From Gammaproteobacteria bacterium (GTDB taxonomy: Bacteria > Pseudomonadota > Gammaproteobacteria > Steroidobacterales > Woeseiaceae): a stretch of DNA of 40,017 bases. Where the stretch lies: NCBI GenBank assembly GCA_004357475.1, contig SMWE01000068.1:1-40017 (forward strand). Reading direction: 5' to 3'. The position numbers and the translations under genes are program-made. The stretch's first letter is position 1; every line of letters begins with the position of its first letter. Positions 1 through 40,017 of the stretch are shown piece after piece. Under the pieces are notes generated by a model. That model saw nothing but the letters and a program-made list of their open reading frames with translations, ran no database searches and had not been told where the DNA came from.

Positions 1-1
1 C

Positions 2-349
<348 letters not shown>

Positions 350-376
350 TCTCAGTGAGGTGATCACTCTAAAATC

Positions 377-442
377 GGGGTCAGAGCCCTTTTTCTGATT
401 AGCACATTAATACTGCCCGGCTGGAGAAAGGGCTCTGACCCC
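377..442. repeat. REPIN-like paired inverted repeat, GGGGTCAGAGCCC family, copy 1
   Basis: The left arm (GGGGTCAGAGCCCTTTTTC, 377-395) and the right arm (about 424-442) are near-perfect inverted copies separated by about 28 unrelated bases. The same arm recurs at 34766 in this window. I infer a non-autonomous element of the kind moved by REP-associated tyrosine transposases; no transposase is present here. The right arm followed by TTTT could also end katG transcription. It is the main content of the 184-base gap between katG and parE. Confidence 0.7.
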
Positions 443-461
443 TTTTGCACAATTCTCGTGC

Positions 462-490
462 TGTTACTCTTTTTTTATTCCGGCTAGAAT
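462..490 (+). promoter_or_regulatory. Possible sigma70 promoter for parE-parC
   Basis: TGTTAC (462-467), a 17-base spacer, then TAGAAT (485-490), about 43 bases before the parE ATG. The -10 is good and the -35 is weak. Assigned by eye only. Confidence 0.3.
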
Positions 491-533
491 CCAGCTCCGA
501 CACTTCTGCTTTCGCTTGGGGCAAAACAGGTAG

Positions 534-2420
534 ATGAGCAAACGTTACGATGCGGCCGACATCGAGGTCCTGCGTGGACTCGATCCTGTGCGGCGGCGGC
601 CGGGCATGTATACGGATACCTCACGGCCGAATCACATGGCGCACGAGGTGCTCGACAACAGCGTCGATGAGGCGCTTGCCGGCCACTGCAAAAAAATCGA
701 AGTCACGATCCACACTGATGGTTCCGTGGAAATCAGCGACGATGGCCGCGGCATGCCCGTCGACATCCATCCGAAAGAGAAAATTCCGGGGGTTGAGCTG
801 ATCCTGACGCGCCTGCATGCAGGCGCCAAATTCAATAAGGAAAACTATCAGTACTCCGGTGGTTTGCACGGTGTCGGCGTATCCGTTGTCAATGCACTTT
901 CGAAAAACCTCGAAGTCTGGATTCGCCGCGGTGGAATCGAATACAACATGAGTTTCGTTGGCGGAAAAAAGCGCGGAAAACTCGAAAAAGTCGGCAAAAT
1001 CGGCAAAGCCAACACGGGCACAACCATTCGCTTCTGGCCCGACAAGCAATATTTTGATACGGAAAAGATCTCTGTAAACCGGCTGAAGCATGTCCTGCGG
1101 GCGAAAGCCGTGCTGTGCCCGGGACTGACCGTGCGGCTGAAGGTCACCAAACCGAAGGAAAAGGTTGAGTGGTGTTATTCCGGGGGACTGGAGGAATACC
1201 TGCTCGAGGCGATGGAAAAGGTGGAGCATCTGCCGGCTGAACCATTTGCGGGCAGCATGAGCGGCAAGCACGAGGCAGTTGACTGGGCACTGGCCTGGCA
1301 AACGGAGCCCAGCCAGGTGGTCGTCGAAAGCTATGTAAATCTCGTGCCGACGCCGCAAGGCGGTACTCACGTCAATGGATTGCGCACTGGCCTGACTAAC
1401 GCCATGCGTGAGTTCTGCGAGTTCCGCAGCTTGCTGCCCCGGGGCATTTCGCTGGTGCCTGAGGACATCTGGGACGGGCTGAACTTCGTTCTCAGCGCCA
1501 AGCTCGAGGATCCGCAGTTTTCCGGGCAGACCAAGGAAAGACTGACTTCTCGCGAATCCGCGGCGTTTGTCGCGGGTGTATTAAAGGACAGCTTTGCCCT
1601 GTGGCTCAATCAGCACCCGGAAACCGGCGATACTATCGCTCAGCTGGCGATCGCAAAGGCACAGGCGCGGCTCAAAGAGGCAAAGAAAGTGGTCCGCAAG
1701 AAAATTGTCTCGGGCCCGGCCTTGCCCGGCAAACTTGCGGACTGTACCTCGCAGGAGCCCGAGCTTTGTGAGATTTTCCTGGTCGAGGGCGACTCGGCTG
1801 GTGGCTCCGCGAAACAGGCGAGAGACCGCATTACGCAGGCGATCATGCCGCTGCGGGGCAAGATACTGAATACCTGGGAAGTTGAATCAGCCGAGATCCT
1901 GGAATCACAGGAAGTACACGACATCACCGTCGCCTTAGGCGTCGACCCGGCGAGTCCCGACATCAGTAATCTTCGTTATCACAAGATTTGCATTCTGGCC
2001 GATGCGGATTCCGATGGCCTGCATATCGCAACCCTGCTTTGTGCGCTGTTCCTGCGTCACTTCCGTGAACTGGTGCTGGCGGGACATGTGTACATCGCGA
2101 TGCCGCCGTTATATCGCATCGACGCAGGCAAGGAAGTGTTCTATGCACTCGATGACAGCGAGCAGCAGGGCATCCTCGACCGTATCGACGCCGAAAAAAT
2201 CAAAGGCAAGGTGACAGTTACGCGCTTCAAGGGACTGGGCGAGATGAACCCGCAGCAGCTGCGCGAAACGACGATGAATCGCGATACGCGCCGTTTGGTG
2301 CAACTCACCGTCAAGCCCAGTGACAAGACGGATCAGCTCATGGACATGCTGCTGTCGAAGAAGCGCTCGGCGGACCGGCGCAAATGGCTCGAGACCAAGG
2401 GTAACCTGGCCGAGGTATGA
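534..2420 (+). CDS. parE: DNA topoisomerase IV subunit B (ParE)
   Basis: ParE is the ATPase subunit of topoisomerase IV, which decatenates daughter chromosomes. At 628 aa it matches the usual proteobacterial length of about 630. The GHKL ATP-binding fold is visible from [11 protein letters not shown] through DDGRGMP to [14 protein letters not shown]. The TOPRIM motifs EGDSAGGSA (about residue 417) and DADSDGLH (about 490) coordinate magnesium for DNA cleavage. [12 protein letters not shown] and the ending near [12 protein letters not shown] separate it from GyrB, which carries a long insertion absent here. No substitution is seen in the quinolone-relevant EGDSAGGSA stretch. The start ATGAGCAAACGT matches the family N-terminus. 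The stop overlaps parC by four bases (ATGA), so the two subunits are probably translationally coupled. Confidence 0.97.
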
Positions 2421-4690
2421 AGGACAACAAAATGCAAAATCAGCTGAACCTGGAAGGTGTAGAGCGGCTTGCGTTAAAGGATTTTGCCGAGAAGGCTTAT
2501 CTCGACTATTCGATGTATGTGATTCTCGATCGGGCCTTGCCACAAATCGGCGATGGTCTGAAGCCGGTGCAGCGGCGCATCATCTACGCGATGAGCGAAC
2601 TGGGCCTGTCAGCGGGACAGAAACCCAAGAAATCAGCACGCACCGTCGGCGATGTCATCGGCAAATTCCACCCGCATGGTGATTCGGCCTGCTATGAAGC
2701 CATGGTGCTGATGGCGCAGGACTTTTCCTATCGTTATGCGATCATCGACGGCCAGGGTAACTGGGGGTCGACCGATGATCCCAAGTCCTTCGCCGCGATG
2801 CGCTACACCGAATCACGGTTGAAGCCGTACGCAAGAACGCTGTTGTCCGAACTCGGGCAGGGCACGGTCGACTGGGCGCCAAATTTCGATGGCACGCTCG
2901 AAGAACCGGTCGTGTTGCCGGCGCGGTTGCCCAATTTATTGTTGAACGGTACGACCGGTATTGCGGTCGGCCTGTCCACCGATGTGCCGCCACACAACCT
3001 GCGTGAAGTGGCCAGCGCACTCGTACATTTGATCGACTGCCCGAAGGCGACTATCGCTGACATCATGAAGCACATCAAGGGTCCGGATTTCGCGACCGGC
3101 GGTGAGCTGGTGTCGCCACGGGCCGATATCCAACAGATTTACGTGACCGGCAACGGAACGTTGCGCTTGCGCGCAACCTACAGGCAGGAAAACGGTGACA
3201 TCGTGATTAACACGTTGCCCTACCAGATATCCGGCGGCAAGGTACTGGAGCAGATCGCGACGCAGATGCGCAACAAGAAGCTGCCGCTGGTCGAGGACCT
3301 GCGCGACGAGTCGGATCATGAAGAACCGATTCGCCTGGTCATTACGCCCAAGTCGAAGAACGTCGACGTTGACGAACTCATGTCGCACCTGTTCTCGACA
3401 ACGTCCCTCGAGCGAACGGTGCGCGTCAACATGAACATTGTCGCGCTGGACGGACGGCCGAAGACGTTCAACCTGATCGGCATCCTGTCGGAGTGGCTCA
3501 GGTTCCGGCGTGACACGGTCAAGCGCCGCCTGCGGCACCGGCTGCAGATTGTTTCAGACCGGCTGCACGTTCTCGACGGTCTGTTGATTGCGTATCTGAA
3601 TATCGACGAAGTCATCAGGCTCATTCGCAAGGAAGACAAGCCAAAGCCGGCCCTGATGAAGAAATTCAGGCTGTCCGATATTCAGGCCGAGGCGATCCTG
3701 AATCTTCGCCTGCGAAATCTTGCCAGGCTCGAAGAAGTGAAAATCAGGGACGAGCAGCAACAGCTCAATGAAGAACGCAAGGGTCTCGAGCAGATGCTGA
3801 AAAGTGCGTCACGGCTAAAGACCCTGATGAAAAACGAGATACTGGCCGACGCACAAGACTACGGCGACCAGCGGCGCACCCTGATCGTCGAGCGGGAAGC
3901 AGCACAGGCGATGGACGAGACGCAACTTGTCGCCAGCGAGCCGGTTACGGTCGTGCTATCGCAGCGCGGCTGGGCGCGGGCGGTGAAAGGCCACGATATC
4001 GGTCCTTTAGTGCTGAACTACAAGTCGGGCGACGGCTTTCTCGCTGCTGCCCACGGGCGCAGCAATCAGCTCGCGATGTTCATCGACAGTACCGGCCGCG
4101 TGTACAGCGTCATTGCGCAATCGCTGCCCTCTGCCCGCGGCCAGGGCGAACCGCTTTCCGGCAAGTTCAAGCCGCCTGACGGTGCCGAATTCTGCGGCAC
4201 CATGATTGGCGAACTTGTCCATCAATGGCTGCTGGCAAGCGATGCCGGCTATGGATTCATCGCGACACTCGAAGACCTCGTAACGCGCAACAAAGCCGGC
4301 AAGTCGATCTTGCGCGTGCCGCCCGGCGGCAGGGCCGTGGTGCCCTCGCCGGTACCCCCGGATACTGAGTGCCTGATCGCGGCAGTGTCGTCGATTGGAC
4401 GGCTATTGTGCTTCGAGATGGAAGAACTGCCGGAGCTGGCCAGGGGCAGGGGCTTGAAGCTCATCAATATCCCGACCAGAAAGTACAAGGCTGGCGAAGA
4501 ACAGCTGGTCGCGATGGCGGTCATTCCGGAAGGCGGTAATCTCCGGGTGCATACCGCCACGCGCATGATGACGATCAGGTGGGATGACCTGGATGACTAT
4601 TACGGCGAGCGTGCGTTACGCGGCAGCATGCTGCCGAAGGGATGGAGATCCGTTGTCCGCCTCGCAGCTGAATTGCCGGAACAGGACTAG
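2417..4690 (+). CDS. parC: DNA topoisomerase IV subunit A (ParC)
   Basis: ParC is the DNA-cleaving subunit of topoisomerase IV and partners ParE. At 757 aa it is close to the E. coli 752. The catalytic tyrosine is Y130 in [10 protein letters not shown]. The quinolone-determining stretch [12 protein letters not shown] keeps the susceptible-type Ser and Glu. The C-terminal half carries beta-pinwheel repeats, for example [13 protein letters not shown] and ASDAGYGF. The track start overlaps the parE stop as ATGA. A second in-frame ATG at 2432 (residue 6) has an AAGGA-like ribosome site at better spacing, so the protein may start there; the choice alters only five residues. The gene ends 12 bases from the convergent fimV-like gene, with no terminator hairpin recognised in between. 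Confidence 0.97.
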
Positions 4691-4702
4691 CAGCCTGCAA
4701 GC

Positions 4703-6868
4703 TCAGGACGCTTTCGATTTTTTGGCAGCGCTGCGCCCGGACTCTATTTCGATCACGGTGTCGCTTTCTGAAGATGGCATTTCTACCGTCAGATCCGGAA
4801 TTACGCTGGCATCGTTGAAATCCTCGTTCTCCGCGCTGCCTGATTCTGGCAAGTTCGCCGTCAGTTCGGCTGTATTCTCCGTATCCAGTGAGGCTGGCAT
4901 CTCAGCCGTGTCGCTGCTGACATCCTCGTCGTCCATGCGTTCTGCCAGTGCCCGCGCAGCTTCTTCAATCTCCTGGTTGAGGGCCTGAGTCGCAGTCAGC
5001 TCGTCTTCGTAATCCTGTTCGAGAATCTGGTAGTCACCTTCCTTGTTCAGCGTTCGTTGTGTGTCGTCGCTGTCCGGGTCGGCGTCCGTATCTATCAGTA
5101 TGGCCTGCAAATCTTTCGTGGTCGAAGTGTTGTCGTCGAGGGCAAGCTGGGTGGCATCCACGATCATCGACATGTCGTAGTCTTCGTCGGCGACGTCATC
5201 GTCGTCTTCGTCATCGTCGGTCGGCAGTATCTCGCTTTCGAGAATCATCTCTCTCTTTTTCTCGCTGGGCGGAATGATGTCAGTGGGCAGCAGGTCCTCC
5301 TGCCTGGAGGCCTGCTCGGTAATTTCCAGATCAACGTGGTAGTCGTTGCCGTTGCTGGCCGAGAAGCCGTAGTCCTGGGCTACCTCCATTTCTCCACGGT
5401 CCTGCAGGCCGGTGCCGTCGTCGAGATCGGCATCGAGGGTAATTGCCCGGGAATTAAGGGTGTCGTCATCAAAGTTATAATCGAGGTCCGCTATAACCGG
5501 CCGCGGCGCAGGCTCATCGCCACGGCGTCGGGATGGGACTGACGGTGTGCTGACTGCAACGGATCCAAATCGATCCCGGAGCGCTCGGCCGAACATAAAC
5601 AGACCAAGCATCAGCGCCAAACCGGTGCCGCCAAGCCACATCAGCCATGACCATGCACCGCTGAAACCACCGTCGGCTGTTCCCGTGCTGACGATGGCAG
5701 GGGCTGGCTGGGCAATCCGCGGTGTCTCGATTGCAATGTCCGGAATGTCGACGATTTCGTCGGCGCCAACCGCTATAACGAACGGTGAATCCGTACCGAC
5801 GATGATATCGCCCGGTCGCATCTCAGGCACGGCATCTTCTTCAACCGTTGCTACCGCCGGTTCGGCAGCCTCTTCAAGCGTTGCTGCTACCGCCTCGGGA
5901 AACGGTGGAGCTGAAGTATCCGCAACCGCAACGCCGGAGTAGGCAGCGGCTGATCCGGGGTCTGAATTAACCGTGTTTGGCTGAACCGCGCTGCTGCTGT
6001 CTGCAGTGGCGACTGCGGTTGCACCCGTCAGGTCGGGAATAAGCAACCAGCTGCCGGCTTTCAGAAGATCCCGATCGTTGTTCAGGAACGCGTCGGGATT
6101 GACTGCAAAAATTGCGTCAACCGCCGGCCAGAGTGCGATGGATCGATTCTCAATCCGCGATGCTATCTGCGACAGCGAATCGCCTGCTTGTACCCGGTAG
6201 CGGCTGCTCGCCGCGATCGGGGTGTCGTCCCGCGGACGCACGCTGGCCGGAACGATCCGCGTCGCTTTTTGCACACTGACGATATCGGTTGCGGTTACCG
6301 ATGAAGTCTGCACAGGGATCAGCGGTGCCGCATCGGTACTGAGTGCCACGGGTTCACTTTCCCCAAGTGGCGCGGGATCGATCATCAATGTGTAATCACG
6401 CGCAAGGCGTGCCGTGTATGGACAATTGACCGACAGCTGCATCGCCAGGAGTGGCTCGCGTATCGGCGTACGGCCGTTCAGCACGATCACGCCGTCTGTA
6501 ATCGTGACTCGGGTGTTGCTGACGACCGGGATACCGTTCATGGCAATGCCGGGCTTCAGGAAAATGCAATAATCAAATAATTGCTCGTTCGGATTCAGCG
6601 CATAGGCGATGCTCGCACGCAACGGCTGACCGAGGGCCGAATCGACCCTGATTTGACCAAGTTCAAGCGCCGACGCCGGCGCGACGGCAAGCCCGCAGGC
6701 GCCGCTAACAGCGACCAGTGCAGGCAAAATCTGCATGTTTGTCTTGCGCTTCGCAGTACTCAATTTCCTGTTCTTGTGTTTGCGTGTATTTGGTGCTTTC
6801 ACAGGCCGATACCCCGGTAATCCAGATTGCGTGATCCTTACGCTCGGTTTGCGCCCCAAATCAAACAT
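4703..6868 (-). CDS. Short FimV-like (FimV/HubP N-terminal family) inner-membrane protein
   Basis: The layout is a signal peptide, then a FimV N-terminal domain (LELGQIRVDSALGQPLRASI), then a LysM peptidoglycan-binding motif (YRVQAGDSLSQIASRIENRS, about residues 220-275), one membrane span (WSWLMWLGGTGLALMLGLFMF, about 402-425) and a very acidic cytoplasmic tail (DDDEDDDDVADEDYD). FimV/HubP proteins sit at cell poles and help assemble and position type IV pili and other machines. This copy lacks the TPR segment and C-terminal FimV domain that the full-length gene at 16212 has. The track start puts 44 residues before a good signal peptide; the ATG at 6736 (residue 45, MQILPALVAVSG) is a strong alternative. 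No clear ribosome site favours either. The upstream gap holds a perfect CRP/Vfr-type box, and the gene behind it is FimX-like, which supports a pilus or polarity role. The role is inferred. Confidence 0.8.
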   Translation of the reverse strand: MFDLGRKPSVRITQSGLPGYRPVKAPNTRKHKNRKLSTAKRKTNMQILPALVAVSGACGLAVAPASALELGQIRVDSALGQPLRASIAYALNPNEQLFDYCIFLKPGIAMNGIPVVSNTRVTITDGVIVLNGRTPIREPLLAMQLSVNCPYTARLARDYTLMIDPAPLGESEPVALSTDAAPLIPVQTSSVTATDIVSVQKATRIVPASVRPRDDTPIAASSRYRVQAGDSLSQIASRIENRSIALWPAVDAIFAVNPDAFLNNDRDLLKAGSWLLIPDLTGATAVATADSSSAVQPNTVNSDPGSAAAYSGVAVADTSAPPFPEAVAATLEEAAEPAVATVEEDAVPEMRPGDIIVGTDSPFVIAVGADEIVDIPDIAIETPRIAQPAPAIVSTGTADGGFSGAWSWLMWLGGTGLALMLGLFMFGRALRDRFGSVAVSTPSVPSRRRGDEPAPRPVIADLDYNFDDDTLNSRAITLDADLDDGTGLQDRGEMEVAQDYGFSASNGNDYHVDLEITEQASRQEDLLPTDIIPPSEKKREMILESEILPTDDDEDDDDVADEDYDMSMIVDATQLALDDNTSTTKDLQAILIDTDADPDSDDTQRTLNKEGDYQILEQDYEDELTATQALNQEIEEAARALAERMDDEDVSSDTAEMPASLDTENTAELTANLPESGSAENEDFNDASVIPDLTVEMPSSESDTVIEIESGRSAAKKSKAS

Positions 6869-6973
6869 GTACAGCGGGCGAGGTTCAGACTATGTGGCCC
6901 TGAAATGGCTGTAAACGTGCCTTTCCCATGTTTTGTAAATTGCTGCTCCAGGAGCCGCATTCAGGCCCAAAAA

Positions 6974-6989
6974 TGTGATATGGGTCACA
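6974..6989 (-). promoter_or_regulatory. CRP/Vfr-type operator (TGTGA-N6-TCACA)
   Basis: TGTGATATGGGTCACA has both perfect consensus half-sites of the cAMP receptor protein family. It lies about 105 bases upstream of the fimV-like 6868 start, and downstream of the fimX-like stop. A weak minus-strand promoter, TTTACA-N17-TAGTCT, can be read between this box and the gene. The box is symmetric, but the only gene reading away from it is the fimV-like one. In Pseudomonas the homologue Vfr controls type IV pilus genes, which fits the context. Confidence 0.6.
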
Positions 6990-7062
6990 GGTTCGTCTTT
7001 GATTGACTTAACGTAATTTTGGCCACAGCAAAGAGGTTTTTCGGGATCTGCGCAACAACGAT

Positions 7063-9162
7063 CTACTCGTTGCCGATAGCCTCGAGCGTCGTATGCACGA
7101 CTTTGGCGGATTCCTGCAGGACGACTTCGGGTTCGTGAACGTAATGGCCCTGCATAAAGTGTACGCCGAGCTGAAACAGCACCGCCATTTCGTTGGCATT
7201 TTCAACACGCTCAGCGATAGTTTCGATACTGCGCTGCTCGGCCGCCGCGGTTACCTTCCGTACACTCTCCTGCAAATTCATGTCTGTCGTCAGCGAATGC
7301 ATGAGTTCGCCGTCGATCTTGATGTAATTGGGTTCGAGAATATCGAGGATCTGGAAACGATTCTTGTCGATGCCATAGTGCTCAAGCGCAAATTCGATGC
7401 CAACCTTCTTAAACGCATCGACGGTCTTCTTGGTGTCCTTGATGTACTTGGCCGCTTCCTGTTCCGGGATTTGTACACACAGGTGTGATGGATTCAATTT
7501 GCGCTTTTCGAATTCCGATTGCATCCAATCGACAAGCGATGAGTCCACCATCGAGTGGTGCGACAGTTTGACAAAGACTTTTTCTGCTTTGTGTCTGGTG
7601 CAAAATTCGATCGATGCAGTAACCATCCAGCGATCGATTGTCTTCATGAGATTATTGCGTTCGGCCGCCGGCAGGAATTCTGATGGCAGGACAGCGGTAC
7701 CTTGCTCATCAATCATGCGCACCAGCATGTCGTACATCTTGTGCGCGTCACTTCGCAGGCCGGCAATCGGCAATTGCGCGAGCCGGAAGCGGTTGTCCAT
7801 GAGTGCAGCCTTGATGTGCCTGACCCAGATTGCATCGTATTTCTTAAGGCGTGTGCTTTCTTCACGGGATTCCCGGAGATAAACAGAATTTCCACCCTGG
7901 GACTTCGCATGGCTGTGTGCATCCACACACGCGCCAACCAGTTCCTCGAGATTTGCATAGACGCCGCTGACACCGACAACGCCGACAGTGCAGGTCAGCC
8001 TGACATCCTGGTCGCCGATCCTGAACGCATGTTTGCTGATGTGATCGACGAGTTGCTGTCCCCATACTTCCGCGTCTCGTATGTTGCCTCGTTCGAGCAG
8101 CGTCATAATGCCAGTGCCCTCGAAGCGGCCAGCGACATCCCGCGGGTGCATGCGTTTCCGAACTTCTTCTGCAAATTGCGCCAGAATTTCTTCAGTATCG
8201 AGAATGCCTACGTCAGCACGCACCTTCGAAAAATCGTCGGGCTTGATAAATGCGAGCGCGTGTAAGCCGGATTTTGGTTTGCGCTTGAGACGTTTCGTCA
8301 TGCGCTCCAGGAACTGGGCGCGATGAAAAAACAGTGTTGTCGGGTCACGTTTGAGAGCCTCGTGCGCCAGCATTGTAGGTTCTTCAACGGCAACTTTTCG
8401 GGGTGCGATGAGTATCTGTACATAGGGCCCGTCGTCGAAATCTGTCAGGCGAAAGTCGAGCTCCAGTGTTGCCGCATCGCCTTCACCGATGGTGGACTTT
8501 ACGACCAGTTTTTCGCCGGCCTGCCATTTCCCCTTGGTCGTGGCGATGATGGCGCCCTTGATCGCCGCCTGGCTTTCGCCGAGGAAATTGTCCATGAGTG
8601 GCAGCCCGATGGCTTCCGCTTTTTCCTCTGCTTGAAACAACTCGACCCAGGATTTGTTCACCTCAATGATGATCCCTTCCTGGATGTAGGCGATTGCACT
8701 CGGCGAGTTCTCCATGTAATCGTTCAGTTGCCGCCGATACTCGAATGCGGAATTCATTGTTGAATCAAGTGCCCGTTCGACGCGATACGCGCGCAGCTCC
8801 CGGCCGACCACAACCTGCAATCGTGCTTTGTTGTCGATCGACACGAGATCGCAGGCGCCGTCATTCATCGCCTTCAGGATGGTGTTTTCATCGGCCGTGG
8901 TCTTGAGAGCCAGCAATGGTACTTCGGGGATGTATCTGTCTTTCTGCTTGATGACCTGGCGAATTGAGTCCGGATAGCGATCGTCATTCACGATAACGAG
9001 TTCGAATTGCTGTTGTTCCAGCGCTTCATCGAACTTGTCCGGGTTTTCAACCCAATGGCAATGTGCGGCGTGTCCGGCATCCCGAAGCGCCCCGTTCACG
9101 AGCTCGACATCGTCCTGAATCTGGGTCAGAACGGCGATCGCTATACTCTGTCGCTCGTTCAA
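7063..9162 (-). CDS. FimX-like protein: receiver-like, PAS, degenerate GGDEF and degenerate EAL domains
   Basis: Domain order and length (699 aa) resemble Pseudomonas FimX, a polar cyclic-di-GMP receptor needed for type IV pilus twitching. The N-terminal 120 residues look like a receiver fold, but Asn stands where the phosphorylated Asp is expected (ELVIVNDDRYPD). A PAS domain follows (NSPSAIAYIQEGIIIEVNKSWVELF). GGDEF is replaced by RFEGTG, and the EAL signature by YDM (YDMLVRMIDEQG). The usual DDFGTG metal motif is EHYGID and AEGVE is AERVE, so neither synthesis nor hydrolysis is expected; a binding or scaffold role is inferred. I chose the TTG at 9162 because AAGGAAAG lies just upstream and the protein then begins directly with the receiver fold. 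The ORF track extends to a GTG at 9243. Only a CRP-box gap separates it from the FimV-like gene, also on the minus strand. Confidence 0.8.
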   Translation of the reverse strand: MNERQSIAIAVLTQIQDDVELVNGALRDAGHAAHCHWVENPDKFDEALEQQQFELVIVNDDRYPDSIRQVIKQKDRYIPEVPLLALKTTADENTILKAMNDGACDLVSIDNKARLQVVVGRELRAYRVERALDSTMNSAFEYRRQLNDYMENSPSAIAYIQEGIIIEVNKSWVELFQAEEKAEAIGLPLMDNFLGESQAAIKGAIIATTKGKWQAGEKLVVKSTIGEGDAATLELDFRLTDFDDGPYVQILIAPRKVAVEEPTMLAHEALKRDPTTLFFHRAQFLERMTKRLKRKPKSGLHALAFIKPDDFSKVRADVGILDTEEILAQFAEEVRKRMHPRDVAGRFEGTGIMTLLERGNIRDAEVWGQQLVDHISKHAFRIGDQDVRLTCTVGVVGVSGVYANLEELVGACVDAHSHAKSQGGNSVYLRESREESTRLKKYDAIWVRHIKAALMDNRFRLAQLPIAGLRSDAHKMYDMLVRMIDEQGTAVLPSEFLPAAERNNLMKTIDRWMVTASIEFCTRHKAEKVFVKLSHHSMVDSSLVDWMQSEFEKRKLNPSHLCVQIPEQEAAKYIKDTKKTVDAFKKVGIEFALEHYGIDKNRFQILDILEPNYIKIDGELMHSLTTDMNLQESVRKVTAAAEQRSIETIAERVENANEMAVLFQLGVHFMQGHYVHEPEVVLQESAKVVHTTLEAIGNE

Positions 9163-9505
9163 ATCTCTTTCCTTGGAAATGGCGCGGGCCCTGGTGTTTC
9201 CGGGGTTCTCAATAGAACAGAGAAGTCTATACAACACCGTCACACTAGTCCCTGACGCTGTATCAAAACCGTGACGGAAATCAAATAATCGGCAGCCTCG
9301 GTACGGGATCAGCAGTCAACATGGGGGATTCGCGCCTGGATCGATGGTATTGCTATTTGTTATCAAATGCTTATCGTGTACGTCCCTGGTGCGTGGCATC
9401 GCCACGCCAGGCTGGGTTATGTCAACAGCTTGCCATTAAAGTTCGGTTCCCGCAAAACTCATGGATTAATGACGCCCGGTTACAGTGCCGGTCAGTGGAA
9501 ATGAA
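9163..9505. other. Divergent intergenic region, fimX-like / efp, with a strong hairpin
   Basis: No gene is seen in these 343 bases. They must hold both divergent promoters. A possible plus-strand promoter is TTGCTA-N16-TATCGT (9350-9377), weak. At 9385-9411, CCTGG-T-GCGTGGC-ATC-GCCACGC-CAGG folds into a 7 bp stem extended by four more pairs. It has no T-run, so it reads as a leader structure for efp rather than a terminator. Confidence 0.4.
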
Positions 9506-10072
9506 ATGGCCAATTACAACAGCAACCAATTTCGCTCGGGACTTCGAATCATGATCGGCGGCGATCCTTGCGTGATCGTTGAAAACGAATTCGTAAAACC
9601 CGGCAAAGGCCAGGCATTCAATCGCGTCAAGATCAGAAATCTGAAGACCGGGAAAATCGTTGATAAAACGTTCAAGTCCGGCGACAGCGTCGAAGCTGCA
9701 GATGTCCTGGAAACGGATATGCAGTATTTATATGCTGATGGTGAGTTCTGGCATTTTATGCTCGAAGATACGTTTGAACAGTTTGCAGCGGACGAAAAAG
9801 CTGTCGGCGAAGCGAAGCAGTGGCTGAAAGAGCAGGACATCTGCCAGATTACGCTGTGGAACAACACGCCGATCCTGGTTACACCGCCGAATTTCGTCGA
9901 ACTCGAGATCATCGAAACGGATCCCGGCGTTCGCGGAGATACGGCCAGCGGCGGCGTCAAACCGGCGTCACTTTCGACAGGGGCAGTAGTCAAGGTGCCA
10001 TTGTTCGTTGAACAAGGCGAACTAATAAGGGTCGATACCCGAAGCGGTGAATATGTATCCCGGGTCAAATAA
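9506..10072 (+). CDS. efp: Elongation factor P
   Basis: EF-P binds between the P and E sites and rescues ribosomes stalled on polyproline. The true start is the ATG of [16 protein letters not shown], seven codons inside the track ORF; GGAAA lies a few bases upstream. The 188-residue protein has all three beta domains and ends in the family signature [15 protein letters not shown]-like sequence ([15 protein letters not shown]). Lys34 in the conserved KPGKGQA loop is the residue that EpmA modifies with beta-lysine in gammaproteobacteria. The matching epmA gene lies just downstream on the other strand, which supports the lysylated type rather than the rhamnosylated (Arg) type. The stop codon region overlaps that of msrC, which converges on it, by eight bases. 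Confidence 0.97.
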
Positions 10073-10538
10073 ACTCGCCAGGGCCCGGGAGCAGGCTCTG
10101 CACAAAAGTTTCGCAGAGTAGTTCCACGCCTGACTGATCCGCTTCGCTGAAACGTGACGGTTGCGGGCTGTCAATATCCAGCACGCCGATCAATTCTCCG
10201 TGAATCAGGAGCGGCACAACAACTTCGGATCTTGATTCCGGATCGCAAACAATATGCCCGGCGAATTCATGAACGTCGTCAACGCGTAGCGTCTCTCTCT
10301 TTTCGGCAGCGGTGCCGCATGCACCCTGACCGACCGGAATTCGCACGCATGCGGGCAAGCCCTGGAAAGGGCCCAATACAAGTTCCTTGCCGCGGAGCAC
10401 ATAGATGCCAAGCCAGTTGATTCCGGGTATGCCCGCATACAGCAGGCTGACGAAATTGGCAGAATTCGCGAGCGCGTCTTTTTGGCCGGCAAGCAGCGCA
10501 GCAAGTTGCTCATTCAATGACTGGTAATCGACGTGCAT
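10065..10538 (-). CDS. msrC: Free methionine-(R)-sulfoxide reductase (GAF domain)
   Basis: A single GAF domain of 157 residues. It reduces free L-methionine-(R)-sulfoxide using thioredoxin. Three cysteines at 64 (LPACVRI), 74 (GQGACGTAA) and 98 ([11 protein letters not shown]) have the same 10- and 24-residue spacing as Cys84, Cys94 and Cys118 of the E. coli enzyme. The last is the likely catalytic residue and the CDxxSRSE motif is intact. I took the ATG at 10538; the track begins three codons earlier at a TTG that overlaps the epmA stop. It is the last gene of the sco-psd-epmA-msrC run, and its end overlaps that of efp on the opposite strand by eight bases. Confidence 0.9.
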
Positions 10539-10543
10539 GTTAC

Positions 10544-11503
10544 TCAAATAATGAAATTCGTTACGGCGCTGATGTCGCTTTGATCTTCATGCAACATCAA
10601 CAGCCGGTCAAAGCCGATTGCGACGCCGGCGCAGGGCGGCAATCCGGCGCGAAGCGCGTTTATGAGTTCCTGGTCAATTGGATGGACTGCCGCTGCATTC
10701 CTGCGACGCGCAAGCCGGTCCCGTTCGAAGCGCGTCAATTGTTCGTCTGCATCCGTCAGTTCAACGAATCCGTTGGCAAGCTCGAGGCTGCCGTAAAATA
10801 CCTCAAAGCGATCGGCCACCACTGCATCGTCGGGACAAATACGTGCGAGCGCCGCCTGGCTGGCCGGGTAGTGAAATATGACCGTCAGCCTGTCTGTTGC
10901 AAATTCCGGGACAATCTTTTCCGCCAGAACAAGATCAAGCCAGGCATCTGCATCGTCGCCGATTGCACGCTTTAATTGTTCATCCACGTTCATGGAAGCA
11001 GCCAGTTCCGCTATGTCCCGCGTGCGCGGACTAAAGTTCATCGTCTTTTGAAACGCGTCTTCGTAACTGATTAAATCAACCGAGGATGCCAGGCCCGATC
11101 GGGCAAGGAGTGCCGCGACGAACTCGATCGTATCGTGCATGATGTCGTGTAAGCCAAAATTCAGGCGGTACCACTCTATTAACGTAAATTCCGGCAAATG
11201 ATGGCGGCCGCGCTCACCATCCCGAAAGACTTTGCAGATCTGATAAATGTCGCCAAATCCTGCCGCAAGCAGGCGTTTCATTTTGTATTCCGGCGAGGTG
11301 TGCAGGAAAAGTTCCGGTTCCATCGCAGAGCGGGCGGACACACTTTCGATATGCGGGTCCGTTACAGGGATCTTCGACAACGCGGGCGTATCAACTTCCA
11401 GGATGCCTCGCGCGTCGAAGAATTCGCGGGCACGTCTTAGCAGCCCGGCCCTGCTGGTGGCGACAGCAGGGCTGGCCATCGGTCGCCAGGACTCGTTGTT
11501 CAC
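10544..11503 (-). CDS. epmA: EF-P--(R)-beta-lysine ligase EpmA (GenX/PoxA/YjeA)
   Basis: A class II lysyl-tRNA synthetase-like catalytic domain without an anticodon-binding domain. It attaches (R)-beta-lysine to Lys34 of EF-P. Visible signatures are the motif 2 region (ICKVFRDGERGRHHLPEFTLIEWY), the ELANGFVELTDADEQ stretch and motif 3 (GVAIGFDRLLML). At 319 aa it is close to the E. coli 325. The track ORF begins far upstream inside psd and is too long. The best start is GTG at 11503, which overlaps the psd stop as GTGA, giving M-NNESWRPMASPAV; an ATG eight codons later is possible. Its target gene efp is the convergent neighbour, one gene away. The lysine 2,3-aminomutase EpmB that supplies beta-lysine is not in the window. 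Confidence 0.93.
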   Translation of the reverse strand: MNNESWRPMASPAVATSRAGLLRRAREFFDARGILEVDTPALSKIPVTDPHIESVSARSAMEPELFLHTSPEYKMKRLLAAGFGDIYQICKVFRDGERGRHHLPEFTLIEWYRLNFGLHDIMHDTIEFVAALLARSGLASSVDLISYEDAFQKTMNFSPRTRDIAELAASMNVDEQLKRAIGDDADAWLDLVLAEKIVPEFATDRLTVIFHYPASQAALARICPDDAVVADRFEVFYGSLELANGFVELTDADEQLTRFERDRLARRRNAAAVHPIDQELINALRAGLPPCAGVAIGFDRLLMLHEDQSDISAVTNFII

Positions 11504-12384
11504 GACGATTGCGGGGTAATTCGGCCGATTGCCTGACCCATCCTGACGTGGCCACCTGGACCTGGTTCGAACGAAAACTCGCAGGAGTCCGGCGGCAGCA
11601 AGATGATGACGGTCGAGCCCATGTTGAACCAGCCGAGCAAATCGCCCTTGTTCACCTCGGTTGGGTAACCCTGCTGCAGGATGTCGATATCCTGCACCAC
11701 ACCTTTGTGGCGTGGCCGGATCTGGCCGGTCCAGGGTGTACTGATACTGCCGACATGCAGCGCGCCGACCAATATCACAATCATCGGACCGGCATCGCTG
11801 TTGAAGTGGCATATCAGTCGTTCGTTGCGCGTGAACAGGTTCGGCAATAGTGAGACCGTGGATGCATTGACGCTGTACAACGCACCAGGTACGTAACGCG
11901 CCGCGACGAGAGTTCCACTCAGGGGACAATGAACACGGTGATAGTTGTGCGGAGCAAGGTAAAGGGTCGCAAACGAACCGTTACTGAACCGGTCGGCGTC
12001 TGCAATATCGGTCATCAGCAAATCGGACAGCGAATAGTGACTCCCCTTCGCCTGCAGCAACATGTCCGATTCAATGTTGCCGCAAGCGCTCACGGTTCCG
12101 TCGACAGGCGAAACGATTGAATTGGCCCCGCTATCGATCGGTCGTGCGCCGTCGACCAGTTGCCGGGTAAAGAAATCATTCAAGGATGGATAACCATCGG
12201 GCACGGGCAGGGCGGCCTCCTCTACGTCGATTCTGTAAATACTGACAAAGCGGCGAATCAGGAAATCCTTGATCGACTTCGTGCGAATTCCGGCGATATG
12301 AAATATCAGTGCCGTCAGCAGATGTTTAGGCAAGACATATTGCAGCAGTACGAACGGCCAGGCCGGCAGTTTGCGCATGGGCAT
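11500..12384 (-). CDS. psd: Phosphatidylserine decarboxylase proenzyme
   Basis: It converts phosphatidylserine to phosphatidylethanolamine at the inner membrane. The proenzyme cuts itself at the Gly-Ser bond of a conserved LGST motif, here MGST (residues 255-258), with Ser257 becoming the pyruvoyl group. The self-cleavage triad is present: Asp95 in SPVDGTVS, His152 in YHRVHCP, and Ser257. At 294 aa it has normal length for the bacterial type I enzyme. An N-terminal stretch (WPFVLLQYVLPKHLLTALIFHIAG) matches the membrane-associated start of the family. It lies three bases after sco and overlaps epmA by four bases, so all are likely one transcript. I recall psd near epmA in E. coli too. Confidence 0.95.
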   Translation of the reverse strand: MPMRKLPAWPFVLLQYVLPKHLLTALIFHIAGIRTKSIKDFLIRRFVSIYRIDVEEAALPVPDGYPSLNDFFTRQLVDGARPIDSGANSIVSPVDGTVSACGNIESDMLLQAKGSHYSLSDLLMTDIADADRFSNGSFATLYLAPHNYHRVHCPLSGTLVAARYVPGALYSVNASTVSLLPNLFTRNERLICHFNSDAGPMIVILVGALHVGSISTPWTGQIRPRHKGVVQDIDILQQGYPTEVNKGDLLGWFNMGSTVIILLPPDSCEFSFEPGPGGHVRMGQAIGRITPQSS

Positions 12385-12386
12385 AA

Positions 12387-13001
12387 CTACTCCATGATCA
12401 AAGGAATATCTGCGACAAAGTGATCGATATTGTGTGGCGCGCTGAAAAGTGCATGAAATTCGGCACGCTTGTTGATCATGATTACAACTGCGGAATGATT
12501 AACACTGTAGTTGCCGTTTTCATCCACAGGTTTTTCGAAAAAAATACCGAGCGCCGACGCCAGTTTGCGCAGCTCCGTCAATGAACCGGTCACGCCCGTC
12601 AGGCCGTCGCCGAATTGTCCAATATATTCAGCCAGCACCTCCGGCGTATCCCGCTCCGGGTCGACACTTATTAATACGATGTCTGGAAAAGTACTGTCGC
12701 CCCCGGCCAAAACACGGCTGCGCGCGATCGCCAGTTGCGTGAGCGTCGCCGGGCATATGTCCGGGCAGTGAGTGAAACCGAAGAAGACCAGGCTCCAGTG
12801 GTCATCGAGTGATTCGTTGTCGAATACCGCCCCGTTCTGATCGAGCAGGCTGAATCGCGGCAGCACGGCCGCTTGTGGCAGGATCGTCGCGTGCAGCGGT
12901 TGGCCACGCGGCCCCTGGAAGGCCAGGACCATAAACAGGGTGCCACCTGCGAATGCCGCGATCACGAGACCGGTCGCAAGGATGTTTCGTAGTGAAGCCA
13001 T
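12387..13001 (-). CDS. SCO1/SenC family copper chaperone
   Basis: A membrane-anchored thioredoxin-fold protein that delivers copper to the CuA site of cytochrome c oxidase. Residues 8-28 form a single N-terminal membrane anchor (ATGLVIAAFAGGTLFMVLAF). The copper-binding CxxxC is Cys79 and Cys83 in FTHCPDICP, with the conserved distal His169 in SVNHSAVV; all three ligands are present. VSVDPERDTP-like sequence (ISVDPERDTPEVL) is typical of the family. At 204 aa the length is standard. It is the first gene of the minus-strand group ending with msrC, and is divergent from prmB across about 59 bases. No oxidase subunit genes are adjacent in the window, so the partner is inferred from the family. 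Confidence 0.92.
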   Translation of the reverse strand: MASLRNILATGLVIAAFAGGTLFMVLAFQGPRGQPLHATILPQAAVLPRFSLLDQNGAVFDNESLDDHWSLVFFGFTHCPDICPATLTQLAIARSRVLAGGDSTFPDIVLISVDPERDTPEVLAEYIGQFGDGLTGVTGSLTELRKLASALGIFFEKPVDENGNYSVNHSAVVIMINKRAEFHALFSAPHNIDHFVADIPLIME

Positions 13002-13060
13002 AGCGACAGTATTCTAACTTAACGGCAACTTTGGACACGCATGATAGATTGGCATTTCAC

Positions 13061-13975
13061 ATGACGGTAGAAGATTTCATCCGGCGCACGGCGCATGCGT
13101 TCGAGCAGGCGGGGCTGGTCTATGGGCAGGGCACCGATAACGCAATTGACGAGGCGGCCTACCTGGTGTTTGGAGCGCTCCGCCTGGATCACGGGCAGGC
13201 TGCCCGGCATTACGCAAGGGTGCTCAGCGGGGCAGAGCAGGCGCGCCTGGGCCAGCTGGTCGAGCGGCGCATACAAGAGCGAGTGCCGGTTGCGTACCTG
13301 CTGCAACAAGCCTGGTTCGCTGGCCTGGAATTCTATGTGGATGAGCGCGTGCTGGTGCCGCGCTCGCCACTGGCCGAGCTGATTGGCGACCGGTTCTCGC
13401 CCTGGATTCAGGCCGACAAGGTGCACAGAGCGCTGGATCTCGGTACCGGCAGCGGCTGTATTGCGATCGCCCTGGCGTTGGCGATTCCGGATGCACAGGT
13501 CGATGCGATTGATTGTGACGAGGATGCGCTTGCCGTCGCTGCGATCAATGTGGACCGCTTCGGGTTGCAATCCCGGGTGCGGTTGCTGCAGTCGGATTTC
13601 TTTGCCGGTCTGCGCCCTGGCAACGCGGCCTATGACATCATCATCAGCAATCCGCCCTATGTTAAGCGCGAGGAATTGGACGCGCTTGCCCCGGAATTCA
13701 GCCACGAACCGCCGCTCGCGCTTGCGGCGGGCGTTGATGGTCTGGATTCGGTGATAGCGATCCTGCATGATGCATCCCGCTTCCTCGCCGAGGACGGAAT
13801 CCTGATCGTCGAGGTTGGCAGCAGTCAGCCGGCCCTTGAACGGCGCTTCCCGGCGTCTGGATTCATCTGGCTGGAGTTTGCAATGGGTGGCCAGGGTGTA
13901 TTTCTGCTGAGCAAGGACGAACTGGATCGTCATCAGCAACAATTTGCCGCAGCGACCGCTGAACCGGGTTATTAG
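13061..13975 (+). CDS. prmB: 50S ribosomal protein L3 N5-glutamine methyltransferase PrmB
   Basis: A SAM-dependent methyltransferase that modifies a glutamine of ribosomal protein L3. The SAM-binding motif is [14 protein letters not shown] and the catalytic NPPY sits at residues 197-200 ([12 protein letters not shown]). [41 protein letters not shown] and [14 protein letters not shown] separate PrmB from its relative PrmC. The track starts at a TTG at 13031. I prefer the ATG at 13061 (304 aa) because it gives a family-length N-terminus, although neither start has a good ribosome site. aroC begins four bases after the stop; this pairing is common in gammaproteobacteria. Confidence 0.93.
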
Positions 13976-13979
13976 CAGG

Positions 13980-15083
13980 ATGTCAGGCAACAGCTTCGGG
14001 CGACTATTTACAGTGACGACTTTCGGTGAAAGCCATGGTCCGGCAATGGGCTGTGTCGTCGACGGTTGTCCACCCGGATTGGAACTGAGCGAGGCCGATA
14101 TCCAGGTGGACCTCGAACGCCGCCGGCCCGGGAAGTCACGGTACACGACACAGCGCCAGGAAGCTGACCAGGTCAGGATTCTCTCCGGTGTGTTTGAAGG
14201 AAAGACCACCGGCACGCCGATCGGGTTGTTAATCGAGAACACAGATCAGCGTTCGCGTGATTACAGTGACATCAAGGACAAGTTTCGCCCGGGTCACGCC
14301 GACTACACGTATCAGCAAAAGTATGGCATGCGTGATTATCGGGGCGGCGGCCGGTCGTCAGCCCGGGAAACGACGATGCGTGTTGCCTCCGGAGCAATCG
14401 CCAGGAAATATCTCAGGGAGAGGCTTGGCATCGAGATAAAAGGTTATCTTTCACAACTGGGTCCTATCCAGCTCGAAGCCCAGGACCTTGAATTCGTCGA
14501 CCAGAACCCGTTTTTCTGTGCGGATAAGGACAAAATCCCCGAGCTCGAGAAATTCATGGATGATCTGCGGCGCGACGGCGACTCTATCGGTGCAAAGATC
14601 AGCGTGCTGGCCAGCAACGTGCCGCCTGGTCTCGGCGAACCCGTGTTCGACAAGCTCGAGGCCGACCTGGCGCACGGCTTGATGAGCATCAACGCGGTCA
14701 AGGGTGTGGAACTGGGCGCTGGCTTTGCGGCAGTCAGTCAGAAAGGCAGTGAACACCGCGATCAGATGTCGCCCGAGGGGTTCGACAAGAACGATGCCGG
14801 GGGCACGCTGGGCGGCATTTCTTCCGGCCAGGACATCCTTGCCAGCATCGCGCTGAAGCCCACCTCAAGTATCGCGAAGCCGGGTGCGACCATAGACAAG
14901 GCAGGCAGGAAGTCAGAGATAGCCACCCACGGGCGCCATGATCCCTGCGTTGGCCTGCGTGCGACGCCGATCGCCGAGGCGATGGTTGCGCTGGTATTGA
15001 TGGATCATTACCTGCGCCATCGCGGGCAAAATGCCGATGTCGATTCGGTGACGCCGGTCATTTCCGGTAAGATCCAAAGCTGA
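13980..15083 (+). CDS. aroC: Chorismate synthase
   Basis: It makes chorismate from 5-enolpyruvylshikimate 3-phosphate, the last shikimate step, using reduced FMN. The start [22 protein letters not shown] matches the family exactly and lies 12 codons inside the track ORF. Conserved patches are [52 protein letters not shown], and [11 protein letters not shown] near the C-terminus. At 367 aa the length is normal. It follows prmB by four bases, so translation is probably coupled, and lies six bases before asd. The joint location with asd links aromatic and aspartate-family amino-acid synthesis. Confidence 0.97.
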
Positions 15084-15089
15084 ACGAAG

Positions 15090-16112
15090 ATGTCAGGTGC
15101 AATCGATATTGCTGTTATCGGCGCGACCGGCGTAGTCGGTGAGGCTATGCTCGAGATACTCGCGGAGCGAAAATTTCCGGTTGGCAAGGTGCATGCGCTC
15201 GCCAGTGAACGATCTGTCGGCAAGACGGTGATGTTTGGCAACAAATCCCTGACGGTATCCGATCTTGCGGAATTCGATTTTTCGCAATGCAAAATCGGAT
15301 TGTTTTCTGCCGGCGCCTCTGTTTCTGATGTTTATGCACCCAAAGCGTCGGCCGCCGGTTGTGTCGTCATCGATAACACTTCGCGATTTCGGTATGACGA
15401 TGAGGTTCCACTCGTGGTGCCGGAAGTCAACCCGGAAAAAATTGCGGAATACGCGCAATCGGGAATCATCGCAAACCCGAACTGCGCTACCATTCAATTG
15501 GTTGTTGCGTTGAAGCCGATTTACGACGCGGTTGGCATAAAGCGCATCAATGTTGCGACTTATCAATCGGTATCGGGCGCCGGAAGAAGTGCGGTGAAGG
15601 AACTGGCCAGGCAAACATCGGACCTCCTGAATGGCAGGCCGCTCGACATTGCAGGTGATGCAAAGCAAATTGCGTTCAACGCAGTGCCGCATATCGATGA
15701 ATTTCTGGATAATCGTTACACCCGCGAAGAAATGAAGCTGGTCTGGGAAACGAGAAAGATTCTTGACGACGACAGCATCGCCATCAACCCGACGGCGGTC
15801 CGGATTCCGGTCTTTTACGGGCACTCGGAAGCGGTACATATCGAGACCGAAACGAAGATTTCTGCCGGGGATGTTTGTGAATTGCTGCGAAACGCGGCCG
15901 GTGTTGAACTGATGGACGGGACAGAGGCCGGCCAATATCCGACCGCGGTCACAGAAAGTTCCGGAAACGACCCGGTATATGTGGGTCGGGTGCGCGAAGA
16001 TATCAGTCACGCGCGTGGAATTAACCTGTGGATCGTGTCTGATAACATTCGTAAGGGCGCTGCTCTAAATAGCGTCCAAATAGCTGAAATATTGGCCAAA
16101 AACCATTTATAA
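15090..16112 (+). CDS. asd: Aspartate-semialdehyde dehydrogenase
   Basis: It reduces aspartyl phosphate to aspartate semialdehyde with NADPH, the branch point to lysine, diaminopimelate (cell wall), methionine and threonine. The N-terminal dinucleotide fold GATGVVGEAMLEIL is visible. The catalytic Cys132 lies in NPNCATIQ, and SVSGAGRSAVKEL and RIPVFYGHSEAVHIET are family motifs. It is 340 aa long. The order asd then fimV then truA is the one I recall from Pseudomonas aeruginosa. Transcription of fimV probably starts in the 99-base gap after asd or reads through from it. Confidence 0.97.
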   Translation: MSGAIDIAVIGATGVVGEAMLEILAERKFPVGKVHALASERSVGKTVMFGNKSLTVSDLAEFDFSQCKIGLFSAGASVSDVYAPKASAAGCVVIDNTSRFRYDDEVPLVVPEVNPEKIAEYAQSGIIANPNCATIQLVVALKPIYDAVGIKRINVATYQSVSGAGRSAVKELARQTSDLLNGRPLDIAGDAKQIAFNAVPHIDEFLDNRYTREEMKLVWETRKILDDDSIAINPTAVRIPVFYGHSEAVHIETETKISAGDVCELLRNAAGVELMDGTEAGQYPTAVTESSGNDPVYVGRVREDISHARGINLWIVSDNIRKGAALNSVQIAEILAKNHL

Positions 16113-16211
16113 GCTATAGTTGCCGGTCAAACCTTAGGACCATCTTTGAATCAGGGTTCAAGCTCCGGAGCAGTCCGATCTGACCGGTATTGGGAGCTGG
16201 GGAAAATTACT

Positions 16212-19200
16212 ATGCCGCGTAGACTTAATCGCCTGTGGCTGCTGCTGCCATTGCTGCTTGCGAGTCAGTCATGGGCCCTGGGGCTCGGAAATATACAGAT
16301 GAGTTCGGCGCTTAACGAGCCCCTGCGGGCTGAAATTGAATTGCTTGCAGCAACCCCCGAAGATCTCGATAACCTTACCATTCAGCTCGCGTCCCCCGAA
16401 ACATTTGCCCGATATGATCTTGACCGGCCGGTGTATTTATCGCGTGTGCGAATGCGGATCGTCAAATCAGGCGGCGCTACCGGAAACTTCGTCAGAATCA
16501 CCTCGCTGGATCCGATTACGGAGCCATTTATTACTTTTCTCGTGGAAGCAGTCTGGCCACGCGGCCGTTTGTTGCGTGAATATACTTTGCTGCTCGATCC
16601 GCCGACATTTGCACCGCTACCGGTAACGCAATCGACGCAGGCGGTAACCGCGCCGGCACGCGCGGCGCAGACCGATAGCGGTCAGATTCAGCGGCCTGCG
16701 CCGCAGCCACCGGCTTCGCCGCCTGCACCGCAAGCTGCCGCGCAAGCACCCTCGCAATCCGCCCAGGCAGCGCAGCCCGCGCCTTCCACTCCGGCAGATG
16801 AGCCCTCAGCGACCCTGGGCCAGCCGGATTTCGATACCCGCGCCGGCGGTGATCTCCTTATCCAGCGTGGCGACACCTTGTGGGGCATTGCGTCACGTGT
16901 GCGGCCTGATTCCCGATTGACAATGAATCAGACGATATTGGCGATTTACGAGGCGAACCCGCAGGCTTTTGCCGGCAACATCAATGTCATGTCCGCAGGC
17001 GCGATCTTAAGGATTCCAAGTGCGGATGAAGTGTTCCGTATCAGTCGTGGCGATGCGCTGGCTGAGGTTCGGCGGCAGAACGCGGCCTGGGGTGGTGGCA
17101 CAGTGGAGGTTGGCATGCAATCTCAGCCGGCCCTGACGCTGGTCCCGCCCGATGACGATACAGGCCTGCTCGATGATGGTCCCGGTCAGGTGGCGCGCGA
17201 CGAGGCGGTTGACGATCTGATCAGTGCGGATGAAGCGAGAATCGATGAACTCGAGGGAGTACTGGCCGATCACCAGGATTCGCTGATCGAGATAAGCGAC
17301 AACGAGCTGGCGGCACTTCGTGCCGAGCTGGCGGAGCTCCGTGGCGAGGAACCGCCGGAACCATTACCGGTCGACGATATTGTTGACGATTCCGGTATCG
17401 ATGATGCGGATGAGGTGCTGGCCGCTGATGAACAGCTCGATGCCGAGCCGACCGCCATCGATGACGAGCTGCTGGCCGGTGACCAGCCGGTCGATGATGA
17501 GATTGCCGATGACACCACGCCGGAAGTTGTGGATGCGGCGCCGGCCCCACAGGTTGTGGTCACACGACCAGGCGATAAAAGCCTGATCGACACGATAAAG
17601 GATTACGGCGACATCATACTGGGATACGCCGACAGCATCTGGGGCATTATCGGTGGCGCACTGCTCCTGGCGATGGCCCTGCTGGTCTGGTTTGCGCGCC
17701 GCGCCGGACGCGGCGATGACGAAGACTCCACCGGTGTGTGGGAATCGCTGGAGCAGGATGACGTGGACATGGCATCGACGGAACGTCTGCAGGCGCTGGC
17801 AAGCAACGAGGGCGAAGGCGCAATCGTTGTTGTCGAGCAGGAAACAGTACCGGTAGCCGACGAAGATTCGACGCTGGATACCTTCGCGGCGACTGTGGTC
17901 GAGGTCGAGCCCGCGGCCCCTGAGCCCGAAAAAGACCTGATGATGGACATGGACACCGCCGAGGTGCCCATCGGCGCGGATATGGACACCGCCGAGGTGC
18001 CCATCAGCGATGCCGTGGCGCCGGAAGCTGAACAGGATTTGATGTCGGATACTGCCGCGTTCCCCGCCACCGAGGCGGAGCCTGCGGCACCGGAAGTGGA
18101 AGTGGTAACCGATGCGACCATGGTCCCGGAACCGGTCGAGGCGACCAGCCCCAACCAGGCGCTCGAAGATACCTTCCACAGCGACACCGGGCTCAATCTC
18201 GACCAGGCGGATCCGCTCGCTGAAGCCGACTTCCACATGGCGTATGGTCTTTATGACCAGGCCGCTGATCTTATCAACGGCGCGCTTGAAGTTGAATCCG
18301 AGCGCGAGGATTTGCTGGCGAAGCTTTGCGAAATTTATTTCGTCTGGGGTAACAGGGAAGCGTTCGTCGATGCTGCAGGCAGATTGCGTGCGGTGGTCAG
18401 CGTTGACGAAAATCCGGACTGGGACAAGATTGTCATCATGGGTCAGCAGATCGCGTCCGATCACGAGCTGTTCTCGGGTGTCAGCGCTGCCGCCGCAACG
18501 AAAGCAATCGATCTCTCGTTCGAAGGTGCAGATGAGGTCGCTGAGCTCGACCTGGATTTCGAGGCGGCCGGTGACGCCGAGACGCCGGCAATCGATCTCT
18601 CCTTCGAAGGTGCAGATGAGGTCGCTGAGCTCGACATGAATTTCGAGCTCAGCGAAGCCGACGCTGCGGTCAACGATGTCATTGATCTTGGCGCCGGGAG
18701 TGGTGAGGACACGGCCGAATCACCCACGATCGATGCATCGCTGCAAGACGAGACTTCGGAAATGCCGGCGACTTCGGGATCATCCGATACGCCAACGATC
18801 GAACAGCAGTTTGCAGGACTCGATGCCAGCGGGGAAATTCCGGCAGTGTCTGATGATGCTGATGCGACAGAAATCGCGAGTCTGGTCGATCTCGACCAAC
18901 CGGACGACGTCAAACCCGCCGATGCGACCGCAGAAATAGAACTCCACGATCTCAACCTGAATCTGGACGGTCTTGAAGATACTCAAATCGCGGGCGATGA
19001 TGAGCTGGATTATCAAGTCCCGAACCTCGAGGATACGGCGGAAAGCAAGACCGATGAGAGTCTTGCCGCGACCGGCGAGATGCCGGTATTGGAAGATATC
19101 ACCGACACCAACCTCGCGATTCCGGGCGAAGACACTGACGCTGGCATCGATGCGAGTCTGCTGGATGTGACGGGGCAGACTCAGGTTCTGAGTGAGGATA

Positions 19201-19784
19201 AGCCTGTCGATAGCGCGAATGATGCCGCTGCATCATTGGCAGACGATGACATGACCATGCGCGCATCGCTGGATGCCGATGAATCAACCGTGCTCACGGA
19301 TGCCGGTGCTGTCGATTTTCAGCAAACCGAAGCGCTGCCGAAAGAGTCGTTCAGCAGCGATATGGCGGTGGACGAGACCGGCGAGGTGCCGAGTCTCGCC
19401 GGCAGCACCGACATCGATCTCGACCTTGATGATCTGACGGGGGTACTCGAAGTCAGTGAAGTTGGCGATACCATCGACCAGGGCCGCGATGCCCCGACGG
19501 TCGAACAGGCAGTGCTCACGCAAGGCGATGTCGATCTGGATGCTGGTGATGCCGGCGCCGCTGACGAGGACAGTCCGACCCGGGAGGCCCTCGCGACCGG
19601 GGATTCAGGCCTGCAGGAGGCCCCCACGATGACCGAGGTGGGTACCAAGCTGGATCTTGCACGCGCCTATATCGACATGGGTGATCCCGGCGGTGCCCGC
19701 AGCATTCTAGAAGAGGTGCTGGACGAGGGCGACGAAGCCCAGCGTCAGCAGGCGCAACAATTAATGGATTCAATTCCGTCCTGA
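16212..19784 (+). CDS. fimV: FimV, peptidoglycan-binding polar scaffold for type IV pili
   Basis: FimV anchors at the pole and promotes PilMNOPQ assembly and cAMP signalling in Pseudomonas. The start at 16212 (MPRRLNRLWLLLPLLLASQSWA) gives a classic signal peptide; the track begins 22 codons earlier at a TTG. Order, in a 1190-residue protein: FimV N-terminal domain (LGLGNIQMSSALNEPLRAEIEL), Pro/Ala/Gln-rich linker, LysM (LLIQRGDTLWGIASRVRPDSR, about 214-268), coiled acidic stretch, one membrane span (about 470-496, IWGIIGGALLLAMALLVWFA), a long acidic cytoplasmic tail with a TPR-like segment (about 669-726), and the C-terminal FimV domain (KLDLARAYIDMGDPGGARSILEEVL). The tail holds short in-frame repeats: MDTAEVPI twice, and AIDLSFEGADEVAELD twice. 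The neighbouring asd and truA confirm orthology by gene order. Confidence 0.93.
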   Translation: MPRRLNRLWLLLPLLLASQSWALGLGNIQMSSALNEPLRAEIELLAATPEDLDNLTIQLASPETFARYDLDRPVYLSRVRMRIVKSGGATGNFVRITSLDPITEPFITFLVEAVWPRGRLLREYTLLLDPPTFAPLPVTQSTQAVTAPARAAQTDSGQIQRPAPQPPASPPAPQAAAQAPSQSAQAAQPAPSTPADEPSATLGQPDFDTRAGGDLLIQRGDTLWGIASRVRPDSRLTMNQTILAIYEANPQAFAGNINVMSAGAILRIPSADEVFRISRGDALAEVRRQNAAWGGGTVEVGMQSQPALTLVPPDDDTGLLDDGPGQVARDEAVDDLISADEARIDELEGVLADHQDSLIEISDNELAALRAELAELRGEEPPEPLPVDDIVDDSGIDDADEVLAADEQLDAEPTAIDDELLAGDQPVDDEIADDTTPEVVDAAPAPQVVVTRPGDKSLIDTIKDYGDIILGYADSIWGIIGGALLLAMALLVWFARRAGRGDDEDSTGVWESLEQDDVDMASTERLQALASNEGEGAIVVVEQETVPVADEDSTLDTFAATVVEVEPAAPEPEKDLMMDMDTAEVPIGADMDTAEVPISDAVAPEAEQDLMSDTAAFPATEAEPAAPEVEVVTDATMVPEPVEATSPNQALEDTFHSDTGLNLDQADPLAEADFHMAYGLYDQAADLINGALEVESEREDLLAKLCEIYFVWGNREAFVDAAGRLRAVVSVDENPDWDKIVIMGQQIASDHELFSGVSAAAATKAIDLSFEGADEVAELDLDFEAAGDAETPAIDLSFEGADEVAELDMNFELSEADAAVNDVIDLGAGSGEDTAESPTIDASLQDETSEMPATSGSSDTPTIEQQFAGLDASGEIPAVSDDADATEIASLVDLDQPDDVKPADATAEIELHDLNLNLDGLEDTQIAGDDELDYQVPNLEDTAESKTDESLAATGEMPVLEDITDTNLAIPGEDTDAGIDASLLDVTGQTQVLSEDKPVDSANDAAASLADDDMTMRASLDADESTVLTDAGAVDFQQTEALPKESFSSDMAVDETGEVPSLAGSTDIDLDLDDLTGVLEVSEVGDTIDQGRDAPTVEQAVLTQGDVDLDAGDAGAADEDSPTREALATGDSGLQEAPTMTEVGTKLDLARAYIDMGDPGGARSILEEVLDEGDEAQRQQAQQLMDSIPS

Positions 19785-19850
19785 TCGAGGTCGTTTTTTT
19801 TGACGAGCTTGCGTCGCTTCGCCCGCAATGACGTTGGCCCTGTTTAAACT

Positions 19851-20669
19851 ATGCGCATAGCGCTCGGCATTGAATATGACGGCACAGCCTATAACGGCTG
19901 GCAGCGTCAGAAGACCGGTATCGGTGTACAGTCCCTCGTCGACAACGCGATCACCAGGGTTGCGGATGAACCGGTAGAGACCGTCTGCGCCGGGCGCACC
20001 GACACCGGCGTGCATGCATCGGCCCAGGTAGTGCACTTTGACAGCAGTGCGCAGCGCCCCCGGAGGGGCTGGATGCTGGGCGTCAACGCCTATCTGCCTG
20101 ACGACATCAGTGCCAGCTGGGCCGCTTTTGTCGACGATGAATTTAATGCGCGTTTTTCCGCAACGTCCAGGACCTATCGCTACCTGATCCTGAACCGGCG
20201 CGTGCGCTCGGCGCTCCAGCGTAATCGTGCCTGGTGGATTTACGAGCCGCTTGACGTGCAGGCAATGCAACAGGCAACAGAAACGCTGCTTGGTAAACAC
20301 GATTTTTCGGCTTTCAGGGCAGCCGGCTGCCAGGCATCGACGCCAATTCGGGAAATAAGCAACTTCCAGGTAAAGCGCAGCGGTGACTGGTTGTCGCTCA
20401 CGGTGACTGCAAACGCGTTCCTGAAACACATGGTGAGAACCATCGCGGGGTTGCTGGTGACGATCGGTAAAGGCGACGAGGAACCGGCTTGGGCGAAGTC
20501 TGTACTGGAGGGCCGGGACCGAACGCGCGGTGGTGTCACAGCACCGCCGCACGGTCTGACCCTGATCGGTGTCGCCTATCCCGGGCAATTCAAGATTCCA
20601 ACGGGCGATTCCAGGGTCGAAAAATACGGCGAAATATCCTGGGAGCCCGCCCCAATCGTCCCGTGCTGA
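19851..20669 (+). CDS. truA: tRNA pseudouridine(38-40) synthase TruA
   Basis: It converts uridines 38-40 in tRNA anticodon stems to pseudouridine. The catalytic Asp is D51 in CAGRTDTGVHA. The start MRIALGIEYDGTAYNGWQRQ is the family N-terminus. YRYLILNRR, KHDFSAFRAAGCQASTPIREI and NAFLKHMVRTIAGLL follow. The last motif is HMVRNIVG in most members, so Thr and Ala here are small deviations. It has 272 aa, slightly longer than E. coli TruA. It lies about 66 bases after fimV, with a poly-T stretch but no clear terminator in the gap. In Pseudomonas trpF follows; here accD is next. Confidence 0.96.
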   Translation: MRIALGIEYDGTAYNGWQRQKTGIGVQSLVDNAITRVADEPVETVCAGRTDTGVHASAQVVHFDSSAQRPRRGWMLGVNAYLPDDISASWAAFVDDEFNARFSATSRTYRYLILNRRVRSALQRNRAWWIYEPLDVQAMQQATETLLGKHDFSAFRAAGCQASTPIREISNFQVKRSGDWLSLTVTANAFLKHMVRTIAGLLVTIGKGDEEPAWAKSVLEGRDRTRGGVTAPPHGLTLIGVAYPGQFKIPTGDSRVEKYGEISWEPAPIVPC

Positions 20670-20809
20670 CGAAACTGGATCTATTGATTGCTGCCGCATT
20701 GATCTTCAGCGATTAGAATCGGAAATACGCCAAGGCCCTGCGGGCGATGGTCATGGACCAGCAGGGGGAATGTCCCCGGGTTCCCCGGATTCGTTTATGA
20801 TGCGAGCCT

Positions 20810-21682
20810 ATGAGCTGGTTTGAGAAATTGATGCCATCGCGCATCAGCACCGAGCAACGGACGCGCTCTGTGCCGGAAGGTGTGTGGATCAAGTGTCAAA
20901 AGTGCGATGCGCAGTTGTATCGGACAGAACTGGAACGCAATCTGAATGTGTGTCCCAAATGCGATTACCACATGCGCATCGGTGCAAGAACCCGCTTGGA
21001 CTTTTTCCTCGATCCTGACTCGCAGGAAGAAATCGCGGCGGGTCTCGAGCCGCTGGATCCATTGCGTTTTCGTGATAGCAAGAAGTATCGCGACCGGATT
21101 TCGCAGGCGCAGAAAAAAACCGGCGAGAAGGACGCCATGGTTACCGTCAAAGGCCGATTGTTCGGCCGGCCGATTGTTGCTTGTGCATTCGAGTTCGGTT
21201 TTATGGGTGGTTCGATGGGCTCAGTGGTCGGCGAGCGATTTTGCCGTGGCGCCAGGTATTGCGCTGAAAACCGGGTGCCGCTGATCGCGTTTTCGGCGAG
21301 TGGCGGTGCAAGAATGCAGGAGGCATTGTTTTCACTATTACAAATGGCCAAGACTTCGGCGGCGCTGGCGGTATTGGGTGAGCTGAAAATTCCATTTATA
21401 TCGGTACTGACGGACCCGACAACAGGCGGTGTGTCGGCCAGCCTGGCAATGCTGGGCGATGTGAATATTGCCGAACCCAAAGCGCTGATTGGATTTGCCG
21501 GACCGCGGGTTATCGAGCAGACGGTCGGCCAGAAACTTCCGGAAGGGTTTCAGCGCAGCGAGTTTCTGCTTGATCATGGCGCGATCGACATGATCGTCGA
21601 TCGGCGCAAGCTTCGTGAGGAAGTGGCTGACCTGCTCGCAAAATTTGAACACCGTCAGAATCCGGCGGCTCAGACCGGCTGA
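20810..21682 (+). CDS. accD: Acetyl-CoA carboxylase carboxyltransferase subunit beta
   Basis: It is half of the carboxyltransferase that makes malonyl-CoA for fatty-acid synthesis; AccA and the biotin parts lie elsewhere. A four-cysteine zinc ribbon is formed by Cys29, Cys32, Cys48 and Cys51 ([28 protein letters not shown]). The crotonase-like core shows [26 protein letters not shown] and [16 protein letters not shown]. At 290 aa the length is normal. The start ATGAGCTGGTTTGAG matches the family N-terminus MSWFEKL. The stop TGA appears to overlap the non-standard start of folC, a tight accD-folC arrangement seen in many proteobacteria. Confidence 0.97.
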
Positions 21683-23013
21683 AAACCACCAGAGCCCATC
21701 TCATCAACCAGACCGGTTCATTCACTTCTCTTGACGACTGGCTGGAGTGGCTCGAAACGCTGTCGCCCCAGGAAATCGATCTCGGGCTCGATCGCGTGAC
21801 GGCAGTGCTTAAGCGTCTGGAGCTGCGGCGAGCCGAACGCGTCATCAATGTTGCAGGAACCAACGGCAAAGGCTCGAGCGTCGCGATGCTCGAAGCGCTG
21901 CTCGCGAATGGCGGATACAAGACCGCGTGCTACACATCACCGCATGTGCTGCGATACAACGAACGTATTCGTATCGATGGTCTTCTGGCCAGCGATGCCG
22001 AGATTATCAGTGCCTTCCAGCGTGTGCAGTCCGCACGGCTGGACGTACCGCTGACTTATTTCGAGTTCGGGACGCTGGCGGCGCTGGTTGCGTTCGCGGA
22101 ATCGGCTGCTGACACCCTGATACTGGAGATCGGCATGGGTGGCCGCCTCGACGCAGTGAATGCGGTTGAACCCGATGCCTGTCTTATCACGAACATTGCG
22201 CTCGACCACACCGCCTGGCTCGGCATCGACATCGAGTCAATTGCAGCAGAAAAAGCCGGCATCATGCGCGCATCAAAGCCTGTCATTTACGGTGCAGAGG
22301 AATCGCCCGGCGCGATCACCCGGCAGGCGGCAAATATCGGTGCGGACCTGCGTCTGGCAGGAAAGGACTTCGGATTCGAGAAAAACAACGATGCTCTCTC
22401 ATCCTGGTCGTGGCACGGAAGACAGACCAGGCTTGCAGGTCTTTCTCCACCGGCACTGGCGGGCCGCATACAGATACAGAATGCAGCAGCGGTGCTTGCG
22501 GTCATTGAAGCGATGGGTCTCGAGCAAATTCTGACAACGGCGCAGGTCAATGACGCCTTCGGCAAACTGTCGCTCCCGGGCCGCTTCCAGGTGATTAACT
22601 CGCGCCGCACCTGGGTCCTCGACGTCGCACATAATCCGGCGGCGGCGGCGGTGCTCGCCGCATCGTTGCAGGACCTGTCGCAGCGGGGAGGAATAACGGC
22701 TGTCGTTGGCATGCTCGCCGACAAGGATGTTCAAGGGATCGTTGAGCCGCTGTCCAAACTGGTCGATGCGTGGATTGCGGTGCCGCTGCAGGCAACCAGG
22801 GCCGAGCCGGTAGCGTCATTGGCGCAAAAAATCGCGAACTGCAGCATGAAGCCCTGCAGGATTGCGGAAACCATAGTCGGGGCTCTGGAGCTTGCTGAGC
22901 GGCGGGCTGCTGCGGATGAATTAATCCTGGTTACCGGGTCGTTTTACGCTGTCGGGCCGGCACTCCAATGGTTGCAGCAAGCCAGTGCCGTGGCCGGTGA
23001 AAAACCGGCTTAA
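21679..23013 (+). CDS. folC: Bifunctional folylpolyglutamate/dihydrofolate synthase, with a non-standard start codon
   Basis: It adds glutamate to dihydropteroate and to folates. The Mur-ligase P-loop is [15 protein letters not shown], with [29 protein letters not shown] and [10 protein letters not shown] following. The track start (GTG 21796) is too late: the reading frame upstream encodes [32 protein letters not shown], which aligns with the conserved E. coli N-terminus (SPLASWLSYLENLHSKTIDLGLERV). Between the upstream stop (21643) and 21796 there is no ATG, GTG or TTG in this frame. The best candidate is CTG at 21679, overlapping the accD stop as CTGA; an ATC at 21703 is another option. 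The CTG start gives 444 aa. Translation coupled to accD is inferred. Confidence 0.88.
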
Positions 23014-23084
23014 CAGGCGCCCAAAAGGCTGGCAGAGTTGCGGCTTTTTCTGTGGGTCAGGACAGCGGATTCCGATACGTTATA

Positions 23085-23099
23085 CTCAGCGTCGCTGAG
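23085..23099. promoter_or_regulatory. Perfect 15-base palindrome next to a TATACT box, upstream of dedD
   Basis: CTCAGCG-T-CGCTGAG (7 bp arms) overlaps the end of TATACT at 23081-23086, a good -10 without a clear -35. It could be an operator or a short hairpin in the leader. It lies about 25 bases before the dedD ATG. Function unknown. Confidence 0.25.
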
Positions 23100-23122
23100 G
23101 GCATCAGTTTTTGCACTAATCA

Positions 23123-23692
23123 ATGGACAGAGCACTGAAAGAGCGCATTATCGGAGCGATCGTACTCGTCGTTGTGGCCGTATTGATCGTACCCGTGTTT
23201 CTCGACGGGCCCTCCGACGATGTCGAAACCGTCAGCAAGGTTGTCCGCTTGCCTGGTCAGAACAAGCAGGAGCGCATGACGCAGACCGTCGTGCTGAATC
23301 GCGACCGTACAGAGCCTGTTCCGGCCAGCACACCTTCGCCAGCCGCGGCGGAGACGCAGCGCAAGCCGGCAACAACGGAGCCTCCTGCAGCAGCCAGGAA
23401 AGCGGTATCCGCACCGCTCGGCGTCGACAGGAAACTGCCGGTCGTGACACGGTCATCGACCGGTATGTGGGCGGTTCAGCTCGGCAGTTTCTCGAACCAG
23501 AAAAACGCGGAGCGGCTGGCCGCGGATTTGCGCAAGCAGGGATACGCGGCATTCCTGAGCCAGTTGCAGACAGGATCGGTAGCGTTACACCGGGTGCGAA
23601 TCGGACCGCAGGAGGACCGCGACAGTGCAGAGTCCGTGGCGGCCCGGCTGGCCAGGTCCGGACACGTCGGGCAGGTCGTGCCGCACCCCTGA
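23123..23692 (+). CDS. dedD: SPOR-domain cell-division protein (DedD-like)
   Basis: Residues 8-27 (RIIGAIVLVVVAVLIVPVFL) form an N-terminal inner-membrane span. A Pro/Ala/Thr-rich periplasmic linker follows, then a C-terminal SPOR domain from about residue 112 (GMWAVQLGSFSNQKNAERLAADLRKQGYAAFLS to the end). SPOR domains bind denuded glycan strands at the division septum. DedD-like proteins help cell constriction. The 189-residue length fits, and the position between folC and cvpA matches dedD in E. coli and the equivalent SPOR gene in Pseudomonas. Confidence 0.88.
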   Translation: MDRALKERIIGAIVLVVVAVLIVPVFLDGPSDDVETVSKVVRLPGQNKQERMTQTVVLNRDRTEPVPASTPSPAAAETQRKPATTEPPAAARKAVSAPLGVDRKLPVVTRSSTGMWAVQLGSFSNQKNAERLAADLRKQGYAAFLSQLQTGSVALHRVRIGPQEDRDSAESVAARLARSGHVGQVVPHP

Positions 23693-23795
23693 GCTGGATC
23701 ATAAGCCGAGGTGCGAAAAGCGACCGTTCTGTTAGACTCCGCCCCGAACCTGGCTTCGCTCTTCAACTTAAGTTACTCGACCCCGAATATCTCTG

Positions 23796-24326
23796 ATGAC
23801 CATCGTCGACTTTGTGATTGTTGTTGCGGTACTCGCATCAATCGTCGTCGGTGCCATTCGCGGAATCGTCAGGGAAGCTATCGCCATCGCATCGCTGCTG
23901 GTGGCCATCTGGGCAGCATTGCATCTCGGTCCGTATGCGGGTGGCTGGCTGGGCGGCTCGATGGGCTCATCTGAACTCGAACTGTGGGCCGGCCGCTTTC
24001 TCGTCTTCATCATCATTCTCGCGATCGGCGGGCTGACCGGGTGGAGCATTTCCAAAATCGTCAGGATGGCCGGTTTGTCAGGCACTGACCGGTCGCTCGG
24101 CGCCGTATTCGGGCTGATCCGTGCAGTGGTTTTGATTGGTTTGTTTGCGCTTCTCGGCCGATATGCAGCGTTCGATGCAAAAACCTGGTGGCTCGAATCC
24201 GAACTAATTCCGCACGCGGAAACGGTGGCGGACTGGATCGAGGTGATGGCGCCAAAAGGGTTGGATATATTACAGCCGGATGAAATGATCGATGATTTTT
24301 ATCTCAGCCTCCCGGACTTCACTTAA
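23796..24326 (+). CDS. cvpA: CvpA family inner-membrane protein
   Basis: A small membrane protein named after colicin V production; its exact biochemical job is not settled. Four hydrophobic spans are visible: VDFVIVVAVLASIVVGAIRGIV, AIAIASLLVAIWAALHLG, FLVFIIILAIGGLTGWSI and LIRAVVLIGLFALLG. The early GxxRGIVRE and the GLSGTDRSLGAVFGLIRA loop are typical of CvpA. It has 176 residues. It precedes purF by 37 bases, the same pairing as in E. coli, where the two are co-transcribed. Confidence 0.92.
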   Translation: MTIVDFVIVVAVLASIVVGAIRGIVREAIAIASLLVAIWAALHLGPYAGGWLGGSMGSSELELWAGRFLVFIIILAIGGLTGWSISKIVRMAGLSGTDRSLGAVFGLIRAVVLIGLFALLGRYAAFDAKTWWLESELIPHAETVADWIEVMAPKGLDILQPDEMIDDFYLSLPDFT

Positions 24327-24363
24327 GTCTCGCGATAATTAAGCGATAAGCAAAGAATAAAAA

Positions 24364-25905
24364 ATGTGTGGCATTGTCGGAATAGTTGGAAAAAAACCTG
24401 TTAACCAAGCGATCTACGATGCGCTGACTGTCCTGCAGCACCGCGGGCAGGATGCGGCGGGCATCGTGACCTGGGGTGAGAATGGACTTAACGTCCGCAA
24501 GAGCAACGGCCTGGTTCGCGACGTATTCCGGACGCGCCACATGTTGCGCCTGACCGGCAATGTTGGCATGGGACATATTCGTTACCCGACTGCCGGGGGA
24601 GCTCAGGCGTCAGAGGCGCAGCCCTTTTACGTCAATTCGCCGTACGGCATTTGTCTCGCGCACAACGGCAACCTGACCAATTACCGGGCGCTTGCCGATC
24701 GCCTGATACGGGAGGACCACCGGCACCTGAATACGAGCTCCGATTCGGAAGTGCTGCTGAATGTCTTTGCACACGAGTTGCAGATCAGGGCCAGTGGCAG
24801 GCCGACGCCGGATCAGGTTTTCGATGCCGTTGAGGCCGTTCACAAACGCTGTTCCGGCGGTTACGCCGTCGTTGCAATGATCATCGGGCATGGCCTTGTT
24901 GCCTTTCGCGATCCGAACGGCATCCGGCCGATCGTTGTCGGTCGCCGGGAAACGCGCGAGGGAGCCGAATACATGGTGGCGTCCGAGAGCGTCGCGCTTG
25001 ATTTGCTGCAATTCGAAAAGCTGCGCGATTTAGGTCCGGGCGAAGTGATATTCATCGAGAACGCAGGAATCATGCACAGCCGCGAGTATGCCGACGCCAC
25101 GAGTTGCTCGCCCTGTATTTTCGAATTCGTGTATTTCGCAAGACCGGATTCCATCATCGACGACTTGTCCGTTTACAAAGCGCGCCTGCGAATGGGCGCG
25201 CAACTGGCCGGCCAGATTGTGCGGGAATGGCCGGACCACGACATCGACGTCGTCATTCCTATTCCTGACACGAGTCGCACTGCGGCGGTACCGGTTGCCT
25301 ATCATCTCGGCGTCAAATATCGCGAAGGGTTTGTCAAGAACCGATATATCGGCCGTACCTTTATCATGCCTGGCCAGGCCGAACGTGCGCAATCCGTGCG
25401 CCGCAAGCTGAACGCAATCGACCTGGAGTTCAGGGGCAAAAATGTGCTGTTGGTCGATGACTCGATCATTCGCGGCACGACTTCACGTCAGATCATCAGG
25501 ATGGCCCGAGAAGCCGGCGCCCGCAAAGTTTATTTCGCATCCGCCGCGCCGCCGGTACGCCATCCGAACGTCTACGGCATCGACATGCCCGCGGCATCGG
25601 AGCTGATCGCCAGTGGCCGTTCGATCGAAAAAATCGAGGAACTAATCGGCGCTGACCGGCTGATTTACCAGGACTTGCACGGTCTCATTCGCTCCGTGCG
25701 CCACGATGATTCACACATCACACAATTCGATACGTCGTGCTTCTCGGGCGAATACGTGACCGACGATATCACCGACGATTATCTGCGGGCGCTGGAGGAG
25801 GCGCGGTCCGATGGCGCCAAATCCAGGCGCGAAGCCAGGTCCATGATGCTGGAGCTGAGCGTCGCCGAAGAGGCAAACGACCCCGGTACCGCGGTCGGTA
25901 TGTAG
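24364..25905 (+). CDS. purF: Amidophosphoribosyltransferase
   Basis: It performs the first committed step of purine synthesis: PRPP plus glutamine gives 5-phosphoribosylamine. The glutaminase half starts MCGIVGIVG, and Cys2 is the nucleophile after Met removal. [11 protein letters not shown] and [10 protein letters not shown] are conserved. The phosphoribosyltransferase half has the PRPP loop [17 protein letters not shown]. At 513 aa the length is typical. It has a short upstream gap rich in A, with no PurR-like operator that I can identify. It is followed by a kinase gene instead of the metZ I recall in Pseudomonas. Confidence 0.97.
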
Positions 25906-25935
25906 TGAGCCCGCGCTGACGCGCAGACCCCAGGC

Positions 25936-27138
25936 ATGAGTATCAAGGTCATGATCATTGACGGGCAGGTCGAGTTTCGCAGCCTGCTCATGCATCATGT
26001 CACCACGCATTGGCCCGATGCGATTATTTCCGCGTACGATCCGATCGAGGCCGGTCATCTGCCTGAAGAGTTTTCAGGGGCCGGCAACGACATCATCCTG
26101 CTTGGTGATAAGCAGGGCAGGCGTGACCCGCTCGCGACTTTGAAGCAGTTCGTAACGACGCCTGGATTTCCTGCCATCGTCTATTTCGGTAATCGCGGAC
26201 GAGCCGCTGCCACCAAGATCGGCGCGGACGCATTCATGGATCGAAGGAAGATCCATCACGACAAGCTGGTCGTCGTAATGGACGACTTACTGCGAGCGCG
26301 GCACCGCGTAGCCTCGACTCACTCTCTCTTCGTCGGAGACATTAAGACCGGCATCAATCCGCTGATTAAGGGCTATCGTTTCCTGAACCGGCTTGCGGTC
26401 AGCGATCACTCGGCCGTTTATCTTGCGGAAAAAGAATCGGCCGGCATAAAAGTGGTGCTCAAGGTGTTCAGGCAGGTCCCGGATTTCTCCGACGGCGTCG
26501 GTGCATTCGATCGCTTCCTCCAGGAATACGAGATAATCGCGGAACTGGAGCACCCGAACATCGTGCAGATCTACGACCTCGGGGTCAGCGACGATCACGC
26601 TCACATCGCGATGGAGTATTTGCCGGGCGGTAACCTCAAACAAAAAATCGAAAGTGGCATCCTGGAGAGTGACGCGGTTGATTACACGCGTCAGATCGCC
26701 GGTGCACTGGCCGATCTGCATTCGGTCGGCATCCTGCACAGAGACCTGAAGCCCGGCAACATCATGTTACGCGAAGACGATAGTATCGCGCTGATCGATT
26801 TCGGCCTGGCGAAACGGATGCCGGTCGACCGGGAAATAACGGGCAGAGGCCAGATAATCGGTACGCCCTATTACATGAGTCCGGAGCAGGGCCGCGGGCG
26901 CGATGTGGATGAACGTAGCGACGTGTACAGTCTCGGTGTCATCTTCTATGAAATGCTCACCGGCGAAAAACCCTATCGCGGCAAAAATGCGATGGCCATT
27001 ATTTTCAAGCACAGCGAGGCGCCATTGCCGGTCCTGCCGCCTCGCCTGAGTCAGTACCAGGCGGTTATCAACAAGCTGCTGGCAAAGAAACCGGAAGACC
27101 GCGTGCAAAACGCGGCCGAGATGTTCGATTGGCTGTGA
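25936..27138 (+). CDS. Receiver-like domain fused to a Hanks-type Ser/Thr protein kinase
   Basis: The first 120 or so residues look like a response-regulator receiver (MSIKVMIIDGQVEFRSLLMHHV, then NDIILLGDKQG), but the phosphorylated Asp position is Gly and the acidic pocket is incomplete, so classical phosphotransfer is doubtful. From about residue 145 a protein kinase follows: Lys in VVLKVF, HRDLKPGNIM, DFG in LIDFGLAKR, GTPYYMSPEQ and DVYSLGVIFYEMLTGEKPY. The catalytic residues are intact, while the glycine loop is degenerate (RLAVSDHSAVYLAE). There is no membrane span or PASTA domain, so it should be soluble. The stop overlaps the miaE ATG as TGATG, suggesting coupled translation. Substrate unknown. 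Confidence 0.85.
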   Translation: MSIKVMIIDGQVEFRSLLMHHVTTHWPDAIISAYDPIEAGHLPEEFSGAGNDIILLGDKQGRRDPLATLKQFVTTPGFPAIVYFGNRGRAAATKIGADAFMDRRKIHHDKLVVVMDDLLRARHRVASTHSLFVGDIKTGINPLIKGYRFLNRLAVSDHSAVYLAEKESAGIKVVLKVFRQVPDFSDGVGAFDRFLQEYEIIAELEHPNIVQIYDLGVSDDHAHIAMEYLPGGNLKQKIESGILESDAVDYTRQIAGALADLHSVGILHRDLKPGNIMLREDDSIALIDFGLAKRMPVDREITGRGQIIGTPYYMSPEQGRGRDVDERSDVYSLGVIFYEMLTGEKPYRGKNAMAIIFKHSEAPLPVLPPRLSQYQAVINKLLAKKPEDRVQNAAEMFDWL

Positions 27139-27752
27139 TGCGATCAGTGCCTGAAAATATTGCGGCGTTTGTCGATACGCCGACGCCTCGCGAATGGATT
27201 GAAGAGGCGAGCAATCGGCTGCCGGAGTTGCTGCTGGACCACGCAAATTGCGAACTGAAAGCGGCATCCACGGCGCTGGCGTTCATCTACCGCTATCCGC
27301 AAAAAACCGCGCTCGTCACGCGCATGTCGCGCCTTGCCCGGGAAGAGCTCAGACACTTCGAACAGGTCAGGAAGATCATGCAGGAGATGTCGCTGCCGTT
27401 CGAGCAACTCTCCGCATCCCGCTATGCCGGATCATTGCGCGATGCGGTGCGCAACAATGAACCGGAAAGACAGCTGGACTTGCTGCTGGTTGGCGCCCTG
27501 ATCGAAGCCCGCTCCTGCGAGCGCTTCGCTGCACTCATACCGCATCTGCCGGACAACCTGGGCAAGTTTTATGCGGGACTGCTGGACTCCGAGGCCAGGC
27601 ATTTCGAACATTACCTGGCGTTCGCCAGATCCGAGTCGCAACTCGGCGAAGATGCATTCAATCAAAGGCTTGGTGAACTCAAGACGCTGGAAGCCAGGCT
27701 GATCACCTCACCCGACGAACAGTTCCGCTTCCACTCAGGTGTTCCCGCGTAA
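27138..27752 (+). CDS. miaE: tRNA-(ms2io6A37)-hydroxylase MiaE
   Basis: A diiron oxygenase that hydroxylates the isopentenyl group of ms2i6A37 in tRNAs reading UNN codons. The four-helix diiron site shows two ExxH motifs: EELRH (Glu70-His73 region) and EARH in LLDSEARHFEHY. An additional Glu in NCELKAAS and in LIEARSCERF completes the ligands. It is 204 aa from the ATG at 27138, which overlaps the kinase stop; the track starts three codons earlier at a TTG. The tight overlap with the kinase is unusual context. Downstream lies a block of REP-like repeats and then convergent lpxH. Confidence 0.9.
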   Translation: MRSVPENIAAFVDTPTPREWIEEASNRLPELLLDHANCELKAASTALAFIYRYPQKTALVTRMSRLAREELRHFEQVRKIMQEMSLPFEQLSASRYAGSLRDAVRNNEPERQLDLLLVGALIEARSCERFAALIPHLPDNLGKFYAGLLDSEARHFEHYLAFARSESQLGEDAFNQRLGELKTLEARLITSPDEQFRFHSGVPA

Positions 27753-27758
27753 ATTGAG

Positions 27759-27884
27759 TTTGCTTCGCTCGCTGGGGCGAGCTCCTACAGTTTATTCAAG
27801 AATTTCGCAGGAGCTCGCCCCAGCGAGCGAAGCAATGCCGGTAATTGTTACGCGCTGTCGCAGGAGCTCGCCCCAGCGAGCGAT
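27759..27884. repeat. Cluster of three REP-like elements between convergent miaE and lpxH
   Basis: Three copies of a 26-30 base unit: inverted 27759-27788, direct 27806-27835, direct 27859-27884. The core is CGCAGGAGCTCGCCCCAGCGAGCGA, with an internal hairpin GCTCGC-CCCA-GCGAGC. Copies 1 and 2 form a long inverted pair and share 27 bases. They resemble REP sequences of Pseudomonas in layout. Lying between two convergent gene ends, they may act in termination or mRNA stability. Confidence 0.8.
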
Positions 27885-27891
27885 ACCCTGG

Positions 27892-28614
27892 CTAGCGCTG
27901 CAACACACTCAACACCGGCCCGCTCTCATCCCAGCGCACCACACTGCCCTGTGTAAACCAGTCACCCAGCACAATCCGTGACGCCGGCTCGCCGTCCAGG
28001 TTGAACCTGTGGATTCCGGGGCGATGCGTGTGACCATGCAACATGGTATCGACGTTTGCCTCACGCATTGCCCGCTCGATGGCGCGCTGGTTGACGTTCG
28101 CGATCTTCTGGTTAATGGCGCCGCCGTGTGCAGCACTGGCGGCACGCGCCTGTGCGGCGAAGGCCAGCCGCTCGCGCAGCGGTTTCTTGAGCATCATTGC
28201 CAGCCATTTCGGGTCCCGAGTCATCTTGCGGATGGTCTGGTACTGAACATCATCCGTGCAATAGCGGTCGCCGTGACTGAGCAGCACGCTTTCGCCGTAC
28301 AGCTCAACGACGTGGGGATCGGGCAGGATTTGCACGCCGGTCTCCTGCGCGAATTTTTCGCCAATCGCGAAGTCCCGGTTGCCGTGCATGAAGTAAACCG
28401 GCACCCGCCGGCCGACCAGCTTGCGCAGGGCGTTTTTGACAGTCGCGTAGTGTGGATTCGGATCGTCGTCGCCGACCCAGGATTCGAATAAATCGCCCAG
28501 GATGTACAACGCGTCAGCGCTGGCTGCCTCATCTTTGAGGAAAATCAGCAGCTGCTTTGAAATCTCCGGAAGCCCGGCATCCAGGTGCAGGTCTGAAATA
28601 AACAGTGTCGTCAC
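27892..28614 (-). CDS. lpxH: UDP-2,3-diacylglucosamine diphosphatase LpxH
   Basis: A manganese-dependent enzyme of lipid A synthesis that cleaves UDP-diacylglucosamine to lipid X and UMP at the inner membrane. The calcineurin-like phosphoesterase motifs are all present: ISDLHLD (Asp8, His10), LGDLFESWVGDDD, HGNRD, LLSHGD and HGHTHRP. At 240 aa the length is normal. It is downstream of the cyclophilin gene by 18 bases on the same strand, a pairing also known in E. coli (ppiB-lpxH), although here the cyclophilin has a signal peptide. Its stop lies about eight bases from the third REP-like copy. Confidence 0.96.
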   Translation of the reverse strand: MTTLFISDLHLDAGLPEISKQLLIFLKDEAASADALYILGDLFESWVGDDDPNPHYATVKNALRKLVGRRVPVYFMHGNRDFAIGEKFAQETGVQILPDPHVVELYGESVLLSHGDRYCTDDVQYQTIRKMTRDPKWLAMMLKKPLRERLAFAAQARAASAAHGGAINQKIANVNQRAIERAMREANVDTMLHGHTHRPGIHRFNLDGEPASRIVLGDWFTQGSVVRWDESGPVLSVLQR

Positions 28615-28632
28615 GATGAAAGCCTGGAAATT

Positions 28633-29211
28633 CTAGTCGTCGTAAACGACGCGCGAAGCTTTCTTGACGACGATGGGCACGATCGGCACATCTTGTGAGA
28701 ACCGGCCGCCGGGACCGGTGCGTACATTCGCGATGGTATCGACGACATCCATACCTTCGATGACATAGCCAAACACGGCGTAACCCCAGCGATCCGGCTG
28801 CGGGTCGAGCGCGGTGTTGTCTTTGACGTTAATAAAGAATTGCGCCTTGGCTGAGTGCGGGTTGCCGGTACGCGCCATGGCAATGGTGCCGCGCATGTTT
28901 GTCATGCCGTTGCCGGCTTCATTATGTATGAAGCCATCGGGCTCTTTAGATTTCAGGTCCGGCGTGAAACCACCGCCCTGGATCATGAAATCCGCTATGA
29001 CGCGGTGAAAGACAGTGCCATCGAAATAGCCGCTGTCGATGAGTTCGAGGAAGTTCCGGGCAGTGACCGGCGCCCGCCGGCCATCGAGCTCCAGGACGAT
29101 GGTGCCCTCGGTCGTCTCAAACTTGATATGCGGATGCGCGGGCAGCTGGTCCTGTGCCAGGCCGGCGGCCGACAAGCTTAATAGGAAAAACAGGGTCAGT
29201 GTCTTGCTCAT
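28633..29211 (-). CDS. Periplasmic cyclophilin-type peptidyl-prolyl isomerase (PpiA-like)
   Basis: It catalyses cis-trans isomerisation of Xaa-Pro bonds. The signal peptide MSKTLTLFFLLSLSAAGLAQ directs it to the periplasm. The cyclophilin core shows TTEGTIVLELDGRRAPVTARNFLELI, FHRVIADFMIQGG, GTIAMARTGNPHSAKAQFFINVKDN and WGYAVFGYVIEGMDVVDTI. The catalytic-type Arg in FHRVI is present. I set the start at 29211, with AAAGGA about ten bases upstream; the 373-residue track ORF continues upstream through the antisense of tRNA genes and is an artefact. The result is 192 aa. It precedes lpxH by 18 bases. Confidence 0.92.
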   Translation of the reverse strand: MSKTLTLFFLLSLSAAGLAQDQLPAHPHIKFETTEGTIVLELDGRRAPVTARNFLELIDSGYFDGTVFHRVIADFMIQGGGFTPDLKSKEPDGFIHNEAGNGMTNMRGTIAMARTGNPHSAKAQFFINVKDNTALDPQPDRWGYAVFGYVIEGMDVVDTIANVRTGPGGRFSQDVPIVPIVVKKASRVVYDD

Positions 29212-29271
29212 GTTGGCCAGGTCCTTTGGTCTAGCCCCAGGTCCCGCGCACGATACCATGGGTCGTGATTT

Positions 29272-29297
29272 CGCAGGAGCCCGGCCCACCGGGCGAT
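29272..29297 (+). repeat. REP-like element, variant copy
   Basis: CGCAGGAGCCCGGCCCACCGGGCGAT has the same frame as the 27759-27884 units (CGCAGGAG, CCCA loop, GCGA end), but the stem is GCCCGG/CCGGGC instead of GCTCGC/GCGAGC. The paired changes keep the hairpin. It lies in the gap between the ppiA-like gene and the tRNA promoter. Confidence 0.65.
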
Positions 29298-29340
29298 CCA
29301 GGCCGATCACCTCGCGGGCACGGACACCGATAGTTGTAAA

Positions 29341-29369
29341 TTGACTGCCCCCGGGGGCGGTCGTATCAT
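29341..29369 (+). promoter_or_regulatory. Promoter of the tRNA cluster, with GC-rich discriminator
   Basis: TTGACT (29341-29346), exactly 17 bases, TATCAT (29364-29369), then CGTGCCCCCGCC. The strongly GC-rich bases after the -10 are typical of stable-RNA promoters under stringent (ppGpp/DksA) control. Transcription should start near 29376, about 60 bases before tRNA-Pro. Confidence 0.6.
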
Positions 29370-29435
29370 CGTGCCCCCGCCAGGCCCGGCCTCGGCGGTG
29401 CGGAGACTGGACGTTACAATGTAGCGACCTGGCAT

Positions 29436-29512
29436 CGGGGCATGGCGCAGTCTGGTAGCGCATCTGCTTTGGGAGCAGAGGGTCGGGAGTTCGAATCTCT
29501 CTGCCCCGACCA
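29436..29512 (+). tRNA. tRNA-Pro(TGG)
   Basis: 77 bases. The acceptor CGGGGCA pairs with TGCCCCG and the 3' CCA is encoded. The anticodon loop CTTTGGGA carries TGG, which reads CCA/CCN proline codons. The T-loop is GTTCGAATC. It is the first gene of the cluster. Confidence 0.95.
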
Positions 29513-29550
29513 ATCGTTTTTTTGTCGGGAGAGTCAATGACCCATTGAGA

Positions 29551-29627
29551 GCGCCCGTAGCTCAACTGGATAGAGCACTGGCCTTCTAAGCCAGTTGTTG
29601 CAGGTTCGAGTCCTGCCGGGCGCGCCA
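29551..29627 (+). tRNA. tRNA-Arg(TCT)
   Basis: 77 bases, acceptor GCGCCCG/CGGGCGC with an encoded CCA. The loop CTTCTAA has anticodon TCT, reading AGA/AGG. The D-arm GCTCAACTGGATAGAGC and T-loop GTTCGAGTC are normal. Confidence 0.95.
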
Positions 29628-29681
29628 CACTCGGTAAAAGTATATACGGGCTTTGGAATAACAGTAAGATTCGAATATTGT

Positions 29682-29758
29682 GGTGGGCGTAGCTCAGTTG
29701 GTAGAGCCCCGGGTTGTGATCCCGGTCGTCGTGGGTTCGAGTCCCATCGTCCACCCCA
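29682..29758 (+). tRNA. tRNA-His(GTG)
   Basis: 77 bases counting the extra 5' G(-1) that tRNA-His carries opposite C73. The acceptor GTGGGCG pairs with CGTCCAC, and CCA is encoded. The anticodon loop TTGTGAT carries GTG. The D-arm GCTCAGTTGGTAGAGC is intact, in contrast to the copy that follows 16 bases later. Confidence 0.95.
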
Positions 29759-29774
29759 TTTCAGAATAGAAATA

Positions 29775-29863
29775 GGTGGGCGTAGCGGGGCCGCGAAGCG
29801 GCAAGGTAGAGCCCCGGGTTGTGATCCCGGTCGTCGTGGGTTCGAGTCCCATCGTCCACCGCA
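29775..29863 (+). pseudogene. Decayed second tRNA-His copy with a hairpin replacing part of the D-arm
   Basis: From GGTAGAGCCCCGGG to CATCGTCCACC it is identical to the intact tRNA-His upstream. In the D-arm TCAGTT is replaced by 18 bases, GGGGCCGCGAAGCGGCAA, whose CCGC-GAA-GCGG core folds on itself; the D-stem GCTC/GAGC is therefore lost. The 3' end reads C-GCA instead of C-CCA. I regard it as a non-functional duplicate, although a processed transcript cannot be ruled out. Confidence 0.8.
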
Positions 29864-29885
29864 ATTCGCCCTGGCGGGCGAATTG
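29862..29885. repeat. AATTCGC-type palindrome after the tRNA-His copy
   Basis: CAATTCGCC-CTGGCG-GGCGAATTG, 9 bp arms. Similar palindromes lie at 38288-38308 and 38527-38542, so this is a small repeat family rather than a lone hairpin. It has no T-run. Confidence 0.6.
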
Positions 29886-29904
29886 AAACGCAAATGGTTG
29901 GTGC

Positions 29905-30056
29905 GAATTGATCTTTAGTGCGACAGTATTATTGGCACGATGACCAGCCACGATGTATATCGAAGGCGAATGGCCGGCGCGAATTGATGTTTAGTAATAT
30001 ATTCGAAGAACAAGATAGCTTGGAACCACGAATAGCGGATCACTAAAGATCAATTC
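29905..30056. repeat. Element bounded by a perfect 16 bp inverted repeat, with a third internal copy
   Basis: GAATTGATCTTTAGTG at 29905-29920 and its exact reverse complement at 30041-30056 enclose about 120 bases. A one-mismatch direct copy, GAATTGATGTTTAGT, lies at 29981-29995. No ORF is supported inside. It fills most of the 234-base gap before tRNA-Lys. It may be a tiny non-autonomous element or a structured RNA. Confidence 0.5.
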
Positions 30057-30097
30057 TCACCTGTCAACAAAGTTATGCTGATCAACGCGGGAGAATT

Positions 30098-30174
30098 GGG
30101 GAGCTAGCTCAATTTGGCAGAGCAAGCGGCTCTTAACCGCTAGGTTCAGGGTTCGAGTCCCTGGCTCCCCACCA
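30098..30174 (+). tRNA. tRNA-Lys(CTT)
   Basis: 77 bases, acceptor GGGGAGC/GCTCCCC, A73 and encoded CCA. Stem AGCGG/CCGCT closes the loop CTCTTAA, giving anticodon CTT for AAG. The D-arm GCTCAATTTGGCAGAGC is regular. Many related bacteria rely on Lys(TTT) only, so this is the extra isoacceptor. Confidence 0.9.
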
Positions 30175-30411
30175 TTCCTGTAATCACACTGCGGATGCGG
30201 TGCCGGCGTTCGTCCTTTCGTCGAAAATTCTTACAGAGTCACGCACGCGAATGCAATTTTGCGGCGGTATTGCCGGCTTATGGCTGCCATCGGGCGCTCA
30301 GCCGAATCGATAGTGTGAATGGCGTCTCAGTTTTCACGCCAGAGGTGTCGATTACTTTAACGATCGTAGAAGTTCTATTTTTAAGTGACTGATATAAAAG
30401 CATAAAAAAAA

Positions 30412-30427
30412 TGGCATGGTATTTGCT
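30412..30427 (+). promoter_or_regulatory. Possible sigma54 (RpoN) -24/-12 element before the pagP-like gene
   Basis: TGGCATG-GTAT-TTGCT matches the consensus TGGCACG-N4-TTGCW with one mismatch, and the spacing is exact. The predicted start would fall almost at the ATG at 30439, implying a nearly leaderless mRNA, which weakens the call. No enhancer-binding site was identified in the rest of the 264-base gap from tRNA-Lys. Confidence 0.35.
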
Positions 30428-30438
30428 TGATACTTGCC

Positions 30439-30978
30439 ATGACTACTTATATTCGCAATCTCATCTGTATCCCGGCAATCGTGCTATGTGCATCTGCGGG
30501 CACGGCAGCGGCAGGGCAACTCGATCTGATCGTCAACGGGCGTTCGCACCACGTCAATTCGGACTACGACTGGAACGAGAACCACTATGGCCTCGGACTC
30601 GAGTACCAGTTGGACAGCTCCTCGCGCTGGCTCTGGTCAGTCAACGGCAACGCGTTTCTGGATAGCCAGAACAACATGTCATACATGGCCGGCGGCGGCC
30701 TGAAGAGACGACTGTTCCAGTCGGAGCACGGGGCCGGTTTCTACCTGGATGCGGGGCTGATCGCGTTCATTATGGCGCGCGCCGACATCTATGACTATCT
30801 GCCGTTTCCGGGCATTCTGCCGGCGGTGTCCTTTGGCACCAGACGCGTCGGCGTGAATCTGACTTATCTGCCGAAAGCCGCGGTGCGCGACTTTGCGCAA
30901 GCCAAGGTCGTGGATCCGGACATCGGCGGTGTATTCTTTTTGCAATTCAAATTCCGCCTGCGAAAACTGTCCCGATAG
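30439..30978 (+). CDS. PagP-like outer-membrane protein (possible lipid A palmitoyltransferase)
   Basis: A signal peptide (MTTYIRNLICIPAIVLCASAGTAAAG) precedes about 155 residues with alternating beta-barrel character, ending in aromatic/basic KFRLRKLSR. The stretch DYLPFPGILPAVSFGTRRVGVNLTYLPK resembles E. coli PagP [28 protein letters not shown], and GGVFFLQFKFRL resembles NVYFAWMRFQF. The PagP catalytic residues appear to have counterparts: Asp-Ser in FLDSQN (E. coli KDSW) and a His in GRSHHVN (E. coli TWHARF). PagP moves palmitate from phospholipid to lipid A, giving resistance to cationic peptides. The alignment is by eye over a divergent family. The ATG at 30439 is preferred to the track TTG four codons upstream. 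lpxH, a lipid A gene, lies 1.8 kb away. A sigma54-like element precedes it. Confidence 0.55.
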   Translation: MTTYIRNLICIPAIVLCASAGTAAAGQLDLIVNGRSHHVNSDYDWNENHYGLGLEYQLDSSSRWLWSVNGNAFLDSQNNMSYMAGGGLKRRLFQSEHGAGFYLDAGLIAFIMARADIYDYLPFPGILPAVSFGTRRVGVNLTYLPKAAVRDFAQAKVVDPDIGGVFFLQFKFRLRKLSR

Positions 30979-31104
30979 ATCTGCCTCCAAACATGGCTGT
31001 GTGAGGCGCCCGGGTATTCCGGAAACTCTTGATCGTCAGGTTCGGGATCCGATTCCCAGAGCGGCACTACTTATGCTTAGCGGGTCATTCCTGGAAATTC
31101 GCGA

Positions 31105-31132
31105 TTGGTGCCCAATTATTTCGCGTTATACT
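31105..31132 (+). promoter_or_regulatory. Promoter of tRNA-Leu (and possibly tig)
   Basis: TTGGTG (31105-31110), 16 bases, TATACT (31127-31132), then GC-rich ACGCGGCTG. It lies in the 187-base gap after the pagP-like gene; nothing else is seen there. Start near 31139, 27 bases before the tRNA. Confidence 0.5.
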
Positions 31133-31165
31133 ACGCGGCTGAACTAGGGAGCAGCGGGCTCACAC

Positions 31166-31250
31166 GCGAAAGTGGCGGAATTGGCAGACGCGCTGGGTTT
31201 AGGACCCAGTGGGGCAACCCGTGAGAGTTCGAGTCTCTCCTTTCGCACCA
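31166..31250 (+). tRNA. tRNA-Leu(TAG)
   Basis: 85 bases with the long variable arm of class II tRNAs (TGGGGCAACCCGT). Acceptor GCGAAAG/CTTTCGC, encoded ACCA end. Stem CTGGG/CCCAG closes TTTAGGA, anticodon TAG, which reads CUN. It sits directly upstream of tig, as in other gammaproteobacteria as I recall. Confidence 0.95.
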
Positions 31251-31350
31251 GGCCCCCTGGTCAACGCAACTCATTGATAATTAACGATTATATTGATCTT
31301 CTCCGATCGGGCTTGTGGTCGCAACCGGTCACGAATAAAGGGTTTGGAAG

Positions 31351-32640
31351 ATGATGGTCACGGTCGAATCGACGGGAACGCTGGAGCGCCGCATGCGCGT
31401 CGAGTTGCCTGCCGAGCGCATCGAAAAAGAAATCGAGTCGCGACTGAAGTCAGTCGGCAAGACTGCCAAAATCAAAGGCTTCCGGCCTGGCAAGATACCG
31501 GCCAAGGTCGTGCGTCAGCGCTACGGAACCCAGGTACGTCAGGAAGTGCTCACGGACCTGATGGGGCAAAGCTATCGCGACGCCGTTGCACAGGAAAACC
31601 TGAATCCTGCCGCGCAGCCAAAAATCGAACCCGAACGCTCGGGCAAAGGTGACGGCTTCGCATTCGTGGCAACATTCGAGGTGATGCCGGAGGTCACCTT
31701 GAAAGGCGTGGACAAGATAGAAGTCACGAAACCCGAAATAGATATCACTGATGAAGATTGCGCTGACATGCTCGAGAATCTTCGCAAACAGAAAGCGACC
31801 TGGAAAACGGTCGAACGCGAGGCCAGGGAGGGCGATCGTGTGGTGGTTGATTTCGACGGGCGGCTGCAGGGCGAGTCGATCGAGGGCGGCACCGGGAGCG
31901 AGGTGCCGGTGGTGCTCGGGCAGGGTCAGATGCTGCCGGATTTCGAGAAAGGCTTGACTGGCGTCCAGGCGGATGAGGAAAAGTCCTTCAAGGTCAAATT
32001 CCCGAAGGACTATCACGTTGGGGAGTTGGCCAACAGGAAAGTTGATTTCACGGTTCAGGTACATCGCGTCGAGGCAGAAGAATTGCCGCCGCTGGATGAC
32101 AGCCTGGCGGAAGTCTACGGTGTGAAAGAAGGTGGGCTGGACAAGTTGCGCGCGGACATCGTCGAGAATATGGAACGCGAAGCCGAGCAGAAGATTCGCA
32201 GCGATATTCGGGAACAGGTGATGAGCGGACTGCTTGCAGCTAACCCCATCGAGGTGCCGAACTCGTTGATTCACCAGGAGGCGCATTCGATGCAGCACGA
32301 GGCCATGCGGCAGCTCGGTATCGGGGATCACGAGCAGGCGCCACCGCTCGATGAATTTACAGAAGGCGCGGAAAAGCGCGTTCGGCTCAGCCTGTTGATC
32401 CAGCAACTGGTTGCTGACAACAATATCGCCCTCGATGCGGGCCGTTTGCGCGAGCGCGTTGAGCAAATCTGCGCCGGCTATGAGGACTCCGGGGCAATGG
32501 TCAGGAATTACCTGGCGAACCCGCAGGTTATGTCGCGAATCGAGCCGATGGTCATGGAAGAACAGGCCGTGGAATGGATTATCGAACATGGCGTCGAGAC
32601 GAAAAACAAGATCACCTTCAAGGAATATATGAAACCTTGA
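31351..32640 (+). CDS. tig: Trigger factor, ribosome-bound chaperone
   Basis: It binds ribosomal protein L23 at the exit tunnel and shields nascent chains. The ribosome-binding signature GFRPGKIP lies near residue 45. The FKBP-type isomerase domain spans about 150-245 ([31 protein letters not shown]), and the rest is the helical C-terminal chaperone body. At 429 aa it matches E. coli (432). Two ATGs are adjacent; AAAGGG lies eight bases before the first. It starts the tig-clpP-clpX-lon group that covers folding and degradation. Confidence 0.97.
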
Positions 32641-32689
32641 TCGTATGATTGGCTTTGCAGAGCCACAACGAACGACAACAGGAAGACTT

Positions 32690-33322
32690 ATGAGCGCACA
32701 AGCATTGAACCTGGTCCCGATGGTGGTCGAACAGACGGCGCGCGGAGAACGTGCCTACGACATTTATTCGCGATTATTGAAGGAACGGCTGATTTTTATC
32801 GTCGGCCCGGTCGAGGATCAGATGGGCAACCTGATTGTCGCGCAGCTGCTTTATCTCGAATCCGAGAATCCGGACAAGGATATCCAGTTGTACATCAACT
32901 CTCCGGGCGGTTCGGTGACCTCGGGTCTCGCCGTCTACGATACGATGCAGTTTATCAATTGTGATGTCAGCACGATCTGCATCGGCCAGGCCGCCAGCAT
33001 GGGCGCCTTGCTGCTTTGTGGCGGCGCCAAGGGCAAGCGCTACGCGCTGCCGCATTCACGAATGATGCTGCATCAGCCCAGCGCCGGATATTCCGGGCAG
33101 GCGACGGACATCGACATTCACGCGAAGGAGGTGCTGGAGCTGAAACGGCGCCTGAATGAAATTATGTCCTTCCATACGGGTCAAACATTTGAGCGGATCC
33201 AGCAAGACCTGGAGCGGGACAATTTCATGGGCAGCGAGGAAGCCATGAAATATGGCCTGATTGATACGATGCTCGAAAGGCGCACGCAAATAGCCATCGA
33301 TAAAAAGAGTGATTCTGATTGA
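32690..33322 (+). CDS. clpP: ATP-dependent Clp protease proteolytic subunit
   Basis: A serine protease that forms a double heptamer and degrades proteins fed by ClpX or ClpA. The triad is Ser103 (GQAASMGA), His128 (MMLHQP) and Asp177 (LERDNF), with the same spacings as E. coli ClpP. The start at 32690 ([15 protein letters not shown]) has AGGAAG five bases upstream; the track start 15 codons earlier is too early. It has 210 aa. The short N-terminal propeptide is likely removed. It is followed by clpX after a 125-base gap that has its own promoter. Confidence 0.97.
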
Positions 33323-33368
33323 AATCAGTTGCTTAAGGAAGCAATCTGCGCTTATGAGACTTGGCGCT

Positions 33369-33397
33369 TTGCACCCTCCAGGGCCGCGTGTTATATA
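33369..33397 (+). promoter_or_regulatory. Sigma70-type promoter for clpX
   Basis: TTGCAC (33369-33374), 17-base spacer, TATATA (33392-33397) in the clpP-clpX gap. Predicted start near 33404. This would let clpX be made independently of clpP. Confidence 0.5.
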
Positions 33398-33447
33398 AAC
33401 AGACAGTCGTAACAGACTGATTTTTGGTCGATCGAGGCAGATGACGT

Positions 33448-34761
33448 ATGAGCGATGATTCCCGCGGCAAGAACGAGGACGGCAAGCTCCTCTATTGCTC
33501 GTTTTGCGGCAAGAGCCAGCACGAAGTTCGCAAGCTGATCGCGGGACCTTCGGTATTCATTTGTGACGAATGCGTAGAGCTCTGTAACGACATCATCCGC
33601 GAAGAACTCGAGGATGCCGGTGAGCCTGGCCAGGACGCGCTGCCGAAGCCCCAGGAAATCAACGCGGTGCTCGACGAGTACGTGATCGGCCAGCAGCAGG
33701 CCAAGAAAGTACTGTCGGTTGCCGTCTACAACCATTACAAGCGTCTTGAGGATCGCGCCGGCGATCGCAATAAAGACGACATCGAACTTTCGAAAAGCAA
33801 CATACTCCTGATCGGCCCGACCGGTTGCGGCAAGACGCTGCTCGCCGAGACCCTGGCCAGGTTGCTGAATGTTCCGTTTACGATCGCGGATGCGACGACG
33901 CTGACCGAGGCAGGATACGTCGGCGAGGATGTCGAGAACATCATCCAGAAGCTGCTGCAGAAGTGCGATTATGATGTCGAGAAGGCGCAGACCGGCATCG
34001 TCTACATCGACGAGATCGACAAGATCTCCCGCAAATCGGACAACCCGTCAATTACACGTGACGTCTCTGGCGAGGGTGTCCAGCAGGCACTGCTGAAACT
34101 GATCGAAGGCACGATCGCCTCAGTGCCGCCGCAGGGCGGCAGGAAGCATCCGCAGCAGGAGTTCCTGCAGGTTGATACCAGCAATATTCTTTTTGTTTGC
34201 GGCGGCGCATTTGCCGGCCTCGAAAAAATCATTCTGGACCGCTCTTCGAAGAGCGGCATCGGTTTCATGGCCGATGTAAAGACTGGCGAACAGGAGCAAA
34301 GCATCGGCGAGCTTCTGCATGAGGTTGAGCCGCAGGATCTGATTCGCTACGGGCTGATACCCGAATTCGTTGGCCGCTTGCCGGTGGTGGCGACGCTCGA
34401 AGAACTGGACGAGGATGCGCTGGTTAAAATCCTGATCGAGCCGAAGAATGCGCTGACCAAGCAGTATCGGAAACTCTTTGATATGGAAGGCGTGGAGCTC
34501 GAGTTCCGCGACGACGCATTACGCGCGGTCGCGAAACGGGCGATGAAGCGCAAGACCGGCGCCAGGGGCCTGCGGACGATTCTCGAAAGCGTCCTTCTGG
34601 ACACGATGTACGATCTTCCGTCATCGACCAGCGCCAAGAAAGTCGTTTTGGATGAAGCGGTTGTGGTTGGGGAGACCCAACCGTACGTTATCCATGAATC
34701 TGAGGAGCCGGCGACGGTCGACATCGCGCCGCGGCGGCGTTTGACAGGTTCTGATCGATAA
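33448..34761 (+). CDS. clpX: ATP-dependent Clp protease ATP-binding subunit ClpX
   Basis: A hexameric AAA+ unfoldase that delivers tagged substrates to ClpP. The N-terminal zinc-binding domain has Cys17, Cys20, Cys39 and Cys42 ([17 protein letters not shown]). The Walker A motif is GPTGCGKT, followed by the pore-loop region GYVGEDVE and Walker [10 protein letters not shown]. The ClpP-docking IGF loop is intact ([12 protein letters not shown]). Sensor 2 lies in [12 protein letters not shown]. At 437 aa it is slightly longer than E. coli (424), the extra being C-terminal. A REPIN-like repeat begins five bases after its stop. Confidence 0.97.
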
Positions 34762-34765
34762 ATGA

Positions 34766-34834
34766 GGGGTCAGAGCCCTGTTCTCAATTGCGATCTGAAG
34801 TTGGCAGTTGCAGTCAGGAACAGGGCTCTGACCG
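34766..34834. repeat. REPIN-like paired inverted repeat, GGGGTCAGAGCCC family, copy 2
   Basis: The left arm GGGGTCAGAGCCCTGTTC (34766-34783) is answered by an inverted arm at 34816-34834, with about 32 different bases between. The arms match copy 1 at 377-442 while the middles do not. It sits between clpX and lon and could hold a clpX terminator. The remaining 90 bases before lon show no convincing promoter or heat-shock box. Confidence 0.7.
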
Positions 34835-34925
34835 CTTGATTTACCGCGCTTGATATCGGCCGAATCGGACGCATGTCCTAGGCCTTACAAGCAACTACCC
34901 GGCAACACGTGCGAGGGCTGAACCT

Positions 34926-36677
34926 GTGTCTGAAGACGATCTCAGAGTTGATAGTGATGTAAGCGAAGATGTGGATGACGTGAGCGGCGTGCCTGTACTG
35001 CCGCTGCGCGATGTTGTCGTGTATCCGCACATGGTGATTCCGCTGTTTGTCGGGCGTGAAAGATCGATCGTTGCACTCGACCGTGCAATGAATGCCGACA
35101 AGAAGATACTTTTGATCGCACAGCAGAGGGCGGATCTCGACGATCCCCAGCCCGAGGACCTGTACCAGGTCGGCACGCTGGCCACGGTATTGCAATTACT
35201 CAAGTTGCCGGATGGCACCGTCAAAGTTCTGGTCGAAGGCGGCGAACGCGCCACGGTTGACAAAATCATGGTCGGCGATCATTTCTCGGCCGAAATTACG
35301 ATCCTGACCGAGGAGACGCCGGACAACGAACGCGAGATCAACGTGCTGGTGCGCTCAGTCATTGCGCAATTCGAACAGTACGTAAAAATAAACAAGAAAG
35401 TCCCGCCCGAGATCCTGACTTCGTTGTCCGGTATCGACGAGGCCGGCAGACTCGCCGATACCGTTGCCGCACACATGACGCTGAAACTGGCGGAGAAACA
35501 GCGAATCCTCGAGCTTTGCGACATCAAGGTACGTCTCGAGCAGATCCTCGGCATCATCGAGGGTGAGATCGATATGCTGCAGATCGAAAAGCGTATTCGT
35601 GGCCGGGTCAAGCAACAGATGGAGAAGAGCCAGCGCGAGTACTACCTGAATGAGCAGATGAAGGCCATTCAGAAAGAGCTTGGCGAGCTGGAAGACGCGC
35701 CGAACGAACTTGCCGACCTGGAGACCAAGATCGGGAAAGCCGGCATGACCAAGGAGGCCAGGGAAAAGGCCACCTCGGAGCTGAACAAACTCAAACTCAT
35801 GTCACCGATGTCGGCGGAGGCGACCGTGGTCCGCAACTACATCGACTGGTTGCTGAAAGCACCGTGGAAGAAACGCAGCAAAGTACTGCGGGACCTCAAT
35901 CGTGCCGAGGAGGTACTTGAGGAAGATCACTACGGGCTGGAGAAGGTCAAGGAACGCATCATCGAGTACCTCGCCGTACAGCAGCGTGTGAAGCGCGTCA
36001 AGGGACCGATCCTGTGTCTGGTCGGACCGCCGGGCGTTGGCAAGACTTCGCTCGGTCAGAGCATCGCGCGCGCGACCAACCGGAAATTCGTGCGCATGTC
36101 GCTGGGCGGCGTGCGAGACGAGGCCGAAATCCGTGGTCACCGTCGCACCTACATTGGATCGATGCCTGGCAAGATCATCCAGAACCTTGCCAAGACGGCC
36201 GTGAGGAACCCGCTGTTCCTGCTTGATGAGGTTGACAAGATGGCCATGGATTTCCGTGGTGATCCGTCGTCGGCGCTGCTCGAGGTACTGGATCCCGAGC
36301 AGAACTCCACGTTCAACGATCACTACCTCGAGGTCGATTTCGATCTCTCGGATGTCATGTTCGTGTGCACGGCGAACAGCCTGAATATTCCGCCGCCGTT
36401 GCTCGATCGAATGGAAGTGATCCGCCTCCCGGGTTACACCGAAGACGAGAAGCTGCACATCGCAATCCGCTACCTGATTCCGAAGCAGTTGAAAGAACAC
36501 GGGCTCAAAGAATCAGAATTGTTGATTACCAGGCCGGCGGTGCTCGACATCATTCAGCACTACACGCGTGAGGCGGGCGTGCGTAACCTGGAACGCGAAA
36601 TTTCGAAGCTCTGCCGCAAGGTGGTCAAGACACTGTTGTTGAAAGCCAGGGATTCGGTTATCCGGATAAAACCGTAA
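34926..36677 (+). CDS. lon: Lon protease, N-terminal substrate-binding and AAA+ ATPase part (ends at in-frame TAA)
   Basis: The ORF begins GTGTCTGAAGAC with the LON substrate-binding domain ([24 protein letters not shown]), runs through the coiled region ([17 protein letters not shown]) into the AAA+ module with Walker [36 protein letters not shown] and Walker [10 protein letters not shown], and stops at 583 residues after RDSVIRIKP. Lon is normally one chain of about 780-820. The frame continues after the TAA into the protease domain (36681-37373). The gap aligns with E. coli IEINGDNLHDYLGV, so only one codon is affected. Either Lon is broken, or it works as two chains, or the base is an assembly error. 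It would retain ATPase but no peptidase on its own. Confidence 0.93.
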
Positions 36678-36680
36678 AGC

Positions 36681-37373
36681 TTGCAGAAGTACCTTGGCGT
36701 GCGCCGTTTCCGTTACGGCAAGGCAGAGGACAATAATCAGGTCGGCCAGGTCACCGGCCTGGCCTGGACAGAGGTCGGTGGAGAGCTGCTGACGATCGAG
36801 ACAGCCGTCGTTCCGGGCAAAGGCAAGCTTACCCATACCGGCCAGCTGGGCGATGTGATGACCGAATCCATCCAGGCTGCGATGACCGTTGTCAGGAGCC
36901 GGGCGAGTGTCCTGGGCCTCGCAGAGGATTTCCATCAGAAGGTCGATGTGCACGTCCACGTACCCGAAGGGGCTACGCCAAAGGACGGTCCGAGTGCGGG
37001 AGTTGGCATGTGTACTGCCCTCGTGTCGGCATTGACCGACATCCCCGTGAAGAGTGACGTGGCGATGACCGGAGAGATCACTTTGAGGGGTGAAATATTG
37101 CCCATCGGCGGTCTCAAAGAGAAGTTGCTTGCAGCCCACAGGGGCGGCATTGAGACCGTATTGATACCGTATGAAAACGAAAAGGACCTTGTTGAAATAC
37201 CGAAGAACATCAAAGACAAACTGAATATTGTTCCGGTGAAATGGATCGATCAGGTGCTGGAGCTTGCTTTACAACACATGCCGGTTCCGGCGTCCAAATC
37301 CAAGGGTAAAAAAGACGAGTCTCTGGAGCGTTCCAAAGGGCAAAAATCGACCGATATTGTCCGCCCTCATTAA
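36681..37373 (+). CDS. lon: Lon protease, C-terminal proteolytic domain (separate ORF in the same frame)
   Basis: This frame carries the whole S16 protease domain: [44 protein letters not shown] and [19 protein letters not shown]. The catalytic dyad is Ser105 (GPSAG) and Lys146 (GGLKEK), equivalent to E. coli Ser679 and Lys722. The only start near the domain edge is a TTG two codons after the upstream TAA, with no ribosome site, so any translation would need re-initiation at the stop. At 230 aa it includes a Lys/Ser-rich tail. The coding sequence shows no other decay, which suggests the stop is recent, tolerated or not real. hupB follows. Confidence 0.88.
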
Positions 37374-37401
37374 TTTCTGAAACCGCTAAAACACTGGGTT
37401 G

Positions 37402-37430
37402 TTGACGGTGTTTTGGGCGCTTGGTATAAG
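37402..37430 (+). promoter_or_regulatory. Strong sigma70-type promoter for hupB, with long structured leader
   Basis: TTGACG (37402-37407), 17 bases, TATAAG (37425-37430). The start near 37437 leaves about 175 untranslated bases. Two hairpins lie in that leader: GTCAGGCT/AGCCTGAC (37446-37469) and AGCGTTC/GAACGTT (about 37518-37540). No gene is seen in the rest of the 239-base lon-hupB gap. Confidence 0.6.
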
Positions 37431-37612
37431 CTACGCGTGCTCAAGGTCAGGCTGCAGGTCAAGCCTGACGGGGCGTTGGCGATATCGATTGAGGTTTCGC
37501 CGGCAAACAGGGTAGCAAGCGTTCTTCAATGTGAACGTTAACGGAGATGCGGGAACAGTCTTTGGCATTCCGCATTTGTAAAATTCATTATCAATCTGCG
37601 AAGGGTGAATGC

Positions 37613-37885
37613 ATGAACAAGGGCGAACTCATTGAATCGGTAGCAGCAAAGGCAGGAATGTCGCGTGCAGACGCAACCAAGGCGGTCGACGCGGTACTCG
37701 AAAGCGTGACCGAGACACTGGCGGGCGGCGGCGGAGTTTCGCTGGTCGGCTTTGGCACATTCTCGGTTAAGGCTCGTGCAGCACGCATGGGACGCAACCC
37801 GAGAACGGGTGAAGCCATCCACATCAAGGCGAGCAATGTGCCTGGATTCAAGGCTGGCAAAGCTCTGAAGGAAGCCGTAAACTAG
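37613..37885 (+). CDS. hupB: DNA-binding protein HU-beta
   Basis: A 90-residue nucleoid protein that bends DNA as a dimer. [32 protein letters not shown] forms the helical body, and [31 protein letters not shown] contains the DNA-binding arm with the conserved Arg-Asn-Pro-Arg-Thr-Gly. The start at 37613 has AAGGGTG upstream; the track extends 22 codons too far. Its location right after lon is the standard order in gammaproteobacteria. Confidence 0.96.
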
Positions 37886-37944
37886 CGCGCCCTTCAGCAG
37901 GGCGAGATTTGGGGACCGTTTAATTAATTGTCCCTGCGGATTTG

Positions 37945-38016
37945 GGGACAGTTACCTTAATTGTCAGTTTGCCGGCCGCGTTGGCGACCGGGCAGACCAA
38001 TTAAAGGTAACTGTCC
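37945..38016. repeat. REPIN-like paired inverted repeat, GGGGACAGTTACC family
   Basis: GGGGACAGTTACCTTAATT on the left and its inverted partner AATTAAAGGTAACTGTCCCC on the right, about 33 bases apart, differ by one base. An imperfect relative (GGGGACCG...TTGTCCCT) lies just before, at 37911-37935. The layout equals the two GGGGTCAGAGCCC elements, with a different arm sequence. It fills the gap between hupB and tRNA-Val, whose promoter I could not identify. Confidence 0.7.
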
Positions 38017-38032
38017 CCAAAATATTCTGACT

Positions 38033-38108
38033 GGGTGCTTAGCTCAGCTGGTAGAGCATCGCCCTTACAAGGCGAGGGTCGGCGGTTCGATCCCGTCAGC
38101 ACCCACCA
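38033..38108 (+). tRNA. tRNA-Val(TAC)
   Basis: 76 bases, acceptor GGGTGCT/AGCACCC, encoded ACCA. The loop CTTACAA has anticodon TAC. The D-arm and T-loop (GTTCGATCC) are regular. It is six bases upstream of tRNA-Asp, so they form one transcript. Confidence 0.95.
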
Positions 38109-38114
38109 GGCTAC

Positions 38115-38191
38115 GGAGTGGTAGTTCAGTTGGTTAGAATACCGGCCTGTCACGCCGGTGGTCGCGGGTTCGAGTCCCGTCCACTCCGCCA
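38115..38191 (+). tRNA. tRNA-Asp(GTC)
   Basis: 77 bases, acceptor GGAGTGG/CCACTCC, G73 and encoded CCA. The loop CTGTCAC carries GTC. The last 17 bases (TCCCGTCCACTCCGCCA) occur again at 38366-38382. A terminator follows at 38203. Confidence 0.95.
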
Positions 38192-38202
38192 CGAAACGAA
38201 AT

Positions 38203-38231
38203 GGGGACCCCTTCATGGGGTCCCTTTTTTG
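38203..38231 (+). terminator. Rho-independent terminator after tRNA-Val/tRNA-Asp
   Basis: GGGACCCC-TTCAT-GGGGTCCC followed by six Ts. Perfect 8 bp GC-rich stem 12 bases after tRNA-Asp. Confidence 0.9.
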
Positions 38232-38287
38232 TTCACTTGCTGATCGGTACGGGCTCGAAGCCGCGACCATAGACAATCGGGTTCGAC

Positions 38288-38360
38288 AAATTCGCCCGGA
38301 GCGAATTTGGACGCCAGAGGCGCTTTCGCGAAGCGAAAGTCACGACCAGGGATGGTCGTG
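38288..38360. repeat. Three adjacent palindromes between the two tRNA-Asp 3' ends
   Basis: In order: AAATTCGC-CCGGA-GCGAATTT (38288-38308), CTTTCGC-GAA-GCGAAAG (38323-38339) and CACGACCA-GGGA-TGGTCGTG (38341-38360). All arms are perfect. The first is of the AATTCGC type also seen after the tRNA-His copy, and the second shares the CGCGAAGCG core with the hairpin inside that copy. Confidence 0.75.
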
Positions 38361-38365
38361 ATCAA

Positions 38366-38382
38366 TCCCGTCCACTCCGCCA
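38366..38382 (+). repeat. Duplicated 3' end of tRNA-Asp (att-like scar)
   Basis: TCCCGTCCACTCCGCCA repeats bases 38175-38191 exactly. Such 17-base tRNA tails are usual at the far end of an integrated element, but only 174 bases lie between, with no integrase. Confidence 0.7.
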
Positions 38383-38391
38383 TGTAAAAAT

Positions 38392-38422
38392 GCCGGCCCC
38401 CGAAGGGGGCTGGCTTTTTTTT
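38392..38422 (+). terminator. Second rho-independent terminator, downstream of the duplicated tRNA tail
   Basis: GCCGGCCCCC-GAA-GGGGGCTGGC then eight Ts; one G-T pair in the stem. It resembles a terminator carried along with the duplicated tRNA end. Confidence 0.85.
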
Positions 38423-38526
38423 GCCGAAATGGACGCGCCGAGAACCCGCGACAGCTACCACCGGCACCGATACGCGAACCGGCGCTTGGCCTCTGCCACC
38501 CGCTCAAGTATGATTCGACGCCTGAA

Positions 38527-38542
38527 ATTCGCCCGTGCGAAT
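38527..38542. repeat. AATTCGC-type palindrome, short copy
   Basis: ATTCGC-CCGT-GCGAAT, perfect 6 bp arms, in the gap before ppiD. Third member of the small family in this window. Nothing else is recognised between 38423 and 38601. Confidence 0.5.
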
Positions 38543-38601
38543 CATTTTGGGCCCTGCCAGTCCACTGCTGCAGGCACCATTCATCGACCTGACTTAGCGC
38601 T

Positions 38602-40017
38602 ATGCTGCAAAAAATTCGTGATCGATTAACCGGTGGTTTTGCGATGGTCATATTGGGCATCATCTTCGTGCCGTTCGCCTTTTTTGGCATCAGCAACTTC
38701 AACTTCCTGTCCGCCGGATGGGTCGCCAGGGTCAACGATGTCGAAATTTCTCAGTTTCAACTTGAGAACGCCTACCAGAATCAGCTGCTGCAGTTGTCGG
38801 AGTTCGGCGAGCTGCCTGCCGAATACCTGACGTCGATCAAGAGCGGCATCCTGGAAGGATTGATCCGTGACACGCTGGTTCGGGTGCATGTCGCGAAATC
38901 CGGCTACCGGATCGACGATGCCATGGTGACCGCTCTGATTCAGGATGCGACGCAGTTTCAGGAAGGCGGCGTGTTCAACAAGGAACTTTACTACACCTGG
39001 CTCGACCAGACGGCGCAGGATGCAGGCTTGTTCGAGGCACAGCAACGACAGGGCATTCGCATCAGCCAGTTACGGCGAGGGATCGGGGCGACTGCATTTG
39101 TGACGCCGGCCGAATATCGCCGCTACCTGAACCTCTTCGGCGAGCAACGACAGGTATCGATTGCGACCTTTGATGTGGCTGCGCTGGCCGAAACGGTGGT
39201 CGTGAAGGAAGAGGACATCATGGCCTACTACGATGCGCGGCCCAATGCCTTCCGCTCGCCCGAGACCGTCGACTTCGAGTACATCGAGCTGCGTCGCGAT
39301 GTGCTGACGCAGGCGATCGAAATATCCGAAGAAGAACTCCTTCAGTATTACGAGGAGTCTACGAATCGCTTTCAGCACGATGAGCAACGTCGGGCAAGGC
39401 ACATCCTGATAACGTTTGATGACGATGAAGCGGCTGCCGAGGAGCAGGCTGCCGCGCTGACAGCGCGTGCCAGGGCAGGCGAGCCGTTCGAGGATCTCGC
39501 TCGTCAGTATTCGAAAGACGGCGGCACGTCCGGGCAGGGCGGCGATCTGGGCATCATTCTACAATCGCAGATGCCGGGTGCCCTTGGCGATGCGATATTT
39601 GCCATGCAGAAAGGCGAGATTCAGGGCCCTGTCAGGAGTGATTTCGGTTTTCACGTCGTGCGGCTCGACGATATTGCCGGTGGCGGTCCCCTGGCATTCG
39701 ACGAGGTGCGCGGTGAACTCGAGGGCGAGCTCAAGACCCGGGCAGCTGACGCCGAATTTCTCGAGCTGGAGCGCAAGCTCGTTGACGCGCTGTTCGATGT
39801 TCACGAGTTGCAGGTCATGGCTGAAACCAGCGGCCTGGAGGTCGCCCTTGCAACGGGTTACACGCGCACCGGTGGCGCGCCGTTTGGTGGCAGCCAGGCC
39901 GTCATAGACGCGGTGTTCGACGAGAGTGTTCTGACCGACGGACAAATCAGTGATGTCATCGAGATCGACATCAATCGAACGGCGGTTATTCAAGTGAAGG
40001 CGTATCACCCGGAGGTC
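38602..40017 (+). CDS. ppiD: Periplasmic folding chaperone PpiD (SurA/parvulin family), 3' end outside window
   Basis: An inner-membrane-anchored chaperone at the periplasmic exit of the SecYEG channel. The N-terminus MLQKIRDRLTGGFAMVILGIIFVPFAFFGISN gives one membrane anchor. A SurA-N-like domain follows (WVARVNDVEISQFQLENAYQNQ). A parvulin-type domain begins near RRARHILITF, with FEDLARQYSKDGGTSGQGGDLG and GPVRSDFGFHVVRLDDI. The reading frame is open to the last base, 472 codons, so it is missing from the ORF track. E. coli PpiD has 623 residues, so roughly a quarter may be missing. Its place after hupB and the tRNAs matches the conserved order. Confidence 0.93.
   Translation, partial: MLQKIRDRLTGGFAMVILGIIFVPFAFFGISNFNFLSAGWVARVNDVEISQFQLENAYQNQLLQLSEFGELPAEYLTSIKSGILEGLIRDTLVRVHVAKSGYRIDDAMVTALIQDATQFQEGGVFNKELYYTWLDQTAQDAGLFEAQQRQGIRISQLRRGIGATAFVTPAEYRRYLNLFGEQRQVSIATFDVAALAETVVVKEEDIMAYYDARPNAFRSPETVDFEYIELRRDVLTQAIEISEEELLQYYEESTNRFQHDEQRRARHILITFDDDEAAAEEQAAALTARARAGEPFEDLARQYSKDGGTSGQGGDLGIILQSQMPGALGDAIFAMQKGEIQGPVRSDFGFHVVRLDDIAGGGPLAFDEVRGELEGELKTRAADAEFLELERKLVDALFDVHELQVMAETSGLEVALATGYTRTGGAPFGGSQAVIDAVFDESVLTDGQISDVIEIDINRTAVIQVKAYHPEV

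Follow-up and report, generated by a model that had tools for sequence, protein, structure and literature searches.

Genes for tRNAs are regarded as uniform and under strong constraint. Several kinds of small repeat are nonetheless known in or beside them: the rtT repeats of E. coli tyrT carry a tRNA 3′ end, and in the mitochondrial DNA of fungi and algae, double-hairpin elements and GC clusters are very small, are thought to be mobile, and include insertions in tRNA loops. Integrase att repeats at tRNA genes are partial tRNA copies lying by intact genes. Among dispersed bacterial repeats, GTAG REPs have GTAG directly before a short hairpin (PMC3733652).

The hairpin module described here resembles each of these systems in part. 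Like GTAG-tagged REPs and BIMEs (RAYT-associated), it has GTAG by a short, GC-rich stem-loop whose stem varies in a compensatory way, forms head-to-tail clusters and is found in the same tRNA-Phe leaders as GTAG REPs; unlike them, it is confined to one fixed point in the D arm of tRNA copies, takes its GTAG from the tRNA, has four unpaired bases before the stem, and shows neither dispersal nor a link to a Y1 transposase. With rtT repeats it shares tandem units beside a tRNA gene that hold a piece of that tRNA, but its upstream units carry a 5′ half with an inserted D-arm hairpin, and no Rfam family matched; the rtT-type layout of tandem terminal segments is seen in the upstream copies of relatives, and the copy studied here occurs once and spans the whole tRNA. 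Double-hairpin elements and GC clusters are likewise very small hairpin elements, but they are mitochondrial, of other sequence and dispersed. In att repeats, which probably delimit islands, the 3′ half is unaltered, whereas the module units are about 70-170 bp long and have a new D-arm hairpin. The module would be classed as a variant among tRNA-associated or REP-like repeats, its D-arm hairpin within tRNA copies being unlike REP or rtT. We found no paper describing it in the open-access literature and no family for it in Rfam.

In the window (the whole 40,017-nucleotide stretch of DNA that was analysed), a tRNA cluster reads Pro-Arg-His-(copy)-Lys on the + strand, with the following features.

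29341..29369, + strand: promoter-like site TTGACT-17-TATCAT, upstream of the tRNA cluster (consensus scan)
29683..29758, + strand: intact tRNA-His (GTG) (ARAGORN; Rfam 63.0 bits)
29775..29863, + strand: full-length tRNA-His copy with the D-arm hairpin module and GCA for CCA (sequence comparison; Rfam 32.9 bits)
29782..29809, + strand: whole module as modelled, GTAGCGGGG..RGGTAG (model R1, 50 bits here)
29787..29804, + strand: 18-nt insert GGGGCCGCGAAGCGGCAA in place of TCAGTT (direct comparison; recurs in other tRNA copies)
29790..29802, + strand: 5-bp hairpin GCCGC-GAA-GCGGC with a GNA loop (stem covaries across relatives)
30098..30174, + strand: tRNA-Lys (CTT), the next intact gene downstream (ARAGORN)

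Sixteen bases separate the intact tRNA-His from the start of the second His sequence. The consensus scan of the window found 2 promoter-like sites against 1.4 expected in shuffles, and no terminator-like site lies between the site at 29341-29369 and 30336. In the copy, G-1 (29775), the acceptor 5′ strand (29776-29782), TA (29783-84) and GC (29785-86) precede the insert, and GGTA GAGC (29805-29812) follows it. The acceptor 5′ strand, TA, GC, GGTA and GAGC are those of the intact gene, as are the anticodon arm, variable loop, T arm and acceptor 3′ strand, with 97% identity from 29805 to 29867. Direct comparison thus agrees with a preliminary description of this locus that a hairpin-bearing insert replaces TCAGTT, that the anticodon and T arms match the intact gene, and that the CCA is altered (to GCA, at 29861-63). 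That description further held that the D arm of a second tRNA-His copy had been replaced by a self-complementary 18-mer; the second copy and its D-arm hairpin stand, but the D arm is not wholly replaced, as G10-C25, C11-G24 and the D-loop GG are retained (a D stem of 2 bp), and the self-complementary part is 13 nt long (a 5-bp stem), flanked by GGG and AA.

Neither ARAGORN nor a whole-window Rfam scan reports the copy. The covariance search of both sequences that had been proposed was made as a focused scan with the Rfam tRNA model, which gave the copy 32.9 bits (gathering score 29) with a D-loop insertion, against 63.0 bits for the intact gene; no Rfam family other than tRNA matches it at the gathering score. 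The minimum-energy RNA fold is a cloverleaf for the intact tRNA-His and a non-cloverleaf structure for the copy. Because it is missed by ARAGORN, scores so low beside its neighbor, and has a 2-bp D stem, a GCA end and a non-cloverleaf fold, the copy does not look like a functional tRNA, and we conclude that it is not a normal one.

A search with the window copy returned, besides many ordinary tRNA-His genes, its module-bearing 5′ part in other genera and families. The strict pattern GTAGCGGGGYN9RCNRGGTAG had 35 matches in 27 of 396 genomes of the order, compared with 3 for the reversed pattern; all of those whose context was read lie in tRNA-His or tRNA-Phe copies on the same strand, adjoining the intact cognate gene wherever the contig extends far enough. 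When the GTAG requirement was dropped in the 107 genomes of the family, 18 of 20 matches were in His, Phe or CAT-tRNA copies (CAT-anticodon copies in G001 and, two in tandem, in G008), and the remaining 2 were coding sequence. The covariance model R1 matched in 37 of 392 order genomes (the match in G016 is coding, by chance) and added a second CAT-anticodon tRNA, present in G003 as three tandem 76-nt copies with the stem GCGAC-GTA-GTCGC. Outside the order, the module was found in tRNA-Phe leader copies of three genomes, G745, G534 (three tandem copies) and G438, the last two matched by R1; a match in G593 is coding and due to chance. Four kinds of tRNA therefore bear the module: His, Phe and two different CAT tRNAs, which are probably elongator Met and Ile2.

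Searching relatives for the same copy, as had also been suggested, yielded hairpin-bearing His copies in other genera (G012, G018, G020, G026, G057/G139 and G173), and none at the six readable His loci of the same genus (G001, G004, G005, G007, G010 and G011). Within that genus the module occurs at His (G000, the window's genome, which has one copy), Phe (G001, G007) and CAT tRNAs (G001, G003, G008), and since the other readable His loci lack it, gains look dynamic. Presence across the order is sporadic (∼9% of genomes), a distribution equally compatible with a tolerated repeat and with a useful element. Because the module recurs in relatives, a chance origin of the one in the window is excluded. 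Carriage by phages or viruses was rejected, as viral contigs had 0 matches to the strict pattern, and so was carriage by plasmids, which gave only ordinary tRNA-like matches.

True module matches whose context was read occur only in tRNA copies, on the same strand and beside the intact cognate gene, and the copies are of two types: upstream copies of the 5′ half, often in tandem, and longer downstream copies such as that of the window. The upstream type consists of the acceptor 5′ strand, the D arm with the module, and the anticodon arm; upstream Phe copies have a promoter-like TTGACN..TAATAC site before them and the intact gene after them, and are often repeated, with the leader as the unit. 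Upstream Phe and His copies usually have GTAGGC where the tRNA has GTAGAGC. Many copies show new pairing in the anticodon arm (e.g., GACTGAAAATC-TC-GATTTTCAGTC in G030 and GGACTG..CAGTCC in G534), and some downstream copies are further interrupted by insertions, at the variable loop in G026, G012 and G082 and at the T loop in G017. Most homologous copies are without the 3′ half. Among 54 tRNA-Phe leaders, 20 have the module and one more (L142) has a module interrupted by another element, and no half-copy among them retains the native D loop; even in a sample enriched for carriers, this absence of module-free half-copies is informative.

The module has the form AGCGGGG-[stem-GNA-stem]-ARGGT at the same place in partial copies of several tRNAs. 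Of the stems in 39 distinct copies, 21 are GTCGC/GCGAC and 8 are GCCGC/GCGGC, with GCCAC/GTGGC, GCTGC/GCAGC, GCGGC/GCCGC and others making up the remainder, and the loop is GNA in 35; GCGAC/GTCGC and GTTGC/GCAAC are additional stems in relatives. Across 21 distinct module sequences, 95% of cells are paired and 4 of the 5 stem pairs have changes on both sides, in counts that take related sequences as independent; none of 500 shuffles scored as high, and sliding the partners destroys the signal. Because related sequences are not independent, this is strong evidence but not formal proof that the hairpin is a structured module with compensatory stem changes. Because the search patterns demanded GGGG and ARGG, and R1 took these over from them, the conservation of these flanks is partly imposed; the AT-rich G438 leader still keeps AGCGGGG..AGGGTAGGC, which is suggestive.

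Copies of at least four tRNA genes share one module, which keeps its position and strand and shows compensatory stem changes. The window copy belongs to a recurrent class: tRNA copies, partial or whole, that neighbor the intact gene and have GGGG-[5-bp stem, GNA loop]-ARGG in place of the 5′ side of the D loop. These findings bear on two earlier proposals. A private template switch is excluded because nearly the same sequence sits at the same position in unrelated tRNAs (copies of tRNA-Phe and CAT tRNAs) and in other genera, families and orders, which template switching as the origin of the insert cannot give. A recent duplication, proposed from the identity of the two His sequences, does not follow from it: several other genera have hairpin-bearing His copies, and gene conversion could explain the identity. 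The preliminary description was right that point decay would not produce the hairpin, and its suggestion that the copy may be a tRNA-like RNA with another role is retained.

We regard the module, with about an even chance of being right, as a REP-like, tRNA-embedded hairpin, spread along with local duplication or conversion of tRNAs and maintained because of its fold. The most likely mechanism would be local duplication combined with transfer of the module between tRNA copies. Upstream-type copies may have arisen by local tandem duplication of the leader and 5′ half, and downstream-type copies, as in the window, by duplication of the gene and its trailer, the hairpin module presumably being gained together with the duplicated copies. 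Between tRNA copies, the module could be transferred by homology or gene conversion through the shared GTAGCTCAGTTGGTAGAGC, or could move as a very small REP-like palindrome. A hairpin-bearing copy would be tolerated because the intact gene remains; it would be transcribed within the tRNA precursor and yield no working tRNA, and it may persist because its hairpins maintain a folded spacer or leader there.

A broader claim, which we make only tentatively, is that these copies constitute a new class of tRNA-derived structured elements in Gammaproteobacteria, either half-tRNA leader repeats with a conserved D-arm hairpin that would govern how the cognate tRNA folds or is processed, or tRNA-specific micro-hairpins that would spread with no known transposase. 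Over a wide phylogenetic range, copies of several tRNAs have one small hairpin at a shared position, and it is missed by tRNA finders and is not in Rfam. If it acts as a working RNA, it would add a new control layer in tRNA precursors; if selfish, it would be a very small repeat living only inside tRNA copies.

A specific regulatory role is unlikely, though it draws on computed folds. The half-tRNA, through its acceptor 5′ strand and GGGG, might pair with the 3′ half of its neighbor (acceptor 3′ strand and T arm) and so control how that neighbor folds or matures, the D-arm hairpin being the other conformation. The copy lowered the predicted cloverleaf probability in 17 of 18 tRNA-Phe precursors, from about 0.9 for tRNA-Phe alone to a mean of 0.38 with the leader; restoring the native D loop brought it to 0.65 (paired p = 4e-5), changing GGG to ACA raised it in most, and shuffled leaders interfered less. 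However, in an equilibrium fold, a computation that ignores the order of co-transcriptional folding, every tRNA 5′-half copy will compete with the gene, and copies reverted to the native 5′ half interfered about equally (0.44, p = 0.12). One locus (L191) shows no effect, and His modules match the His T arm poorly; the idea that the module pairs with its cognate T arm suits Phe but was rejected as a general rule. We also rejected folding insulation, in which the hairpin would shield the downstream tRNA: computed precursor folds point the opposite way, with the module lowering the chance of correct downstream tRNA folding.

It is also rather improbable that the module is a genuine REP whose movement depends on a Y1 transposase of the RAYT type, one that makes use of the D-arm GTAG of the tRNA. 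The layout of GTAG followed by a short hairpin is that of GTAG REPs (PMC3733652), and in the window GTAG (29782-29785) is followed by CGGG and the hairpin; ordinary REPs (TGTAGGAGCGGC...GCCGC) occur in the same tRNA-Phe leaders, and an inverted REP-like CTACA ends the G008 copy. However, the module is not dispersed, being single in the window's genome and confined, in 107 family genomes, to tRNA copies and two coding matches, and GTAG is native to the tRNA and missing 3′ of the module in CAT-tRNA copies. Y1_Tnp, present in 66 of the 107 genomes (one match in that of the window), showed no association with the module (about 16 of 22 carriers vs. 50 of 85 others), and a RAYT is not supported; it was undetected in one carrier (G020, 98% complete) and none is listed for another (G017, a single contig). 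In four tRNA-Phe leaders (L119, L122, L134, L144), ordinary GTAG REPs (TGTAGGAGCGGC...GCCGCGA) cluster between promoter and gene, which marks the tRNA-Phe leader as a repeat hot spot.

An ordinary, functionless pseudogene, produced by one duplication and a chance template switch, is improbable: the copy is single in this genome and has lost its CCA, readable His loci of the genus have no His copy, and the GGGGC of the insert could be templated by the GCCCC of the gene, yet near-identical modules occur in other tRNAs and other orders, the stem covaries, and the 54 tRNA-Phe leaders include no hairpin-free half-copy. For the insert, this reading is contradicted; for the window copy itself, loss of function is possible. 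Finally, that the copy serves as a second, non-canonical tRNA-His that works despite an enlarged D loop, as its intact G-1, acceptor, anticodon and T arms and an Rfam score just above gathering would allow, is very improbable in view of the 2-bp D stem, GCA for CCA, half the score of its neighbor, the non-cloverleaf minimum-energy fold and the lack of a 3′ half in most homologous copies.

Other repeats and insertions were seen around these genes. In the window, 29863-30061 is an element with inverted ends GAATTGATCTTTAGTG / CACTAAAGATCAATTC (36-nt arms, 78% complementary) and a direct 33-nt repeat; CTTTAGT elements like it follow tRNA-His in many relatives (G001, G004, G007, G010, G011, G019, G020, G032), and one of this type splits the D-hairpin of the G001 tRNA-Phe copy (L142). 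The 3′ half of tRNA-Phe (30-76, up to 100% identical) is repeated elsewhere in many family genomes, in some 1-30 kb from the intact gene, and these repeats are likely integrase att sites of islands. A tRNA-Phe copy in G017 (L091) keeps its CCA and has both a D-arm hairpin and a T-loop insert of roughly 60 nt, and all three tandem CAT-tRNA 5′ halves of G003 (L184) have CAA at the anticodon position. In G059 (L007, about 1370-1420), a GC-rich insert, possibly an intron or an insertion, interrupts tRNA-Arg (TCT) near the anticodon. Arrays of 3′ ends similar to rtT lie downstream of tRNAs in G004, G008, G021, G030 and G032; such tandem units, with the 3′ end of a CAT tRNA or tRNA-His, follow the intact gene in L102 (G008, about 1810-2000), L008, L010, L011 and L024. 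In three loci (L010 of G032, 1600-1640; L011 of G021; L024 of G004), the downstream repeats turn the tRNA-His anticodon arm into a long palindrome (GACCGGGATC..GATCCCGGTC).
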